A DNA stretch of 64,000 nt, from positions 443,001 to 507,000 of the forward strand of contig NC_007643.1 of NCBI RefSeq assembly GCF_000013085.1, in the 5' to 3' direction. Within the stretch, counting starts at the first letter, position 1; each line of letters starts with the position of its first letter. The position numbers and the translations under genes were made by a program. Origin of the DNA: Rhodospirillum rubrum ATCC 11170 (GTDB lineage: Bacteria > Pseudomonadota > Alphaproteobacteria > Rhodospirillales > Rhodospirillaceae). Below, one piece after another: positions 1 to 64,000 of the stretch. The notes below the pieces were generated by a model, which saw only the letters and a list, made by a program, of their open reading frames with translations, did not search any database and was not told where the DNA came from.

Positions 1-103
1 CGCAGACGATCGGCTCGATCTGCTCGCAATCGAACGCGGGCATGCCGGCCGGGGGCTGGTCCTTGGGGAGGGGGCTTTTCGCCGGGGTGGTGCGTTCGTG
101 CAT
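1..103 (-). CDS. N-terminal fragment of an unidentified protein (runs off the window)
   Basis: A minus-strand reading frame starts at ATG 103-101 and stays open to the window edge. It gives 34 residues beginning MHERTTPAKSPLPKDQ and rich in Pro and charged residues. It is divergent from the MoxR gene, and the two starts are about 50 bp apart. A weak AAGG lies upstream of the ATG. The fragment is too short to assign a family. It is called mainly because the start is well placed for a divergent gene and the frame has no stop. Confidence 0.4.
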   Translation of the reverse strand, partial: MHERTTPAKSPLPKDQPPAGMPAFDCEQIEPIVC

Positions 104-154
104 CACGAGACTTACATTACCTTTCATCGGGACCCAGAAACCGCGGAGGCATCC

Positions 155-1165
155 TTGAGCGCCACATTCTCACCAACCGCCGTCACGGATCTAAAAGACA
201 TCCAAGACGTAGAAAGGCTGATGGGCCGAATCAAGGAGGCGCGCGCCGCCGTCGGCGAGGTGATCTTCGGACAGGAGGCCGTTGTCGACGAGGTTCTCGT
301 CACTTTGCTGGCCGGAGGCCATGCCCTGCTCATCGGTCTTCCCGGGCTGGCCAAGACCAAACTGGTGCAGACGCTGGGCACGGTTGTCGGGCTTCGCGAC
401 AAGCGGGTGCAGTTCACCCCCGACCTAATGCCCGCCGATATCCTGGGCTCGGAAGTGCTCGAAGAGGACGCGGCGGGGCAGCGCGGTTTCCGCTTCCTGC
501 CCGGCCCGGTGTTTTGCCAATTGCTGATGGCCGATGAAATCAATCGCGCCTCCCCCCGCACCCAGTCCGCCCTGCTGCAGGCGATGCAGGAGCACCGCGT
601 CAGCGTCGCGGGTCATTACCACGATCTGCCCGCTCCCTTCCATGTTCTAGCGACTCAGAACCCAATTGAGCAGGAAGGCACCTATCCCTTGCCCGAAGCC
701 CAGCTCGACCGCTTCCTGATGCAGGTCGATGTCGGCTATCCCGACGAGGCGGCCGAACGGCGCATGTTGGCGGCGACCACCGGGGTTCACCAGCCCGAGG
801 CGAGGGCGGTGATGACCCCGGCCGAGCTGCAGGCGGCCCAGGCCCTGGTCCGCCGGGTGCCGGTCGGCGACAGCGTCGTCGACGCCATCTTGTCGCTGGT
901 CCGCGCCGGTCGCCCCGAGTCCTCGCCGCTGCCCGAGGTGCGTGACTGGGTGGCCTGGGGGCCGGGGCCGCGCGCCAGCCAAGCCCTGACCCTGGCGGTG
1001 CGCGCCCGCGCCCTGCTCGATGGCCGATTCGCCCCCAGCATCGAGGACGTGATCGCTTTGGCCCATCCGATCTTGCGCCACCGCATGGCCTTGTCCTTCG
1101 GGGCGCGGGCTGATGGCGTCACCCTGGGCCGGGTCGTCGACCGGCTGATCGACAAGATCGCCTGA
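155..1165 (+). CDS. MoxR-family AAA+ ATPase
   Basis: This is an AAA+ ATPase of the MoxR family, cytoplasmic chaperone-like ATPases that usually act on von Willebrand-type partners encoded beside them. With a TTG start at 155 it has 336 residues, the normal MoxR length. That TTG has a perfect GGAGG at 145-149, better than the upstream in-frame GTG at 98. Walker A is GLPGLAKT (61-68), Walker B is LLMADE (about 123-128), and the sensor-1 region reads ATQNPIEQEGTYPLPEAQLD (about 167-186). The DUF58 gene follows after 5 bp, so this is the first gene of a four-gene operon. The family is certain; the client is unknown. Confidence 0.93.
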   Translation: MSATFSPTAVTDLKDIQDVERLMGRIKEARAAVGEVIFGQEAVVDEVLVTLLAGGHALLIGLPGLAKTKLVQTLGTVVGLRDKRVQFTPDLMPADILGSEVLEEDAAGQRGFRFLPGPVFCQLLMADEINRASPRTQSALLQAMQEHRVSVAGHYHDLPAPFHVLATQNPIEQEGTYPLPEAQLDRFLMQVDVGYPDEAAERRMLAATTGVHQPEARAVMTPAELQAAQALVRRVPVGDSVVDAILSLVRAGRPESSPLPEVRDWVAWGPGPRASQALTLAVRARALLDGRFAPSIEDVIALAHPILRHRMALSFGARADGVTLGRVVDRLIDKIA

Positions 1166-1170
1166 CCGGT

Positions 1171-2109
1171 ATGGCCCCGCTCCGCCCCCCCCGTCCCGCC
1201 GCCCCCAGGCCGGCCTCGCTCCTTGACCGGGCCGAGGCGGCGGGGGCGCGGCTGCCGCCCCTGCTGGTCGCCGCCGAACGGGTCGCCAGTTCGGTGATCC
1301 ACGGCATCCACGGCCGGCGCCGCGCCGGGCCGGGCGAGGCGTTCTGGCAATTCCGCCGCTATCAGCAAGGCGATTCGCCCGCCGTCATCGATTGGCGGCG
1401 CAGCGCCAAATCCGATCCGGTCTTCGTGCGCGAATACGAATGGGAAGCCGCCCAGGCGGTCTGGCTGGGCTGCGATCTCAGCGCCTCGATGGACTATGCC
1501 AGCCGGAACGATCTGCCGACCAAGGCCTTGCGGGCCCGAGAACTGACCCTGGCCTTGGCCGTGCTGCTGGCGCGCGGCGGCGAACGCGTCGCCCTGGCCG
1601 GCCACGACAGCCGTCCCGGCCAGGGGCGGCCGGCGTTGTCGCGCATGGCTTTGGCCCTGGAACGCGGGGCGGCGGCGGGCGAGGGGGCTGCTCCGCCGCC
1701 TTCGCCGTGGTCGGCGCCGCTGGCCCGCCACGCCCGCGCCGTGATCATCGGCGATCTGCTCGACCCGGTCGAGGATCTGCGGGCGGGACTGGGGCGGATG
1801 ACGGCCAATGGCGTGACCGGCCATCTTCTTCAGGTCCTTGATCCGGCCGAGGAAACCCTGCCTTTCGAAGGGCGGGTGCGCTTCGAGGGGCTGGAGGGCG
1901 AGGCCCCGCTGCTCGCCGACCGCGTCGAGGATCTGCGCGCCCGCTATCGCCAGCGCCTGCAGGCCCACCGCGAGACCGTCGGCCTGATCGCGCGCCGCGC
2001 CGGCTGGACCTTCGCCGTCCACCACACCGACGGCTCCCCCCAGGCGGCCCTTCTCGGGCTTTATCAGGCGCTCGCCGTGGCGCCCCCCTTGCGCGAGGGC
2101 CGGCGATGA
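1171..2109 (+). CDS. DUF58 domain protein (von Willebrand-like partner of MoxR)
   Basis: The protein has 312 residues. The DUF58 signature lies at about 57-88: aromatic and Arg residues, YQQGD, IDWRRSA and VFVRE. A metal-binding MIDAS-like motif DLSAS follows at 102-106, consistent with a VWA-type fold. No membrane segment is evident, so the protein is probably cytoplasmic. It starts 5 bp after the MoxR stop, and its own TGA overlaps the next ATG (ATGA at 2106-2109), which implies translational coupling. DUF58 proteins are the usual partners of MoxR ATPases. The process served here cannot be read from sequence. Confidence 0.9.
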   Translation: MAPLRPPRPAAPRPASLLDRAEAAGARLPPLLVAAERVASSVIHGIHGRRRAGPGEAFWQFRRYQQGDSPAVIDWRRSAKSDPVFVREYEWEAAQAVWLGCDLSASMDYASRNDLPTKALRARELTLALAVLLARGGERVALAGHDSRPGQGRPALSRMALALERGAAAGEGAAPPPSPWSAPLARHARAVIIGDLLDPVEDLRAGLGRMTANGVTGHLLQVLDPAEETLPFEGRVRFEGLEGEAPLLADRVEDLRARYRQRLQAHRETVGLIARRAGWTFAVHHTDGSPQAALLGLYQALAVAPPLREGRR

Positions 2110-4889
2110 TCCTGGGACCCTTTACCATCGCGCTGCCCTATGTGTTGCCCTTGCTCGCCACCTTGCCGTTGCTGTGGTGGCTGTTGCGGGCGACGCCGCC
2201 GGCACCGCGCCGGGTGGTTTTCCCCGCTCTGCGCCTGCTGGCCGGCCTGCGCACCGAGGACAGGGTCAGCGCCCATACGCCCTGGTGGTTGCTGGCGCTG
2301 CGCCTGCTGGTCGCCGCCCTGGTCATCATCGGCCTCTCCCATCCGCTGTATAAGGCGACCGGCGGCCCGGCGCCCGGAACGCCCCTGGTGCTGGTCATCG
2401 ACGATGGTTGGGCCGCCGGCCCCGATTGGCGCGACCGGCTGGCGGCGGCCGATCTGCTACTCGAGCGCGCCGAGCGCGATGAGCGGCCGGTGATCGTGCT
2501 GACCACGGCGGCGCGGCCGGCCGATGCCCCGGCCCCGCCGCTGGAAGCCCGCCCGGCCGGCGCCGTGCGCGGCGATCTTCAGGCGATGGCCCCCCACCCC
2601 TGGGGCACCGACCGCCGCGCCGCCGCCCTGCGGCTGGCCCAAGCGTCGATCACGCCCCCGGCCACCGTGACGTGGATCCACGACGGCATCGCCGATACCG
2701 CCCCCCCCTCCACCCCAGGGGCGCCGCCGCGGGCCGATGACACGGCCTCGCGGGATCTGGCCGAGGCCCTGGGCGGTCTGGGACCGCTGACCGTTCTGAC
2801 CGCCGAGGCCGGCGCGATGGCCAGCGCCCCCCTGGTGCTTTCCCCGCCGACGCGGGCCGGCGACGGCCTCGCCCTGACCCTGACCCGCCCCCGGGGGGGA
2901 GAGATCCCCGGCCCGGCCGACCGGCTGTGGGTGCGGTTGCTTGATGGCCAGGGGCGGTTGATCGCCCGCAGCGAGGCGGTGTTCGCCGCCGGCGCCTTCG
3001 AAAGCGCCGTCGTGCTCACCCCGCCGGGCGGCGGCCAGTCGCCGCCCGCCCGCATCGAGCTTTCGCGCGACGGGGCGACGGCTTTGGCCGGGGCCGGGGC
3101 GGTCGTTCTGCTTGATGATAGCTGGCGACGCCGCCCGGTCGGGCTGGTGCCGCGCGACGAGGCGGCGGCGGTGCCGCTGCTCGATCCCTTGCACTATGTG
3201 GAAAAGGCCCTGGCCCCCCAGGCCGATCTGCGGCGCGGCGCGCTGGCCAGCCTGCTTGCCGCCCCGCCGGCGATGATCGTCTTGCCCGATCTGACCCCGG
3301 TTCCGGCGGACGAGGCCGGCGCCCTGGATGCCTGGATCCGCCAGGGCGGCACGTTGATCCGCTTTGCCGGTCCGCGCGGCGAGGCCGGGCTTGACGGATT
3401 TTTGCCGGTTCGCCTGCGCGGCGGCGACCGCCAATTGGGCGGCGCCTTGAGCTGGAGCGAGCCCGCCCGCCTTGCCCCTTTCCCCGATCATGGCCCCTTC
3501 GCCGGCCTGGAACCGCCCGCCGATGTCACCATCGCCAGTCAGGTTCTGGCCGAGCCCGAACCGGGGCTGGAGGCGCGCACCTGGGCGCGGCTGACCGATG
3601 GCACGCCGCTGGTCACCGCCCAGAGCCGGGGCCGGGGCCGGATCGTGCTGTTCCATGTGACCGCCGATCCGCGCTGGTCGTCGTTGCCGCTTTCGGGAGT
3701 CTTCGTGCGCATGCTTGAGCGGGTGATCACCGCCACCCCCGGCCTAATGGCGGGCGGGGCCGACCGCTCCCGTCCGCTGGCGCCCTGGCGGGTGCTTGAC
3801 GGCTTTGGCCGGTTGGCAACGCCCGGTCCCGAGGTTCGGCCGCTCGACGGCCCGGCCGTCGCCGTCGGCGCCGATCACCCCCCCGGCCTCTATGGTGATG
3901 ACAGCGCGACCCGGGCCCTTAACCTCGCGCCGTCGCTGGCCCCGGTGAGCGCGCAAACCAAGTGGCCCCCGGCCACGCAAAGGCAGTCGCTGGGCGGCTT
4001 GGCCCGCGATCGCGACCTGATGCCCTGGCTGCTGGCGACGGCCCTGGCCCTGGCCGTGGTCGATCTGATTGCCACCCTGGCCCTGCGCGGGCTGTTGGTT
4101 CCGCCGCGCCGCCGTCCGGGCCTGTCGACGATGGTTGTGGTGATCGCCGGTCTGTGGCTGGCCGCCCCGCCCCTGGCGCGGGCCCAGCAGCCCGGCCCGC
4201 CCGAGGATGCCGAGACCCTGGTGCGCGAGGCCGCCTTGCAAACCCGGCTGGCCTATGTGCTCACCGGCGATCCCGCCGTCGATCAGGTCAGCGCCGCCGG
4301 CCTGGGCGCCCTGACCGAGGTGCTGGGCCGCCGCACCTCGGCCGCCCTTGCTCCGCCCCTTGGCATCGCCCTGGAAAGCCAGGACCCCCGGGTCTTTCCC
4401 TTGCTCTATTGGCCGGTCAGCGGCAGCCAGCCCCCGCTGTCGACCCGGGCGCGCGAGCGGGTCAACGCCTATATGCGCTATGGCGGGCTTTTGGTGATCG
4501 ATACCCGCGACGGCGGCGATGCCCGGGCCCTGGCCGAGGGATTGGAGATTCCGCCGCTGCGCGAAGCCGGTCCCGATCACGTTTTGGGCCGCAGCTTCTA
4601 TCTGCTGGGCGATTTTCCCGGGCGGGTGGCGGGCAATGCCACCTGGGTCGCCGCCGATGGCGGGGATACGGATGGCGTCTCGCCGGTGGTCATCGGTGGC
4701 AACGACTGGGCGGCGGCCTGGGCTAACCAGCCCGGCGAGGGCTATCTGTTCGCCGTCACCCCCGGTGGCGAGCGCCAGCGCGAAATGGCCTATCGCTTTG
4801 GCGTCAATCTGGTGATGTACGCCCTGACTGGCAGTTACAAAGGCGATCAGGTTCATCTGCCCGCCATCCTGGAACGCCTGACCAATTAA
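2106..4889 (+). CDS. BatA N-terminal / DUF4159 membrane protein
   Basis: This is a 927-residue inner-membrane protein. The N terminus (about 1-85) is a BatA-type region with two hydrophobic segments separated by a basic stretch. A long Ala/Pro/Gly-rich part follows, probably periplasmic and including glutamine-amidotransferase-like folds. Two more hydrophobic segments lie near 640-690, the second ending in an Ala-rich, signal-like stretch. The C-terminal 200 residues resemble DUF4159 (pattern near LAYVLTGD, FPLLYWP and YMRYGGLLVIDTRDGG). It overlaps the DUF58 gene by 4 bp. The combination MoxR-DUF58-BatA/DUF4159 recurs in Alphaproteobacteria. Its role is unestablished, and an envelope function is inferred. 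Confidence 0.85.
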   Translation: MILGPFTIALPYVLPLLATLPLLWWLLRATPPAPRRVVFPALRLLAGLRTEDRVSAHTPWWLLALRLLVAALVIIGLSHPLYKATGGPAPGTPLVLVIDDGWAAGPDWRDRLAAADLLLERAERDERPVIVLTTAARPADAPAPPLEARPAGAVRGDLQAMAPHPWGTDRRAAALRLAQASITPPATVTWIHDGIADTAPPSTPGAPPRADDTASRDLAEALGGLGPLTVLTAEAGAMASAPLVLSPPTRAGDGLALTLTRPRGGEIPGPADRLWVRLLDGQGRLIARSEAVFAAGAFESAVVLTPPGGGQSPPARIELSRDGATALAGAGAVVLLDDSWRRRPVGLVPRDEAAAVPLLDPLHYVEKALAPQADLRRGALASLLAAPPAMIVLPDLTPVPADEAGALDAWIRQGGTLIRFAGPRGEAGLDGFLPVRLRGGDRQLGGALSWSEPARLAPFPDHGPFAGLEPPADVTIASQVLAEPEPGLEARTWARLTDGTPLVTAQSRGRGRIVLFHVTADPRWSSLPLSGVFVRMLERVITATPGLMAGGADRSRPLAPWRVLDGFGRLATPGPEVRPLDGPAVAVGADHPPGLYGDDSATRALNLAPSLAPVSAQTKWPPATQRQSLGGLARDRDLMPWLLATALALAVVDLIATLALRGLLVPPRRRPGLSTMVVVIAGLWLAAPPLARAQQPGPPEDAETLVREAALQTRLAYVLTGDPAVDQVSAAGLGALTEVLGRRTSAALAPPLGIALESQDPRVFPLLYWPVSGSQPPLSTRARERVNAYMRYGGLLVIDTRDGGDARALAEGLEIPPLREAGPDHVLGRSFYLLGDFPGRVAGNATWVAADGGDTDGVSPVVIGGNDWAAAWANQPGEGYLFAVTPGGERQREMAYRFGVNLVMYALTGSYKGDQVHLPAILERLTN

Positions 4890-4941
4890 GCGCCCCCCCC
4901 ACAAGGGGCTTTCGCCGTGAAACCGCTTGAGGAGCCTGGGC

Positions 4942-7014
4942 GTGGAGAGTTTTACCGGTATCTCGTTTGCCCCCCTGCTGCCCGCGCCGCTGATCTGGAC
5001 CCTGGCGGCCCTGGGACTGATCGCCGTCGGCTACGGGTTGGCGCGCCGGGCGCGGGGGGCTGTCTTTCGGTTGATCCCGCTGGCCGCCCTGATCGCGGTG
5101 CTGGTCAATCCGCAAAGCGTCAGCGAGCGCCGCGATCCCCAGAATGACATCGCCCTGGTCGTTATCGACCACACCCTGTCGCAGACCCTGACCGGGCGCG
5201 AGGGCGAAGCCGAGGCGGCGGCGGCGGCCCTGGGCGCCGGTCTGGCCGCCCAACCCGGGCTGGAAACCCGGGTGATCCGCGTTGATGGTCGCGCCGAGGG
5301 CCGCCAGGGCGGCCGCGAGGATGCGGGAACGGCGCTGATGACCGCCACCCGGGACGCCCTGGCCGATGTGCCGCGCGAGCGCCGGGCCGGGGTGGTGGTG
5401 ATCACCGATGGTCAGGTTCACGACGCCGGCGTGGCCCATGATCTAGGAACCCCCGTCCATGCCCTGCTGACCGGCCCCCGGGCGCAGACCGACCGCCTGC
5501 TGCTGGTCGGCGAAGCGCCCGGTTTCGGGCTGGTCGGCCGGCCGCTGTCGCTGCCCGTCACCATCGAGGACCCGACCCTGGCCGAGGGAACTCCCGTCAC
5601 CCTGACCCTGCGCCGCGACGGCGGCGCGCCCGAAGAGCGCGTCGTTCCGGCCAACCGCGCCGTCCCCTTGGCGCTGCCCGTCGATCACGCCGGGGCCAAT
5701 GTCGTCGAAATGGCGGTGGCGACCCGTGAAAACGAGGCGAGCGTGCTGAACAACCGGGTGGCGCTGTCGATCAACGGCGTGCGCGACCGCCTGCGCGTGC
5801 TGCTGATCTCGGGCCAGCCCCATGCCGGTGAACGCATCTGGCGCAGCCTGCTTAAGGCCGATCCCGGGGTGGATCTGGTGCATTTCACCATCTTGCGCCC
5901 GCCCAACAAGGAGGATTTCACGCCGCTGTCCGAACTGGCGCTGATCGCCTTTCCCACCCAGGAGCTGTTCGAGGAAAAGCTGGGCGATTTCGATCTGGTC
6001 ATCTTCGATCGCTATGCCCAGCGCGGGTTGATGCCCGAAAGCTATCTGGCCAATGTCGCGCGCTATGTGGAACGCGGCGGCGCCGTGCTGCTGGCGGTCG
6101 GGCCCGAATACACCCAATCGATGGGCATCGCCGACAGCGCCCTGGCCTCGGTTCTGCCGGCCATTCCCACCGGCGAGATCCGCCAGGAACGCTTCCTGCC
6201 GCGGCTGTCGGCCTTGGGCATCCGCCATCCGGTGACCGCCGATCTGCCCCAGGGCGGCGAGCGCCCGACCTGGGGACCCTGGTTGCGCCAAGTGGTGCTC
6301 GACTCGCCGCGCGGCGCCACCTTGATGACCGGCGAGGACGGTTTGCCGCTGCTGACCCTTGACCGGGTCGGCGAGGGGCGGGTCGCCCTGCTGGCCAGCG
6401 ATACCATCTGGCTGTGGTCGAAGGGTTGGGAAGGCGGCGGTCCCCAGGCCGAGCTGCTGCGCCGCCTTGCCCATTGGCTGATGAAGGAGCCCGAGCTTGA
6501 GGAGGAAACCCTGCGCGCCCGCATCGAGGACGACAAGCTGGCCGTCTCCGCCCGCTCGCTGGGTCCCTTGCCCGGGCTGGTCGAGGTCACCGGCCCCGAT
6601 GGCGCGACACGGGTCTGGCCGTTGACGGCGACGACGCCGGGGCGGGCCGAGGCCGCCCTGCCGGCGCCGCTGCCCGGCGTTTATACCGCCACCACCGCCG
6701 ACGGCCGCCGCGCCCTGGCGGTCTCGGGCCCGCCCAATCCCTTGGAAACCACCCGCGTCACCCCGACGGCCGAGATCCTGGCGCCGATCGCCAAGGCCAA
6801 CGGCGGCGGCGTCCATTGGCTGGAGGACGGCCTGCCCAGCCTGCGCCGGGTCGGCGCCGGGCAAAGCGCCAGCGGCTCCGATTGGATCGGCCTGCGCGCC
6901 AATGGCGGTCATGTGGTGACCGGGGTGACGCTGACGCCGCTGTTGCCGGTTCCCCTGGCCCTGGCGCTGATCCTCGGCGGGCTGGTTCTGGCTTGGGGCC
7001 GCGAGGGGCGCTGA
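4942..7014 (+). CDS. Membrane protein of the MoxR operon with degenerate VWA-like region
   Basis: With GTG 4942 as start (GGAG 7-8 bp upstream) the protein has 690 residues. A TTG at 4927 would add five. Two hydrophobic segments fall within the first 60 residues and one at the extreme C terminus (LPVPLALALILGGLVLAW), so the large middle is probably periplasmic. The stretch VVIDHTLS near residue 75 sits where a VWA MIDAS would be but departs from DxSxS. A region near 290-470 looks like the glutamine-amidotransferase-like domain seen in such proteins. It lies 52 bp after the preceding gene and closes the operon. Confidence 0.82.
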   Translation: MESFTGISFAPLLPAPLIWTLAALGLIAVGYGLARRARGAVFRLIPLAALIAVLVNPQSVSERRDPQNDIALVVIDHTLSQTLTGREGEAEAAAAALGAGLAAQPGLETRVIRVDGRAEGRQGGREDAGTALMTATRDALADVPRERRAGVVVITDGQVHDAGVAHDLGTPVHALLTGPRAQTDRLLLVGEAPGFGLVGRPLSLPVTIEDPTLAEGTPVTLTLRRDGGAPEERVVPANRAVPLALPVDHAGANVVEMAVATRENEASVLNNRVALSINGVRDRLRVLLISGQPHAGERIWRSLLKADPGVDLVHFTILRPPNKEDFTPLSELALIAFPTQELFEEKLGDFDLVIFDRYAQRGLMPESYLANVARYVERGGAVLLAVGPEYTQSMGIADSALASVLPAIPTGEIRQERFLPRLSALGIRHPVTADLPQGGERPTWGPWLRQVVLDSPRGATLMTGEDGLPLLTLDRVGEGRVALLASDTIWLWSKGWEGGGPQAELLRRLAHWLMKEPELEEETLRARIEDDKLAVSARSLGPLPGLVEVTGPDGATRVWPLTATTPGRAEAALPAPLPGVYTATTADGRRALAVSGPPNPLETTRVTPTAEILAPIAKANGGGVHWLEDGLPSLRRVGAGQSASGSDWIGLRANGGHVVTGVTLTPLLPVPLALALILGGLVLAWGREGR

Positions 7015-7033
7015 CCGGGCCCTGTCTTCTGCG

Positions 7034-7062
7034 ATCATTGTCTCTGTTTCAGAGACAATGAT
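7034..7062. promoter_or_regulatory. Perfect 13-bp inverted repeat upstream of wrbA
   Basis: The arms ATCATTGTCTCTG (7034-7046) and CAGAGACAATGAT (7050-7062) are perfectly complementary around a TTT spacer. The dyad lies 20 bp after the upstream operon and 84 bp before the wrbA start. No T-run follows on either strand, which argues against a simple terminator. The symmetry and the position upstream of a redox gene favour a regulator-binding site. The cognate regulator is unknown. Confidence 0.5.
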
Positions 7063-7145
7063 ATTCCATTCCGCGGGATGGTTTCACCCAGGGAAACTCT
7101 TACCTTCTTAAGGCGAAGAGACATCCCGGGAATGGAGACCACCCG

Positions 7146-7754
7146 ATGAGCGACACCACCAAGGTTCTGGTTCTTTATTATTCGATGTATGGCCACATCG
7201 ACACCCTGGCCAAGGAGATCGCCGCTGGCGTCGCCGAGGTCGATGGGGTTGAGGTCGCCCTCAAGCGCGTGCCCGAGCATATGAGCGCCGAGCTGCTGAG
7301 CACGATCCACGCCCGCACCGATTTCGACACCCCCATCGCCAGCGTCGACGAACTGGCCGATTACGACGGCATCCTGATCGGCACGCCGACGCGCTTTGGC
7401 AATATGGCCGGCCAGATGCGCAATTTCCTCGATCAGACGGGGGGGCTGTGGGCCAAGGGCAAGCTGGTGGGCAAGGCCGGCGGCGCCTTCACCTCGACGG
7501 CGACGGGCGGCGGGGCCGAGACCACCTTGCTGTCGGTCTACACCAACTTCCTGCACCACGGCATGGTGGTGGTTGGCGTGCCCTATGGAACGCCCGAGAT
7601 GTTCGACACCAGCGAAGCCCGGGCCGGCGGTCCTTACGGCGCCGCCACCCTGGCCGGCGGCGACGGCTCGCGCCAGCCCAGCGACAAGGAACGGACCATC
7701 GCCCGCTTCCAGGGGCGCCATTTCGCCGGCGTCGCCAAGAAGCTCAAGGGCTGA
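7146..7754 (+). CDS. wrbA: NAD(P)H:quinone oxidoreductase WrbA
   Basis: WrbA is a flavodoxin-like FMN enzyme that reduces quinones by two electrons in the cytoplasm, avoiding semiquinone radicals. The protein has 202 residues, typical of the family. The FMN phosphate loop is [12 protein letters not shown] near residues 12-23. Family-typical stretches are [20 protein letters not shown] (about 79-98) and the [11 protein letters not shown] region. GGAG precedes the ATG by about 9 bp. A glutathione transferase-type quinone reductase starts 49 bp downstream, so the two probably form a quinone-detoxification unit. The perfect dyad at 7034-7062 may control it. Confidence 0.95.
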
Positions 7755-7803
7755 CCCTGGTCTGGTCCAGGCTCCCCCACCCGCTTTTTTCGGAGGCTCC
7801 GAC

Positions 7804-8733
7804 ATGGGTTTGCTGATCGATGGCCAATGGCATGACCACTGGTACGACACCGCCGCCAGCGGCGGACGGTTCGAGCGCCAGCCAAGCGCCTTCCGCGACA
7901 AGGTGGGGGATCGGGGCTTTCCGGCCGAGGCCGGCCGCTACCGGCTTTACGTGTCCTATGCCTGCCCCTGGGCCCACCGCACGCTGATCGCCCGCGCGCT
8001 CAAAGGCCTTGAAGACGCCCTGCCGGTTACGGTGGTCGAACCCCTGATGCTGGAAAACGGCTGGGAACTGGCCGAAGGCGCCGATCCGCTGGAGGGCGCG
8101 CGCTTCCTTCATCAGCTCTATACCCGGGCCAAGGCCGATTACAGCGGCCGGGTGAGCGTGCCGGTGCTGTGGGACAGCCAGACGGCGACCATCGTCAACA
8201 ATGAATCGGCCGAGATCTTACGGATGATCGACAGCGCCTTTGGGGCCTTGGCCAGCGGCCCTTCGCTCTATCCCGAGGACAAGCGCGAGGAGATCGACGC
8301 GATCAACGCCTGGGTCTATGACGCCATCAACAACGGCGTCTATAAGGCCGGCTTCGCCACCACCCAGGCCGCCTATGAGGAGGCGGTGACCGCGCTGTTC
8401 GCCGCCCTGGCCCGGGTGGAGGCGATCTTGAGCGAGCGGCGCTTCCTGGTCGGCGATCAGCCGACCGAGGCCGATTGGCGGCTGTTCACGACGCTGATCC
8501 GTTTTGATTGCGTCTATGTCGGCCATTTCAAATGCGCGCTCCGCCGGATCAGCGACTCGCCGGTGCTGTTTGCCTATCTGCGCGATCTCTATCAGGTCCC
8601 CGGCATCGCCCAAACGGTGCGGTTCGACCACATCAAGACCCATTATTACGCCAGCCACCGCACCATAAACCCCACCGGTATCGTTCCCCTTGGGCCCGAT
8701 ATCGACTTCACCGCCCCTCACGGACGGGGTTAG
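7804..8733 (+). CDS. Glutathionyl-hydroquinone reductase (Xi-class glutathione transferase)
   Basis: The 309-residue protein matches the YqjG/PcpF family, which removes glutathione from glutathionyl-hydroquinones using a catalytic cysteine. The signature SYACPWAHRT places that cysteine at residue 54. A typical C-terminal helical domain follows, with the stretch near FDCVYVGHFKCALRRI. ATG 7804 is preceded by the GGAG of 'cggaggctccgac'. It lies immediately downstream of wrbA in the same direction, which supports a joint role in quinone turnover. The stop codon is embedded in a palindromic repeat (8730-8773). Confidence 0.92.
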   Translation: MGLLIDGQWHDHWYDTAASGGRFERQPSAFRDKVGDRGFPAEAGRYRLYVSYACPWAHRTLIARALKGLEDALPVTVVEPLMLENGWELAEGADPLEGARFLHQLYTRAKADYSGRVSVPVLWDSQTATIVNNESAEILRMIDSAFGALASGPSLYPEDKREEIDAINAWVYDAINNGVYKAGFATTQAAYEEAVTALFAALARVEAILSERRFLVGDQPTEADWRLFTTLIRFDCVYVGHFKCALRRISDSPVLFAYLRDLYQVPGIAQTVRFDHIKTHYYASHRTINPTGIVPLGPDIDFTAPHGRG

Positions 8734-8773
8734 AGCGGCAAGCGTGAACCTTTGTTCCCGCATGCCGCTCTAA
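8730..8773. repeat. 44-bp palindromic repeat, copy 1
   Basis: The ends are TTAGAGCGGCA (8730-8740) and TGCCGCTCTAA (8763-8773), perfectly complementary over 11 bp. The imperfect stem continues inwards with GCG/CGC. A second element of the same length and ends lies at 57474-57517; 37 of 44 positions match and every difference is inside the arms. The TAG stop of the upstream gene lies within it. It behaves like a dispersed REP-type palindrome. Confidence 0.7.
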
Positions 8774-8847
8774 TATCTTGATATTGAAGCAAATCGTCGT
8801 CGCACTCTGTTCCAGAGCGCTCGGGATTTGCTATAGGAGATCTTGCG

Positions 8848-9543
8848 ATGATCGAGCTTCGCCCCTTCGCCAGCCTTGGCACCCTGGATATCGACTGGCT
8901 CACCGCCCGCTATCATTTCAGCTTTTCGCGTTATTACGATCCCGCCCGCATGGGGCTGGGCAGCTTGCGGGTGTGGAACGACGATCAAGTGCGCGCCGGC
9001 ACCGGCTTCGAGCCCCATAGCCACCGCGACATGGAAATCATCACCTATGTCCGCAAGGGCGCGATCACCCACGAGGACAACCTGGGCAACAAGGGCCGCA
9101 CGGCGGCCGGCGATGTTCAGGTGATGTGGGCGGGCAGCGGCATCACCCATGCCGAATACAACCGCGAAAGCGAAGATACCTTGCTGTTCCAGATCTGGAT
9201 CGAAACCGCCCGGCCGGGCATCGCTCCGGGCTGGGAAGCCCGGGCCTTTCCCAAGGAACCGGGCCAAGTGATCGCTCTCGCCTCGGGCCGCGATCTGCCC
9301 GATCACGCCGGGGCCCTGCCGCTCCATCAGGACGCGGCGATCCTCGGCGGCGTGCTGACCCCGGGGCAGACCCTGACCCTGCCGAGCAAGGGCCGGAAGC
9401 TCTATATCGTGCCGACCACCGGGGCCTTGCGCGTCGGCGATCACACCGCCCGGGCCCGCGACGGCGTGGCGATCTGGGACGAGGCCGAGATCACCCTGAC
9501 GGCCCTGGAAGAAACCGAAGTGGTGATCGCCGACGTGGCCTAA
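8848..9543 (+). CDS. Pirin family protein (cupin, possible quercetinase)
   Basis: This is a 231-residue bicupin of the pirin family. The N-terminal cupin metal ligands are present: His57 and His59 (EPHSHRDME), His101 and Glu103 (ITHAEYN). Bacterial members such as E. coli YhhW have quercetinase activity in vitro; the true substrate here is unknown. A cytoplasmic location is expected because there is no signal peptide. The start ATG 8848 has AGGAG just upstream ('ataggagatcttgcg'). It follows two quinone-related enzymes but is separated from them by a 114-bp gap carrying the palindromic repeat, so it probably has its own transcript. Confidence 0.92.
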   Translation: MIELRPFASLGTLDIDWLTARYHFSFSRYYDPARMGLGSLRVWNDDQVRAGTGFEPHSHRDMEIITYVRKGAITHEDNLGNKGRTAAGDVQVMWAGSGITHAEYNRESEDTLLFQIWIETARPGIAPGWEARAFPKEPGQVIALASGRDLPDHAGALPLHQDAAILGGVLTPGQTLTLPSKGRKLYIVPTTGALRVGDHTARARDGVAIWDEAEITLTALEETEVVIADVA

Positions 9544-9570
9544 ACCCCGGAAGCGACGCCAAGGACGGGC

Positions 9571-10287
9571 TTAGCCGATCCCCAAATGCTCCTTCAGCGC
9601 CGCCAGGAAACGGCGGCTGACCGGCACGGTCTGCCCGGCGATCGTCACGATCTCGGCCAGACCGTTGTCGGCGAAGGCGATATCCTTGATGCGCTCGGGA
9701 TTGACCAGATACTGGCGGTGACAGCGCACCAGCTTGGTTTTCTCCTCGAGCGTGCGCAGGGTCAGCTCGGTGAAGCGCTCCTCGCCGTCGGGACCGATGA
9801 CATAGACGCCGCTGGGCTTGGAGGTGACCATCTCGACATCACCGACCTTGAGCAAGGTGATGCGGTTATGGCCCAGGCAAGGGATATGGGTCAGCGGCCG
9901 GGTTTTCTCCAGCGGCTTGAGGTCCTGGGGGGTATGGTCGCGGCGCAGGCGCTGGAGGGTTTTCTCCAGGCGGGCGGCATCGGTGGGTTTGAGCAGGTAA
10001 TCAAAGGCGTGCTCTTCGAAGGCGCGCACGGCGTATTCATCATAGGCGGTCAGGAAAACGATGCGCGGCATGCGCTCGGGATCAAGCATGCTCAGCATTT
10101 CCAGGCCGCTGACCCGCGGCATCTGGATATCTAGAAACACCACATCGGGAGACAGCCGGTTGATGGCGGCGATCGCCTCGATGGCATTGGCGCATTCGCC
10201 GACGATGGTCAGATCCCCAACCCCGTCCAGCAGGCAGCGCAATTCGTCACGGGCAAGCTGTTCGTCATCGACGATCAGGATCTTCAC
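9571..10287 (-). CDS. btsR: LytTR-type response regulator, BtsR (YehT)-like
   Basis: The protein has 238 residues. An N-terminal receiver domain has the acidic pair Asp7/Asp8, phospho-acceptor Asp53 in FLDIQMP and conserved Lys in YLLKP. A C-terminal LytTR DNA-binding domain follows (about 130-238), with [10 protein letters not shown] and [13 protein letters not shown]. Remembered similarity to E. coli BtsR is high along the whole length (for example [11 protein letters not shown] and [12 protein letters not shown]). BtsR responds to extracellular pyruvate through BtsS and activates the transporter gene btsT, which is not in this window. Its start overlaps the kinase stop by 4 bp. Confidence 0.9.
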
Positions 10288-12014
10288 GGGCCGACCTTTT
10301 CGAAAGCGGGGCTAGCGACCCCGGCGGGGCTTGGGTCAAACGGCACACGCAAGATGACGCGGGTGACCACATCGCGCTCGCACTCAACGCTCAGACCATA
10401 GCCCTGGCCATAGCGCGCCCGGATCCGCCGGTCGACCAAATTCATCCCCAGGCCGTCGCCGCCGGGCCGCCGTTCATAAAGCCCGGCGTTGTCTTCCACC
10501 CGCACCACCAGATCGCCGCCCTGGCGCTCGGCCGAAACGCCGATCCGTCCATCGCCCAGCAATTGGGCGGTGCCATGCTTGATGGCGTTTTCGACCAGCG
10601 GCTGAAGCGAAAAGGTGGGCAAGGTGGCGGTTCCCAAATCGGCGGGCACATTGAAATCCACCGACAGCCGATCGCCAAAGCGCGCCAGTTCGATTTCCAG
10701 ATAGGCGCTGACCTGCTCGACCTCGTCGTTGAGCGTCACCTGTTCGCTGGTCCGCTTGAGGTTCTTGCGAAAGAAGGTCGACAGGCTTTGCACCAGATGG
10801 CGGGCATGGTCGGGATCAAGGCGGATCACCGCCGAAAGCGTGTTGAGGGCGTTGAACAGGAAATGCGGATTGACCTGGGCGTGGAGCAGCTTGATTTCGG
10901 ATTGGGCAAGCAACTGGCGCTGCTGCTCATAGCGCCCGGCCAGGATCTGCGTCGACAGCAACCGGGCCACGCCCTCGCCCAAGGTGCGATTGATCGTCGA
11001 AAACAGCCGGGTTTTGGGCTCGTAAAGCTTGATGGTGCCGATCACCTGCTCGCCCTCGTCAACCAGCGGGATGACCAGGGCGGCGCCCAAGGGGCAGGTC
11101 GGGCTGATCGAGCATTGATAGGCCACCTCATTGCCATCGGCATACATCACCCGGTTCTCGCGGATTGATTCCAGGGTCTGCAGCGAGGTAACCGCCATGC
11201 CGGGCTTATGGTGGTCGTCGCCGATGCCGATGAAGGCCAGGATCTTGTCGCGATCGGTGATCGCCACGGCGCCGACGCCGGTCTCCTCATAGATGATGCG
11301 GGCGACGCGCATGGAGTTTTCGCGGTTGAAGCCGCTACGCAGCGCTCCTTCGGCGCGGGCGGCGATCTTCAGCGCCTTGGCCGAGAACACGCTCGATTGG
11401 GTTTCAAACATCGTCCGGCGGTCAAGCAGGATGGTCATGAACATCGCCGCCCCCACCGAATTGGCCACCAGCATCGGCAGGGCGATGGTTTCCACCAGAT
11501 GCACGGCGTTGACCGCCGGCCGGGCGACCAGAATGATGATCAGCATCTGGCAGACCTCGGCGAACAGCGTCACCAGCCCGACCACCAGCGGCTGGAACAG
11601 CTTGCCGGTCTGGCCGCGACTGACCAGATAGCGGTGGACGAGGCCGCCGATCAGCCCTTCGGCCGTTGTCGAAATGGCGCAGGCCAAGGCCGTGAAGCCG
11701 CCCATCGAATAACGGTGCAGGCCGCCGGTCAGCCCGACCGCCAGCCCGACCGAGGGCCCGCCCAGCATTCCGCCGAGCACCGCGCCGATCGCCCGGGTAT
11801 TGGCGATCGAATCATCGATGCGCAGGCCGAAATAGGTGCCCATGATGCAAAACAACGAGAAAATGGCGTAGCAGGCCGCCTTATGCGGCAGGCGGATGGT
11901 CACATGGACCAAGGGGATGAACAGCGGCGTCTTGCTGAGCAGATAGGCCACGACCAGATAAACGCACATCTGCTGGGACAGCGAGATGACGAGGGCGAGC
12001 GGTCCGATGGTCAT
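10284..12014 (-). CDS. btsS: LytS-type sensor histidine kinase, BtsS (YehU)-like
   Basis: ATG 12014 is preferred over upstream in-frame codons because GGAAGGA lies about 10 bp before it and the product then begins directly with the membrane domain. The 576-residue protein has a 5TM-LYT membrane region (1-200), a GAF-like domain (about 220-360) with a Cys pair in [11 protein letters not shown], a His_kinase domain with phospho-acceptor His384 in NPHFLFN, and a C-terminal HATPase. The layout and wording match BtsS, the high-affinity pyruvate sensor. Its stop overlaps the btsR start, so the two are co-translated. The ligand in this organism is inferred only. Confidence 0.88.
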
Positions 12015-12134
12015 GGGCGGGGCGTCCTTCCGTATTCCACCCGTACTTTCGGACCATAGCGCGCGCGAACGGATTGGGCCAGGGGGGCGATCGGCGCAAA
12101 GCCCCAAGGCCCCAAGGACTGGCCGTCCCCCGGC

Positions 12135-13706
12135 TCAGCTCCGCTGCATGCGTTTTTCGAAAACGTAATTGGAAACCTGACCGATCTCCTTGCGGGCATG
12201 GGTGATCCAGGCGCCGGTCGCCATCTGCGGATCGCGCGGCACCAGCACGCTGATCGTCGACAGCGGCCCGTATTTGCGTTTGAACTCGTCGAGGCTGCGC
12301 GTCTGCATCTGGCGATTGCTGTCGGCGGCTTCGAAAATATCGCGAAAGACCGAGCGCAAGGTGCGGAAGAACTCGTCGACGCCAAAGGTCATATCCTTGA
12401 GGATCGCCGACCCCGGGCGGGCGACGAAAGCCTCGGCGGCCTCCATCTGGCTGCTCAAGGCCGTTTGAACCCGCTGCATCTTTTGATTAACGGCGTTCAG
12501 CGTCAGCATGCGCACATGGCCTTGCACATACTGGCTGACGGCGGCGGGCGTCAGATCGCCGGTGGTCGTGCGACCGCCGCGAAAGGCCATCAGATTGGTC
12601 AGTTCATCCTTACCGATGGTTTCCAGCACCGCTTCAACCCGGGTTCGCGGATCGGCGCTGCGGATATCGTCCAGGGCGCCCGATTCGCGCATCCAGCGCG
12701 CCAGCAGATTGGCGGCGTCATTGACCTGCAGCCCCTGGAACGACATCAGCTTGCTGCATTTCGCCGCCACCGGAAAGGCCGCCTCGGCGAAATTGGCGAA
12801 CATCGCCTCGATCTGCTTTTGCTGGTTGATCTGCTTGGCGAACAGATAAAGCACGTTGGAAACCTCCTCCTCCGTGTGCTTGAACTGGATCGACGAGCCG
12901 ACCTGGGAATAAAGCTGGCTGGCGGTGGTGGGAAACATCTCCATGGTGATGCGGTTCTGATCAAGGAACGCCTTGAAGCGTTCCTGGCCGCCCTCGCCGC
13001 CGGTGCCGAGCTGGGTTTGCACCAGGGTTTGGTTCATGGCGTCGTTCAGATCCTGGCCGTCGAAATACTGACCGATGGCGTATTCGGTGATCTCTTTGAA
13101 GCCGGCCAGCGGATTGCCATACTTGAGCTTGGGGATCTTGGCGCGGCGCACCTCGACGGCGGTGCGGAAGGCGGTGGCGGTGGCGATCATCGCCGGCTTG
13201 TCGGTCGCCTGGATGAAGGCGTTGCCCCGCGACATCACCTGAAGATACAGCTGCAGGGCATAGGCGAAGGCGGCGTGCCACAGCGGGTTCTCCGAGACAT
13301 GGAGCAAGACCAGCCGGTCCTTGACCGACAGGGTCTTGCGCTGGGCGAAATCGCTGAAAAGCTGATCGAGAATGCGGAAGGCCCAGCGCTCGGGCCGGTC
13401 GTCGGTGCGATAGCCGAAGCGATCGGTGTTATTGAGCTTGAGGAACAAGATCAGCGCGTCGCGCACCGGTTCGATCGAGCGCGGCATGGTGATCGAGGGC
13501 TTGCCGCCGAGCGCCATCACCAGCAGCGCCTCCATCACGCCGACCTGTCCCAGTTGGACCTTGCCCTGGGTGTCGACCAGCACGCCCGATTGCAAGATCG
13601 CCCCGGCGTCGACCCGCGAGACCTCCTCCACCAGGGCCCGCATGTCGATGGAGCCGAAACGGGCGAGCAGCTTCAGTACTTTTTCGTTGATGGCGTCGCG
13701 CTTCAC
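12135..13706 (-). CDS. Uncharacterised 523-residue cytoplasmic protein
   Basis: I do not recognise this family. With GTG 13706 as start the product begins MKRDAINEKVLKLLARFGSI; an ATG at 13769 would add 21 residues. The longer frame upstream overlaps the intergenic region and is probably not coding. It has no signal peptide or membrane segment and looks largely alpha-helical, with Gln/Glu-rich amphipathic stretches near the middle (KQINQQKQIEAMFANF) and C terminus. It is monocistronic, 120 bp upstream of btsS on the same strand. Codon use is like that of its neighbours, so it is a genuine gene. Confidence 0.75.
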   Translation of the reverse strand: MKRDAINEKVLKLLARFGSIDMRALVEEVSRVDAGAILQSGVLVDTQGKVQLGQVGVMEALLVMALGGKPSITMPRSIEPVRDALILFLKLNNTDRFGYRTDDRPERWAFRILDQLFSDFAQRKTLSVKDRLVLLHVSENPLWHAAFAYALQLYLQVMSRGNAFIQATDKPAMIATATAFRTAVEVRRAKIPKLKYGNPLAGFKEITEYAIGQYFDGQDLNDAMNQTLVQTQLGTGGEGGQERFKAFLDQNRITMEMFPTTASQLYSQVGSSIQFKHTEEEVSNVLYLFAKQINQQKQIEAMFANFAEAAFPVAAKCSKLMSFQGLQVNDAANLLARWMRESGALDDIRSADPRTRVEAVLETIGKDELTNLMAFRGGRTTTGDLTPAAVSQYVQGHVRMLTLNAVNQKMQRVQTALSSQMEAAEAFVARPGSAILKDMTFGVDEFFRTLRSVFRDIFEAADSNRQMQTRSLDEFKRKYGPLSTISVLVPRDPQMATGAWITHARKEIGQVSNYVFEKRMQRS

Positions 13707-14147
13707 CGATGTGTCCGTCCACGGCTCGAGAGGTCCTGGGCAGTCTGTCGTCAAACGATCCGCCCCCATCCCCGGGCGCGAGTCCGCTGCCGATACCGGC
13801 GGCTCCCGGATTTGTAACAGCAGAAAGTCTACCCGACCACTCTTGCGCGCACGAAAAATCCGCCTTGTGCGCGGCGGGGTCCCTTTCGCGTTCCCCGCAG
13901 TCAGGGGGGTGGGGGGAAAAGTGCCACTTTGAGAGGATTGATCGCAGGTCTTGCTCGCTTTGAGACCTGTCGGGGCGGCAAAGCGATCGCCAGGGGCCGC
14001 CGTCCGCGCCGCCACTGTTTTTCGCCGCCCGATCGTCTTCTTTCCGACGGTTTCCCCCCTTATAAGGGAAGCCGCCTTTGGGGGGTGCCCAGCACGCCGC
14101 GCGGCGGCGCGCGTCAAGGACCCCCAGGCCCGGCAAGGAAGACGAAG
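13707..14147. other. 440-bp divergent intergenic region
   Basis: This gap separates the minus-strand 523-residue gene from the plus-strand SH3 gene and must carry both promoters. It contains a hairpin with arms CAGGTCT (13945-13951) and AGACCTG (13963-13969), and the 12-bp perfect palindrome CCCTTATAAGGG (14057-14068). A G-rich run lies at about 13903-13919. I see no convincing small gene. The long open frame running through it on the minus strand is probably a high-GC artefact. Confidence 0.5.
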
Positions 14148-14699
14148 ATGAAGCTGACTTTGGCTACCGCGCTGCTGGGCAGCGCCCTGGTCGCCGCCGC
14201 TCCCGCCCTGGCCGACCCCGGTTGGTCGGCCTCGGCGGTGCGCATGCGCGCCGGTCCCGGAACCGATTTCCCCGCCGTGGTGGTGGTTCCCGCCGCCGTC
14301 GGCCTGGATATCATCGGCTGTCTGGCCGGTTATACGTGGTGTGATGTCATCTGGGGGGCCAACCGCGGCTGGGTCTCGGGCAACTATCTGCGGGCCAGAC
14401 CCCGGGGCATCCCGGTTCCGCTGATCCAGGGACCGCCACCGCCGGTCGTCGTCTTCGATTTCCCGGTCTATTGGGCCGATCATTACCGCGAGAAGCCGTT
14501 TTACGCGCGCCAGGAGCAATGGCGGCCAAGGGGTCCGGCACAGGCGGCGCCCGCCCCCCAACCGCCCCCGGAGCGGCCAGCCTCGCCGCAAAGACGTGAT
14601 GACCGCGGCCAAGGCGGGCCGGGGAGGGGGCCGGGCGGCGGACAAGGCCGCTCGCCGGGCTTCCAGCCGGGACCCGGCCCGGGCGGCCCCGGGCACTGA
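14148..14699 (+). CDS. Exported SH3-domain protein with Pro/Gly-rich tail
   Basis: The protein has 183 residues. A clear signal peptide (MKLTLATALLGSALVAAAPA, then LADP) predicts export to the periplasm. A bacterial SH3b domain at about 24-85 reads VRMRAGPGTDFPAV, CLAGYTWCDVI and RGWVSGNYL, the usual peptidoglycan-associated pattern. Two Cys in the domain could form a disulfide. The C-terminal third is low-complexity Pro/Gly/Arg/Gln. AAGGAAGACGAAG lies just upstream of the ATG. The cellular role is unknown; binding of wall peptides is typical of the domain. Confidence 0.82.
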   Translation: MKLTLATALLGSALVAAAPALADPGWSASAVRMRAGPGTDFPAVVVVPAAVGLDIIGCLAGYTWCDVIWGANRGWVSGNYLRARPRGIPVPLIQGPPPPVVVFDFPVYWADHYREKPFYARQEQWRPRGPAQAAPAPQPPPERPASPQRRDDRGQGGPGRGPGGGQGRSPGFQPGPGPGGPGH

Positions 14700-14848
14700 G
14701 CGCCTTGGGAACCCTTGGAAACCAAAGCCTGGGGTGGCCGGTCCAATCAAATTGCGCCCGCTTCTCATTCTCGCTACCGTGATTTTCCGCGACGCCCGGG
14801 TGGACCGCTGGTCCGGCCGGGGCGCGGACTTATCAATGGGAGAGACGA

Positions 14849-15331
14849 ATGGGCACTACGGTCATTTACGGTTCGGATGGCGGCACCACCCAGGGCGTGG
14901 CCAAACGCATCGCCAGTCCGTTGCAGGCCAAGGTGGTCGATATCAAGGTGGCGACCACCGATGATCTGGAAGGCTGTGATCTGCTGATCCTGGGCGCCCC
15001 GACCTATGGCCTGGGCGATCTGCAATGCGATTGGGAGAGCAGGATTGGCGTGCTGGACTCGGCCAAGCTGACTGGCAAAAGGGTGGCCTTGTTTGGCACC
15101 GGCGATCAGATCGGCTATCCCGACAGCTTTGTCGATGCCATGGGGATCCTTTATGATCGGGTGGTCGCCCTGGGGGCGACGGTGGTCGGCTTCACCGCCA
15201 CCCAGGGCTATGACTATAGCTACTCGCTGGCCGAGCGCGACGGCCAATTCGTTGGTTTGGCCCTTGACGAGGACAACCAGTCCTCGTTGACGGGCAAACG
15301 CATCGCCGCCTGGGTGGACCACCTGAAATAA
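14849..15331 (+). CDS. Flavodoxin
   Basis: This is a 160-residue flavodoxin, a small cytoplasmic FMN electron carrier. The phosphate-binding loop is YGSDGGTTQGVAKRI (about 7-21). Further FMN-contact loops are GAPTYGLGDLQCDWES (about 49-64) and FGTGDQIGYPDSFVDAMG, the latter typical of long-chain flavodoxins. GGGAG lies 7 bp before the ATG. It appears to stand alone, and a strong hairpin follows the stop. Such flavodoxins serve nitrogenase, ferredoxin-NADP reductase or radical enzymes; the partner here cannot be read from sequence. Confidence 0.93.
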   Translation: MGTTVIYGSDGGTTQGVAKRIASPLQAKVVDIKVATTDDLEGCDLLILGAPTYGLGDLQCDWESRIGVLDSAKLTGKRVALFGTGDQIGYPDSFVDAMGILYDRVVALGATVVGFTATQGYDYSYSLAERDGQFVGLALDEDNQSSLTGKRIAAWVDHLK

Positions 15332-15336
15332 CGCCG

Positions 15337-15374
15337 GCGCCCGAGGGAGGGACCTTGATCCGTCCCCCGGGCGC
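15337..15374 (+). terminator. Strong hairpin after flavodoxin gene (possible terminator)
   Basis: GCGCCCG (15337-15343) pairs with CGGGCGC (15368-15374), and an inner GGGA/TCCC stem extends it. It begins 6 bp after the flavodoxin stop. There is no U-run, so intrinsic termination is uncertain; it could instead stabilise the 3' end. Confidence 0.35.
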
Positions 15375-15407
15375 GCCGATTCTCGACCAGGCAAGGGATG
15401 ATGGACG

Positions 15408-15764
15408 ATGGACGACACCACGGGGCGGGATCGGCGGATCGATAATATCGAATTCACCGTTGGCGCGCTTGAGCGGACCAAGGCGTTCTATGGCGCGGTT
15501 TTCGGCTGGACCTTCACCGACTACGGGCCAAGCTATTGCGAATTCACCGACGGCCGGTTGACGGGCGGCTTCACCACCGACGGCGCCGTTCGCCCCGGCG
15601 GGCCGCTGGTAATCATCTATGCCGACGATCTGAGCGTCATCCAAAGCCGCCTTGAAGCCGCCGGCGCGCCGATCGTCAAACCGATCTTCGCCTTTCCCGG
15701 CGGCCGCCGCTTCCACTTCCACGATCCCGATGGCTATGAACTGGCCGTATGGTCGGAGCGGTAG
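15408..15764 (+). CDS. VOC family (glyoxalase/bleomycin-resistance-like) protein
   Basis: The protein has 118 residues with one vicinal-oxygen-chelate module pair. It begins IDNIEFTVGALERTKAFYGA and ends FHFHDPDGYELAVW, both hallmark VOC patterns. The glutamate near the end (GYELAVW) is the usual metal ligand. These cytoplasmic metalloenzymes or binding proteins act on diverse small molecules, and the substrate cannot be inferred. It follows the flavodoxin by 76 bp, with a hairpin between them, and converges with the MFS gene. Confidence 0.88.
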   Translation: MDDTTGRDRRIDNIEFTVGALERTKAFYGAVFGWTFTDYGPSYCEFTDGRLTGGFTTDGAVRPGGPLVIIYADDLSVIQSRLEAAGAPIVKPIFAFPGGRRFHFHDPDGYELAVWSER

Positions 15765-15806
15765 CCTTGAGGCCACCAACCTTCCCGCGTTAAGGACGAT
15801 GGCCGG

Positions 15807-17051
15807 TCACCGCCCCTGCGCTTCCCCATGACGGCGGGCGGTCAGCCAAGCGATCCACAGCCCGCCGACCATCAGGCCGGCGGCGACCAGGAAGGTCAGT
15901 TGCATGCCCTTGGCGATCGCCAGGGCGGAGGCCCGGCCGACGTCTTCGCTGCCCACGGCGAAGGCGAAGAGGGCGCCCATGACCGAAGCGCCCAGGATCA
16001 AGCCGATATTGCGCGACAAACCCAAAAGCCCGGAGACCACGCCGCGCCCCTCCTTGGGACTGTCGGCCAGGGTGGCGGTGTTGTTCGCGGCCTGAAAAAG
16101 CTGGTAGCCCGGCGTCAGGACGAGGATCGCCAGGACATAACCGCCAACGCCAAGGCTGTTGGGCAGGACCGACAACAAGAAGGCCCCGGCGGCCAGCATG
16201 GCCAGCCCGATGCCGACAACCCGCCGCGCGCCCCAGGCGTCGACGAGCCGCCCGGAGGGCAGGCCGCTGACGATGGCCAGCGCCGGACCGACCGCCATCA
16301 CCAGGCCGACCGCCGTTTCCGCCAAACCGAGCCCCCGACCAAGATAGAAGGGGCCGACCACCAGCGTCGTCATCATCACCGCCGCGACAAGAAGATTGAT
16401 CAGAAGCGCGGGCAGCATGGCGACTTTCACCATCGCCCGGACGCGCGTCGGCGGGCCGCTCTCCTTGCCCGCCGGGCTCGGCAACGACACGAAGGCGAGG
16501 ATCAAGGCCAAGACCGCCAAGGGGCATTGGACCAGAAAAATCCCCCGCCAGCCGCTGGCCGAGAGCAGCGCCCCGCCGAGCGAAGGGCCAAGCGCCGTTC
16601 CAAGGGCTGACATCGTGCCGAGCAGACCCATGGCCCGCCCCATGCGCTCCGGGCTTGTCGTCTCGCGCATAAGCGCCATCGACAAGCTCATCAGAAAGGC
16701 GGCGCCCAGGCCCTGGAGCGCTCTGGCGCCGATCAGAAGCCAAAGGGTGGGCGCCAGGGCGCAGAGCAACGAGGCGACGGCGAACAGCCCGAGGCCGACA
16801 AGATGCATGCGCCTTAGTCCATGGAGATCGCCCAGCCGCCCGACGATCAGCACCGAAACGGTCAAAGTCCCGAGATAGGCGATGACCACCCCTTGGACAT
16901 GGTGGAACGGCGCCGAAAAGGCCTCGGCCAGCCTTGGCAGGGCGATATTGGCGATGCTGGTGCCCAAAGCTGCCAGCAGCATCGACAGCGCCAACGTCGT
17001 CGTAACACCCCGGTTCGCCGCGACCGGCACCGATGATCCTGGTGGTTTCAT
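15807..17051 (-). CDS. MFS drug/multidrug exporter, SoxR-box controlled
   Basis: This is a 414-residue major facilitator protein with about 12 hydrophobic segments in the inner membrane. The first segments carry DHA-type exporter motifs: GTSIANIALPRLAEAF (motif D-like), GRLGDLHGLRRM (motif A) and GPSLGGALL (motif C, antiporter type). The best match is the EmrB/QacA-like exporter group, shortened to 12 segments. It is divergent from a SoxR-like MerR regulator. The promoter at 17088-17118 has the MerR-type 19-bp spacer containing a SoxR-box-like dyad, so induction by redox-active or toxic compounds is inferred. Confidence 0.9.
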   Translation of the reverse strand: MKPPGSSVPVAANRGVTTTLALSMLLAALGTSIANIALPRLAEAFSAPFHHVQGVVIAYLGTLTVSVLIVGRLGDLHGLRRMHLVGLGLFAVASLLCALAPTLWLLIGARALQGLGAAFLMSLSMALMRETTSPERMGRAMGLLGTMSALGTALGPSLGGALLSASGWRGIFLVQCPLAVLALILAFVSLPSPAGKESGPPTRVRAMVKVAMLPALLINLLVAAVMMTTLVVGPFYLGRGLGLAETAVGLVMAVGPALAIVSGLPSGRLVDAWGARRVVGIGLAMLAAGAFLLSVLPNSLGVGGYVLAILVLTPGYQLFQAANNTATLADSPKEGRGVVSGLLGLSRNIGLILGASVMGALFAFAVGSEDVGRASALAIAKGMQLTFLVAAGLMVGGLWIAWLTARRHGEAQGR

Positions 17052-17087
17052 ATCCTCGCCCTCTTGCTGGAAACGTCTTGATGGGGC

Positions 17088-17118
17088 AGGCTACGAAATC
17101 AAGTCAACTTGAGGTCAA
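17088..17118 (-). promoter_or_regulatory. MerR-type promoter with SoxR-box-like operator for the MFS gene
   Basis: On the minus strand, -35 TTGACC (17118-17113) and -10 TAGCCT (17093-17088) are separated by 19 bp, the long spacing typical of MerR-family activation. The spacer carries the dyad CTCAAGTTGACTTGA. The 18-mer CCTCAAGTTGACTTGATT (17114-17097) differs from the known E. coli soxS box CCTCAAGTTAACTTGAGG at three positions. Predicted transcription starts about 30 bp upstream of the MFS ATG. The upstream edge nearly touches the regulator's own ATG at 17121. Confidence 0.75.
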
Positions 17119-17120
17119 GC

Positions 17121-17585
17121 ATGAAAGTCCTCGATATCGGCGAGGTCTCCGCGCAAACGGGGTTCCCCGCCTCGGCCCTTCGCTATTACGAGGAGGTCGG
17201 CCTGATTTCCTCGATCGCCCGCCATGGCCTGCGCCGGCAGTTCGCCCCCGAGGTGCTGGTGCAGTTGAAGCTGATCGCGCTGGGAAAAACCGCCGGATTC
17301 TCGCTCGACGAGATTTCCGCGATGTTTGGCAAAACCGGCGCGCCAGACCTGCCGCGCGCCATGCTCCATGAAAAGGCCGACGCGCTGGATCGACAAATCC
17401 GCGACCTGACGGCTTTGCGCGATACCCTGCGCCACGTCGCCGAGTGCCGCGCCCCCTCGCACATGGAATGTCCTACCTTCAGGCGCTTGGTGGAGCTTGC
17501 CGGCAAGCACGGCAAGCTCCGCGCCAGGAAAGGGGTTGGAAAAAAGAGCGTATTAAAAGAGAAAAAATCAGGAGTGGACGCCTAA
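17121..17585 (+). CDS. SoxR-like MerR-family regulator lacking the Fe-S cysteine cluster
   Basis: The protein has 154 residues. The N-terminal MerR winged helix reads LDIGEVSAQTGFPASALRYY then EEVGLISS and LRRQF, very close to SoxR. A dimerisation helix follows (about 75-110). SoxR's CX2CXCX5C iron-sulfur motif is replaced by CRAPSHMEC, two cysteines seven residues apart at about 117 and 125, so a [2Fe-2S] cluster is unlikely. The C terminus is Lys-rich. It is divergent from the MFS exporter, whose promoter holds the SoxR-like box, so it probably controls that gene. The ATG lies 7 bp from that box, leaving little room for its own leader. Confidence 0.88.
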   Translation: MKVLDIGEVSAQTGFPASALRYYEEVGLISSIARHGLRRQFAPEVLVQLKLIALGKTAGFSLDEISAMFGKTGAPDLPRAMLHEKADALDRQIRDLTALRDTLRHVAECRAPSHMECPTFRRLVELAGKHGKLRARKGVGKKSVLKEKKSGVDA

Positions 17586-17720
17586 GTAAAAATAAGCGCA
17601 CGGATTTTTCCTAGGGAAAACGCCAAAGTTTGATGGTATCACTTCTTTCTAATGGGACTTCTTTGCCGGTGTTTTCTGCCTTGATAGAGATAAGCTGCGA
17701 AGAAAAATTGCGGAGAAAAA

Positions 17721-18086
17721 ATGACTGACCTGACCTATGTGGTGATCCAGTCCCATGTCAGCGAATTTCCTAAACCACTGACCTTGAGAAGTGGGGATCG
17801 GGTTTCGATTGGCGAGCGCTATGATGGTCCCGAAGACTGGCCAGACTGGTATCTCTGTTCGGCCCCGGGGCAAGAAGCTGGCTTTGTGCCCCGGCAAATC
17901 CTTGATCGTCATGCGGACGGCAGCGGTACGGTGCTGGAGGATTTCACCAATAGGGAACTGAGTGTTGCCAAAGGAGAAAGACTGCGTGGCAACCGCTCAT
18001 TAAACGGCTGGCTCTGGGCGACACGCGCATCCGACGGCGCCACGGGATGGGTGCCCCTGGAAAGCCTAGAAGTGCGCGGCGCTTAG
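17721..18086 (+). CDS. Small protein with two tandem SH3-like repeats
   Basis: The protein has 121 residues with two SH3-like units. One, at about 10-60, reads LRSGDRVSIGERYDG, then WYLCS, GFVPRQIL. The other, at about 65-117, reads LSVAKGERLRGNRS, then WLWATR, GWVPLESL. There is no signal peptide or membrane segment, so it is cytoplasmic. GGAG precedes the ATG by 6 bp. It lies in a noticeably AT-richer patch (about 17560-18140), unlike the flanking GC-rich genes, which suggests acquisition. Such tandem SH3 proteins are widespread but functionally undefined. Confidence 0.78.
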   Translation: MTDLTYVVIQSHVSEFPKPLTLRSGDRVSIGERYDGPEDWPDWYLCSAPGQEAGFVPRQILDRHADGSGTVLEDFTNRELSVAKGERLRGNRSLNGWLWATRASDGATGWVPLESLEVRGA

Positions 18087-18088
18087 CA

Positions 18089-18123
18089 AAATAGTAAAAA
18101 GGGGTCAGACCCTATTTACTATC
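18089..18123. repeat. GGGTCAGACCC inverted-repeat element, copy A
   Basis: The core GGGTCAGACCC (18102-18112) is flanked by the outer inverted repeat ATAGTAAA (18091-18098) / TTTACTAT (18115-18122). A related core (GGGGTCAGACCCC preceded by AAAA) lies at 19344-19361. The two copies bracket the quinone oxidoreductase gene. Similar cores occur near REP-associated transposase remnants in many genomes, as I recall; no transposase is present here. Confidence 0.55.
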
Positions 18124-18216
18124 TGTTTCCTCTCTTTTTTGACAAACGGATCCCGGCTCCGCATATGCGCAGAGGTGCCCCGCTTAGGTGCCGCATCTGA
18201 AACCGGGAAGAAAATC

Positions 18217-19236
18217 ATGTCCTCTGCGATGATGAAAGCCGTTCGCTTGCACGCGTTCGGCGGCCCCGAGGTGTTGCGCTACGAAGACGCGCCCCGACCT
18301 GTCGCGGCTTCTGGCGAGGTGCTGGTCCGTGTCCATGCGGCCGGCCTCAATCCGCCCGACTGGTATTTGCGCGACGGGTACCGGGCGTTGCCCGCGGAGT
18401 GGCGGCCCGATCCCGCCTTTCCGCTGATTTTGGGTACGGACGTGTCGGGTGTCGTCGAGGCGGTCGGCGATGACGGGGGGGACTTCAGCGTCGGCGACGA
18501 GGTTTACGCGATGGTGCGCTTCCCCGAAAAGGTGATGACCGGCAGCAACGCCTATGCCCAATACATCAAGGTGCCGGTATCGGATCTGGCGCTGAAACCG
18601 GCGGGGATCGATCATTGTCATGCGGCCGGGGCGCCCATGTCGCTGCTCACGGCGTGGCAGTTCCTGATCGATCTGGGCCATGATGAACCGAACCCCTTCC
18701 AATCAGTCCGGCATCGGCCGGTGCCGCTTGAAGGCAAAACGGTTCTCGTCAACGGCGCCGGCGGCGGCGTCGGGCATTTGTCGGTTCAATTGGCGAAGGG
18801 GAAGGGGGCGCGCGTCATTGCCGTGGCGTCGGGCAAGAACGAGGCCTTGATGGGGGCCCTCGGCGTCTATCGGTTCATCGATTATACCCGGGCGGCGGCC
18901 GACGAGGTTGTCCATGACGTGGACCTTGTTCTCGATACGGTCGGCGGCCCGCAGATGGATCGCCTTCTCCGCCCCCTGAAGCGGGGGGGAGCGCTGTTCC
19001 TGGTCAACCCGCTGGGCTTCACCGCCCACAAGGAGGCGGAGAAAAGGGGGATCACGGTCTCGTCGACCCAGGTCCGCTCGAACGGCAGGCAATTGGCCGA
19101 GGCCGCGCCTCTGCTTGATAACGGAAGCGTCCGGGTGGTCGTGGATAGCTCCTACCCCTTGGCCGAGGCGTCGCGGGCCCATGAGCGCGCGGCCGCCGGC
19201 GGCATCCAAGGTAAAATCATCCTGACGATGACGTGA
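18217..19236 (+). CDS. Zinc-independent medium-chain NADP-dependent oxidoreductase (quinone reductase-like)
   Basis: The protein has 339 residues of the MDR superfamily, quinone oxidoreductase type. It opens MKAVRLHAFGGPEVLRYEDA after an MSSAM leader. The GroES-like half includes VRVHAAGLNPPDWYLRDG and GTDVSGVVEAVG. The Rossmann half has VNGAGGGVGHLSVQLAK (AxGGVG-type NADPH loop). Catalytic zinc ligands are absent, as in quinone reductases. GAAGAAA lies just before ATG 18217, and further in-frame ATGs follow at 18229 and 18232. It sits between two GGGTCAGACCC elements and may be a separately acquired unit. Confidence 0.9.
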   Translation: MSSAMMKAVRLHAFGGPEVLRYEDAPRPVAASGEVLVRVHAAGLNPPDWYLRDGYRALPAEWRPDPAFPLILGTDVSGVVEAVGDDGGDFSVGDEVYAMVRFPEKVMTGSNAYAQYIKVPVSDLALKPAGIDHCHAAGAPMSLLTAWQFLIDLGHDEPNPFQSVRHRPVPLEGKTVLVNGAGGGVGHLSVQLAKGKGARVIAVASGKNEALMGALGVYRFIDYTRAAADEVVHDVDLVLDTVGGPQMDRLLRPLKRGGALFLVNPLGFTAHKEAEKRGITVSSTQVRSNGRQLAEAAPLLDNGSVRVVVDSSYPLAEASRAHERAAAGGIQGKIILTMT

Positions 19237-19541
19237 TCCCCGGTCCGCCGCGCTCGCGGGCGCGGAAACGGCGGGGGCGCCCTCGTCGTCGTCCTTGAGG
19301 CCCGCGCCGTCGCCGGCTTCACCGTCTTAAAAAGTAAAAAGTGAAAAGGGGTCAGACCCCGTTTTGTCGGCGCGCTTTACGGCGGACGCTCCCTTCTGGA
19401 GAGCATTCCCTTGTAAAGTGTTTCGGCCCTGACCATCTCCCTTCTTACTCGCGGGAAACTTGTGATCTTTTCGCAGAGTGCAGGCGCGCTTAAGGGCGTC
19501 GCGGTCTTGGCGTTTGGGTCGAAGACGGGCAGGGGGTTGGA
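19237..19541. other. 305-bp intergenic region upstream of ggt
   Basis: This gap contains the second GGGTCAGACCC element (19344-19365) and the presumed ggt promoter. After the oxidoreductase stop the sequence is GC-rich without a T-run terminator. No open frame with credible coding character was seen. Confidence 0.45.
19344..19365. repeat. GGGTCAGACCC inverted-repeat element, copy B
   Basis: AAAAGGGG (19344-19351) and CCCCGTTTT (19357-19365) pair around TCAGA, giving an 8-bp stem with one bulge. It is preceded by an AAAGTAAAAAGTG tract, like the GTAAAAA before copy A. The copies lie 1.24 kb apart on either side of the 18217-19236 gene. Confidence 0.55.
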
Positions 19542-21272
19542 ATGGGGGTGTTGAAGGTCGTCGTCACCACGGGTCTGGCCTTCGCGGCGCTGACCTTGCC
19601 GAGCATGGCCCAGGAAAAAGCCATCTTCGACCCGATGGACCGCATCCATCCGGTGTGGGCCGAGCATGGCATGGTCGCCGCCCAAGAACGGCTGGCCGCT
19701 GAAATCGGCCGCGACATTCTGGCCAAGGGCGGCAACGCCGTTGACGCCGGCGTCGCCGTCGCCTTCGCCCTGGCGGTGACGCTGCCCCAGGCCGGCAATA
19801 TCGGCGGCGGCGGCTTCATGATCGTCCATGACGGCCCAACCGGCAAAACCGTCGCCATCGACTATCGCGAAAAGGCCCCCGCCGGCGCCAGCCGCGACAT
19901 GTTCCTTGATGCCCAGGGGAATGCCGACAGCGGAAAGTCGCTCTACAGCGGCGCGGCCTCGGGCGTCCCGGGCACGGTCGCCGGGATGAAGGCGGCGCTC
20001 GATGCTTTCGGCTCGATGGACTGGGCCGAGGTCATCGCCCCGGCCATCCGTTTGGCCGAAGGCGGCATCGTCGTCACGCCCAAGCTGGCCGACAGCCTGA
20101 AGGACGCCCGCAAGCAGCTTGAGGCGTTTCCGTCGTCCGCCCGCATCTTTTTGAAAGAGGGCGGGGCCGATTATCGCCCCGGCGATAGGCTGGTGCAGGC
20201 CGATCTGGCGGCAACGCTGAAGACGATCGCCGCCGAAGGCCCCGACGGCTTTTACAAGGGCGCGGTCGCCGAAAAAATCTCGGCCGCCGTACAGGCGGCG
20301 GGTGGGCTTATCACCCCCCAGGATATGGCCGATTACACGGTCGTGATGCGCGAGCCGGTGCGCGGCGGCTATCGCGGCTATGAGATCGTCTCCATGCCGC
20401 CGCCCTCCTCGGGGGGCGTGCATCTGGTCCAGATCCTCAATGCGCTAGAGGGCTATCCGATCGGCGCCCTTGGCCAGAACACGGGACAGACCCTTCATCT
20501 GATGGCCGAAACCATGAAGCTGGCTTACGCCGACCGCGCGCATTATCTGGGCGATCCGGATTTCACGGCGGTGCCGGTGGCGGCGCTGACGAGCAAGGAT
20601 TACGCGGCGGCCATGCGCGAGACGATCAGCGCCGATTTCGCCCGTCCCTCGGCCACCATCGGGCCCGGCGATCTGACGCCCTATGAATCGGACCAGACCA
20701 CGCATTTTTCCATCATCGACAAGAACGGGAGCGCGGTTGCCAACACCTATACCCTCAACCTGAGCTATGGCTCGGGTCTGGTGGCCGAGGGGACGGGTGT
20801 TTTGATGAACAACGAAATGGATGATTTCTCGGCCAAACCCGGTGTGCCCAACGCCTTCGGGCTGGTCGGCGGCGACGCCAACGCGGTTCAGGCGGGCAAG
20901 CGGCCGCTGTCGTCGATGACGCCGACGATCGTGCTCAAGGATGGCAAGGTCTGGCTTGTCACCGGCTCGCCCGGCGGGGCGCGGATCATCACCACCGTGC
21001 TGCAGGTGATCATGAACATGATCGATCACAAGATGAACGTGGCGGAGGCCTCGACCGCCCCCCGGGCCCATCATCAGTGGCTGCCCGATGAACTGCGCAT
21101 CGAGGAGGGGATCAGCCTGGATACGATCCGCATCCTGCAGGCCAAGGGCCATACGATCGCCCTAAAACCGGCGATGGGGTCGACGCAATCGATCATGCGC
21201 GATGGCGCGAGCGGCGCCGTCTATGGCGCCTCGGACCCGCGCGACCCGGATGCGGCGACGGTGGGCTATTGA
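19542..21272 (+). CDS. ggt: Gamma-glutamyltranspeptidase
   Basis: The protein has 576 residues, the usual GGT precursor length. A signal peptide (MGVLKVVVTTGLAFAALTLP, then SMAQ) predicts a periplasmic enzyme that hydrolyses or transfers the gamma-glutamyl group of glutathione. The precursor self-cleaves before the nucleophile threonine in DQTTHFSI, predicted between Gln385 and Thr386. Downstream, NTYTLNLSYGSG and PLSSMTPTIV are conserved, and the GSPGGARI loop forms the oxyanion site. An AGGGGG tract precedes ATG 19542. It is monocistronic and links to the glutathione-dependent genes nearby only by theme. Confidence 0.95.
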   Translation: MGVLKVVVTTGLAFAALTLPSMAQEKAIFDPMDRIHPVWAEHGMVAAQERLAAEIGRDILAKGGNAVDAGVAVAFALAVTLPQAGNIGGGGFMIVHDGPTGKTVAIDYREKAPAGASRDMFLDAQGNADSGKSLYSGAASGVPGTVAGMKAALDAFGSMDWAEVIAPAIRLAEGGIVVTPKLADSLKDARKQLEAFPSSARIFLKEGGADYRPGDRLVQADLAATLKTIAAEGPDGFYKGAVAEKISAAVQAAGGLITPQDMADYTVVMREPVRGGYRGYEIVSMPPPSSGGVHLVQILNALEGYPIGALGQNTGQTLHLMAETMKLAYADRAHYLGDPDFTAVPVAALTSKDYAAAMRETISADFARPSATIGPGDLTPYESDQTTHFSIIDKNGSAVANTYTLNLSYGSGLVAEGTGVLMNNEMDDFSAKPGVPNAFGLVGGDANAVQAGKRPLSSMTPTIVLKDGKVWLVTGSPGGARIITTVLQVIMNMIDHKMNVAEASTAPRAHHQWLPDELRIEEGISLDTIRILQAKGHTIALKPAMGSTQSIMRDGASGAVYGASDPRDPDAATVGY

Positions 21273-21329
21273 GCGTTCGATCGGCCCCCCGGCCCTTTGA
21301 GAGGGGCCGGCGGGCGCTTTTCCGCGAAG

Positions 21330-22022
21330 TCAGAGGGGCGGGGGCGGGCCGAACAGGTCGGTGAAGCGCTTCAGCCCGCTCGGGCGGAAGGTGACGATCC
21401 GCGTGCCCGGCGTTTTCTCAAGCCAGTTCTCGCGGAGCATCAGCTCAAACAATCCCCGGCCCAGGCTTCCGGCAAGGTGGGAGCGCCGCTCGCTCCAATC
21501 CAGGCATTCCCGGCACAGCGGACGGCGCTTGGCCTGAAGGCCGTCCAGGTCGATCCCCAGATCAGTCACGAAGCGGCGGCCGCTGTCGGTCACGGTCAGC
21601 CCCTGGGCGGCAAGCCCCAGATACTCCCGCGCCATCATGGCATCGAACATCTGAACGCCGGCTTCCCCGGCCAGATGGTTGTAGCATACCCGCGCGCCGC
21701 GCAGCGCCCCATCGCGTGGGCCCGTGCGGGTGCGCAAATGGCCCCGCGCCGAGGCGAAGCCCATGAGGACCTCGAGAAGATGGGCGATCTCGGGGCCAGC
21801 CAGGGTGAAGTATTTGTGCCGGCCCTGCTTGCGGGCAAGGATCAGGCCGCCCGTTTCCAGCTTGCGTAAATGCCCCGAGGCGGTCGGCAGGGTTATGCCC
21901 GCCTCGCCCGCCAGTTCTCCGGCCGTCAGCGCCTTGCCCGCCATCAAGGCCGTCAGCATATTGGCGCGCGCCGGATCGCCGATCAGCGTGGCGACCTGTG
22001 AGATATCGGGTCCTTCCTTCAT
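21330..22022 (-). CDS. ArsR-type winged-helix regulator with C-terminal sensor domain
   Basis: The protein has 230 residues. The N-terminal ArsR-type domain (about 5-95) reads ATLIGDPARANMLTALMAGK, then LTAGELAGEAGITLPTASGH and LRKLETGGLI. The C-terminal half has conserved YNHLAGEAGVQMFDAM and LCRECLDWSERRSHLAGSLG; the Cys pair near 176-179 could sense metal, thiol or electrophile. The ATG is preceded by the palindrome CTTCGGttctagCCGAAG, which is presumably its own operator. It is divergent from a small monooxygenase gene. A role in electrophile or antibiotic response is inferred; the ligand is unknown. Confidence 0.88.
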   Translation of the reverse strand: MKEGPDISQVATLIGDPARANMLTALMAGKALTAGELAGEAGITLPTASGHLRKLETGGLILARKQGRHKYFTLAGPEIAHLLEVLMGFASARGHLRTRTGPRDGALRGARVCYNHLAGEAGVQMFDAMMAREYLGLAAQGLTVTDSGRRFVTDLGIDLDGLQAKRRPLCRECLDWSERRSHLAGSLGRGLFELMLRENWLEKTPGTRIVTFRPSGLKRFTDLFGPPPPL

Positions 22023-22023
22023 A

Positions 22024-22057
22024 CTTCGGTTCTAGCCGAAGCATTTCACACCATCAA
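22024..22057 (-). promoter_or_regulatory. ArsR-gene promoter overlapped by an 18-bp palindromic operator
   Basis: CTTCGG (22024-22029) and CCGAAG (22036-22041) form a perfect 6-6-6 dyad ending 1 bp before the ArsR start codon. On the minus strand, -35 TTGATG (22057-22052) and -10 TAGAAC (22034-22029) are spaced by 17 bp, so the -10 lies inside the dyad. Transcription would begin at or next to the ATG, giving a leaderless mRNA. The arrangement suits autorepression and control of the divergent gene. Confidence 0.65.
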
Positions 22058-22097
22058 TGGCTTACGACAGGGGCTTCAAGAAAAGGAGGTCCCTGTT

Positions 22098-22487
22098 TTG
22101 ATCGCGGTCATTTTCGAGGTTTGGCCCGCCGAAGGGGCGATGGACAGCTATTTGTCGATCGCCGCCCAATTGAAAGACGATCTGCGAAAGATCGACGGTT
22201 TCCTTTCGGTCGAGCGCTTCCAAAGCCTGTCCGATCCCGGAAAACTTCTGTCACTGTCGTATTTTCGCGACGAGGAGGCGGTGAGGGCGTGGCGCGGCCT
22301 TACCGCCCATCGCCAAGCCCAGGCCGCCGGCCGCAAGGGTCTTTTCGCCGATTACCGCCTGCGGGTCGCGGCGGTTCTTCGCGATTATGGCCTAAAGGAT
22401 CGTCATCAAGCCCCCGATGACGGCAGCGGCCGCGCCCCACATGATCCAACCGCCAGCCTTGGGCTGGCCAATCCGTTCGAGCCTTAG
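22098..22487 (+). CDS. Antibiotic biosynthesis monooxygenase (ABM) family protein
   Basis: The protein has 129 residues with a dimeric ferredoxin-like ABM fold. It begins IAVIFEVWPAEGAMDSYL, continues FLSVERFQSLSDPGKLLSLS and YFRDEEAVRAW, and has a His in the LTAHRQAQ helix, all typical of this small-monooxygenase/heme-degrading superfamily. Translation starts at TTG 22098, supported by GGAGG at 22085-22089. It is divergent from the ArsR gene and probably under its control. The substrate is unknown; quinol oxidation is one option. Confidence 0.85.
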   Translation: MIAVIFEVWPAEGAMDSYLSIAAQLKDDLRKIDGFLSVERFQSLSDPGKLLSLSYFRDEEAVRAWRGLTAHRQAQAAGRKGLFADYRLRVAAVLRDYGLKDRHQAPDDGSGRAPHDPTASLGLANPFEP

Positions 22488-22561
22488 GCTCAACGAACGA
22501 CACGCCTTTGTAAAAAAGAGGAGAGGGGCGCGAGCCCTTCTTGCGCGGAGAGAAGGCCACG

Positions 22562-23524
22562 ATGGTCGGCAAAGTCATAATGGCCAAGGAATTGGCCCTT
22601 CTTCTGATGCTCGCCACCCTGTGGGGGGCGTCTTACACCTTCATCAAGATCGGCGTTGAAACCATCCCGCCGCTGACCCTGATCGCCCTGCGCACGCTGA
22701 TCGCCGGGACCCTTCTGGCGGCTATCATCGGCGGGCGCGGGCTGCGTTTGCCAAACGACCGGGGGACCTGGGCGCGGTTTCTGGTTCAAGCCTGCCTCAA
22801 CAGCGCCATCCCCTTCACCTTGATCGCCTGGGCCGAACAAACGACCGACGCCGGATTGGCGGCGATCCTGAACGCCACCACCCCGGTTTTCGCCTTCCTG
22901 ATGACGGCGCTGATCACCCGCCACGAGGCGGTGAGCGGGCGCAAGCTTTTGGGCGTCATCGCCGGTTTGGCCGGCATTGGCCTGATCGTCGGCGTTCAGG
23001 CGCTGGGCGGCCTGGGGCGGGAGCTTTGGGCCCAACTGGCCATTGTCGCCGCCACGCTGTGCTACGCCGCCGCGGCGATCTTCGGCAAGACCTTCAAGGG
23101 TCTGGACCCGATGATGCCGGCGGCCGGCTCGCTGATCTGCGGCGCGGCGCTCCTTGTTCCGCTCAGCCTTGTCGTCGATCATCCCTGGACCCTTGCCCCC
23201 AGCGGGCGCTCCCTGCTGGCGCTGCTGGCGCTTTCGGTCTTTTCGACGGCGCTGGCTTTCGCCCTTTATTTCCGCCTGATCCAGACCCTCGGATCGATCG
23301 GAACAACCGCCCAAGCCTATCTGCGGGTGCCGATCGGCGTCGCCATCGGCGTCGTGGTCCTGGGGGAGGATCTCAGCGCGACGGCTTGGCTTGGCCTGGG
23401 CTGCGTTGTCGCCGGGGTCATCGCCATGACCCTTCCTGGGCGAAAGCCGGCGGAAGGCGCCGCGATCAGGCGGGGACGGCATCCATCAGAACGACGGTTC
23501 CGTCCTGGCGTTGATGGGCGTTGA
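22562..23524 (+). CDS. EamA/DMT-family exporter
   Basis: The protein has 320 residues with ten predicted membrane helices in two EamA repeats, an inner-membrane drug/metabolite transporter. The first helix reads LALLLMLATLWGASYTFIKI, the family's WGAS..FIK start. Repeat two begins near WAQLAIVAATLCYAAAAIFG. ATG 22562 is chosen because GGAGAGAAGG precedes it; ATG 22580 is also possible. The hydrophilic C terminus (RRGRHPSERRFRPG) overlaps the 3' end of the convergent monooxygenase gene by 59 bp. The substrate cannot be inferred. Confidence 0.9.
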   Translation: MVGKVIMAKELALLLMLATLWGASYTFIKIGVETIPPLTLIALRTLIAGTLLAAIIGGRGLRLPNDRGTWARFLVQACLNSAIPFTLIAWAEQTTDAGLAAILNATTPVFAFLMTALITRHEAVSGRKLLGVIAGLAGIGLIVGVQALGGLGRELWAQLAIVAATLCYAAAAIFGKTFKGLDPMMPAAGSLICGAALLVPLSLVVDHPWTLAPSGRSLLALLALSVFSTALAFALYFRLIQTLGSIGTTAQAYLRVPIGVAIGVVVLGEDLSATAWLGLGCVVAGVIAMTLPGRKPAEGAAIRRGRHPSERRFRPGVDGR

Positions 23525-23756
23525 TCAAGGGAACCAAGCGGGTGAAATGCTCGGTGGCGCAATGGATGTCGAGGGCGGCGCGATCGGGCCATTCTTCGAT
23601 GAAAACAAAGTGACCGGGATCCTTCTGATCGACGAACAGATCATAGGCGAGGCACAGGGGTTCTTGCCGGGTCTTTTCGACCAACTCGCGATAGAGCGGC
23701 AGAACGATGTCAATAGCTTCCGGTTTGATGAAATCCTGGGCGATGACTTTAAGCAT
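23466..23756 (-). CDS. Putative quinol monooxygenase (ABM family, YgiN-like)
   Basis: The protein has 96 residues and a single ABM domain: MLKVIAQDFIKPEAIDIVLP, then YRELVEKTRQEPLCLAYDLF, HFVFIEEWPDRAALDIH and HFTRLVPLI. This is the standard pattern of YgiN-type quinol monooxygenases. The start is ATG 23756. It is convergent with the EamA exporter, overlapping its tail by 59 bp. It is the second small monooxygenase within 1.7 kb, and the two are only distantly similar. A cytoplasmic dimer is expected. Confidence 0.9.
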   Translation of the reverse strand: MLKVIAQDFIKPEAIDIVLPLYRELVEKTRQEPLCLAYDLFVDQKDPGHFVFIEEWPDRAALDIHCATEHFTRLVPLINAHQRQDGTVVLMDAVPA

Positions 23757-23944
23757 GGGGCATGTCCTTAAGGCGGGGCGACGGCGGATGTGGGGGTGAA
23801 AATAGCCGACCGATTTTATAGGCAAAAGAAAAATTGCGGATCCGGGTCTGTTTTGCCGCTATCTAAAAAGCCGCTGGCGATCGACACGGCGCCCGGCCGG
23901 AGCCGCGACCTTGGGGCCGCGTGGCGGGCGATGGGGGGGAGAGG

Positions 23945-24925
23945 GTGGATCTGATTGTCGACATGCGCTTTGGCTCGCATTTGTATGGGACGCAAACCCC
24001 CTCATCCGATCTTGACTACAAGGCGGTCTATTTACCGGCGGCGCGCGATATCTTGCTGCACCGCGTGCGTGGCACGATCACCGAGAAGGTCGAGAAGGCC
24101 CCCGGCGAGAAGAACCGCCCGGGGGATGTCGATCGCGACACCTACAGCCTGCAACACTATCTGGACATGCTGGCCGAAGGTCAGACCGTGGCCCTTGATA
24201 TGCTGTTCGCCCCCGATGCGGCGATGACCCGGCCGCCCAGTCCGCTGTGGCGGGAGATCCAGGCCAATGCCCCTTGTCTGGTAACGCGCCGGTCGGCGAT
24301 CGTTGTGCGCTATTGCCGCCGGCAGGCGAATAAATACGGCATCAAAGGCTCCCGGGTGGCGACGGCTAGGCAAGCCCTTGCCGTTTTGACCACGGCCGAG
24401 GCCACCTATGGTCCGGCGGCCAGACTGGGCGAGGCCGAAGCCGAGCTTAGGGCCTTTGTTGGGGCGCAGGACCACGCTGCCCTAGTGGAGGTGCCTTCCT
24501 CGGAGGACAAACCCTTGCGGCATCTGGAAGTTTGCGGCAAGCAGATGCCCTTCACCGCCTCGATCAGGAATGCCCGCGAGACGGCGCGGCGGTTGGTGGA
24601 CGACTACGGTCAGCGCGCCCTTCAGGCCGAGCGCAACGACGGCGTCGACTGGAAGGCGCTTTCCCATGCCGTGCGCGTCGGCCATCAGGCTTTGGAGCTG
24701 TTGGGGACCGGCAAGATCACCTTTCCCTTGCCCAATGCGGCCGACATCCTGGCCATCAAACGTGGCGAACAGCCCTATGAGACGGTGGCGGCGACGATTG
24801 AGCACTTGCTGACCGCCGTTGAAACCGCCGCCGCCACCTCGACATTGCCCGATGAACCCGATCGGGATTTTATCGATACCCTGATCGTGCGGGCCCATCG
24901 CGCCAAAGTTCTGGAAGCGCCCTGA
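23945..24925 (+). CDS. RlaP-like nucleotidyltransferase (DNA polymerase beta superfamily)
   Basis: The 326-residue protein starts at GTG 23945, which has a purine-rich GGGGGGGAGAG just upstream; GTG 23921 would add eight residues. The nucleotidyltransferase site reads RFGSHLYGTQTPSSDLDYKA, i.e. GS...SDxD with the two metal-binding Asp. The remainder (RYCRRQANKYG, KALSHAVRVGHQALELLGTG, RGEQPYETV) matches the predicted nucleotidyltransferase family that includes RlaP, encoded near RNA ligases in some phages and bacteria. No ligase is present here. It converges on a tRNA-Leu gene. An RNA-repair or modification role is inference only. Confidence 0.85.
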   Translation: MDLIVDMRFGSHLYGTQTPSSDLDYKAVYLPAARDILLHRVRGTITEKVEKAPGEKNRPGDVDRDTYSLQHYLDMLAEGQTVALDMLFAPDAAMTRPPSPLWREIQANAPCLVTRRSAIVVRYCRRQANKYGIKGSRVATARQALAVLTTAEATYGPAARLGEAEAELRAFVGAQDHAALVEVPSSEDKPLRHLEVCGKQMPFTASIRNARETARRLVDDYGQRALQAERNDGVDWKALSHAVRVGHQALELLGTGKITFPLPNAADILAIKRGEQPYETVAATIEHLLTAVETAAATSTLPDEPDRDFIDTLIVRAHRAKVLEAP

Positions 24926-25003
24926 GCGGCGTCTTCGATCGCCCCGTCGAGGACGGAGCCATCAGGGCGCCCCAGCCCCCTGGAAATAAGCGGGCTGGCA
25001 AAG

Positions 25004-25030
25004 CCCCTCGGATCATTCGGGGGATTTCTT
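25004..25030 (+). terminator. Possible terminator after the RlaP-like gene
   Basis: CCCTCG (25005-25010) can pair with CGGGGG (25018-25023), including one G-U, around a GATCATT loop. ATTTCTT follows. It lies 80 bp past the stop codon and just before the convergent tRNA gene. Confidence 0.4.
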
Positions 25031-25040
25031 GAGGGGGATT

Positions 25041-25126
25041 TGGTGCGGACGGCGGGACTCGAACCCGCACTCTCGAAGAGAAGCAGATTTTAAGTCTGCT
25101 GCGTCTACCGGTTCCGCCACGTCCGC
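25041..25126 (-). tRNA. tRNA-Leu (anticodon UAA)
   Basis: Minus-strand cloverleaf. The acceptor arms are GCGGACG and CGTCCGC, the D-arm is GCGGAACCGGTAGACGC, and the anticodon stem-loop GCAGACTTAAAATCTGC has anticodon TAA. A long variable arm (TTCTCTTCGAGAGT) is typical of leucine tRNA. The T-arm is GCGGGTTCGAGTCCCGC, then discriminator A and an encoded CCA. The length is 86 nt. It reads UUA codons, which are very rare in these GC-rich genes. Confidence 0.95.
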
Positions 25127-25209
25127 GACGGCAAGGGGCCCCATGGGACCAGAGCACCGCACAGCCTAGTCAGTCGGCCGGGGTGGTGCAAGGGGGGGCA
25201 AGGGGAAGC

Positions 25210-25458
25210 CTAGTTTTTGTCTTCGCCCAGGCTCATCACGCCCACGCCCATGGCGACGCCGCCGAAGGTCACGCTGAGGCCGAAGAACAGCAAAAGGGTG
25301 TAAAGCAACCCGTCTTGCGAGGCCATCAGCATGGAGCGCAGGCCGCTGATATCCAGCGCCAGGATCAGCCCGCCGAAAACCAACCCCCCGGTCAGACCGG
25401 CGATGAGATGGCGCAGCAGAAAGCCAAGGGCCGTCCGGTTGTGGGGAAGCAGGGGCAT
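25210..25458 (-). CDS. Small two-helix membrane protein
   Basis: The protein has 82 residues with two hydrophobic segments: GFLLRHLIAGLTGGLVFGGL into ILALDI, and YTLLLFFGLSVTFGGVAMGV. The last charged residues are GEDKN. I do not recognise a named family, but the composition is that of conserved small proteins found next to cinA in related bacteria. It lies 27 bp downstream of the cinA-type gene in the same direction and is probably the last gene of the argJ-mutT-cinA transcript. Confidence 0.72.
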   Translation of the reverse strand: MPLLPHNRTALGFLLRHLIAGLTGGLVFGGLILALDISGLRSMLMASQDGLLYTLLLFFGLSVTFGGVAMGVGVMSLGEDKN

Positions 25459-25485
25459 CGGCGGGTCTCCTTGAGACGCCGGGGG

Positions 25486-26253
25486 TCAGGCGCCGGGGGT
25501 GATCTCGGGGTCGGCGCCAAGCGCGCGCAGGAGATCGGCGACCTTATCGCCGACCAACGCCACCAGGGTCTCGTCGGTTCCGCGCACGACGATGCTGGCG
25601 CCGATCCGGCCATCGGTCATGAAGGGATAGCTGCCGATATCAACGCCGGGATGGGCGTTTTGCAAGGCGCCAAGTCCGGCCGCCATGTCGCCCTCGCGCA
25701 CGAAGGCGGTCACCGAAAGCGACCGCACCGGCGGCCCGCCGATCAGCCCGGGGCGCAGGCTGTCCCACATGGCGCGCATGATCGACGGCACGCCGGCCAG
25801 CACATGGACATTGTCCAGGCGGAAGCCCGGGGCGACGCTGACCGGATTGTCGATCAGGGTCGCGCCTTCGGGGATCTCGGCCATGCGCAGCCGCGCGGCG
25901 TTGATGGCGCTGCCCACCGCCTGGTAATGGGCGCGCAGGCGGCGTTCGGCCTCGGGGTGGCGCAGCAACCGAACGCCGAAGGCGGCGGCGATGCTGGCGC
26001 TGGTGATGTCGTCATGGGTGGGGCCGATGCCGCCGGTGGTGAAGACATAGCGGGCTTGGGCGCGCAGCGCGTTCACCGCTTCGACGATGACGGCTTCGTT
26101 GTCGGGGATCACCCGGATCTCGCGCACGGGAATGCCGATCTCGGCCAGCCGGGCGGCCAGCCAGCCGGAATTGGCATCCTGGGTGCGTCCCGAAAGGATC
26201 TCGTTGCCGATGACGAGGATGGCCGCGGTCGGCGGTGAGGCGGGGGTGCTCAC
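25486..26253 (-). CDS. CinA-type molybdopterin-binding domain protein
   Basis: The protein has 255 residues: the MoCF-biosynthesis-like domain of CinA without the C-terminal amidase half. The domain reads AAILVIGNEILSGRTQDANS, then VREIRVIPDNEAVIVEAV, YVFTTGGIGPTHDDITSASI and AGVPSIMRAMW. GTG 26253 is preferred; TTG 26277 is an alternative. Full-length CinA deamidates NMN, but the N-terminal domain is linked to ADP-ribose and nucleotide hydrolysis, so the activity here is uncertain. It follows mutT by 14 bp. Confidence 0.88.
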   Translation of the reverse strand: MSTPASPPTAAILVIGNEILSGRTQDANSGWLAARLAEIGIPVREIRVIPDNEAVIVEAVNALRAQARYVFTTGGIGPTHDDITSASIAAAFGVRLLRHPEAERRLRAHYQAVGSAINAARLRMAEIPEGATLIDNPVSVAPGFRLDNVHVLAGVPSIMRAMWDSLRPGLIGGPPVRSLSVTAFVREGDMAAGLGALQNAHPGVDIGSYPFMTDGRIGASIVVRGTDETLVALVGDKVADLLRALGADPEITPGA

Positions 26254-26267
26254 GGGCAAGGTGTCCT

Positions 26268-26723
26268 TTACAGCCAATCCTGAAGGATCGGGATCAACGG
26301 CAGATCGGCCGGCGGCATGGGATACTCGCGCAGGCGTTCGGCGCGCACCCAGGCCAGGGTCTGGCCCTCGCGCGCCGTCGCCCGGCCCCGCCAGCTTCGG
26401 CAGGCGTAAAGCGGCATCAACAGGTGGAAGGTGTCATAGCTGTGCGAGGCGAAGGCCAGGGGGGCCAGGCAGCTTGCCCGGGTATCGACCCCCAGTTCCT
26501 CGGCCAGTTCGCGCACCAGGGCGGCTTCCGGGGTTTCCCCCGGTTCAAGTTTGCCGCCGGGAAACTCCCACAGCCCGGCCAGGGATTTCCCCGGCGGGCG
26601 TTGGGCGAGCAGCACCCGGCCGTCGGGGTCGATCAGGGCGGCGGCGGTGACCAGCAGGATCGGCAGGCCCAAAGGGACCCGCCGGTCGGCCTGTCGGCAG
26701 CCGTCGTCGTCATCGTCAACCAC
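26268..26723 (-). CDS. mutT: Nudix hydrolase, MutT-like 8-oxo-dGTP pyrophosphatase
   Basis: With GTG 26723 (GAGGG 7 bp upstream, 10 bp after the argJ stop) the protein has 151 residues; ATG 26771 would overlap argJ and add 16. The Nudix box is complete: GGKLEPGETPEAALVRELAE then ELGV. The N-terminal strand VTAAALIDPDGRVLLAQRPP and the PGKSLAGLWEFPGG stretch match MutT, which removes 8-oxo-dGTP from the nucleotide pool. It sits between argJ and the cinA-type gene in an apparent operon, a common alphaproteobacterial order. Confidence 0.9.
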   Translation of the reverse strand: MVDDDDDGCRQADRRVPLGLPILLVTAAALIDPDGRVLLAQRPPGKSLAGLWEFPGGKLEPGETPEAALVRELAEELGVDTRASCLAPLAFASHSYDTFHLLMPLYACRSWRGRATAREGQTLAWVRAERLREYPMPPADLPLIPILQDWL

Positions 26724-26733
26724 GGGCCGGCCC

Positions 26734-27972
26734 TCAGGTGCGGTAATCGGCATTGATATCGATGTAGCCATGGGTCAGATCGCAGGTCCAGACGGTGGCC
26801 TTGCCCCGGCCAAGGCCGAGATCGACGGCGATGTCGACATCGGTTCCCTTCATATGGGTGGCCACCGGGCCTTCGTCGTAATCGGCCACGGCCTGACCCT
26901 CGGCGGCGATCAGATGGCCGCCGATGCGGATTTCCAGCCTGTCGCGGTCGGCCTCCTCGCCCGATTTGCCCACCGCCATGACGATGCGGCCCCAATTGGC
27001 GTCCTCGCCGGCGATCGCCGTTTTGACCAGCGGCGAATTGGCGATGGCCAAGCCGATGCGCTTGGCCGCGCGCGGCGATTTGGCGCCGGTGACGGTGACG
27101 GTGACGAATTTGGTCGCCCCCTCGCCATCGCGAACCACCTGATGGGCGAGATCGGTCAGCAGGGCGAACAGGGCCTTGCGGAAGCCGCTCAGCCGGCGGT
27201 CGAGCGCCGTTTGCACCGGGGCGTTGCCGGCCTTGCCGGTGGCGAACAGCATCAGGCTGTCGGAGGTCGAGGTGTCGCCGTCGACGGTGATGGCGTTGAA
27301 CGACCGCTCCACGCCCTGGGTCAGCAGGTCTTGCAGCACGCCGGCGGGCAGGGCGGCGTCGGTGAAGACATAGGCCAGCATGGTCGCCATATCCGGGGCG
27401 ATCATCCCCGATCCCTTGGCGATGCCGCTCAGGGTCACGCTCACGCCGTCGATGGTGGCGGTGCGGGTGGCGCCCTTGGGGTAGGTGTCGGTGGTGCTGA
27501 TCGCCGTCGCCGCGTCGAACCAACTGGCCGTGCCCAGGCTGGGGGCGATGGCATCGATCAAGGTGGTGATCTTGGCGTCGTCCAGGGGCACGCCGATGGT
27601 ACCGGTCGAGGCGATGAACACCTCCTCGGGCGGGCAGCTCAAAGCCATGGCGGCGCTGGCGATGGTGCGTTCGACGCTGGCGATGCCGCGACTGCCGGTG
27701 AAGGCATTGGCGTTGCCGGAATTGACCACCAGCCCCCGGGCCGCGCCGCCGCCGGCGGCCAAGGCCCGGCGGCACCAGTCAACGGGGGCCGAGCGGGTCT
27801 TGGAGCGGGTGAAAACGCCAGCCCCGGTGCTGCCCGCGGCCAGCCGCACGACCAGCAGGTCGGGGCGGCCCTGATAGCGCAGGCCGGTGTTATGGGTGGC
27901 GAGATCAACCCCGGCGATGGCCGGCAGGGCCGGGAAGGCGGCGGGGGCGAGGGGCGAAACGGCGTGGGTCAT
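26734..27972 (-). CDS. argJ: Bifunctional glutamate N-acetyltransferase / amino-acid acetyltransferase ArgJ
   Basis: The protein has 412 residues. ArgJ recycles the acetyl group from N-acetylornithine to glutamate in the cyclic arginine pathway. The precursor self-cleaves within the ATML motif, predicted between Ala196 and Thr197 (PDMATMLAYVFTDA), giving alpha and beta chains; Thr197 is the nucleophile. LVVNSGNANAFTG (about 81-93) and TSDSLMLFATG are conserved. It is followed by mutT after about 10 bp. argH lies 3 kb upstream on the same strand, and the genes between serve lysine synthesis and protein folding. Confidence 0.96.
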   Translation of the reverse strand: MTHAVSPLAPAAFPALPAIAGVDLATHNTGLRYQGRPDLLVVRLAAGSTGAGVFTRSKTRSAPVDWCRRALAAGGGAARGLVVNSGNANAFTGSRGIASVERTIASAAMALSCPPEEVFIASTGTIGVPLDDAKITTLIDAIAPSLGTASWFDAATAISTTDTYPKGATRTATIDGVSVTLSGIAKGSGMIAPDMATMLAYVFTDAALPAGVLQDLLTQGVERSFNAITVDGDTSTSDSLMLFATGKAGNAPVQTALDRRLSGFRKALFALLTDLAHQVVRDGEGATKFVTVTVTGAKSPRAAKRIGLAIANSPLVKTAIAGEDANWGRIVMAVGKSGEEADRDRLEIRIGGHLIAAEGQAVADYDEGPVATHMKGTDVDIAVDLGLGRGKATVWTCDLTHGYIDINADYRT

Positions 27973-28126
27973 GGACGAAGCGAAGCTCCACGAAAAACGA
28001 TCAGGGCAGGGAAGGGGTGACGATCATAGAGCAAATCCCCGGCGATCTGGAACAGATTGCGACGACGACGCCCTCCCCGGGCGGGGATCCCAAAGCGGTC
28101 CGCGTCACGCCGCGCCGGGACGGGGC

Positions 28127-28165
28127 GGGGGAAAACAAAGCGGGGGGCGCCTTGCGGCACCCCCC
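28127..28165 (-). terminator. Intrinsic terminator after the parvulin gene
   Basis: Read on the minus strand, GGGGGGTGCC and GGCGCCCCCC (28165-28142) pair around GCAA with one internal mismatch. GCTTTGTTTTCCC follows. It begins about 47 bp past the stop of the parvulin gene and separates it from argJ. Confidence 0.6.
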
Positions 28166-28212
28166 GGGATGTCAGGCGGGCGGGAAGCGCCAAAGGCGCC
28201 CCCGGCGGCCGA

Positions 28213-29139
28213 TCAGGGCTTGGCCGCCGGGGCGGCGTCCTTGGCTCCGGCCTTTTCCTGTTCGGCGCGCTGCTTCTCGGCGGCGGCCTTGGCCTCTTCC
28301 AGGGTGGTCTTGCCGTCGGCGGCGAACAGCTTCACCTTGGCGCTTTCCTTAAGACCGGCGACATTCTTCTCGACGGCGGCATTGGCCAGTTCGTCGCGGA
28401 TGTGGCTTTCCATTTCCTCGACCGGCGGGAAGGTGGTGTCGCGCACTTCCTCGATCTTGATCACATGCCAGCCGAATTCGGTCTTGGTCGGGGCCTTGGA
28501 GACCTCGCCGACCTTCATGGCGAAGGCGGCTTCGGCGAAGGGGGCGACCATGCGGTCCTTGGTGAAGAAGCCAAGATCGCCGCCGGTCTGGGCCGAGGGG
28601 CCGGTCGACAGTTCGCTGGCCAGCTTGGTGAAATCCGCGCCACCTTCGATCTTCTTGATGGCGTCCTTGGCCGCATCCTCGGTTTCAAGCAGGATGTGGC
28701 GGGCGTGGACTTCCTTCTCGGGCTTGAACTCGGCCTTCATTTCGTTATAGCGGGCCTTGACGGCGGCGTCGGTCACGTCTTCATCGACGACCTTCTGCAT
28801 ATAGGCCCCGGCGATCAGCCGATCGAGCAGGCGGTCGAGGCGATGCTTGACCTCGGGGTCGTTGGCCAGGCCGGCCTTGCGCCCGGCTTCGGTCACCAGC
28901 TCGGCTTCGACAACCGAATTCAGAAGCTGCTCATAGACCATCGCCAAAGGCAGGCCACCCAACTGGGGCTGGCTCGCCTGAAGCTCGGCGAAACGCTCCT
29001 GCACGGCGGACAGATGAACGTCCGCGCCATTGACCACGGCCACCACCGGGTCCGGGTCCGCCGCCAGGGCGGGACCGGCAAACAATGGGAGGGCAAGAAC
29101 GCCGGCCAGGGCCAGACGGCGCGCGCGGGGTGACATCAT
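28213..29139 (-). CDS. Periplasmic parvulin-type peptidyl-prolyl isomerase
   Basis: With ATG 29139 (AGGA about 10 bp upstream) the protein has 308 residues. A signal peptide (RRLALAGVLALPLFAGPALA) directs it to the periplasm. A SurA_N-like chaperone region (about 30-140) is followed by one parvulin domain: EVHARHILLETEDAAKDAIK, then ADFTKLASELSTGPSAQTGG, DLGFFTKDRMVAPFAEAAF and EFGWHVIKIEEV. The tail is Ala/Lys/Glu-rich. It catalyses Pro isomerisation and assists envelope protein folding. A terminator separates it from argJ. Confidence 0.92.
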   Translation of the reverse strand: MMSPRARRLALAGVLALPLFAGPALAADPDPVVAVVNGADVHLSAVQERFAELQASQPQLGGLPLAMVYEQLLNSVVEAELVTEAGRKAGLANDPEVKHRLDRLLDRLIAGAYMQKVVDEDVTDAAVKARYNEMKAEFKPEKEVHARHILLETEDAAKDAIKKIEGGADFTKLASELSTGPSAQTGGDLGFFTKDRMVAPFAEAAFAMKVGEVSKAPTKTEFGWHVIKIEEVRDTTFPPVEEMESHIRDELANAAVEKNVAGLKESAKVKLFAADGKTTLEEAKAAAEKQRAEQEKAGAKDAAPAAKP

Positions 29140-29309
29140 TCGAGCTGTTCCTTGTCTTAAGCGTTTCTGCGCCGTCCGACCGGCAGGATGGTTGGACGCG
29201 CCACAAGGCGCCCCGCTGCCGGTTCCGCGACCACGCGCAAGATCACCACAACCATAGGCCGGACTCAAGGGCGGCACTGGGTCGAAGCCGTGTTATTTCC
29301 ATGGCAAAA

Positions 29310-30587
29310 CTATGCTTGCTTGGCCAGCCACGGCGGCACCGATTCCAAAGCGGTCATTTCGGCGACGCTGGGGCGGCGGCGGACTACGGCGAAGCGATCC
29401 CCCGACACCATCACCTCGGGCACCAGCGGCCGGCCGTTGTAGGTGGACGACATCGAGGCGCCATAGGCGCCGGCGGTGGCGAAGGCCACCAGATCCCCCG
29501 CGGCGATCGGCGGCAGCGGGCGCTGGCGGGCGAAGATATCGCCCGATTCGCAGATCGGCCCGACCACATCGACCGGGGTCAGCACGGCGTTCTCGGCGGC
29601 GGCCGTGACTGGCAGGATATCGTGGAAGGCGTCATACATCGCCGGACGGATCAGGTCGTTGAAGCCGGCATCGAGGATCAGGAAGGTCCGCGTTTCGCCC
29701 TGTTTGCGATAGACGACGCGGGAGACCAGCATCCCGGCGTTGCCGGCGATCAGCCGCCCGGGTTCGGCCACCAGATGCACGCCCAGGTCGCCGAAGATGC
29801 GGCGGGCGAGGGCGGCGTACTCGGCCGGCGGCGGGCTTGCCGGATCGTCGCGGTGATAGGGGATGCCCAAGCCGCCGCCAAGATCGACACGCTCGAGGGC
29901 GATGCCGTCGGCGCGCAGGGCCAGCACCAGCTCGCGCAGGCGCTCAAAAGCGCGGCGGAAGGGATCAAGATCGAGGATCTGCGAGCCGATATGGACGGCG
30001 ACCCCCTTGACGGCGATGCCGGGCAGGCCGGCGGCCTTGGCGAAGATGGCGGGGGCGACGGTCCAGTCGATGCCGAATTTGTTTTCCTTGCGCCCGGTGG
30101 CGATCTTGTCGTGGGTGGCGGCGGCGACATCGGGATTGATGCGCAGGGCGACCGGCGCGGTCTTGCCCAGGGCCTGGGCGACCTCGGACAGCGCCTCGAG
30201 CTCGGGCTCGGATTCGACGTTGATCTGGAAGATGCCGGCCTCAAGCGCGGCGGCCATTTCGGCCTTGGTTTTGGCGACCCCGGAAAAGACGATGCGCCCG
30301 GCCGGGACGCCCGCCGCCAGGGCGTGTTCCATCTCGCCCTGGCTGACCACGTCGGCGCCGGCGCCCAGGCCGGCAAGCAGGGCGAGCACCGCCTTGTTGC
30401 CATTGGTCTTGGTGGCGAAGCACAGGGTTATCGGCTGGCCGGCGAAGGCGTCCGAGAACACCCGGAAATGGCGTTCGAGCGTGGCGGCCGAATACACATA
30501 GAAGGGCGTGCCGACGGCCTCGGCGATGGCGGCGAGGGCGACATCCTCGGCGTGGAGTTGGCCGTTGCGGTAAGAGAAATAATCCAT
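29310..30587 (-). CDS. lysA: Diaminopimelate decarboxylase
   Basis: The protein has 425 residues. LysA decarboxylates meso-diaminopimelate to lysine in the cytoplasm with PLP. The Schiff-base lysine is Lys60 in CFATKTN. VAVHIGSQI, the Gly-rich phosphate loop GGGLGIPY, GPICESGD with the active-site Cys, and the C-terminal YNGRP with its PLP-binding Tyr are all present. It is preceded by the lipoprotein gene (16 bp) and argH in the same direction, an order frequent in Alphaproteobacteria. About 170 bp separates it from the parvulin gene downstream. Confidence 0.96.
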   Translation of the reverse strand: MDYFSYRNGQLHAEDVALAAIAEAVGTPFYVYSAATLERHFRVFSDAFAGQPITLCFATKTNGNKAVLALLAGLGAGADVVSQGEMEHALAAGVPAGRIVFSGVAKTKAEMAAALEAGIFQINVESEPELEALSEVAQALGKTAPVALRINPDVAAATHDKIATGRKENKFGIDWTVAPAIFAKAAGLPGIAVKGVAVHIGSQILDLDPFRRAFERLRELVLALRADGIALERVDLGGGLGIPYHRDDPASPPPAEYAALARRIFGDLGVHLVAEPGRLIAGNAGMLVSRVVYRKQGETRTFLILDAGFNDLIRPAMYDAFHDILPVTAAAENAVLTPVDVVGPICESGDIFARQRPLPPIAAGDLVAFATAGAYGASMSSTYNGRPLVPEVMVSGDRFAVVRRRPSVAEMTALESVPPWLAKQA

Positions 30588-30603
30588 CTCTGCGGAGTCT
30601 TCC

Positions 30604-31011
30604 CTAAAGGGGCTGATAGCCGTCGGGGTAGGCCACGCCGGTGCTGGCGGGGGCGCGCGCCGGAGAGGCCGCGCGGGCGGGGGCGGGGGCGGGGGCGGTC
30701 GGCTGGCTCGCCGCGCCGTCGGTGGCGCGCAGAACGGCGCCGCTGGGCGCGGTCTGCACCTGACCGGGGGCGATCTCGACGCGCTGACGGACGATCACCT
30801 CGGTCTGGGCCGGCGCCTGTTGGGCGCGCTGGGCGCGGGCCAAGTCCCGCTCCTCGGCCGAGGCCGGATAGGTCGGGTTGTACAGATCGGCCGGCTCGTA
30901 AGGGTAACGGGTGGCCACGCCGTCGGGATGGGGCTTGTTGGGCGCGATCTTGCCGCAGCCCGCCAGCAGCACAACGCCGACGGCGATCACCAGCAGGGCG
31001 CGGCCGGTCAT
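30604..31011 (-). CDS. Small lipoprotein between argH and lysA
   Basis: The protein has 135 residues. A type II signal peptide, [19 protein letters not shown], ends in lipobox LAGC with acylated Cys19. After it comes [12 protein letters not shown], then an Ala/Pro-rich tail with no recognisable domain. The GCGxxxP opening resembles the LptM/YifL group of tiny lipoproteins that sit beside lysA in many Proteobacteria, but this one is longer. Its ATG overlaps the argH stop (ATGA), so it is translationally coupled. A membrane-anchored periplasmic location is expected. Confidence 0.85.
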
Positions 31012-32444
31012 CGCGGCGGCGCCTTGGCGGCGTAGCGGGCGCGCGCCGCGGCGCAGGCGGCGCGGACGTTGTCGGGCGCGGTGCCGCCGAAGCTGGTGCG
31101 GCTGCGCACCGACCAATCCACCGACAGAACCTTGATCGCCTCGTCGGTCAGGCGCGGTTCGATGGTTCGCATCTCGGCGAGGCTGAGGTCTTCCAGGCCC
31201 ACGCCCTTTTTCTCGGCCATCTTGACCAGGGCGCCCGAGACCTCGTGGGCATGGCGGAAGGGGGTGCCGAGGGCGCGGACCAGCCAGTCGGCGAGATCGG
31301 TGGCGGTGGTGAAGCCCTGACCGGCGGCGGTGCGCAGGCGATCGACCTTGGGGGTGATGGTTTCCATCATGCCGGTCATCGCCGCGATGCACAGTTCCAG
31401 GGTATCGGCGGCCTCGAACACCGGCTCCTTGTCGTCTTGCATGTCCTTGGAATAGGCCAGCGGCAGCCCCTTCATGACGATCAGCAGGCTGGCGAGATCG
31501 CCGATCACCCGGCCGGCCTTGGCGCGCACCAGTTCGGCGGCGTCGGGGTTGCGCTTTTGCGGCATGATCGAACTGCCCGTCGAATAGGCGTCGGGCAGGC
31601 GGACGAAGCCGAACTGGGCGCTGGTCCAGATCACCAGTTCCTCGGCCAGTCGCGACAGATGGATGCTGGCGATGCTGGCGGCGGCCAGGAATTCCAGGGC
31701 GAAATCGCGGTCCGATACGCCATCGAGCGAATTGGCGCAGGGACGGTCGAAGCCGAGGATTTGGGCGGTCATCGCCCGGTCGATGGGGAAGGAGGTGCCG
31801 GCCAGGGCGGCCGAGCCCAGCGGGCTTTCGTTGAGGCGGACGCGGGCATCGTGGAAGCGGCCCCGGTCGCGGCCGATCATTTCCACATAGGCCAGCAGAT
31901 GGTGGCCGAAGGTCACCGGCTGGGCGGCCTGCAGATGGGTGAAGCCGGGCATCACCGTATCGGCGTGTTCCTCGGCCCGGGTGATCAGCACGTCTTGCAG
32001 GCGGGCAAGGGCGCCCTCGACGCCGTCGATGGCGTCGCGCACCCACAGGCGGAAGTCGGTCGCCACCTGATCATTGCGCGAGCGCGCGGTGTGCAGGCGG
32101 CCGGCGGCCTCGCCGATCAGGTCCTTCAGGCGGCTTTCGATATTCATGTGGATATCCTCCAGCGCGACGCTGAAGGGGAAGTCTCCGGCTTCGATTTCCG
32201 CCAGAATGCGATCGAGGCCGCCGAGGATCGCCTCGCCATCGGCTTTGCTCAGGATGCCGGTGGCGACCAGCATGGTGCAATGGGCCTTCGAGCCCGCTAT
32301 ATCCTGACGGTAAAGCCGTTTGTCAAAGCCGATCGAGGCATTGATCGCCTCCATCACCGCCGAGGGGCCGCTGTCGAAGCGCCCACCCCAGATGGTGCTG
32401 GCGGTCCGCTCGATGGAAGGGGTCGTCGGAGTGCTGGAGGACAT
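31008..32444 (-). CDS. argH: Argininosuccinate lyase
   Basis: The protein has 478 residues. ArgH splits argininosuccinate into arginine and fumarate, the last step of arginine synthesis. The superfamily signature is [12 protein letters not shown] (290-301). [17 protein letters not shown] (about 118-134) and [16 protein letters not shown] (about 167-182) are also canonical. ATG 32444 directly abuts the start of the divergent thioredoxin gene: its upstream region lies inside that gene, and no strong ribosome site is visible. The lipoprotein and lysA follow. Confidence 0.97.
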
Positions 32445-32445
32445 G

Positions 32446-33114
32446 ATGCTGAAGCCGTTTTTCCGAAAAATCGCCCGGGGACCGGGGCTGGGAATTGGTC
32501 ATGCGGCAGCCGCCGCCATCGCCGTGATCTTGACCATTTCGGCCGGCGATGCAAGGGCGCAGACGGTGCCCCCGTCGTTGGCGCCGTCGCCGTCGCCCGT
32601 TGCCACCCCGGCTTTCGCCGCGCCGGTCGCCGCCGACCGCGGCCTTGACATCCACCCGGCGGCCGCCCGGGCGAGCCTGCCCGATCTGGCGTTCAGCGAC
32701 GGCGCCGGCCGCCCCCTTCATTTGTCGGACTACCGGGGCAAGGTGGTGGTGCTGAACCTGTGGGCGACGTGGTGCGGCCCCTGCGTCAAGGAAATGCCGG
32801 CCCTTGAGTCTCTGGCCGCCCAGACGGCGGGGGGCGCCATCGCCGTGCTGACCCTGTCGCAGGACCGGGGCGGCGAAGCCCCCGTGCGGGCGTTTTACGA
32901 GCGCGCCGGCCTGACCCATCTGCCGATCCTGCTCGATCCGCAGATGAAGACCGGCCGGGCCCTGGGCTTGCGCGGCTTGCCCACGACGCTGGTGATCGAT
33001 GCCCTGGGCCGCGAGGCCGCCCGCCACGAGGGTATGCTTGATTGGGATTCTCCGGCCGTTCTCGCCCTGCTGACCGCCCTGGCCGACGAGGCGGGCGACA
33101 GCCTGCCCCTATAG
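32446..33114 (+). CDS. TlpA/ResA-type periplasmic thioredoxin
   Basis: ATG 32446 is placed 5 bp after GGAGG (32436-32440), better than the adjacent ATG 32443; the product has 222 residues. A hydrophobic N-terminal segment ([16 protein letters not shown]) serves as signal or anchor, followed by a Pro/Ala linker. The thioredoxin fold includes [20 protein letters not shown] with redox-active WCGPC and the cis-Pro loop [10 protein letters not shown]. Such proteins reduce disulfides in periplasmic targets, often for cytochrome c maturation. The start codon nearly overlaps that of divergent argH. Confidence 0.9.
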
Positions 33115-33846
33115 GGGTTTGCCGATGCGCAGGGCGCCGGGCCGGCCGCGCTCGAACCAGGGACGCAGAACGACGACGGCGAAGAGGCCGATATAGGCGC
33201 CCATCAGGGTATCGCTGAGATAATGGACGGTGATGACGACGCGGCTGAGCGTCACTAGCACCGCCGTGCCCAGAAACCACGGCCAATGGCGGGGAAACAG
33301 CACCATCAGCGCCGTCATCGCCGCCCAGACGGTTTGCGAATGCCCCGAGGGGAAGGATTCGGCCCCCGAGGCGAAGCTGAGCGGCTTGAAGCCGTAAAGA
33401 CCGTCGTTGAACAGCAGGCGCGGACGCAGGCGGCCGATCACGCGTTTGACGACCATGACGAACAGCCCCGAAGACGCCTGGGCGGCCAGGAAGAACCCCC
33501 AGGACCAAGCCAGGGCCAGGAACCGCTCGCGGGCCGGAATGCCCAGCGCCCGCTTCCATAAGATCAGGCAGCCGAGCGTGGCGATCCCCGACAGGGCGAA
33601 CCATCCGCCCGACAGGCCGAGCGGGGTGATGGTCTGGAAAAAGCCGAACAGATCGGGATCGACGCCGCGCTTGATCGCCAGGGCCAGCGGCTTGTCGAGG
33701 ACCAGCATCGCCAGCGGACAAAGCCCGCAAAGATAGAGGAACGGCGCCAGCAGCGGCCGACGCCGACACCACGCGATATGGCGGCGCAAACGGGCGGTCA
33801 AAGCCAGCAGGGCGCTGGCGGGCGGCGAGGATGATAGCTGGGTCAT
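33109..33846 (-). CDS. PAP2-family membrane phosphatase
   Basis: The protein has 245 residues and about six hydrophobic segments. All three PAP2 motifs are present: KRVIGRLRP (KX6RP), FPSGHS (PSGH with catalytic His) and SRVVITVHYLSD (SRX5HX3D). It therefore dephosphorylates lipid phosphates at the outer face of the inner membrane. Candidates are undecaprenyl-pyrophosphate, phosphatidylglycerophosphate or lipid A phosphates; the sequence does not decide. GAGGGG precedes the ATG. Its 3' end overlaps that of the convergent thioredoxin gene by 6 bp. Confidence 0.92.
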   Translation of the reverse strand: MTQLSSSPPASALLALTARLRRHIAWCRRRPLLAPFLYLCGLCPLAMLVLDKPLALAIKRGVDPDLFGFFQTITPLGLSGGWFALSGIATLGCLILWKRALGIPARERFLALAWSWGFFLAAQASSGLFVMVVKRVIGRLRPRLLFNDGLYGFKPLSFASGAESFPSGHSQTVWAAMTALMVLFPRHWPWFLGTAVLVTLSRVVITVHYLSDTLMGAYIGLFAVVVLRPWFERGRPGALRIGKPL

Positions 33847-33994
33847 GCCCCTCGTTTAGCCGTCCCCTCTCCGGGGGGCAAGAAAAAGCCGGCGGGAGGC
33901 TTGGGCCGGTCGATCCCCCGGCCCGGTTACCTTGGCTCCGTTATCCTGGTCCGGTTATCTTATGACGACAAGGATACTTGGGGGATGCCTTCTC

Positions 33995-35437
33995 ATGGCC
34001 TCGAAGAGGACCGTCAACGCTCAGAATCTTGAAGCCCTCGGCGCGCCGCGTCTGGCCGCCTTGATGATAGACATCACCAAGGGCAATGCGGTCGCCCGGC
34101 GCCGTCTGCGGCTTGAACTGGCGGGGGAGACAAGTCCGAAGGAGGTGGCTCGCGAGGTTCGCAAGCGACTGGCGACCCTGGCCCGGTCCCGATCCTTCGT
34201 CGATTGGCAGGGGGTTCGCGCCCTTGCGGCCGATCTCGAGACCCAGCGTCGGGCGATCGTCGAAACCGTGGCTGTGGCCGATCCCAAGGAGGCGCTCGAT
34301 CTTCTGTGGCTGCTCCTGGATCTGGCGCCCTCGGTCTATGAGCGGTGCGGCGAGAGCAACGGGATGATCGGCTCGGTTTTTGACGAGGCCGGCGGCGATC
34401 TTGGACCCCTTGCCGCCCGCGCCCGGCCCAACCCGCTTGCCCTGGCGGACCGGGTCTATGGGGCTTTGGTCAGCGATGATTATGGGCAGTTTGACGGGCT
34501 GATCCGCACCCTGGCCCCCGTTCTGGAGGCCTCCGGCCTGGAGCGCTTGAAGCGGCTTATGGTGGCGTTGTCCCAGCGACCGATCGACCGCCCCGCTCAG
34601 AAGAAACGCGGGGACATCGGCAGGTCCTCGTTGGCGTCGACCCATGCCGTCGATGTCGTCGAAAGCAGACGCGTGAGGATCGCGCGATACGCCCTGCAGG
34701 AAATCGCCGATGTCCTGGGCGATGCCGACGCCTTCATCGCCCAGTTCGACGAGGAGACCCGCAAGGTTCCCGGGATCGCCGCCGACATCGCGTCGCGTTT
34801 GCTGGCGGCCGGCCGCGCCGAGGAAGCCCTTCAGAGGCTGGAGGTGGCCCGCCCCGCGCCCGCGTCCCGGGACTGGCCCGACTTTTCTTGGGAGGATGCG
34901 CAGATCGCCGTGCTGGAGGACTTGGGGCGAACCGATGAGGCCCAGGCCGTGCGCTGGGAGTGCTTCCAGCGCTCCTTGTCGGCGCCTCATCTGCGCGACT
35001 ACCTGAAGCGGCTTCCCGATTTCGAGGACGTGGAGGTCGAGGAAAGGGCCCTTGATCATGTCCAGGCAGCACCGTCGATGATCCGGGCGCTGGCCTTCCT
35101 GGTGGCTTGGCCAGCTTTGACCCGTGCGGCCTCCCTGGTTGTCGCCCGCTCCGAGGATCTGGATGGCAACCAATACGACTTTCTGCCCCATGCCGCCGAC
35201 GCGCTCGCGGCCAAATTTCCCCTGGCCTCGACCTTGATCCTGCGGGCCCTGATCGACGAGTCGCTCACCAAAGGCCGCGCCACCCGCTACAAACATGCGG
35301 CCCGCCACCTGTGCGACTGTGCGAGCCTCGCGGCCTCGATCCCCAAGGACGGCGCCGTCGAACCCCATGAGGCCTATGTCGCCAGACTGCGCCGGGAGCA
35401 CGGCCGCAAGACGGCGTTCTGGGCCCTTGTGGGATAA
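33995..35437 (+). CDS. DUF6880-type helical-repeat protein
   Basis: With ATG 33995 the protein has 480 residues, beginning MASKRTVNAQNLEALGAPRL. It is soluble and helical, with the recognisable start LAALMIDITKGNAVARRRLR then LELAG, and many TPR-like short helices (for example ASRLLAAGRAEEALQRLEVA). I associate it with the DUF6880 family, whose function is undefined. It has no signal peptide. The weak upstream GGGGG makes the start tentative. It lies between core genes and a toxin-antitoxin pair, in accessory context. Confidence 0.78.
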   Translation: MASKRTVNAQNLEALGAPRLAALMIDITKGNAVARRRLRLELAGETSPKEVAREVRKRLATLARSRSFVDWQGVRALAADLETQRRAIVETVAVADPKEALDLLWLLLDLAPSVYERCGESNGMIGSVFDEAGGDLGPLAARARPNPLALADRVYGALVSDDYGQFDGLIRTLAPVLEASGLERLKRLMVALSQRPIDRPAQKKRGDIGRSSLASTHAVDVVESRRVRIARYALQEIADVLGDADAFIAQFDEETRKVPGIAADIASRLLAAGRAEEALQRLEVARPAPASRDWPDFSWEDAQIAVLEDLGRTDEAQAVRWECFQRSLSAPHLRDYLKRLPDFEDVEVEERALDHVQAAPSMIRALAFLVAWPALTRAASLVVARSEDLDGNQYDFLPHAADALAAKFPLASTLILRALIDESLTKGRATRYKHAARHLCDCASLAASIPKDGAVEPHEAYVARLRREHGRKTAFWALVG

Positions 35438-35563
35438 GGGGGCGGGGGGCAGCCCCAGGCCATGCCTCCAGCATGGGTGAAGGGGCCCGGACAGGAAAAG
35501 GCGCGGCGATCCTTGGCGAACTTGGCGAAATGGGCTAAGTTGTCAGAAGTAAGGGAGATCGCC

Positions 35564-36253
35564 ATGGAGCGGACGGCCGGGAAACGATCGGGGCAAGCCT
35601 CCCCTTCCTTTGCGCGCGGCGAAGACGGGGCGGAAGTTGAGGGGACGGTGCTGGTCGCCCCGCACGCCTTGAGCCCGGGGGATATGGAACGGGTGGCGAA
35701 GCTTCTCGAGGCGGAGGGTGTCACGGGGATGCGGCTTGCCAGGGTCTGGTTGAGCCACGGGGACGCGCGACGCATTGCCGAAGGGGGCGCCGCGTCAATC
35801 CAGGCGACCCTCCTGGCCGACGATCCAGTAAACGAGGCCCCCGGGCAGGCTTTGACGCGCGCCTTGCATGAGGCCAGGGCGCGGGGGGAGGTTCTTAAGC
35901 GGACCCTTCTGGCCGACCCGGCCTTGTTGACCACCGCCGAGATGGCGGCGCGTTTGGGTATGTCGGGCGAGGGGATTCGCTTGAAGCGCAAGCGCCACGA
36001 GGTGCTGGGGCTCGATTTCGCCAAACGCGGCCTCCGCTATCCGGGGTGGCAAATTCTTGAAAACGGCCACCTTCTGCCCGCCCTGCCCACCCTCTTCGGC
36101 ATTTTGGGGCGTGACCCTTGGGCGGTGTATCGGTTCTTGCTGCAATCCCATTGCGACCTGGGTGGGGAGCGCGCTCTGGATGCCCTGACGGGCGGGCGGG
36201 TCGAGGCCGTGCTGGAGACCGCCAAGACCGTCGCCACGGGCGGCTTCTCCTGA
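35564..36253 (+). CDS. Antitoxin of RES-type module (MbcA/ParS/Xre family), extended
   Basis: ATG 35564 follows GGGAG by 6 bp; the product has 229 residues, longer than the usual 130-160. The C-terminal part matches the MbcA/ParS/Xre toxin-binding domain: RYPGWQILENGHLLPALPTL, then FGILGRDPWAVYRFL and ERALDALTGGRVEAVLETA. Before it lies a helix-turn-helix-like segment LLTTAEMAARLGMSGEGIRL. The N-terminal 110 residues are not recognised. The toxin gene starts 4 bp after its stop. It should neutralise the toxin and repress the operon. The family call is firm; the N-terminal extension is the oddity. Confidence 0.82.
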   Translation: MERTAGKRSGQASPSFARGEDGAEVEGTVLVAPHALSPGDMERVAKLLEAEGVTGMRLARVWLSHGDARRIAEGGAASIQATLLADDPVNEAPGQALTRALHEARARGEVLKRTLLADPALLTTAEMAARLGMSGEGIRLKRKRHEVLGLDFAKRGLRYPGWQILENGHLLPALPTLFGILGRDPWAVYRFLLQSHCDLGGERALDALTGGRVEAVLETAKTVATGGFS

Positions 36254-36257
36254 TCCC

Positions 36258-36857
36258 GTGACCAGTTCCCCTCATCCCCTGTCCTCGGCCCCCCTGGTGA
36301 CCACGACCTTCGCCGTCGGGCGTGTCTGGCACCATGTGTTTCAGGGCCTTTATCCCGATCCATTGGGCTTTGGAACCGCGCCCAGTCGATTCTCCGACCC
36401 CCGGAAGACCGTGCAAACGCGCTTTGGTGTTTATTATGCCGGGGGGAGTTTTGAGAGTGCCGTCCTTGAGACGCTTGTCCGCGACAGAAAGAACCTGAAC
36501 CCCGGCCTTCTGCTCGTGTCCGCTGCCGAGCTTGAGGCCTTTGTGCATGTCCCGGTCTTGGTGGCGGCTCCCCTTACACTGGTTGACCTTCGGGGAGGAA
36601 ATCCGATCGTGATGGGAGTTCCAACCGATGCCGTGCGGGCGCGATCCCATCGGCTTGGTCAGCGCCTCAGTCGCGTCCTATACGATCATCCCTTGCAACC
36701 GGATGGTCTGTGCTACCCATCCCGGCTGAATGGGGACGACGTTATAGCGGTCTATGATCGGGCGATTCCCAAGCTGAGCGCAGGGCCGCGGCGTCCGCTG
36801 TCGGCCTGCCCGGAAATCGCGCCGGTTCTGGATCGCTACCGCATCGCTCTTCTGTGA
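36258..36857 (+). CDS. RES-domain toxin
   Basis: The protein has 199 residues from GTG 36258, 4 bp after the antitoxin stop. The RES fold is clear: the first Arg in VGRVWHHVFQ, APSRFSDP, then FGVYYAGGSFESAVLETLVR with the conserved Tyr and Glu, and a later Ser in LCYPSRLN. Characterised RES toxins (MbcT, the Photorhabdus and Pseudomonas Res) destroy or transfer ADP-ribose from NAD+. It pairs with the upstream MbcA/ParS-type gene as a type II toxin-antitoxin module. All key residues appear present, so it is likely active. Confidence 0.88.
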   Translation: MTSSPHPLSSAPLVTTTFAVGRVWHHVFQGLYPDPLGFGTAPSRFSDPRKTVQTRFGVYYAGGSFESAVLETLVRDRKNLNPGLLLVSAAELEAFVHVPVLVAAPLTLVDLRGGNPIVMGVPTDAVRARSHRLGQRLSRVLYDHPLQPDGLCYPSRLNGDDVIAVYDRAIPKLSAGPRRPLSACPEIAPVLDRYRIALL

Positions 36858-36890
36858 TGGTTGGCAAAAGACCGCGCCGCCCCGCAAACC

Positions 36891-37604
36891 TTATTCCTGG
36901 GCGTTGACCACTTCGCCGTGGCGGGTGCAGTCGGGCAGGGCGAGGGGGAGGAAGGCCTTGGCGATGTCTTCGGGGGTGGGCAGGGTGGCCGGGTCTTCGC
37001 CGGGGAAGGCCTTGGCCCGCATCGGCGTGCGCGTGCGTCCGGGGTTGAGCAGATTGGCCTTGATCTTGGTCTTGAGGATTTCCTGGGACCAGGTTTTGAC
37101 CATCACCTCAAGGGCGCCCTTGCTGATGCCATAGGTCGCCCAGTAAGGCCGCGCGCCATCGGCGGCGCCCGAGGTGACGAAGATCGCCCGGCCGGCGTCG
37201 GACTGGCGGAGCAGCGGTTCGAACGAGCGGATCAGCCGGTAGCTCGCCGTCAGATTGGTGGCGATCACCTCGTCCCATTCCTTGGGCTTGATGTGGCTGA
37301 CCGGGGTCAGGCTGCCCAGGATGCCGCCATTGGCCACCAGCACGTCGATCTTGCCGAAGCGCTCGAACAGGGCGGCGCCGATCTGGTCGATGGCGTCGAA
37401 ATTGGTCAGATCCTCGGTGATCAGGGTCGGCGGGGTGCCGCCGGCGCTGCGGATCTCGTCGTCGAGTTCCTCAAGCCCGCCCTGGGTGCGGGCCAGGGCG
37501 ATGACATGGGCGCCTTCCGCCGCGAAAAGCTTGGCCACCGCCTTGCCGATCCCGCGCGAGGCGCCGGTGATGAAGCAGTGACGGTCTTGAAGTCGGCCGG
37601 ACAT
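36891..37604 (-). CDS. SDR-family oxidoreductase downstream of purF
   Basis: The protein has 237 residues of the classical short-chain dehydrogenase/reductase type. The cofactor loop is CFITGASRGIGKAVAKLF, then LARTQ, which suggests NADP preference. NGG replaces the usual NAG after VLVA. The catalytic Tyr and Lys lie in YGISK, with the Ser in IFVTSGAADG. The substrate is unknown. It follows purF with a 154-bp gap containing a weak hairpin, so it may be the last gene of the purF transcript. Its neighbour at the 3' side is the convergent RES toxin. Confidence 0.9.
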   Translation of the reverse strand: MSGRLQDRHCFITGASRGIGKAVAKLFAAEGAHVIALARTQGGLEELDDEIRSAGGTPPTLITEDLTNFDAIDQIGAALFERFGKIDVLVANGGILGSLTPVSHIKPKEWDEVIATNLTASYRLIRSFEPLLRQSDAGRAIFVTSGAADGARPYWATYGISKGALEVMVKTWSQEILKTKIKANLLNPGRTRTPMRAKAFPGEDPATLPTPEDIAKAFLPLALPDCTRHGEVVNAQE

Positions 37605-37758
37605 GGGGATCTCCTCGGATGGGGCGGTAAAGAAGGGACTCGCAGGAGCGGCTTATGGGCCCGCTGGGGGGCCCGGTCCATGACATCTCGCAACGCGGCC
37701 GGGCAAGCCCGGGGGGACTTGCCGCGGCCTACGGGAAACCCGATGCTCGGGATTTGCT

Positions 37759-39225
37759 CTAATCGTTGAGCAGCGCCAGCTGCAAAGGATGGCTTTTCTG
37801 CGCCCGGTCCTGATTGGGCACCGGATAATGGCCCGAGAAGCAGGCATCGCAGAACTGCGGGCGCTCGGCATTGCGCGACTCCACCCCGGCCGCCCGATAC
37901 AGCCCGTCGAGCGAGACGAAGGCCAGACTGTCGACGCCAAGCAGCTTGGCCATGTCCTCGACCGAATAATTGGCCGCCAGCAGCTTCTCGCGCTCGGGGG
38001 TGTCGATGCCGTAGAAGCAGGGATAGGCGGTCGGCGGGCTGGAGATGCGCATATGCACCTCGCGCGCCCCGGCCTGACGGACCATTTCGACGATCTTGGT
38101 CGAGGTGGTGCCGCGCACGATGCTGTCATCGACCAGGATGACCCGCTTGCCTTCAAGCTGGCTGCGGTTGGGGTTGTGCTTGCGCTTGACCCCGAGGTTG
38201 CGGGTCTTGTCGGTGGGCTGGATGAAGGTGCGGCCGACATAGTGATTGCGGATGATGCCGTATTCAAAGGGCAATCCGGCCTCGGCGGCATAGCCGAGCG
38301 CGCTGGGCACGCCGGAATCGGGCACCGGCACCACCACATCGGCCTCGACGGCGCTTTCGCGGGCCAGTTCGCGGCCGATGGCCTTGCGCACCTCGTAGAC
38401 GCTGCGCTCCTCGACGATGCTGTCGGGGCGGGCGAAGTAGATGTATTCGAAAACGCAGAAATGCGAGGGGGTCTGCGGGAAGGGGCGCAGCGAGCGCACT
38501 TCCTTGCCGGTGATGATGATCAGCTCGCCCGGTTCGACATCGCGGATGTAATCGGCGCCGATGATATCAAGCGCGCAGGTTTCGGAGGCGAAGATATAGG
38601 CGCCATCGAGCTGGCCGAGAACCAGCGGCCGGATGCCCATCGGGTCGCGCACGCCGATCAGGGCGTTGTTGGTCAGGGCGACGATCGAATAGGCGCCCTG
38701 AACCTGACGCAGGGCGTCGATGATGCGGTCTTCCACCGACGAGCAGATCGAAATGGCGATCAGATGGACGATGACCTCGGTGTCGCTGGTCGATTGGAAC
38801 AGGCAGCCGCGCTGGACCAGCCGTTCGCGCAAGGTCATGGCGTTGGTCAGATTGCCGTTATGGGCGATGGCGAGGCCGCCGAAGGCGAATTCGGCGAACA
38901 GCGGCTGGATATTGCGCATCACCGCGCCGCCGGTGGTCGAATAGCGGACATGGCCGATGGCCGAGGATCCGACGAGCTGGGAGATCACCGTCTCGGATTT
39001 GAAGTTCTCCGACACATGGCCGGGACCCTTGACCGAATGGAACTGGGTGCCATCGAAGGTGACGATCCCCGCCGCCTCTTGGCCGCGATGCTGCAAGGCG
39101 TGCAGGCCAAGCGCGGTATGGGAGGCGGCATTGGGATCGGCGAAGACGCCGAACACGCCGCATTCCTCGCGCAGCTTGTCGTCATCGAACGGATCGGTGG
39201 AGAAATCGATGTCCGTGGGGGCCAT
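37759..39225 (-). CDS. purF: Amidophosphoribosyltransferase
   Basis: The protein has 488 residues. PurF makes 5-phosphoribosylamine from PRPP and glutamine, the first committed step of purine synthesis. The Ntn glutaminase nucleophile is Cys22 (EECGVFGVF), exposed after propeptide removal. The class II GATase core has HTALGLHALQHRGQEAAGIV and RYSTTG. The PRTase PRPP loop is VILVDDSIVRGTT, preceded by the KRKHNPNR region. cvpA lies 45 bp upstream in the same direction, as in many bacteria. The stop codon starts a TAGAGCAAATCCCG motif repeated elsewhere in the window. Confidence 0.97.
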   Translation of the reverse strand: MAPTDIDFSTDPFDDDKLREECGVFGVFADPNAASHTALGLHALQHRGQEAAGIVTFDGTQFHSVKGPGHVSENFKSETVISQLVGSSAIGHVRYSTTGGAVMRNIQPLFAEFAFGGLAIAHNGNLTNAMTLRERLVQRGCLFQSTSDTEVIVHLIAISICSSVEDRIIDALRQVQGAYSIVALTNNALIGVRDPMGIRPLVLGQLDGAYIFASETCALDIIGADYIRDVEPGELIIITGKEVRSLRPFPQTPSHFCVFEYIYFARPDSIVEERSVYEVRKAIGRELARESAVEADVVVPVPDSGVPSALGYAAEAGLPFEYGIIRNHYVGRTFIQPTDKTRNLGVKRKHNPNRSQLEGKRVILVDDSIVRGTTSTKIVEMVRQAGAREVHMRISSPPTAYPCFYGIDTPEREKLLAANYSVEDMAKLLGVDSLAFVSLDGLYRAAGVESRNAERPQFCDACFSGHYPVPNQDRAQKSHPLQLALLND

Positions 39226-39270
39226 GGCCGTGTTTCCTAGGTCCCGCGAAGGGGAGCCGTCGCGCGAGGG

Positions 39271-39981
39271 TTACTGGGTGCTCTCGAAGAGGCGGTTCAT
39301 TTCCTGCCGCTCGCCCGAATCATAGCCGGTTGGCGAGTCGGTGGGAGCGCGCGGCGCCTCGGGCCGCGGACTGTTCAGCCGGTCGAAACTGCGCTGGGCG
39401 TCCCGGACGCTGCGGCCGGTGTCGAGCAGGGTTTCGGCGTCTTGTTTGACGGTGGCGGTATCGCTGCGCAAGGCGCGCTCGCGGGCCTGAAGATTGGCCG
39501 GCAGCAGCGCCAGGGCCGAACTCGCCCCGTTCTCGATCATCGGCATGCTGCGCGCCGTGCGCATCCAATCGGGCTGGCGGTCGACGGGCAGCAGCCAGGA
39601 CACCGCCACATAGCCGGCGATCAGCAGCACGCCGCCGCGCAGCAGCCCAAACAGGAAGCCCAAGGAGCGGTCCAGGGTGTTGAGCGCGCTTTTTTGCACC
39701 TGCTTGGCCACCATGGTGGTCAGGATCGACAGCCCAAGCAGCATCACCAGGAAAATAGTGGCGGCGGCGGCGATGTCGGCCGCCCAGGGGAAGCGCGGCA
39801 TCAGATCAAGAAACAACGGCGAGACCAGCGGCATGCCATAAACCGCCGACACGATCGCCCCGGCCCAGGCGCCCACCGCCAGGGTCTCGTGGACGAAGCC
39901 ACGGAAGAAGGCGAGGGCGGCGGAAATCAGCAGAACGGCAAGGACGAGGATGTCCAACGGATTGATCGGCCAACCGCTCAT
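39271..39981 (-). CDS. cvpA: CvpA-family inner-membrane protein
   Basis: The protein has 236 residues. Four hydrophobic segments fill the first 150: LDILVLAVLLISAALAFFRG, then the stretches around FVHETLAVGAWAGAIVSAVY, ADIAAAATIFLVMLLGLSIL and LLRGGVLLIAGYVAVSWLL. The acidic C terminus is soluble. CvpA is required for colicin V production in E. coli and for envelope integrity; the mechanism is not settled. ATG 39981 overlaps the radA stop as TGATG, and purF follows, the classical cvpA-purF order. Confidence 0.93.
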   Translation of the reverse strand: MSGWPINPLDILVLAVLLISAALAFFRGFVHETLAVGAWAGAIVSAVYGMPLVSPLFLDLMPRFPWAADIAAAATIFLVMLLGLSILTTMVAKQVQKSALNTLDRSLGFLFGLLRGGVLLIAGYVAVSWLLPVDRQPDWMRTARSMPMIENGASSALALLPANLQARERALRSDTATVKQDAETLLDTGRSVRDAQRSFDRLNSPRPEAPRAPTDSPTGYDSGERQEMNRLFESTQ

Positions 39982-41390
39982 CACCGCTGCCCCTGGCCGG
40001 CATTTTCCGGGGGCGCCAGCAGCGCCACCAGATCCTGCAAATGGCCGATTTCGCGCATTCGTAATCCTTCCTTCACGCCAGGGCCGCCCCGTTTGCCGCT
40101 ATCGCGCGGCCGGGCCGGCATCAAGGCCTGATCGAAACCGAGTTTGGCGGCTTCCTTGAGCCGCGTATCGCCATGGGCCACCGCCCTGATCTCCCCCGAA
40201 AGCCCGATCTCGCCGAAAACCACCATATCGGGCGGCACGGGAACCCCGGAGAACGACGAAACCAGCGCCGCCGCCACCGCCAGATCGGCGGCCGGCTCGC
40301 CGATGCGCAGGCCGCCGGCAACGTTCAAATAAACGTCATTGCCGCCCAGCGCAAGACCACAGCGGGTTTCAAGCACGGCCATCACCATCGCCAGACGGCC
40401 GCCATCCCAGCCGACGACGGCGCGCCGCGCCGATCCGGGGGCCGAGGGGCCGACCAGGGCCTGGATCTCGACCAGCATCGGCCGCGTGCCCTCCATGCCG
40501 GCGAACACGCAAGACCCCGTCACATTGCCCCGCCGCTCGGCCAGGAACAGCGCCGAGGGATTGGGAACCTCCGACAATCCGGCGTCGGACATCTCGAAAA
40601 CGCCGATCTCGTCGGTGGCGCCGAAGCGGTTCTTCACCGCGCGCAAAATGCGGAAGGGATGGCCGCGCTCGCCTTCGAAATAGATGACGGCGTCGACCAT
40701 ATGCTCCATCACCCGGGGACCGGCCATCTGGCCTTCCTTGGTGACATGACCAACGAGAAACAGCACGAAGCCCCGGCGCTTGGCCAGACGGATCAATTCA
40801 TGGGACCCGGCGCGGACCTGGGCGACCGTGCCCGGCGCCGAGTCGAGGGTATCGAGATACATGGTCTGGATCGAATCGATGACCACGACATCGGGGGGCT
40901 CGCCGCTATCAAGGGTGGCGACGATGTCGCGCACGCTGGTCGCCGCCGCCAGATCAACCGGGGCCTTTTCCAAGCCCAGGCGCAGGGCGCGCAGCCGGAC
41001 CTGATCGATCGCCTCTTCGCCCGAGATATAAACCGAGCGCGCCCCGCCGCGCGCCAGACCGGCCACCGCCTGCAACAACAGGGTTGATTTGCCGATGCCC
41101 GGATCGCCGCCGATCAGCAGGGCCGAGCCGGCGACCAGACCGCCGCCGGCCACCCGGTCAAGCTCGGGGATGCCGGTCAGCAGCCGGGGGGGCGGCGCGC
41201 CCACCCCTTCCAGGCTGACGAAGGAGAGCCGCTGGCCGCCGCGGCCGCCGGTCTGACCCTTGGGCAGGGCCTCGGCCGGGGCCTCCTCGGCGATCGAGTT
41301 CCATTCACCGCAGGCCTCGCAGCGGCCCATCCAACGCGGATAGACCGCGCCGCAAGCCTGACAGACGAAGCGGGGGGCGTTTTTCGCCAT
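39981..41390 (-). CDS. radA: DNA repair protein RadA
   Basis: ATG 41390 gives 469 residues beginning directly with the zinc finger FVCQACGAVYPRWMGRCEAC. A RecA-like ATPase follows with Walker A GDPGIGKST, Walker B VVVIDSIQT and the RadA-specific KNRFGATDEIGVFEM motif. The C-terminal Lon-like domain includes VFGEIGLSGEIRAV. RadA is a DnaB-type helicase that promotes branch migration in recombination. It is coupled to cvpA downstream by the TGATG overlap. The mlaF stop lies 49 bp upstream. Confidence 0.96.
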   Translation of the reverse strand: MAKNAPRFVCQACGAVYPRWMGRCEACGEWNSIAEEAPAEALPKGQTGGRGGQRLSFVSLEGVGAPPPRLLTGIPELDRVAGGGLVAGSALLIGGDPGIGKSTLLLQAVAGLARGGARSVYISGEEAIDQVRLRALRLGLEKAPVDLAAATSVRDIVATLDSGEPPDVVVIDSIQTMYLDTLDSAPGTVAQVRAGSHELIRLAKRRGFVLFLVGHVTKEGQMAGPRVMEHMVDAVIYFEGERGHPFRILRAVKNRFGATDEIGVFEMSDAGLSEVPNPSALFLAERRGNVTGSCVFAGMEGTRPMLVEIQALVGPSAPGSARRAVVGWDGGRLAMVMAVLETRCGLALGGNDVYLNVAGGLRIGEPAADLAVAAALVSSFSGVPVPPDMVVFGEIGLSGEIRAVAHGDTRLKEAAKLGFDQALMPARPRDSGKRGGPGVKEGLRMREIGHLQDLVALLAPPENAGQGQR

Positions 41391-41439
41391 GGGATTTCCT
41401 CGCGGGGGAGGGCGGTCAAAGGGAACGGCGGCGGCGCGC

Positions 41440-42213
41440 CTAATCGCGCAGTCCGGCGCGGATCGGGCCCTCGGCCCGGCCATGTACGAACTGGTCGACG
41501 TACGGATTGCCCGAGTCATAGACCTCGCTCGCCGGGCCGACCCAGATCAGCTTTCCCTGATAGAGCATGGCGATGCGGTCGGCGATCTTGCTGGCGCTGG
41601 CCATGTCGTGGGTGATCGTCAAGGCGGTGGCGCCCAGGTGGCGGACGCTGGTGCGGATCAGGTCGTTGATGACATCGGCCATGATCGGATCAAGGCCGGT
41701 GGTCGGTTCGTCGAAAAAGATGATCTCGGGATTGGTGGCGATCGCCCGCGCCAGCCCGACGCGCTTTTGCATGCCGCCCGATAGCTCAGACGGGCTGAGA
41801 TCGGCGACATCGGCGCCAAGCCCGACCTCGGCCAGGGTGGTGATGGCGATCTCCTTGGCCTGACGGCGCGGCATGCGCTGGCCCTGCAACAGGCCGAAGG
41901 CGACGTTCTGCCAGACCGGCAGGCTGTCAAACAACGCCGCGCCCTGGAACAACATGCCGAATTTGGCCATGACCTTGTCGCGATCCTGGCCGCGCAGGCC
42001 AACGGTCTCCTGACCATCGATCAGGATCGATCCGCTGTCGGGGCGCAGCAGGCCGAGAATGCATTTCAAGGCCACGGATTTGCCCGTTCCCGAGCCGCCG
42101 ATGATCACCACCGATTCGCCGGCGCCGACCGTCAGGTCGACGCCATCAAGCACGACTTTCGGGCCAAAGGCCTTTTTCAGGCCGCGCAGTTCGATTTTGG
42201 GAGTGTCGGTCAT
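41440..42213 (-). CDS. mlaF: ABC transporter ATPase, MlaF-like
   Basis: The protein has 257 residues. Walker A is GGSGTGKSVALK, the signature is LSGGMQKRVGLARA, and Walker B is IIFFDEPTTGLDP. The Lys-rich KRVGLARA and the MADVINDLI stretch are characteristic of MlaF, the ATPase of the phospholipid-trafficking Mla complex of the inner membrane. It overlaps mlaE by 4 bp (ATGA). No mlaD (MCE protein) or mlaC gene is present nearby, so those subunits must be encoded elsewhere. Confidence 0.9.
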   Translation of the reverse strand: MTDTPKIELRGLKKAFGPKVVLDGVDLTVGAGESVVIIGGSGTGKSVALKCILGLLRPDSGSILIDGQETVGLRGQDRDKVMAKFGMLFQGAALFDSLPVWQNVAFGLLQGQRMPRRQAKEIAITTLAEVGLGADVADLSPSELSGGMQKRVGLARAIATNPEIIFFDEPTTGLDPIMADVINDLIRTSVRHLGATALTITHDMASASKIADRIAMLYQGKLIWVGPASEVYDSGNPYVDQFVHGRAEGPIRAGLRD

Positions 42214-42983
42214 TGGGCGAAGAACAGTTCGGTGATCATGTAGTTGCAGACCAGGATCAAGATTGAGGCGCTGACCACCGCATTGGTCGTGGCCGCCCCC
42301 ACCCCCTGGGCTCCCCCCTTCGACTGGCTGCCATGGTAACAGCCCATCAAGGCGATGATAAAGCCAAAGACCGAGGCCTTGACCAAGCCGCTGATGACGT
42401 CCATCGGCTCGAGGAATTCCCAGGTGCTGGCGATATAGTTGCTGGGGTTGAAGCCCAGCTTGTAGACGCCGATCAGATAGCCGCCGAAGACGCCGATGAT
42501 ATCGGCCGTCAGCACCAGGATCGGCAGCATGGTGACGCCGGCGATCAGGCGCGGCACCACCAGATACTTATAGGGATTGGTCGCCAGCGTCGTCAGGGCG
42601 TCGATCTGCTCGGTCACCTTCATGGTGCCGATCTCGGCGGCCATGGCGGCGCCGATCCGTCCGGCCACCATCAGCCCGGCCAGGACCGGCCCCAGTTCGC
42701 GGGTCATCGACAGCACCACCACCGTCGCCGTCGCCCCCTCGGCCGAGAAGCGGGCGAAGCCGGAATGGCTTTGCAAGCTGAGGACCATGCCGGTGAAGAT
42801 CGCCGTCAGCCCGACCACCGGCAGGGAATAATAGCCGATCTCGACCAATTGGCGGCCGATCAGCCGGGGGAAGAACGGCGGGCGCACGCAATGGGACAGC
42901 GCCGTGCCGGTAAAGACCGACAGCCGTCCGACATGGCGCAAAAAGGTAAGAAAAACCCGTCCAATAATGGCCAGGAAATTCAT
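42210..42983 (-). CDS. mlaE: MlaE-family ABC transporter permease
   Basis: The protein has 257 residues with five to six hydrophobic segments. Family-typical sequences are GYYSLPVVGLTAIFTGMVLS, then the EIGTMKVTEQIDALTTLATN loop that couples to the ATPase, and LVVPRLIAGVTMLP. It forms the membrane dimer of a Mla-type phospholipid transporter with the MlaF-like ATPase encoded next. Its ATG overlaps the alr stop, so alr, mlaE and mlaF are translationally coupled, which links wall-precursor and outer-membrane lipid functions. Confidence 0.92.
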   Translation of the reverse strand: MNFLAIIGRVFLTFLRHVGRLSVFTGTALSHCVRPPFFPRLIGRQLVEIGYYSLPVVGLTAIFTGMVLSLQSHSGFARFSAEGATATVVVLSMTRELGPVLAGLMVAGRIGAAMAAEIGTMKVTEQIDALTTLATNPYKYLVVPRLIAGVTMLPILVLTADIIGVFGGYLIGVYKLGFNPSNYIASTWEFLEPMDVISGLVKASVFGFIIALMGCYHGSQSKGGAQGVGAATTNAVVSASILILVCNYMITELFFAQ

Positions 42984-44104
42984 TGGCCGCTCCCCTCCCT
43001 CACCCCGCCGTAGCGGCGCGGGTAGCGCGCGCCTAGTCGCGTGAGAATTTCGTAGGACACCGTATCGGCGCGATCGGCCAGGGCGTCCACACTCAGATCG
43101 GGTCCAAGAAGGTCGATCATGGCACCGGGTCTCGCCAAGTTTTCGGGAACATCCGATACGTCGAAGGTCAGCAGATCCATGGACACACGACCAACGACCG
43201 GAACGGATCGACCGGCCAGAAGCCCCATGGCCCGGTTGCCCGCCGAACGCGGAAATCCGTCGGCATATCCGACACCGACGGTTGCGATCGTGCTTCCCGC
43301 CGGGGCCGTATGCGTTGCACCATAGCCAACGCTCAAGGGGGTGTCAATGCGGCGAACTTGCAGGATTTTTCCTTGTAATTTAACCACTTGCCGCATGGGG
43401 TTGGCTGTACCGACGGTCGGATTTCCGCCATAAAGACCAATTCCCGGGCGCGCCAGATCAAAATGCCACTCGGGGCCCAGGAAAATGCCCGAGGTATTGG
43501 CAAGGCTGGCGCGCAGGCCGGGGAAGCGGGCGGCGGCGGCGGCGAACAGGGCGCGCTGCTCGGCGTTGAGCGGATGATCGGGCTCGTCGGCGCAGGCGAG
43601 ATGGGTCATCACCAGCACTGGGGTGAAGGCGGCGAGCGGGCGGGGATCGGCGAGCAGGGCGTCGAGTTCCAGCGGCGTCAGCCCCAGGCGGCGCATGCCG
43701 GTATCGACATGAAGGGCGGCTGGCGCCTTGCGCCCGGCCCGCGCGCAGGCCTTGGCCCAACGGTCGATTTGATCGGGACTGTTGAGCACCGGGATCAGCG
43801 CGCTGTCGAGCACCTCGTCCTCGGCCCCCTCGGGCGGGCCCGAGAGCACGAACAGGCGGGCGTCGGCGGGCAGCAGATCGAGGATATCCAGGCCCTCGTC
43901 GATCTGGGCGACGACGAAATCGCGGCAGCCGGCGGCCAGCAAGGCGGGAACGACCTTGCGCGCCCCCAGGCCATAGGCATTGGCCTTGACCACCCCGGCG
44001 CACGACGCCCCGGGGCGCAGCCGGCCGCGCAGGGCCAGCCAGTTATCGGCGATGGCATCAAGATCGACGGTAAGAAGGGCCGTCGCCCGGTCCTCATGAC
44101 CCAT
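42980..44104 (-). CDS. alr: Alanine racemase
   Basis: The protein has 374 residues. Alr interconverts L- and D-alanine for peptidoglycan. The PLP lysine is Lys40 in VVKANAYGLG. The second catalytic base Tyr lies in the VGVGYADGFPR region. GIGLYGGNP and MDLLTFDVSD are conserved. The start ATG 44104 lies 92 bp after the dnaB stop, with a hairpin between them. Its stop overlaps mlaE. As the only wall-specific gene in this block, it shares the transcript with lipid-transport genes. Confidence 0.96.
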   Translation of the reverse strand: MGHEDRATALLTVDLDAIADNWLALRGRLRPGASCAGVVKANAYGLGARKVVPALLAAGCRDFVVAQIDEGLDILDLLPADARLFVLSGPPEGAEDEVLDSALIPVLNSPDQIDRWAKACARAGRKAPAALHVDTGMRRLGLTPLELDALLADPRPLAAFTPVLVMTHLACADEPDHPLNAEQRALFAAAAARFPGLRASLANTSGIFLGPEWHFDLARPGIGLYGGNPTVGTANPMRQVVKLQGKILQVRRIDTPLSVGYGATHTAPAGSTIATVGVGYADGFPRSAGNRAMGLLAGRSVPVVGRVSMDLLTFDVSDVPENLARPGAMIDLLGPDLSVDALADRADTVSYEILTRLGARYPRRYGGVREGSGQ

Positions 44105-44121
44105 GGAAACGTCTCCGAAAA

Positions 44122-44185
44122 TACGTCTGCGGCAAAGGAAAGGGCTCCGGCGCGAGTCGTCGGAGCTTTATAGGCCCGGCGGCGA
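44122..44185 (-). terminator. Hairpin region between dnaB and alr (possible terminator)
   Basis: On the minus strand GCTCCG and CGGAGC pair around ACGACTCGCGC. CCCTTTCCTTT follows. A second GGCTCCG copy just upstream allows an alternative pairing. The U-run is poor, so partial termination or a simple spacer is equally possible. Confidence 0.35.
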
Positions 44186-44196
44186 TTCGTCGGAGC

Positions 44197-45720
44197 CTAC
44201 AGGTCTGGCGGCGGTTCGCCGCCTTGCAGATTGCCAAAGCGGGTGTAATTGCCATCGAAGAACAGGCTGACCGAGCCGATCGGCCCATGGCGCTGCTTGG
44301 CGATGATCACCTCGGCCTTGTTATAGGCGTCCTCGCAGCGCTTGATCCAGCTCAGGTGGCGTTCCTGATAGCGGTCGTCGGTCTCGTCGGGTTTGCGCAG
44401 CGGCTCGGCGCGTTCGAGATAGTATTGTTCGCGAAAGACGAACATCACCACGTCGGCGTCCTGTTCGATCGAGCCCGATTCGCGCAGATCGGAAAGCTGG
44501 GGGCGCTTGTCGTCGCGGCTTTCGACCTGACGCGACAGCTGGGACAGCGCCATCACCGGCACGTTCAGCTCCTTGGCCAGGGCCTTCAGCCCGCGGGTGA
44601 TCGCCGAAACCTCCTGCACGCGGTTTTCCGAGCGCTCGCCCTTGCCGCCTTGCAGAAGCTGCAGATAGTCGACGACGATCAACCCCAGGCCGTTGCCGCC
44701 ACCGCCGTGGCTGCGCGCCAGGCGCCGGCAGCGCGTGCGCATCGCCCCCACCGACAGGGCGGGGGTATCGTCGATGAACAGCGGAATGCTGTGGAGCTGG
44801 GTCGCCACCTGCAGCACCCGGTCGAAATCCTCATTGGCCAGCTCGCCGGTGCGCAGGCGGTGCGACGACACCTCGGCGCGCTCCGACAAGATACGCGTGG
44901 CCAGCTGTTCGGCCGACATTTCCAGCGAGAAGAAGGCCACCGCCTTCGAGGGCTCGCCGGCCTGGGCCTCCTGGCGGAAAAACGTCGCGGCGTTGAAGGC
45001 GATGGTGGTGGCCAGCGCCGTTTTGCCCATCGACGGGCGGCCGGCCAGGATCAGAAGATCGCTGTCGTGCAGGCCGCCCAGCTTTTTGTCGAGATCGACG
45101 AGCAGGCTGGGCACGCCGGCCAACTGGCCCTCGCGCTTATGGGCCTTCTCGGCCATGTCGATGGCGCCGATCAGCGAGTCCTTGAAGGACTTCAGCCCGC
45201 CTTCGGTCTGGCCGGTGGTGGCGAGATCGAACAGCTTGCGCTCGGCGCCCTCGATCTGATCGACGGCGGAGCTGTCGAGATCGGCCTCGAAGGCGTCATT
45301 GACCAGATCGCTGCCCAGGGCGATCAGTTCGCGCCGCAAGAACAGGTCGTGGACGAGGGTGCCGTAATCCTCGGCATTGATGATGGTCACCACCGCATTG
45401 ACCAACTGCGCCAGATAGCGGGCGCCGCCGACCTCTTCCAGTTCGGTGCGGTGGTCGAGATAGGGGGCGAGGGTGACCGGATTGGCCAGATGGCCGCGCT
45501 CGGTCAGGGTGACGCAGGCTTCGTAGATGGCGCCATGGGCGGGATGGGAGAAATGGGCCGGGCGCAGAAAATCGCCGACCTTCTCGAGAACCCGGTTGTT
45601 GGTCAGGATGGCGCCAAGCAGGGCCTGCTCGGCCTCGATATTGGCGGGCGGCAGGCGGGTCGCCTCGGCGGCGGGGCCTGCGGAGGGATCATTCTGGGCG
45701 GCGAGGAAGTGTCCGGTCAT
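44197..45720 (-). CDS. dnaB: Replicative DNA helicase DnaB
   Basis: The protein has 507 residues. The N-terminal DnaB domain (about 20-125) reads LPPANIEAEQALLGAILTNN. The C-terminal RecA-like ATPase has Walker A LILAGRPSMGKTALATTIAF, Walker B GLIVVDYLQLL and VMALSQLSRQVESR. It unwinds DNA at the fork as a hexamer and loads primase. There is no intein or insertion. It lies downstream of rplI with a 172-bp gap, the same order as in many Alphaproteobacteria. Confidence 0.97.
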   Translation of the reverse strand: MTGHFLAAQNDPSAGPAAEATRLPPANIEAEQALLGAILTNNRVLEKVGDFLRPAHFSHPAHGAIYEACVTLTERGHLANPVTLAPYLDHRTELEEVGGARYLAQLVNAVVTIINAEDYGTLVHDLFLRRELIALGSDLVNDAFEADLDSSAVDQIEGAERKLFDLATTGQTEGGLKSFKDSLIGAIDMAEKAHKREGQLAGVPSLLVDLDKKLGGLHDSDLLILAGRPSMGKTALATTIAFNAATFFRQEAQAGEPSKAVAFFSLEMSAEQLATRILSERAEVSSHRLRTGELANEDFDRVLQVATQLHSIPLFIDDTPALSVGAMRTRCRRLARSHGGGGNGLGLIVVDYLQLLQGGKGERSENRVQEVSAITRGLKALAKELNVPVMALSQLSRQVESRDDKRPQLSDLRESGSIEQDADVVMFVFREQYYLERAEPLRKPDETDDRYQERHLSWIKRCEDAYNKAEVIIAKQRHGPIGSVSLFFDGNYTRFGNLQGGEPPPDL

Positions 45721-45892
45721 CGCGACATCCTATCGGCACCGGATGCCCGGCGAACGCGGATGTCCTCCGGGAAAGCGACCCGGGGAAGCGGGCCGGGAAA
45801 AAGCGGACGTCCCCACCCCCGTACCACCGGCACAAGGCGGCGGCAAGGGATGGGGACGGCCCCTGTCAGCGAACGGTCGAGCCGGCCGGGCC

Positions 45893-46480
45893 TCAGCCCT
45901 GCTCGTACTCGTCGGCGTCCTCGTCGTCGAGCAAGGCGGCCTCGGCCTCCTCCTCGTTGGCCACGGCCTCTTCGGCGTCCTCGGGACGCTCGAGCAGGGC
46001 GGCGGCGGCGGCGGCGGAAGCCTGGGCCTCGGCCTCGCTGCGGGCGACGACGACGGTGATGGTGACGATCACTTCGGGGTGCAGCGAGACGCGGGTCTCG
46101 TAGCGGCCCAGATCCTTGATCGGGTGGTTGAGAAGAACCTGCGAGCGGGCGATGACGAAGCCCTCGGCCTTCAGCGAGTCGGTGATGTCGCGGGCCGACA
46201 CCGATCCATACAGCTGACCGCTTTCGCCGGCCTGGCGAACCATCACGAGGTTCAGGCCGTCAAGCTTGACGGCGACGGCCTCGGCCTCGCCCTTGCGCTT
46301 CAGGTTCAGGGCTTCGAGCTCGACCTTCTGGGCGTTGAAGTATTCGAGGTTCGACTTGCTCTTGCGCAGGGCCTTCTTCTGCGGCAGCAGGAAATTGCGG
46401 GCGTAGCCATCCTTGACCTTGACGATATCGCCCATGAAACCAAGGTTCTCGATCCGCTCGAGCAGGATCACTTCCATCAT
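45893..46480 (-). CDS. rplI: 50S ribosomal protein L9
   Basis: The protein has 195 residues, against about 149 in E. coli. The N-terminal domain reads [20 protein letters not shown] then [17 protein letters not shown], the L9 signature. The central helix and C-terminal rRNA-binding domain follow. The extra 45 residues form an acidic Ala/Glu/Asp tail, as often seen in Alphaproteobacteria. It belongs to the rpsF-rpsR-DUF2232-rplI transcript. Confidence 0.97.
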
Positions 46481-46519
46481 TTTATCATCCTTCCCGGGTC
46501 ACGCGGACCCTGTTGACCC

Positions 46520-47446
46520 TCAGGCGCCGCCGGGTGATGGGCGCCGTCTGATCGCGAATTCGACAAGTCCCGCGAAGGCCACCGCGGCGATGGCCACAGC
46601 GGATCCGAGGACAAAGAGCATATAAAACCCGATCAGCCCGATCCCCGGATGGGGAAGCTGGCGGGCGGCCGCATGCACCAGCACGAGACCCATGAAGACG
46701 AGCGGCACCATCAGGCCCATGGTGGCGTTGACGGCCATATAACCGGCATCGCCCCCCAGAACCAAGGCCCCCGCCGCGCAGATCAGGAATCCCCCGACCA
46801 GCCAGGGCGGCAGATCAAGCGATCCATAAACCGGCGTCGGGCGCACCGCTCCCCCCCGTTTGGTGACCCACCACTGGGCGAGCACCGCGCAGAGTGCCAC
46901 CCGGGAGATCCAGGAGGCAAGGAAGGTTCCGGGCAGGTAGGTCGGAACCCCCGCCAAAATCTGCTCGCGCAGATCGGGCGATGTTTCGACCAACAGCCCG
47001 TCCACCGCCTCGCGCACCGCCCCGGACACCACCGCCTCGATGCCTCCCTGACCGGCTGGGATACCCAGCGCGAACAGGGCCAGCAAGGCCAGCCCGAGCA
47101 GTGATACCCAGGCGAGGATGCGGCCGGGCGGATACCACAGGGGCGATCCGCCCCCCGGCGCGGCGACGACCCGCAACGCCAGGGCGGAAACCAGCACCGC
47201 CGGCAAAAGGTCGACCACCGCATAGACGGGAAGAACCACGCCGGGCATCAAGGCCGCAGTCACCAGCAAGGCGACTCCGGCGGCCGGAAGAATCCCGGCC
47301 AGACCATGGCGAAGACCGGCGACCAGAAGCGGCGCCACCGAAATCTGCAACAGCAGAAAGCCCAGCGCGGGCACATAGACGAATGCCGCGAACAGCAATC
47401 CACCCGCCAGACCGGCGAGGGCAGACTGCGGCAAGGTCCTGTTCAT
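46520..47446 (-). CDS. DUF2232 membrane protein
   Basis: ATG 47446 gives 308 residues and about eight hydrophobic segments, e.g. LAGLAGGLLFAAFVYVPALG, GFLICAAGALVLGGDAGYMA and GFYMLFVLGSAVAIAAVAFA. The position between rpsR and rplI and the C-terminal GLMVPLVFMGLVLVHAAARQ stretch match the DUF2232 family (YybS-like in Firmicutes). The function is unknown; the conserved place in a ribosomal operon suggests a basic envelope role. A long hairpin (47481-47511) lies between it and rpsR. Confidence 0.88.
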   Translation of the reverse strand: MNRTLPQSALAGLAGGLLFAAFVYVPALGFLLLQISVAPLLVAGLRHGLAGILPAAGVALLVTAALMPGVVLPVYAVVDLLPAVLVSALALRVVAAPGGGSPLWYPPGRILAWVSLLGLALLALFALGIPAGQGGIEAVVSGAVREAVDGLLVETSPDLREQILAGVPTYLPGTFLASWISRVALCAVLAQWWVTKRGGAVRPTPVYGSLDLPPWLVGGFLICAAGALVLGGDAGYMAVNATMGLMVPLVFMGLVLVHAAARQLPHPGIGLIGFYMLFVLGSAVAIAAVAFAGLVEFAIRRRPSPGGA

Positions 47447-47480
47447 CGCGCTCTCCGGTGGACGCGGGCCCAAGGGGCGC

Positions 47481-47511
47481 GGCCGGAGGCGGGGAAACCC
47501 CGCTTCCGGCC
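47481..47511 (-). other. Long hairpin between rpsR and the DUF2232 gene
   Basis: On the minus strand GGCCGGAAGCGGGG and CCCCGCCTCCGGCC pair around TTT: 14 positions with a single A-C mismatch. No U-run follows, so it is more likely an attenuator or RNA-processing/stability element than a full terminator. It would allow rpsF and rpsR to be expressed above the downstream genes. Confidence 0.55.
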
Positions 47512-47520
47512 AGGGACGCC

Positions 47521-47754
47521 TTACTTCAGCACGTAGGGCAGAAGCGACAGGAACCGCGCGCGCTTGATCGCCCGGGCCAGCTCACGCTGCTTCTTGGCGG
47601 AAACGGCGGTGATGCGGCTGGGAACGATCTTGCCACGCTCGGACACGAAGCGCAGCAGCAGCTTGATGTCCTTGTAGTCGATCTTCGGCGCGCCGGCGCC
47701 GGAGAACGGGCAGGTCTTCCGACGACGGAAGAACGGACGGCGGGGAGCAGCCAT
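47521..47754 (-). CDS. rpsR: 30S ribosomal protein S18
   Basis: The protein has 77 residues from ATG 47754, which overlaps the rpsF stop as TGATG; the adjacent ATG 47757 would add one Met. The S18 core reads [20 protein letters not shown], then [20 protein letters not shown] and [21 protein letters not shown]18 binds the platform of the 30S subunit with S6, encoded immediately upstream. Confidence 0.97.
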
Positions 47755-48236
47755 CATTCAGCTCCTTCTCGCAAGGGGCGACGCTCGCCCCGGGGGGCAC
47801 GGTCGCCCCGATCACCACCACGGTCGCCACCGCGATCACCGCGGTCGGGACGATCGCCACGCTCGGGACGATCACCAAAGCGATCGCCGCGACGGCCGCC
47901 GCGCTCGGGACGGTCGTTCTTCTGCATCATCGCCGACGGAGCTTCTTCAAGCTCTTCGACCTTGACGGTCATGTGGCGGATGACATCTTCGTTCAGGCGC
48001 AGGCGGCGGTCCAGTTCGTGGACGGCCGGCGCCGGAGCGTCGATGTTGAGAAGAAGGTAGTGACCCTTCCGGTTTTTCTTGATGCGGAAATTCAGAGTCC
48101 GCAGACCCCAATATTCCCGCTTGCTCACCGACCCGCCCCCTTCGGAGAGGATCGCGGAGACCTCGTCACCCATGGTATCAACCTGGGCATTGGAGATGTC
48201 CTGGCGTGCGATCAGCACGCATTCGTAAAGCGCCAT
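47754..48236 (-). CDS. rpsF: 30S ribosomal protein S6 with RGD-rich tail
   Basis: The protein has 160 residues. The first 105 are a normal S6: [20 protein letters not shown], then [20 protein letters not shown] and [15 protein letters not shown]. The last 50 are a low-complexity basic-acidic tail of RGD/RGG-like repeats ([20 protein letters not shown]), longer than in E. coli. AAGGGA precedes the ATG. A consensus-like promoter (48348-48375) and a leader hairpin (48286-48311) lie upstream. It is the first gene of the ribosomal operon and divergent from fabD. Confidence 0.97.
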
Positions 48237-48285
48237 CTATGGTTCCCTTATGGCTTTTCTCTTCCATGTTCCCATTCCGAAAGGA

Positions 48286-48311
48286 GGGAACGAGGCATAG
48301 CCGGCCTTCCC
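48286..48311 (-). promoter_or_regulatory. Leader hairpin upstream of rpsF (possible S6:S18 autoregulatory site)
   Basis: In the rpsF leader, GGGAA and TTCCC enclose an inner GGC/GCC stem with a CGGCTAT loop and an unpaired TCG on the 3' side. Autoregulatory S6:S18-binding hairpins with a bulge are known in rpsF leaders of many bacteria. The match to that motif here is not exact, so this is a candidate. Confidence 0.35.
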
Positions 48312-48347
48312 TGTGGGACGATCCGGCAAGGGTTTTGGAAGGCGGGG

Positions 48348-48375
48348 ACTATACACGAACCCCTTGCCGGTGCAA
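48348..48375 (-). promoter_or_regulatory. rpsF operon promoter
   Basis: Minus strand: -35 TTGCAC (48375-48370), a 16-bp spacer, -10 TATAGT (48353-48348). This is among the best sigma-70-like matches in the window. The predicted start is near 48341, about 105 nt upstream of the rpsF ATG. An inverted repeat CCCTTGC/GCAAGGG (48361-48378) overlaps the -35 and the spacer. Confidence 0.6.
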
Positions 48376-48530
48376 GGGCCCGCTGCACGCAATTTCTTGA
48401 CAATCCGCCGCCGGCGCGGTCTTCCTTGCGCACTCCAGGCGGTCCGGGCCGTGATCGCTGCGCGCCAAGCGCGCGGGCGGTCGGGTCGTTCGGCCCCGAC
48501 TCCGCGTCCTCCCAGCTATCGGATCAGGTC

Positions 48531-49469
48531 ATGACACGCGCTTTCGTCTTCCCCGGTCAAGGGTCCCAGGCCGTCGGCATGGGCAAAGAACTGGCCGACG
48601 CCTTTCCGGCGGCCCGCGATGTTTTCCAAGAAGTCGACGACGCCCTGTCGCAAAAGCTTTTCGCCTTGATGGTCGAGGGTCCGGCCGACGAGCTAACCCT
48701 GACCCAGAACGCCCAGCCGGCGCTGATGGCGGTTTCGATGGCCGTGGTCCGCGTGCTTGAAACCGGCGGCGTGCGTCTGGCCGCCCATGCCGATCTGGTC
48801 GCCGGGCATTCCCTGGGCGAATATTCGGCCCTGGCCGCCGCCGGGGCGCTGGGGCTGGCCGATACCGCCCGCCTGCTGCGCATCCGCGGCGAAGCGATGC
48901 AAAAGGCCGTGCCCGTTGGCCTGGGGGCGATGGCCGCCCTGATCGGCCTGAGCCTTGAGGACGCCCGCTCTGTTGCCGCCGAGGCGGCCGAGGGCGAGAT
49001 TTGCGAAGCCGCCAACGACAACGCCCCCGGGCAGGTGGTGATCAGCGGTCATCGCACCGCCATCGAGCGGGCGATCGTTCTGGCCAAGGCCAAGGGCTGC
49101 AAGCGCGCCCTGCCGCTGCCCGTCAGCGCGCCGTTCCATTGCGCCCTGATGGCGCCGGCGGCCGAGGTCATGGCCGAGGCGTTGGAGCGGGTGACCTTCA
49201 AGGCGCCGGCGGTGCCGCTGGTGGCCAATGTGACCGCCTCGGCGGTCAGCGATCCCTTGGAAATCCGCCGACTGCTGGTCGAGCAGGTGACGGGCGCGGT
49301 GCGCTGGCGCGAGAGCGTGCTTTATATGGTCGACGCCGGGGTGAGCGAATTGGTCGAGCTGGGGGCCGGCAAGGTGCTGGGCGGGCTGGCCAAGCGCATC
49401 CATGGCGATCTTGGCGCTCGCTCGATCCAGGGCCCGGCCGATATCGACGCCTTCATCAAGGGGATTTAG
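48531..49469 (+). CDS. fabD: Malonyl-CoA:ACP transacylase
   Basis: The protein has 312 residues. FabD transfers malonyl from CoA to ACP for fatty-acid synthesis. It opens TRAFVFPGQGSQAVGMGKEL. The nucleophile is Ser94 in AGHSLGEYSA, the catalytic His203 lies in SAPFHCALM, and the Arg for the malonyl carboxylate is expected in LLRIRGEAMQ. ATG 48531 is the natural start. fabG follows after 107 bp. It is divergent from rpsF; the 294-bp gap between them holds the rpsF promoter and a TTGACA (48397-48402) with no clear -10 for fabD. Confidence 0.97.
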   Translation: MTRAFVFPGQGSQAVGMGKELADAFPAARDVFQEVDDALSQKLFALMVEGPADELTLTQNAQPALMAVSMAVVRVLETGGVRLAAHADLVAGHSLGEYSALAAAGALGLADTARLLRIRGEAMQKAVPVGLGAMAALIGLSLEDARSVAAEAAEGEICEAANDNAPGQVVISGHRTAIERAIVLAKAKGCKRALPLPVSAPFHCALMAPAAEVMAEALERVTFKAPAVPLVANVTASAVSDPLEIRRLLVEQVTGAVRWRESVLYMVDAGVSELVELGAGKVLGGLAKRIHGDLGARSIQGPADIDAFIKGI

Positions 49470-49576
49470 GTCCCGTTTATCACTGGGGGGCCGGATCCGC
49501 CGGTCCCCGGATTCTAAAGATAAAGCAAATCATGAGAAAGGACGGCTGGGCCGATCCTTCCATCAGGAGATCACCG

Positions 49577-50314
49577 ATGTTCGATCTGACCGGCAAGAAA
49601 GCCCTGGTGACCGGGGCGTCTGGTGGGCTGGGTGCGTCGATCGCCAAGGCTCTGGCCGATCGCGGCGCCAGCGTCGCCCTGTCGGGGACCCGCGAGGCGG
49701 CCTTGAACGAGACCGCCGTGTTCCTGGGCAAGGACGTGCCCATCCTGCCCTGCGACCTGTCCGACACCGCTGCGGTCGAGCGGCTGATCCCGGCGGCCGA
49801 AGCCGCCCTCTCGGGTCTTGATATCCTGGTCAACAACGCCGGATTGACCCGCGACATGCTGTCGATGCGGATGAAGGACGAGGAATGGGATCAGGTGATC
49901 GCCGTCAACCTCAGCGCCGCCTTCCGCCTGTCGCGCTCGGCGGTGAAGGGCATGATGAAACGGCGCTGGGGCCGCATCGTCAATATCACCTCGATCGTCG
50001 GCGTCACCGGCAATCCCGGTCAGGCCAATTACGCCGCCTCCAAGGCCGGCCTGATCGGCCTGAGCAAGTCGATGGCCGCCGAAGTGGCGGCGCGCCACAT
50101 CACCGTCAATTGCGTGGCGCCCGGTTTCATCGCCACGGCGATGACCGATAAGTTGAACGAAAAGCAAAAAGAGGCCATCTTGCCCCATATCCCCGCCGGA
50201 CGCATGGGGGCGCCCGAGGACGTGGCCGCCGCCGTCGTTTATTTGGCGAGCGAAGAGGCGGCCTATGTCACCGGCCAGACCTTGCATGTCAACGGCGGCA
50301 TGGCGATGATTTGA
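49577..50314 (+). CDS. fabG: 3-oxoacyl-ACP reductase
   Basis: The protein has 245 residues. FabG reduces 3-oxoacyl-ACP with NADPH. The cofactor loop is LVTGASGGLGASIAKAL, then SGTRE and NNAG at about 86-89. The catalytic residues are Ser139 (NITSIVG), Tyr152 and Lys156 (YAASK). The C terminus YVTGQTLHVNGGMAMI is the standard FabG ending. GGAG lies 9 bp before ATG 49577. It is flanked by fabD and acpP, which distinguishes it from the two other SDRs in the window. Confidence 0.97.
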   Translation: MFDLTGKKALVTGASGGLGASIAKALADRGASVALSGTREAALNETAVFLGKDVPILPCDLSDTAAVERLIPAAEAALSGLDILVNNAGLTRDMLSMRMKDEEWDQVIAVNLSAAFRLSRSAVKGMMKRRWGRIVNITSIVGVTGNPGQANYAASKAGLIGLSKSMAAEVAARHITVNCVAPGFIATAMTDKLNEKQKEAILPHIPAGRMGAPEDVAAAVVYLASEEAAYVTGQTLHVNGGMAMI

Positions 50315-50508
50315 ACCGGCGCGTTTGCGCCGAGGAAAGTTTCTCTCGGAACCGAAGGAATGTTGGTCCGAGCCCGTTGCGGGCGCTAGTCATCCCTGGG
50401 CAAGTATGTTAGGCAAGGCGCTCCATAGGGCGGGCGGCTGCTTTTACAGGGGCGATCAAGTCGACCGCGCCATCAACATGATCAGTGACTTCCAAGGAAT
50501 AGACGAAA

Positions 50509-50742
50509 ATGAGCGACGTCGCCGACCGCGTTAAGAAGATCGTTGTCGAGCATCTGGGTGTCGAAGAAGCCAAGGTAACTGAAAACGCCAGCTTCATCGA
50601 TGACCTGGGCGCCGATAGTCTGGATACGGTTGAATTGGTTATGGCGTTCGAGGAGGAATTCGGTTGCGAAATCCCCGATGACGCCGCCGAGAAGATCCTG
50701 ACCGTCAAGGATGCCATCGACTTCATCGAAAGCAACGGCTGA
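50509..50742 (+). CDS. acpP: Acyl carrier protein
   Basis: The protein is an acidic helical bundle of 77 residues. The phosphopantetheine attachment site is Ser37 in [20 protein letters not shown]. Recognition helix II and the C-terminal [14 protein letters not shown] are classic AcpP. The 194-bp gap after fabG probably carries its own promoter, as expected for so abundant a protein, although I could not settle on a convincing -35/-10 pair. fabF follows after 158 bp. Confidence 0.98.
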
Positions 50743-50900
50743 TCGGCCGCGACGTCCGGCGACGCCCCGTACCGGGAATCCTTATATGATCTTGGATTTC
50801 CGGGAACGCCGGGCAAGGGCTTAGGATCTCGGCCGCGCGAGTGTGTCGCGCTGCCCGATCCGGCCCGCCAAGGCTGGACAATGGGGACTTGTAGCAAGCC

Positions 50901-52163
50901 ATGAGACGTGTTGTCGTCACCGGGTTGGGCATGGTCACGCCCCTCGGATGCGGGGTGAAAACCAATTGGACGAGTCTCGTCCAGGGCAAATCCGGCATTC
51001 GACCCATTCAAAAATTCGACGTATCGGACATGCCGGCCCGCGTTGCCGGACAAATCCCGACGGCCGCCGACGGGCCTCACGGCTTTGACCCCGATACGGT
51101 CGTGTCCTCCAAGGACCGCCGCCGCATGGACGATTTCATCGTCTATGGTCTGGCCGCCGCCAAAGAGGCGGTGGAAGACAGCGGCTGGATGCCCGAAGAC
51201 GAGGAGTCCCGCGAGCGCACCGGCGTGATGATCGGCTCTGGCATCGGCGGTTTGACGTCGATCGCCGAGACGGCGTTGATCCTCAAGGAGCACGGGCCGC
51301 GCAAGGTCAGCCCCTTCTTCATTCCCAGCGCGCTGATCAATCTGGTCTCGGGCCATGTCTCGATCCGCTACGGCTTCAAGGGTCCCAACCACGCGGTGGT
51401 GACGGCCTGTTCGACCGGAGCCCATGCCATCGGTGACGCCAGCCGGCTGATCATTCACGGCGATGCCGATGTGATGGTGGCCGGTGGCGCCGAATCCGCG
51501 GTCTGCCGGATCGGCATCGCCGGTTTCGCCGCCGCCCGGGCGCTGTCGACCCATTACAACGACACCCCGGAAGAGGCCTCGCGCCCCTATGACAAGGGCC
51601 GGGACGGCTTCGTCATGGGCGAGGGCGCGGGCATCGTCGTGCTTGAGGAATACGAGCACGCCAAGGCGCGCGGCGCCCATATCTACGCCGAGATCCTCGG
51701 CTATGGCATGTCGGGCGACGCCTACCACATCACCGCCCCGGCCGAAGACGGCAACGGTGGCTTCCGCGCCATGCGGGCCGCCCTGGCCAATGCCAAGCTG
51801 ACCGTCGAAGACATCGATTACGTCAATGCCCATGGCACCTCGACGCCGCTGGGCGACGAGATCGAACTGGGCGCGGTCAAGCGGCTGTTTGGCGATCACG
51901 CCTATAAGCTGACCATGTCGTCGACCAAATCGGCCATCGGTCATCTGCTGGGCGCCGCAGGCAGCGTCGAGGCGATTTATTCGATCCTGGCCATTCGTGA
52001 TCAGGTCGCCCCGCCGACGCTTAATCTGCACGATCCGTCCGACGCCTGCGACATCGATCTGGCGCCGCTGGTGGCCAAGGAACGGCCGATCCGCAAGGCG
52101 CTGTCGAATTCCTTCGGCTTTGGCGGCACCAATGCCTCGCTGATCTTCGGGGGAGCCCCCTAA
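50901..52163 (+). CDS. fabF: 3-oxoacyl-ACP synthase II
   Basis: The protein has 420 residues. FabF condenses malonyl-ACP with acyl-ACP in chain elongation. The catalytic triad is Cys170 (VTACSTGAHAIGDA), His311 (NAHGTSTPLGD) and His348 (KSAIGHLLGAAG). GFGGTNASLIF lies at the end. It opens RRVVVTGLGMVTPLGCGV. The stop codon sits in the loop of a strong terminator hairpin (52152-52183) immediately before mltG. Confidence 0.97.
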   Translation: MRRVVVTGLGMVTPLGCGVKTNWTSLVQGKSGIRPIQKFDVSDMPARVAGQIPTAADGPHGFDPDTVVSSKDRRRMDDFIVYGLAAAKEAVEDSGWMPEDEESRERTGVMIGSGIGGLTSIAETALILKEHGPRKVSPFFIPSALINLVSGHVSIRYGFKGPNHAVVTACSTGAHAIGDASRLIIHGDADVMVAGGAESAVCRIGIAGFAAARALSTHYNDTPEEASRPYDKGRDGFVMGEGAGIVVLEEYEHAKARGAHIYAEILGYGMSGDAYHITAPAEDGNGGFRAMRAALANAKLTVEDIDYVNAHGTSTPLGDEIELGAVKRLFGDHAYKLTMSSTKSAIGHLLGAAGSVEAIYSILAIRDQVAPPTLNLHDPSDACDIDLAPLVAKERPIRKALSNSFGFGGTNASLIFGGAP

Positions 52164-52183
52164 CCAGGGGCTCCTTCTTTTCA
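52152..52183 (+). terminator. Intrinsic terminator spanning the fabF stop codon
   Basis: GGAGCCCC (52152-52159) and GGGGCTCC (52167-52174) pair perfectly around CTAACCA. TTCTTTTC follows. The fabF TAA (52161-52163) is in the loop, so ribosomes finishing fabF would melt the stem. It lies 10 bp before the mltG ATG and may attenuate read-through. Confidence 0.65.
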
Positions 52184-52192
52184 GGTAAGTCC

Positions 52193-53179
52193 ATGCGGGC
52201 CATTCTCGGTGTTTTCCTGGTCGCGGTTCTGGCGGCGCTGACCGTTTTTGGCGGTTATCTGTATGTGACCGATCGCTTCGTCGCTGCGGGCCCGTTGGCT
52301 GCGGAGCGCGTGGTGGTGGTGGCCCCGGGCAGCGGGGTGGACGGCATCGCCGCCACCCTGGCCCGCGAGGGCGTGATCAATGATCCCCTGATCTTCAAAA
52401 TCGGCGTGCGGCTGGCCGAAACGGCCCGCCAGCTCAAGGCCGGCGAATACCGCTTCACCCCGGGCATGAGCGCCGAGCAGGTGATGGGGCTGCTGGTCTC
52501 CGGGCAGGTGGTGGTTCACCGCTTCACCGTGGCCGAGGGGCTGACCACCCGCGTCGTCCGCGACATCGTCCTCGCCCAGGAAGACCTGGTCGGCGAGATT
52601 TCGCTGGAGCCGGGCGAAGGCGCGCTTCTGCCCGAGACCTATAATTATCTGCGCGGCGATAGCCGCGACGCCGTCGTCAAGCGGATGGGCGCGGCCATGG
52701 GCGAGGCCATCGACAGCCTGTGGGAGCATCGCGCCCCCGGACTGCCGGTGACCACCAAGGCTCAGGCGGTGGTTCTGGCGTCGATCGTCGAGAAGGAAAC
52801 CGCCGTTCCGGCGGAGCGGGCGCGGGTGGCCGGGGTTTTCATCAACCGGCTGCGCATCGGCATGCCGCTGCAATCCGATCCGACGGTGATCTATGGCCTG
52901 TCGGCTGGCACGGGAACCCTAGGCCGCGCCCTGACCCGCAAGGATCTTGAGACCCCCCACGCCTGGAACACCTATGTGATCCCCGGCCTGCCGCCCAGCC
53001 CGATCTGCAATCCGGGCCGCGAGTCCCTGGCCGCCGTGCTCAATCCGGCCGATGGCGGGGATCTTTATTTCGTCGCCGATGGCAGCGGCGGGCATGTCTT
53101 CGCCGCCAGCCTCGATGCGCATAACCGCAATGTCGCGCGCTGGCGCAAGATCCAGCGCGATCAGGCCAAGCGGGAGTGA
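52193..53179 (+). CDS. mltG: Endolytic murein transglycosylase MltG
   Basis: The protein has 328 residues. The N-terminal anchor is ILGVFLVAVLAALTVFGGYL. A LysM-like region then precedes the YceG catalytic domain: VVLASIVEKETAVPAERARV with the catalytic Glu in EKET, then FINRLRIGMPLQSDPTVIYG, and TPHAWNTYVIPGLPPSPICN with NPG. MltG cuts nascent glycan strands at the inner membrane. It follows fabF by 29 bp across a terminator-like hairpin. In related genomes it is usually followed directly by yicC-gmk; here a minus-strand cassette intervenes. Confidence 0.95.
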   Translation: MRAILGVFLVAVLAALTVFGGYLYVTDRFVAAGPLAAERVVVVAPGSGVDGIAATLAREGVINDPLIFKIGVRLAETARQLKAGEYRFTPGMSAEQVMGLLVSGQVVVHRFTVAEGLTTRVVRDIVLAQEDLVGEISLEPGEGALLPETYNYLRGDSRDAVVKRMGAAMGEAIDSLWEHRAPGLPVTTKAQAVVLASIVEKETAVPAERARVAGVFINRLRIGMPLQSDPTVIYGLSAGTGTLGRALTRKDLETPHAWNTYVIPGLPPSPICNPGRESLAAVLNPADGGDLYFVADGSGGHVFAASLDAHNRNVARWRKIQRDQAKRE

Positions 53180-53197
53180 CCCCCCGGCCGCCGGCCT

Positions 53198-53593
53198 CTA
53201 TTCGGCGGTGGGCGGCAGGCGACGGATACGGTTGGCGTCCATGATCACCAGGACGCGGTCGACCTCGCGCACCAGATCCTCGCTGCCAAGATGGATGCGC
53301 CGCCCGCCCAGGCCGAGAAATCCCCCCATTTCCACATCGATGCCGATGATCTGCCCGCTGTCGCCGGGTTCGATTTCGGCGACCCGGCCGATCTTCTCCC
53401 CATCCTGGGCGACAACGGGCAGGCCGATCCAGGCCAGACGGGCGGCGTCGACGGTATGCTGGGTGGTTACCCCGTCCTCGCCGAGCGTCTCGGCGCCGCG
53501 CGGGTGACCATCCGCCCAGGCCGGAAGACCGCCAAGGCCAAGGGCCAGGACGGTGCCAAAAGGAAGAAGAACGCGTCGGACGATCCAACCCAT
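53198..53593 (-). CDS. Exported PRC-barrel-like protein (paralogue 1)
   Basis: The protein has 131 residues. A signal peptide, VRRVLLPFGTVLALGLGGLP then AWA, predicts export. The mature part reads WIGLPVVAQDGEKIGRVAEI, then IIGIDVEMGGFLGLGGRRIH, a PRC-barrel-like pattern, and ends with MDANRIRRLPP. AAGG lies upstream of the ATG. It is the most divergent of five related small exported proteins in this cassette and the only one whose barrel resembles standard photosynthetic-reaction-centre-H-type domains. The function is unknown. It is convergent with mltG. Confidence 0.8.
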   Translation of the reverse strand: MGWIVRRVLLPFGTVLALGLGGLPAWADGHPRGAETLGEDGVTTQHTVDAARLAWIGLPVVAQDGEKIGRVAEIEPGDSGQIIGIDVEMGGFLGLGGRRIHLGSEDLVREVDRVLVIMDANRIRRLPPTAE

Positions 53594-53697
53594 GGGTAAG
53601 GTTCCTTCCAGAAGAGCGGGTGGAAAAAGGGGCGCGGGCGTTCCACCTGCCGCTCTATCTTATTGACTCTCTGACAGAATATCGGCGCAAACGCGCC

Positions 53698-53726
53698 AAA
53701 GGCCCCGCATGATGCCATGCGGGGCC
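53698..53726 (-). terminator. Hairpin terminator after PRC paralogue 2
   Basis: GGCCCCGCATG (53701-53711) and CATGCGGGGCC (53716-53726) are perfectly complementary over 11 bp around ATGC. On the minus strand TTT follows, then a second small hairpin. It lies 22 bp past the stop of the paralogue at 53749. Confidence 0.6.
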
Positions 53727-53748
53727 CAAGAAAGGCGATAGCCGTGAT

Positions 53749-54075
53749 TTATTTGATCGGCACGGCGCCCTTGAGCAATTGCCCCTCGGTCATCGACAGG
53801 GTCACCCCCGCCGTGCCGCGATCGAATTGCTCGTTGGCGACGATGATCTGCTGGCCGGTGTCGGTGTCGACGACGATGTCGGTGACATGGCCGGTCCCAT
53901 CGGCCCGGGCTTCGGAAATCGTGCCGATCTTCTTGCCGGCCTGATCGAAGACCGGCAACGAGGTCCATTCCGCCGTCTTATCCGCCGTCGACGTGCCCGA
54001 TTGACCATAGGAGACAACCGGGGTAGCCAGCAGGGTCGCGGCAAGGGCTGCGGCGCTTAGCGTCTTCGCGATCAT
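53749..54075 (-). CDS. Exported PRC-barrel-like protein (paralogue 2)
   Basis: ATG 54075 (GGAG 8 bp upstream) gives 108 residues. A signal peptide (KTLSAAALAATLLATPVVSY) precedes the mature part: EWTSLPVFDQAGKKIGTISE, then HVTDIVVDTDTGQQIIVANE and QFDRGTAGVTLSM. The WxxxPVFDxxGxxIG pattern is shared with paralogues 3-5. A periplasmic location is expected. An 11-bp hairpin terminator follows. The role is unknown. Confidence 0.8.
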   Translation of the reverse strand: MIAKTLSAAALAATLLATPVVSYGQSGTSTADKTAEWTSLPVFDQAGKKIGTISEARADGTGHVTDIVVDTDTGQQIIVANEQFDRGTAGVTLSMTEGQLLKGAVPIK

Positions 54076-54170
54076 GGGCAAGGCTCCGCGTTATCGAAAG
54101 GATGGCGCGTTAGGGGCGGGGGGATGGCCCTGTGAGCCGCCGCCCCCTTTTGCAGGGGCCGGGGCTCAGC

Positions 54171-54497
54171 TTAGCGGGAGGCCGCCTGCTGGATCACCTC
54201 GGCCTGGATTTCCGGTTCGGTGGCCTTGGTCACCACGATCCCGGTGCCGTTCTCGAAGGAGCCGGCGTCAAGGACGACGGTCTGCCCCCGCTCGGTGGTG
54301 ACGGTGATGTCCCGGGCGAAACCGCCGGGCTTGAGGGTCACGTCGGTGACCTTGCCGACATACCAGCCGTTGTGGTCCCAAACAGCCTTCTGCGTCCATT
54401 CGGTTTTTTGGTCGCTCAGACTCTGTTCGCCAGCAAAGGCGAGGGGAGAGGAGAGGACAAGCGCGGCCGTCGTGGCCAGGATTGTCTTGCGAATCAT
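54171..54497 (-). CDS. Exported PRC-barrel-like protein (paralogue 3)
   Basis: ATG 54497 (AAGGA 7 bp upstream) gives 108 residues, beginning with signal peptide MIRKTILATTAALVLSSPLA then FA. The mature part reads EWTQKAVWDHNGWYVGKVTD, then FARDITVTTERGQTVVLDAG and SFENGTGIVVTKA. PVFD of the relatives is AVWD here. The MIRxTxLAxxxA leader is nearly the same as in paralogues 4 and 5, which points to duplication. It lies 95 bp upstream of paralogue 2 on the same strand. Confidence 0.8.
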   Translation of the reverse strand: MIRKTILATTAALVLSSPLAFAGEQSLSDQKTEWTQKAVWDHNGWYVGKVTDVTLKPGGFARDITVTTERGQTVVLDAGSFENGTGIVVTKATEPEIQAEVIQQAASR

Positions 54498-54671
54498 GGG
54501 GGTATTCCTTTGTTCAGTCTGCGATTTTGTTTGGTGGGCGGCGGCCTTTTCTGCCATCGCTCTCCACAACCAACGTCATGATCCCCAAGAGGTTTCATTA
54601 TTTATTATGAGTGGGCGATTCGGTTCTTGTGTTGAGCGCCGAAGTATCGGGTAACCCTGGGCCATAAGCAT

Positions 54672-54695
54672 AAAAAAACCCCCGTAGAGGGGGGG
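54672..54695 (-). terminator. Intrinsic terminator after the Pro-rich membrane protein gene
   Basis: On the minus strand a C-run (54695-54689) pairs with GGGGG (54683-54679) around TCTAC, followed by TTTTTTT (54678-54672). This is the cleanest rho-independent terminator in the window. It lies 25 bp after the stop of the gene at 54720. Confidence 0.85.
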
Positions 54696-54719
54696 ACCGG
54701 GGCGGGCGGGGAACAGGCG

Positions 54720-55124
54720 TCAGTCCGAGGGCGGATAGGTGTAAAGACGCTGACGCGCCGCCGAGCCGCCGTCGGAGGGGACGACGGCCCGCAGGCGCGG
54801 CGTGGTGGCCGGGCCCAGTTCGCGCGAGGCCGGGGTTTCCAGGGGCGCGGCCGAGGGCCAGGGGCGGGGACCGGTCGGGGTGATCGTCGTGCCGACGGTG
54901 GGGGAAATCGGTGTTCGCACCGTCGTCGGTCCCTCCATCGGCCGTGCCGAATTCCTGTCCTCGGCCAGGGCGGGGCGGATGGCCAAGGTCAAAAAAGTCA
55001 GAAAAGCCCCGAGCAGGGCGGCCACGACAATCGCCCCGATAATCGGCGCGACCAGACGGACCGGGGGAACGGGCTCCGGATCGGGATAGGAATAAGACGA
55101 CGAGGGCATCGCGGAATGGGGCAT
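54720..55124 (-). CDS. Single-pass membrane protein with Pro/Thr-rich periplasmic tail
   Basis: The protein has 134 residues. A short Pro/Ser-rich cytoplasmic N terminus is followed by one hydrophobic segment, LVAPIIGAIVVAALLGAFLT into FLTLAI. A low-complexity Pro/Thr/Arg tail of about 85 residues follows, without known domains. GGGAG precedes ATG 55124 by 8 bp. An excellent terminator follows. I do not recognise the family. It lies between the PRC paralogues and a DUF3096 gene, suggesting an envelope-related set. Confidence 0.7.
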   Translation of the reverse strand: MPHSAMPSSSYSYPDPEPVPPVRLVAPIIGAIVVAALLGAFLTFLTLAIRPALAEDRNSARPMEGPTTVRTPISPTVGTTITPTGPRPWPSAAPLETPASRELGPATTPRLRAVVPSDGGSAARQRLYTYPPSD

Positions 55125-55152
55125 GGGGGGCGCTCCCGAGCGAAGGGGCGGA

Positions 55153-55302
55153 TCAGAAATAGGCGGCCAAGCCGATGATCCCGATCAAGATCAGATAAAT
55201 CGCCACGACGAAGTTCAAAAGCCGGGGCATGACAAGGATCAAGATGCCGGCGAGAAGAGCGATCAAAGGCGAGAGAAGCGCCATGTTCATCGTAAAGGTC
55301 AT
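55153..55302 (-). CDS. DUF3096-type mini membrane protein
   Basis: The protein has 49 residues from ATG 55302, which has a perfect GGAGG 6 bp upstream. Almost the whole protein is hydrophobic: LLSPLIALLAGILILVMPRL, then LNFVVAIYLILIGIIGL. The RLLNFVVAIYLI pattern is that of DUF3096 proteins, tiny two-helix membrane proteins of unknown role. The upstream in-frame extension to 55377 lacks a ribosome site. It is followed by the Pro-rich membrane protein gene after 28 bp, and the two are probably co-transcribed. Confidence 0.8.
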   Translation of the reverse strand: MTFTMNMALLSPLIALLAGILILVMPRLLNFVVAIYLILIGIIGLAAYF

Positions 55303-55477
55303 CGGCGGCCTCCTAAGGGCGGACGGGGGTAATGTCCCTATCAATGCCCGATGCCGCGCTTGGGTTGCCTCGCTCATGGATAAGTTAAGAGAAGGGGGCC
55401 CTCCCGGGACCCGTGTCGGGGCGGGAGGGGCGCCCCGTGGCGGACGCCCCCTCCCGATCCACCCGGCGTAGCGGGCT

Positions 55478-55828
55478 TTAGTTGGCCTGCTGGGCGGCGT
55501 TCACGCCGATGCGATCGCCATTGGCCAGTTGATTGATAACCGAGCGGTCGACGGTGGTGATGACCTTGAAGGTGCCCAGCCTGAAATCGCGGGCGGCCAG
55601 GGTCACATCACGGCCCGAGGGGGTGTCGATGCGGACCGACACCGGGAAGCTGCCGGCATTGACTTCAAGGTGGGCGACGGTGCCGACCAGGGCGCCGTGG
55701 CTATCGAAAACCGGCGCGGACTGCCAGGCGTCGGCGCGGTCGGACGGACCATCGAAGGCCAGGGCCAGCGGCGCGGTGAAGGTCATGGCGACGGCGGTGG
55801 CGGCGGCGAAGAAGGTGTTGCGGATCAT
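55478..55828 (-). CDS. Exported PRC-barrel-like protein (paralogue 4)
   Basis: ATG 55828 is placed 9 bp after GGAG, matching the spacing of paralogue 5; ATG 55837 directly abuts the GGAG. The product has 116 residues: a signal peptide (MIRNTFFAAATAVAMTFTAP), then AWQSAPVFDSHGALVGTVAH and VRIDTPSGRDVTLAARDFRL. DNA and protein are so similar to paralogue 5, 499 bp away, that this is a tandem duplication. The end, RSVINQLANG, is shared. The function is unknown; a periplasmic location is expected. Confidence 0.82.
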   Translation of the reverse strand: MIRNTFFAAATAVAMTFTAPLALAFDGPSDRADAWQSAPVFDSHGALVGTVAHLEVNAGSFPVSVRIDTPSGRDVTLAARDFRLGTFKVITTVDRSVINQLANGDRIGVNAAQQAN

Positions 55829-55976
55829 CGAGGTCATCTCCGATTAAGAATAACATCCAGCGTTCGTGCCCCGGTAAGGGGCGCGGCGGATCGGCAAAAA
55901 CATGCGGGCGCGGTAGGAAGGGGTGGGAAGAGCGCGGGGGGGCGCGCCCTTCCCAAGCAGCCAAGCAGGTCCGGGG

Positions 55977-56318
55977 TTAGTTGGCCTGCCGGGCGGCATT
56001 CACACCAGCCGAACCATTGGCCATCTGTTCGATGACGCTGCGGTCGAGGGTGGTGACGACCTTATAGGTGCCCAGCGAAAAGTCGCTGGCGGCCAGGGTC
56101 ACATCGCGGCCCGAGGGGGTGTCGATGCGAACGGACACCGGGAAGTTCCCCGGGCCCAGGTCGATATTGGCGACGGTGCCGACCAGGGCACCCTGAGCAT
56201 CAAAGACCGGGGCGGCCAGCCAGTCGGCGGCGCGGTCGGCGCGGCTTTCTTCGGCGAAGGCCAGCGGCGCGGCGACGACAAGGGCGGTGGCGGCGGCGAG
56301 AAGGGTGTTGCGGATCAT
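55977..56318 (-). CDS. Exported PRC-barrel-like protein (paralogue 5)
   Basis: The protein has 113 residues from ATG 56318, with GGAG 8 bp upstream. A signal peptide, MIRNTLLAAATALVVAAPLA then FA, precedes DWLAAPVFDAQGALVGTVAN, VRIDTPSGRDVTLAASDFSL and LDRSVIEQMANG. It is the tandem duplicate of the next gene (55478). Upstream lies a promoter flanked by two near-identical palindromes (56471-56540), so this gene is probably the one controlled. The in-frame extension to 56570 passes through that promoter and is rejected. Confidence 0.84.
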   Translation of the reverse strand: MIRNTLLAAATALVVAAPLAFAEESRADRAADWLAAPVFDAQGALVGTVANIDLGPGNFPVSVRIDTPSGRDVTLAASDFSLGTYKVVTTLDRSVIEQMANGSAGVNAARQAN

Positions 56319-56470
56319 GATGGCGTCTCCGATCGAGGATAAAAGGCGACGGCGCCCGAAAAAAACAGCGTGTCGCCGAAAGCGATAGGGCTGCCCCTTA
56401 AGGGGCGGGACCTGAAAAGGCGGGGTCAACCGGGGGGTTAGATCCTCGTCGAGGTTCGTTCTAAAGCGGT

Positions 56471-56540
56471 AAACTGAACCGTACAGTTCATATAATTCTT
56501 CGCCAGCGGCTTTCAAGCGAAAAACTAAACCGTACAGTTT
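56471..56540 (-). promoter_or_regulatory. Promoter flanked by two TetR-type palindromes
   Basis: Two sites share the core AACCGTACAGTT: AAACTGAACCGTACAGTTC (56471-56489) and AAACTAAACCGTACAGTTT (56522-56540). Each has AACT(G/A) and CAGTT half-sites 7 bp apart. Between them, on the minus strand, lie -35 TTGAAA (56516-56511) and -10 TATATG (56494-56489) with 16-bp spacing. The downstream palindrome covers the transcription start and the upstream one lies just behind the -35. Site centres are 51 bp apart. The geometry suggests repression by a TetR-type dimer; no such regulator is encoded in the window. Confidence 0.65.
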
Positions 56541-56591
56541 ATTTTTTTGGGGGGAGGGGAAGGGTGGCACCTTTCGGGGCGGGGCGCCGTG

Positions 56592-57362
56592 TCAGAAACC
56601 GGCGGGTTTGCGCGGGGTTCGCGCCAGCAGGCGGCCGGCCAGGGCCTCGGGCAGGGCGGCGATCATCCAGGCGCCGAAGGCCATCGGCCAGGGGAAGGCG
56701 ATGCGCCCGGCATTGGCTTCCAGCCGGCGGGCGATCAGCCGGGCCGCCTTGTCGGCCTCCATCAGGAAGGGCATGGGGAACTCATTGACCGCCGTCATCG
56801 GCGTGCGCACGAAGCCCGGGCAGATGACGCTGAGCTCGACGCCGTCGTCGGCCAGAACGCCGCGCATCCCTTCCCCCCAGACCTTGACCGCAGCCTTGCT
56901 CGCGCAATAGGCCGGGGCGCCCGGGGTGCCGCGAAAGCTGGCGAGCGAGGCCATCACGGCGATCTGGCCGCGCTTGCGGGCGCGAAAGCGCGGGATAATC
57001 GGCAAGAGGGTGTTGAACAGGCCGTCGACATTGACGGCGAACAGCGCCCGGGTTTGCTCGGCGGCCTCGCCGCCGCCGCCGGTTCCCCCGGAAATTCCCG
57101 CATTGGCGATGACCAGATCCAGGGCTCCGGCCTCGTCGGCGGCGATGACCCAGGCGGCGGTGGCGGCGCGGTCGGTCACATCGACCAGGGCGGTTTCAAC
57201 GATGGCGCCGGCGGCCCGGCAATCTTGGGCGATCGCCGCCAGGGCCTCGGCGCGGCGGGCGCCCAGAACCAGCCGCCGGCCGGGGCGGGCATAGCCGCGC
57301 GCCAGCGCCGCCCCCAGGCCGCTGGAGGCGCCGGTGATCAGGATCGTTCGCGGAGATTTCAT
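56592..57362 (-). CDS. SDR-family oxidoreductase with C-terminal hydrophobic segment
   Basis: The protein has 256 residues. The cofactor loop is ILITGASSGLGAALARGYAR, then VLGARR. NAG lies in LVIANAGISGG, and the catalytic Tyr-Lys are in YCASKAAV. PGFVRTPMT is the typical post-active-site loop. The C terminus (FPWPMAFGAWMIAALPEAL) is hydrophobic, a feature of some lipid-acting SDRs. GGAG precedes the ATG by 9 bp. It opens the minus-strand cassette between mltG and yicC. The substrate is unknown. Confidence 0.88.
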   Translation of the reverse strand: MKSPRTILITGASSGLGAALARGYARPGRRLVLGARRAEALAAIAQDCRAAGAIVETALVDVTDRAATAAWVIAADEAGALDLVIANAGISGGTGGGGEAAEQTRALFAVNVDGLFNTLLPIIPRFRARKRGQIAVMASLASFRGTPGAPAYCASKAAVKVWGEGMRGVLADDGVELSVICPGFVRTPMTAVNEFPMPFLMEADKAARLIARRLEANAGRIAFPWPMAFGAWMIAALPEALAGRLLARTPRKPAGF

Positions 57363-57473
57363 GGTCGGTTGCTCCTGACGGGAAGGGATGAGTATAACAG
57401 CCCGGCTTTTCGACCTTTGAGCTTTGAGCGCACACTGCGAAATGGGTCCCGGCGATCTCGTCGGCCCAAGGTC

Positions 57474-57517
57474 TTAGAGCGGCAGGCGTGAAACCTAAGA
57501 CCCGCATGCCGCTCTAA
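57474..57517. repeat. 44-bp palindromic repeat, copy 2
   Basis: It has the same ends as copy 1 at 8730: TTAGAGCGGCA and TGCCGCTCTAA, perfectly paired. The loop differs at seven positions while the arms are identical. It lies in the divergent gap between the SDR and yicC. Confidence 0.7.
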
Positions 57518-57607
57518 GAGACTGATAGTCCAGCAAATCCCGGTCCTTGCGCGTGATGATCCTCATCGGGCGCGGGGTGATCGGCTTCCTCCCCCGGAGT
57601 AGCGACC

Positions 57608-58495
57608 ATGGCCCTTTCGAGCATGACCGGTTTTGCCCGTACCCAGGGGGCCCTGGGGCCGCAGACCTGGGTCTGGGAGGCGCGCAGCGTCAATGGCAAG
57701 GGTCTGGATATCCGCCTGCGCCTGCCACCGGGCGGCGACGCCCTTGACCAGCCGGCCCGCCGCGCCGTGGCCGAGCGTTTCAAGCGCGGTTCGATCTCGC
57801 TTGGCCTGACCATGACCAGCGACGATCAGGAACAGGCCTATCGGGTCAATGAGCCGCTGCTCAAAAAGCTGCTGGCCGTGACCCGCGAGTTGGCGATGGA
57901 CGGGGTGGACCGGCCGCGCATGGATGGCCTGCTCGGGTTGCGCGGCGTGCTTGAACCGGTTGGCCAAGCCGAAGAGGAGGGCGTCCGCGAGGCCCGCGAG
58001 GCGGCCCAGCTGCGCAGCCTGGAAGCCACCCTTGACGCCCTGGCCCTGGCGCGCAGCGAGGAAGGCGGGCGTCTGGCCGGGGTGCTGGCGGGGCATCTCG
58101 AGGTTTTGGAAGACCTGCGCGCCCAGGCCGCCAACGCCGAGGCCCTGCGCCCCGACATGGTGCGCGCCCGCCTGCGCCGTCAGATGGCCGACCTGCTTGA
58201 GGCCGCCCCCGATGCCCTGCCCGAGGAGCGGCTGGCCCAGGAACTGGCCCTGCTGGCGGTCAAGGCCGATATCCGCGAAGAGCTTGATCGCCTGGGCGCC
58301 CACCTGGAAGGGGCGCGCGAGCTGCTTACCCGCGGCGAGGCGATGGGCCGGCGCTTGGAGTTCCTGTCCCAGGAGCTGAACCGCGAGGCCAACACCCTGT
58401 GCTCGAAATCCTCCGACGTCGCCTTGACCCGCATCGGGTTGGACATGAAGGCGGTGATCGACCAATTCCGCGAACAAATCCTCAATATCGAATAG
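57608..58495 (+). CDS. YicC-family endoribonuclease
   Basis: The protein has 295 residues. It opens MALSSMTGFARTQGALGPQT and has WEARSVNGKGLDIRLRLPPG, the YicC N-terminal signature. The C-terminal DUF1732 ends with GRRLEFLSQELNREANTLCS, then DMKAVIDQFREQILNIE, the nearly invariant family ending. E. coli YicC is an endoribonuclease acting on small RNAs such as RyhB. GGAG precedes the ATG. gmk follows after 12 bp, the usual pairing. Confidence 0.94.
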   Translation: MALSSMTGFARTQGALGPQTWVWEARSVNGKGLDIRLRLPPGGDALDQPARRAVAERFKRGSISLGLTMTSDDQEQAYRVNEPLLKKLLAVTRELAMDGVDRPRMDGLLGLRGVLEPVGQAEEEGVREAREAAQLRSLEATLDALALARSEEGGRLAGVLAGHLEVLEDLRAQAANAEALRPDMVRARLRRQMADLLEAAPDALPEERLAQELALLAVKADIREELDRLGAHLEGARELLTRGEAMGRRLEFLSQELNREANTLCSKSSDVALTRIGLDMKAVIDQFREQILNIE

Positions 58496-58507
58496 GACGG
58501 TTTTCCC

Positions 58508-59164
58508 ATGTCGGCCCCTTCCTCCGCCCCCGCCCTCATCCCCCGGCGCGGTATGATGCTGGTTCTCTCCTCGCCTTCCGGGGCGGGGAAGACCACTATT
58601 TCCCGCGCTCTTCTGGCCGAAGAGGACGGATTGGAGATGTCGGTGAGCGTCACCACCCGGGCGCCGCGGCCCGGTGAACGCGACGGCGAGCATTACCATT
58701 TCATCGACGTCGCCCGTTATATGGCCTTGACCAAGGACGACGGCCTACTTGAACACGCCCGGGTTTTCGAAAACTATTACGGTACCCCCCGGGCGCCGGT
58801 CGAGGCGGCCCTGGCCAGGGGCTGTGACGTCTTGTTCGATATCGATTGGCAGGGCACCCAGCAGGTGGCCGAAAAGGCGCGGACCGATCTGGTCAGCATC
58901 TTCATCCTGCCGCCCTCGGTGGGGGAACTCGAACGCCGGCTGAAGGGCAGGGCCCAGGATAGCGATGCCGTGGTGGCGGCGCGCATGGCCAAGGCGATGG
59001 ACGAGATCAGCCACTACTTCGAATACGATTACATCATCGTCAATGATGATCTCGACCGCTCGATCGCCGATGTGCGGGCCATCTTGCGGGCCGAGCGCCT
59101 GAAGCGCGCCCGCCGGATCGGTCTGGCCGAATTCGTCAACCGCATGCGCGGCGCCGGGGAATAG
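58508..59164 (+). CDS. gmk: Guanylate kinase
   Basis: The protein has 218 residues. Gmk phosphorylates GMP to GDP. The P-loop is LVLSSPSGAGKTTISRAL. The GMP-binding region reads SVSVTTRAPRPGERDGEHYH, then ENYYGTPRAPVEAAL, and the Walker-B-like segment is DVLFDIDWQGTQQ. It is co-directional with yicC 12 bp upstream. Proper length and motifs leave no doubt. Confidence 0.97.
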   Translation: MSAPSSAPALIPRRGMMLVLSSPSGAGKTTISRALLAEEDGLEMSVSVTTRAPRPGERDGEHYHFIDVARYMALTKDDGLLEHARVFENYYGTPRAPVEAALARGCDVLFDIDWQGTQQVAEKARTDLVSIFILPPSVGELERRLKGRAQDSDAVVAARMAKAMDEISHYFEYDYIIVNDDLDRSIADVRAILRAERLKRARRIGLAEFVNRMRGAGE

Positions 59165-59244
59165 GCGCCGCGCCTAGCGATCGCGTGGCAACAAGGCTGG
59201 GGCGAAAGCGTTGACGGGGCAGAGGCAACCGAGGGAAGCCGACC

Positions 59245-60186
59245 GTGAACGCAAAATCCCGGCCGTCGCGTAAACTATTGAAGGGGGCGGTGATCGGCCC
59301 GGCGCAACTGATGGCCGATCAGCCGTTTTCGGTGATTCGCGCCGTCAGCCGGCGCAGCGACCGCGATCATGTTGGGGTGCTGGCCGCCGGGGTGGCGTTT
59401 TTTTCGCTGCTGGCCAGCTTTCCCGCCCTGGTCACGCTGATCACCCTCTATGGCCTGTTCACCGGCCCGCAAGAAGCCGTGCGCCAGATCGCCGAGGCGG
59501 GGGTTTACCTGCCGCGCGGCGTTCACGACCTGCTGGCCGAGCACCTGCCCCGCCTTGCCCAGGCGTCGCCGGGCTCGCTGGGTCTGGGGGCGATCACCAG
59601 CCTGCTTTTTTCCATATGGAGCGCTTCGCGCGGCATGGGCGCCATGGTCGATGGCGTCGATATCGCCTATCAGGTCGGCGATGGCCGGGGCTTTCTGCGC
59701 AAATCAATCCTGGTGGTCGGCCTGACCCTGGCCGGGCTTGTCGTCAGCGCCATCGCCCTGCCGCTGATCGTCGGCCTGCCCGCCTTGTTCGATCGCCTGC
59801 CCTTGCCGTTGGAAATCCGCTGGGCCTTGGCCCTGGCCCGCTGGCCGCTGTTGTTCGCCCTGGTTCTTGGGGCGTTGGCCGTGCTGTTTCGCTATGCCCC
59901 CGACCGCGAGAATCCGCGCTGGCGCTGGGTGACCCCCGGCGCCCTGGCGGCGGCGACGCTGTGGATCCTGGCTTCGGGCGGGCTGTCGCTCTATGTCGGG
60001 TTGGTCAGCAGCTACGACCAGACCTATGGTACCCTGGCCGGGGTCGTCGTGGCGATGATGTGGCTTTACCTCGCCTCTTATGCGGTTCTTCTGGGCGCGG
60101 AAATCAATGCCGAGCTTGAAGATCGCGGCATGGAGCGCATCAAGAAGGATCAGGCGGCGGCCAAGGCCGCCGTCGCCCGGGCTTAA
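59245..60186 (+). CDS. YihY/BrkB-family inner-membrane protein
   Basis: The protein has 313 residues from GTG 59245, with GAGGGA upstream. About six hydrophobic segments are present. Family-typical stretches are HVGVLAAGVAFFSLLASFPA, SLLFSIWSASRGMGAMVDGV and YGTLAGVVVAMMWLYLASYA, then LLGAEINAELE. The family was once called ribonuclease BN in error; its true function is unknown. The C terminus is Lys/Ala-rich. Its stop overlaps that of convergent rsmA by 4 bp. Confidence 0.92.
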   Translation: MNAKSRPSRKLLKGAVIGPAQLMADQPFSVIRAVSRRSDRDHVGVLAAGVAFFSLLASFPALVTLITLYGLFTGPQEAVRQIAEAGVYLPRGVHDLLAEHLPRLAQASPGSLGLGAITSLLFSIWSASRGMGAMVDGVDIAYQVGDGRGFLRKSILVVGLTLAGLVVSAIALPLIVGLPALFDRLPLPLEIRWALALARWPLLFALVLGALAVLFRYAPDRENPRWRWVTPGALAAATLWILASGGLSLYVGLVSSYDQTYGTLAGVVVAMMWLYLASYAVLLGAEINAELEDRGMERIKKDQAAAKAAVARA

Positions 60187-61049
60187 ACCGACCCGGCGGC
60201 ATCGACCGCCCGGGCCAGGGCGGCGAAGCCCTCCACCGGAATGGTTTCCGCCCGCGCCGTGGGATCAAGACCGGCGGCGGCGCAGAGCCCCTCGGCATCC
60301 CCCAGGGCCTTCAGGCTGGCGCGCAGCATCTTGCGGCGCTGGCCAAAGGCGGCGGCGGTGACGCGTTCCAGGGTTTCCATCCGCGCCGGGGCCAGCGGTT
60401 GGGGCCGGGGATCGATGCGGACGACCGTGGAGACCACCTTGGGCGGCGGCGTGAAGGCCCGGGGATTGACGTCAAACAGCGGCCGGACCTCGCACAGCCA
60501 TTGGGTGATCACCGACAGCCGGCCGTAATCCTTGGTGCCGGGGCGGGCGGCCAGACGGTCGACCACCTCTTTCTGGAACATCAGAACGAAGCGCTCGAAA
60601 GCCGAGGCGTGGCGCAGCCAGCCGATCAGCAACGGCGTGGCGACGTTATAGGGCAGATTGGCGATCACCCGGCGCGGCGCCTCGCCCAGGGCGGCGACGT
60701 CGATGTCCAGGGCGTCGCCCTCGATCGTCTCCAGGCGGCCGGGCCAGACGGCGGCGATCTCGGCCAGAACCCCCCGGCAGCGGCTGTCGCGTTCGATGGC
60801 GATCACCCGCCGCGCTCCGGCGCCCAACAGGGCCCGGGTCAATCCGCCCGGACCGGGGCCGATCTCGATCACCGTGCCCTGGTCGATCTCGCCGCCGGCG
60901 CGGGCGATGCGGCCGGTGAGGTTGAGGTCGAACAGGAAATTTTGCCCCAGGGAGCGGCGGGCATCCAGACCATGGGTGGCGATAACCTCGCGCAGCGGCG
61001 GCAGGCCATCGCCCGGGGTCTCGGCGGCGACATCGATGGGGTCGCTCAT
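60183..61049 (-). CDS. rsmA: 16S rRNA dimethyladenosine transferase RsmA
   Basis: The protein has 288 residues. RsmA (KsgA) dimethylates two adenosines in helix 45 of 16S rRNA with SAM. Motifs: SLGQNFLFDLNLTGRIARAG, the SAM loop VIEIGPGPGGLTRALLGAGA, and the catalytic NLPYNVATPLLIGWL. Its ATG overlaps the pdxA stop (ATGA), so it is the last gene of lptD-surA-pdxA-rsmA, the same order as in E. coli. Confidence 0.96.
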   Translation of the reverse strand: MSDPIDVAAETPGDGLPPLREVIATHGLDARRSLGQNFLFDLNLTGRIARAGGEIDQGTVIEIGPGPGGLTRALLGAGARRVIAIERDSRCRGVLAEIAAVWPGRLETIEGDALDIDVAALGEAPRRVIANLPYNVATPLLIGWLRHASAFERFVLMFQKEVVDRLAARPGTKDYGRLSVITQWLCEVRPLFDVNPRAFTPPPKVVSTVVRIDPRPQPLAPARMETLERVTAAAFGQRRKMLRASLKALGDAEGLCAAAGLDPTARAETIPVEGFAALARAVDAAGSV

Positions 61050-62080
61050 GATGCGGAGCGCCGGCTGGCCATGCCGGCGGCCAGACGCAGGGCGGCGATC
61101 AGGCTGTCGGGACGGGCGAGGCCGCGGCCGGCGATATCGAAGGCGGTGCCATGGTCGGGCGAGGTGCGCACGAAGGGCAGCCCCAGGGTGACATTGACGC
61201 CCCCATGGAAATCCAGGGTCTTGATCGGGATCAGCACCTGATCGTGGTACATGCCCAGCGCCACGTCATAGCCGGCCCGCGCCTCGGCATGGAACAGCGT
61301 ATCGGCGGGCAGCGGGCCCCGGGCGTCGATGCCACCCGCCCGCAAGCGGGCCACCGCCGGGGCGATGATGGTGATGTCTTCCCGGCCCATGGCGCCGCTT
61401 TCCCCGGCATGGGGGTTCAGCCCGGCGAGCGCCAGACGCGGCGCGGCGATGGCGAAATCCCGGGTCAGGGCCTGGGCGACGATCGTCGCGCAAGCCACGA
61501 TGGTGGCTTCGTCGAGGGTGTCGATCGCCTCGCGCAAGGCCAGATGAACGGTGACGGGCACCACCTTCAGATCCGGGCAGGCCAGCATCATCACCGGGTG
61601 CGCCGGCAAATCCGGCCAATGGCGCGCCGCCAGGGCTCCCAGGAATTCCGTATGGCCGGGATGGCCGAAGCCGGCCTGCTTGAGCACATGCTTGTTGATC
61701 GGCAAGGTGACGACGCCCGCCGCCCGACCGGCGGCGACCAGGGCGACGGCGCGCTCGATGGCGGCGATCACCGCCCTGCCATTGGCCGGGTCGCCCTTGC
61801 CCGCCTGGGCCGGGACCGCCAGGGGTTCGACCAGCACCGGCAGGGCCTGATCGAAGACGCCCGGACCCTCTTCCAGGCTGTCGACGGCGCGCACCGGTCC
61901 CAGGCCCAGACGCCGCGATAGGGCGGCCAGCCAATCGACGTCGCCGATCATCACGAAAGGCGGCAGGCCTTGCCCCGCCGTTCGCGCCGCCCAAGCCATC
62001 AGCGCGGTTTCGCCGCCAACGCCGGCCGGATCGCCCATGGTCAGAACCAGGGGGGCGGAGGGAGCGGGGGAGGGGCTCAT
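61046..62080 (-). CDS. pdxA: 4-hydroxythreonine-4-phosphate dehydrogenase
   Basis: The protein has 344 residues. PdxA oxidises 4-phosphohydroxy-threonine in pyridoxal phosphate synthesis. It opens PLVLTMGDPAGVGGETALMA. The metal-ligand His residues appear in GHPGHTEFLGA, GLNPHAGESGAMGRED and MYHDQVLIPIKT. NVTLGLPFVRTSPDHGTAFD is the characteristic C-terminal block. It overlaps surA and rsmA by 4 bp on either side. Confidence 0.96.
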   Translation of the reverse strand: MSPSPAPSAPLVLTMGDPAGVGGETALMAWAARTAGQGLPPFVMIGDVDWLAALSRRLGLGPVRAVDSLEEGPGVFDQALPVLVEPLAVPAQAGKGDPANGRAVIAAIERAVALVAAGRAAGVVTLPINKHVLKQAGFGHPGHTEFLGALAARHWPDLPAHPVMMLACPDLKVVPVTVHLALREAIDTLDEATIVACATIVAQALTRDFAIAAPRLALAGLNPHAGESGAMGREDITIIAPAVARLRAGGIDARGPLPADTLFHAEARAGYDVALGMYHDQVLIPIKTLDFHGGVNVTLGLPFVRTSPDHGTAFDIAGRGLARPDSLIAALRLAAGMASRRSAS

Positions 62081-63411
62081 ACCCGGATATCGATGATGGC
62101 CTGCTGACGCAGGTCGCGCAGACGGCGCTGGGCCAAATTCTGCAGCTTCTGTTCGATCAGCCTTTCGCGCAGAATGTCGCGACCGGGCAAGCCGCCGGTC
62201 GGACGATCACAGATCATCAGGCGAATTTCGGCGTTATCCATGGTCAAAGGCGTCGAGGGCTGACCAGCGGGCAGGTCGCGGATGACGTTCTGGGCCTCGG
62301 CCGGCAGGCGGGCCGGATCGATCGAGCCCATCGATCCCGACGGCGGGCCGACTTCGCCGGCCAGGGCGTCAAAGGCCTCGCACGACCGGGTGGCGGCGAT
62401 GCGCTGGCGCAGATCGGCCAGACGCTCGGGCGTGGGCATGCGCGGGCCGCGCAAGGGAATGACGATGCGCGACATCTTGAGCAACGACGAGGCGCCGCCG
62501 CTGGCGATGCGCTGGTCGCGCAGCAACAAGATGTGATAACCGCCGAAGGTGCGGATCGGCTGGGACAGATTGCCCGGCGCCATCGCGCCAAGGGCTTGAA
62601 GCACCTCGGCATCGATCTCGCCGGGGCCGACCCACCCCAGATCGCCGCCGCGCTGGGCGGCGGGACCGCGCGAGAACTGCTGGGCGAGGGCGGCGAAATT
62701 CGCCCCCAGGCGCATCTGCTCGATCATGCGCTGGGCCGCCGTCAGTACTTCGGCATCCTGGGCGGCGTTATCGACGGGCAGGAAAATATCGGCCACCAGA
62801 TATTCGGGCTTGCCGAGATTGCGCTGAAGATTTTGCTGATAGAGGCTGATCTCGTCTTCCGAGACGTTGACGCGCGGTCCAAGGGTCGATTGAACGGCCT
62901 TGATCCATCCCAGTTCGGCGCGAATCTGATGGATCAGACTCTGCTGGTCGAGGCCGGCGGCCTTGAAGGCCTTCTCCAGCCCGCCCGGCGGCAGCTTGTT
63001 CTGGCGCTCGAGGCGTTCGATGCCGCCGTTGATATCCTCGGTCGAGACGGTGACGTTGGCGCGCTTGGCTTCCTGGATCTTCAGGGTCTCATCGATCAGC
63101 GCCCGCAGGATCTGCGGGGCGAGACGCTGGCGAACCTCCGGCGAATTGGGCATGCCGCCAGTCGCCATGACGATGTCGATGCGGGCATTGAGGTCGTAAA
63201 GGGAAACGGCGTCCTCGTTGACCACCGCGGCGATGCGCTGGGTGGGCACCGCCGCCTGGGCGGTGTGGACGGGCCAGCCGCAGCCCAGGACCGCCACCCA
63301 CGCCAGAAGGGCGATCCCCAGCAGCCGGCCAAGGGCGCGCGCCGTACAAGCCGGGGTCGCGCCGGGGGCGGGTTGGGACAGGGGCCGAAAAGCGATCATA
63401 CGGTTCAACAC
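62077..63411 (-). CDS. surA: Periplasmic chaperone SurA
   Basis: The protein has 444 residues from GTG 63411; ATG 63399 would trim four. A signal segment (LLGIALLAWVAVLGCGWPVH) precedes the SurA_N domain: RIAAVVNEDAVSLYDLNARI, then GGLEKAFKAAGLDQQSLIHQ. A parvulin-like domain follows with FLPVDNAAQDAEVL, FSRGPAAQRGGDLGWVG and FGGYHILLLRDQR. A second domain is reduced. SurA escorts outer-membrane porins and LptD, whose gene ends 40 bp upstream, so chaperone and client are co-expressed. Confidence 0.94.
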   Translation of the reverse strand: MLNRMIAFRPLSQPAPGATPACTARALGRLLGIALLAWVAVLGCGWPVHTAQAAVPTQRIAAVVNEDAVSLYDLNARIDIVMATGGMPNSPEVRQRLAPQILRALIDETLKIQEAKRANVTVSTEDINGGIERLERQNKLPPGGLEKAFKAAGLDQQSLIHQIRAELGWIKAVQSTLGPRVNVSEDEISLYQQNLQRNLGKPEYLVADIFLPVDNAAQDAEVLTAAQRMIEQMRLGANFAALAQQFSRGPAAQRGGDLGWVGPGEIDAEVLQALGAMAPGNLSQPIRTFGGYHILLLRDQRIASGGASSLLKMSRIVIPLRGPRMPTPERLADLRQRIAATRSCEAFDALAGEVGPPSGSMGSIDPARLPAEAQNVIRDLPAGQPSTPLTMDNAEIRLMICDRPTGGLPGRDILRERLIEQKLQNLAQRRLRDLRQQAIIDIRV

Positions 63412-63451
63412 GGGGCTACCCTCGGTTTGTTAAGGCCACGCCGGAAACGGA

Positions 63452-64000
63452 TCATTCCAGGGAATAGGATCCCAGGGTTTTCAGCGTCACCGTGAACATC
63501 AGGGTGGTGCCGCCGTCCACCCCATAGGCATCGGTATTGTCTTCTTCGAAGGTCGTCGCGAGAATCAGACACTCATCTTCATAACTGACCGAGGCTTTGG
63601 TTGCCAATGTCGCGCCCCGGGTCAGATCGTAAGTGTGCGTGCCGGTCAGGAACCAGTTTTGCGATAACCGGTAGGATAGGCCGCCCCAGATCTGCTTGCG
63701 GGACGCGATATCTTCGCCAGCGGCGGTGCTGCTCGACTGGGCATAAAGATATCCCAGCGATCCGCGCACGAGCGAGGTTCCCGCCGAGGCTTCGACCTCG
63801 TGGCGGCGCGGCTCGAAGGTTTCGCTGTTGATCTGGGTGCTGTACTGGAGCGCTAGCAGCGACGAGGGAGCATAGCGCAAGCGGGCGACGACGTCGGAGA
63901 GATTATCCGACAGCCCCGACCCTTTGGGGAACAGGTCGTTGTCGCGCTGGGCGCGATAGCTTTGGCCGACTTCGAATTCCAAGGTGTCGTCGGTGGGGCC
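63452..64000 (-). CDS. lptD: LPS-assembly protein LptD, C-terminal part (runs off the window)
   Basis: The C-terminal 180 or so residues of an outer-membrane beta-barrel are visible, with alternating strands such as LSDVVARLRYAPSSLLALQY, then GSLGYLYAQSS and NWFLTGTHTYDLTRG. The end is DECLILATTFEEDNT, then GGTTLMFTVTLKTLGSYSLE, the typical LptD C terminus with its conserved Cys. LptD inserts lipopolysaccharide in the outer leaflet. Order with surA, pdxA and rsmA confirms the call. The N terminus lies outside the window. Confidence 0.92.
   Translation of the reverse strand, partial: GPTDDTLEFEVGQSYRAQRDNDLFPKGSGLSDNLSDVVARLRYAPSSLLALQYSTQINSETFEPRRHEVEASAGTSLVRGSLGYLYAQSSSTAAGEDIASRKQIWGGLSYRLSQNWFLTGTHTYDLTRGATLATKASVSYEDECLILATTFEEDNTDAYGVDGGTTLMFTVTLKTLGSYSLE

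Follow-up and report, generated by a model that had tools for sequence, protein, structure and literature searches.

The analysed window was a stretch of 64,000 nucleotides from Rhodospirillum rubrum ATCC 11170 (contig NC_007643.1, positions 443,001 to 507,000 of the forward strand). The host genome comprises 4,406,557 bases in two contigs, one of 4,352,825 bases. Between mltG, which ends at position 53179, and an SDR oxidoreductase gene lie seven minus-strand genes, labelled A to G in order of position: A, B, and C (PRC-like), D, E (DUF3096), and F and G (PRC-like) (Table 1). A preliminary description of this DNA had placed here five small exported PRC-like proteins with a common motif, together with two small membrane proteins, and all of these were found, the five with predicted Sec signal peptides; the membrane proteins are E and D, the latter with one transmembrane segment and a proline-rich tail. 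The same description had counted the SDR as a member of the cassette and had given the block intervening between mltG and yicC as 4.2 kb. Among 29 relatives whose yicC loci were fetched, an antisense SDR gene was located less than 600 bp from yicC in 13 and further off in three more, and the gap between mltG and the SDR gene was 33-55 bp in three relatives; the remaining relatives included cases of mltG adjoining yicC without an SDR gene. Because an antisense SDR is a frequent and old neighbour of yicC in the order, the insert proper was redefined as the mltG-to-SDR stretch of ~3.4 kb (about 53180-56591), with the SDR outside. Recent acquisition of the insert by transfer was considered and is unsupported: GC and GC3 are like those of the surroundings, and no mobile element was seen.

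Table 1. Predicted genes and regulatory features at the mltG-SDR junction. Positions are those of the window.
Feature	Position	Strand	Basis
Gene A, exported 131-aa PRC-barrel protein of the typical GGFLGLG type, signal peptide to AWA-DG	53198..53593	-	Pfam PRC 31.0 bits
Strong GC hairpin with short T-run 3' of gene B, terminator-like; then a second hairpin	53700..53727	-	Fold z = -4.7, 0/200 shuffles as good; terminator-like site adjoining
Gene B, exported PRC-barrel protein, 108 aa	53749..54075	-	Pfam PRC 22.8 bits
Gene C, exported PRC-barrel protein, 108 aa	54171..54497	-	Pfam 18.8 bits, sub-threshold; AlphaFold model
Sigma-EcfG-like promoter GAAAC-N16-CGTT, 99 bp upstream of C	54572..54596	-	Only 4 relaxed matches in the 64-kb window, both strands counted, this being one
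Intrinsic terminator closing the G-F-E-D unit	54677..54698	-	CCCCC stem, then TTTTTTT
Gene D, one-TM protein with Pro-rich tail, 134 aa, orphan	54720..55124	-	No match in Pfam or NCBIfam
Gene E, DUF3096 small membrane protein, 49 aa	55153..55302	-	Pfam PF11295 63.5 bits vs 23.3 cut-off
Gene F, exported PRC-barrel protein, recent duplicate of G	55478..55828	-	Identity to G
Gene G, exported PRC-barrel protein, 113 aa	55977..56318	-	Pfam 14.5 bits, sub-threshold; AlphaFold model
TetR-type operator 2, AACTGTACGGTTCAGTT, directly downstream of the -10 box	56472..56488	-	Exact pattern twice in genome; window expectation 0.01
Sigma70-like promoter of G: TTGAAA 56516-56511, 16 bp, TATATG 56494-56489	56489..56516	-	Read from sequence
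TetR-type operator 1, AACTGTACGGTTTAGTT, upstream of the -35 box	56523..56539	-	Pattern search
SDR oxidoreductase, ancestral yicC neighbour, outside the insert	56592..57362	-	Pfam adh_short 140 bits; antisense SDR near yicC in many relatives

A simple heuristic and inspection gave all five PRC-like proteins an N-terminal Sec signal peptide ahead of the PRC barrel. Against the Pfam PRC-barrel family (PF05239, cut-off 21.2 bits), A and B scored above the cut-off and C and G below it, and the sequence of F itself gave no PRC match. The top PDB matches of the AlphaFold models of C (pLDDT 75.5) and G (pLDDT 73.8) were PRC-barrel proteins, at E values of about 1e-5 to 1e-3, among them reaction-centre H subunits and MTH1859; the C model additionally matched R. 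palustris 3HTR and further PRC proteins of archaea. F shares 84% DNA identity and 69% protein identity with G. Because the C and G models match PRC-barrel structures and F is this close to G, all five genes were assigned to the PRC-barrel proteins, C and G by predicted structure and A, B, and F as judged by sequence. Gene A is the best match in its own genome to the class-wide exported-PRC profile, and B is nearest to a sixth, distant paralogue elsewhere in the genome (L009 at C2:668251; 53% identity). Four of the five array proteins have divergent domains without the GGFLG loop, unlike the PRC general-stress proteins of Alphaproteobacteria. The barrel of the photosynthetic reaction-centre H subunit, among the top structural matches for both models, is cytoplasmic, whereas the array proteins are predicted to be Sec-exported and have neither a transmembrane anchor nor a reaction-centre partner. 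Small PRC barrels comparable to those of the array are the free-standing archaeal proteins (A. fulgidus PRC1/PRC2, CdpB1/CdpB2, and MTH1859) and R. palustris 3HTR. The A. fulgidus pairs were solved as heterodimers, and the archaeal free-standing proteins, unlike the predicted exported proteins of the array, act inside the cell.

Gene E is a clear member of the DUF3096 proteins, which include RPA1050 of Rhodopseudomonas palustris, a gene down-regulated by ppGpp (PMC13343836). Its start is probably the ATG at 55302, which follows AGGAGG, and not 55377, to which the open reading frame extends. An orthologue of E was present in a congener (DUF3096, 56.8 bits); a counterpart of D was not found in the congener locus. 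DUF3096 is widespread and is elsewhere unlinked to PRC genes: by profile, 0/45 DUF3096 loci outside the genus had a nearby PRC match, a test that PRC proteins as divergent as F would slip past, and a conserved DUF3096-PRC pair was rejected on this count. Linkage was seen only in the present genome and one congener. A narrow HMM built from the array's own seed, a weak test taken alone, likewise gave no PRC match in the DUF3096 loci, and PRC matches that had seemed to lie inside such loci were discarded after their positions were placed on other contigs and the translated stretches proved not to be PRC. A gene with the PPDK motif GGKGANLAEM lies 3' of DUF3096 on the same strand in 11 of the 45 loci, mostly from Hyphomicrobiales (L055, L056, L059, L062, L063, L070, L076, L078, L084, L086, and L087, with DUF3096 at ~6001).

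Of 60 relatives, the congener alone gave a match to the A2 profile. Its mltG-SDR junction is occupied by a DUF3096 gene, a GNAT-like gene, and two PRC copies; one copy is intact and exported, and the other (L021:3699-3917) is decayed, with an in-frame TAG stop and no signal peptide. Because of this single match and the two PRC copies, only one of them intact, at the same junction, the array is, as judged by sequence and as far as sampled, genus-specific, with a fixed site at which copies have been gained and lost. Across 385 genomes of the class, profile searches recovered exported PRC-barrel proteins in many families, usually as single genes with one or two barrels; the matches include RimM, which is not an exported PRC protein (L103, L107, and L121), and two unrelated proteins (L117 and L122). 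Literature searches for the PRC-barrel genes of R. rubrum returned no linking paper, and searches with the locus tags returned no match.

The main rival explanation of the array draws on this copy history. It holds that PRC duplicates pile up neutrally, by birth and death, at a permissive junction of two convergent genes, the copies being redundant or decaying and forming no joint system. The recent F-G duplication, the intact and decayed copies at the same site in the congener, and the single, scattered homologues elsewhere are all in keeping with it. The coding-like GC3 of all five PRC genes (77-86%), their intact signal peptides, and the paired palindromes described below, whose exact pattern the rest of the genome lacks, point instead to genes that are maintained and regulated; the neutral array was judged unlikely, if still a serious contender.

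The local terminators of the preliminary description were borne out, with 10 terminator-like sites, every one on the minus strand, where 3.6 were expected. A strong terminator (54698-54677) stands between D and C, and a strong hairpin lies 3' of B; transcription of the array as a single unit is therefore improbable, and G-F-E-D would form a transcription unit of its own. In place of the dedicated promoter described earlier, at least two were recognised: a sigma70-like one upstream of G, set between two TetR-type palindromes, and the EcfG-like box upstream of C. The G promoter was not listed by the consensus scan because its TATATG lacks the final T. Both genomic copies of the exact palindrome pattern flank this promoter, and the looser core ACTGTACNGTNYAGT occurs at three genomic places only, two at the G promoter and one at an efflux locus. 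At the third place, the palindrome ACTGTACCGTACAGT lies between an AefR-like tetR gene and a divergent RND-type membrane-fusion gene (L022; G000:C2:2367000-2374000), and the TetR encoded there carries the AefR-like C-terminal domain PF14246. The G-promoter palindromes match the site at this locus, which is of the kind in which TetR_C_7 (AefR-like) repressors stand beside RND efflux genes; unlike in that setting, the candidate TetR sites here flank the promoter of exported PRC genes. Since operator-like palindromes are common to the two places, G-F-E-D is probably repressed by the AefR-like TetR of the RND locus. TetR operators were not found in the congener, so the TetR input is not conserved. 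A literature search with the operator sequence gave only apparent chance matches.

Sigma-EcfG-type promoters were the second regulatory feature. The box of gene C is one base off the EcfG consensus (GAAAC), and no EcfG-type box was found upstream of A, B, F, or G, even with one mismatch allowed. The sixth paralogue has a perfect GGAAC-N17-GGTT 86 bp upstream, the intact congener PRC gene a perfect GGAAC-N16-CGTT 114 bp upstream, and the decayed congener copy is preceded by a GAAAC-variant box. In Sinorhizobium meliloti, GAAAC-N16-CGTT precedes an RpoE2 target, SMc01509, and the PRC-barrel gene SMb20522 is another target of RpoE2 (PMC6180224). PRC-barrel genes have further been reported as an EcfG target in Sphingomonas melonis (#1478; PMC6599016) and as the third entry in a list of heat-induced genes in Mesorhizobium loti (PMC3989490). 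The genes phyR, nepR, and ecfG lie side by side with a histidine kinase gene in the host genome (NepR was identified by Pfam; PhyR and EcfG were recognised from their position and the look of their sequences).

Outside the genus, a perfect GGAAC-N16/17-[CG]GTT was present less than 200 bp upstream of 38 of 97 non-redundant PRC-barrel genes across Alphaproteobacteria. The controls gave 8 on the antisense strand, 0.2 in mononucleotide shuffles, and 1.6 in the -800 to -400 region; the Fisher P value of 2e-7 is inexact, since the 97 genes are a limited sample that includes related members. Distances between box and gene cluster at 51-130 bp.

These boxes bear on two further alternatives. The array might be an efflux-linked set for detergent or solvent tolerance, with the AefR-like TetR as main regulator, PRC proteins aiding the pump or the outer membrane, and the EcfG-like box of C accidental. 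The three-site TetR motif does join the cassette to the RND locus. The operator is missing from the congener, the distant paralogue and the two congener copies have upstream EcfG-type boxes as well, and PRC-barrel genes across the class are strongly associated with the EcfG box, all of which makes this alternative decidedly improbable. The surface-adhesion role raised in the preliminary description, or one in a secreted matrix, agrees with export by signal peptides. It fits poorly with a single barrel of about 85 residues, with the stress promoters that homologues follow, and with the lack of any visible anchor to the surface, any repeat, or any export signal other than Sec; it found no support and was given hardly any weight.

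The preferred reading, held with a probability of roughly 0.5, is that the array is a lineage-specific expansion, at the Rhodospirillum mltG-SDR junction, of the small Sec-exported PRC-barrel proteins widespread in Alphaproteobacteria, forming an envelope-stress set with two inputs. An envelope-stress role had been proposed before, and the sigma-EcfG-type boxes and the TetR operators common to the efflux locus lend it sequence-based backing; together they suggest that the array is regulated in part by EcfG and in part by an efflux-type TetR. In the proposed mechanism, the PhyR-NepR switch would release sigma-EcfG, which would transcribe gene C and, perhaps by read-through, B. The sigma70 promoter between the two operators would drive G-F-E-D under repression by a TetR, most likely the AefR-like one beside the RND pump, and toxic compounds would derepress this unit. 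The exported PRC barrels may serve as periplasmic docking domains that dock on or cap membrane proteins or assemblies, by analogy with the PRC barrel of the reaction-centre H subunit acting on its own complex, and the DUF3096 protein and D would be their inner-membrane partners. The fold, signal peptides, motifs, copy history, and class-wide promoter association come from the computations, whereas the repressor's identity, the division into transcription units, and the docking in the periplasm are inferred.

The closest known systems are the alphaproteobacterial PRC general-stress proteins S. melonis #1478 and S. meliloti SMb20522, which share the PRC domain and have an EcfG-type promoter close upstream; the S. 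melonis box, GGAAC-N17-GGTT, has the layout of that before the distant paralogue. Those stress genes are usually single and scattered, whereas the five here form a tandem array that includes DUF3096 and has a TetR-type promoter. The suggestion of an undescribed system therefore holds in part: exported single PRC proteins are widespread and PRC genes are known EcfG/RpoE2 targets (PMC6599016 and PMC6180224), and the DUF3096 linkage is limited to the genus (0/45 DUF3096 loci elsewhere). The kind of protein is known; its arrangement at this locus is new and specific to the genus. Its homologues are scattered singly, which had been named as grounds against a system if joined by absence of co-regulation; stress-type promoters predicted in common speak for co-regulation.

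The main interest lies in the class-wide promoter association of PRC-barrel genes. For many effectors of the general stress response in Alphaproteobacteria no function is known; the 38/97 result puts the PRC barrel forward as a recurrent one, and the array offers a place in the host genome where a PRC role is testable by deletion. A broader proposal, tentative and rather doubtful, is that exported and cytosolic single PRC barrels constitute a class-wide, largely unrecognised arm of this response, of which Rhodospirillum would have made a two-input envelope module that also responds to an efflux-pump TetR and has DUF3096 and D as membrane partners.

Two minor observations were made on the promoters. 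Upstream of nepR and phyR (L128:2509-3050), nepR has a one-mismatch EcfG-like box, GCAAC-N16-CGTT, and phyR is preceded by one-mismatch GGAAC boxes; autoregulation of nepR and phyR is possible on this pattern. Among the upstream regions of PRC genes outside the genus (L138-L227), the share with a perfect box was higher for non-exported (16/24) than for exported proteins (22/73).
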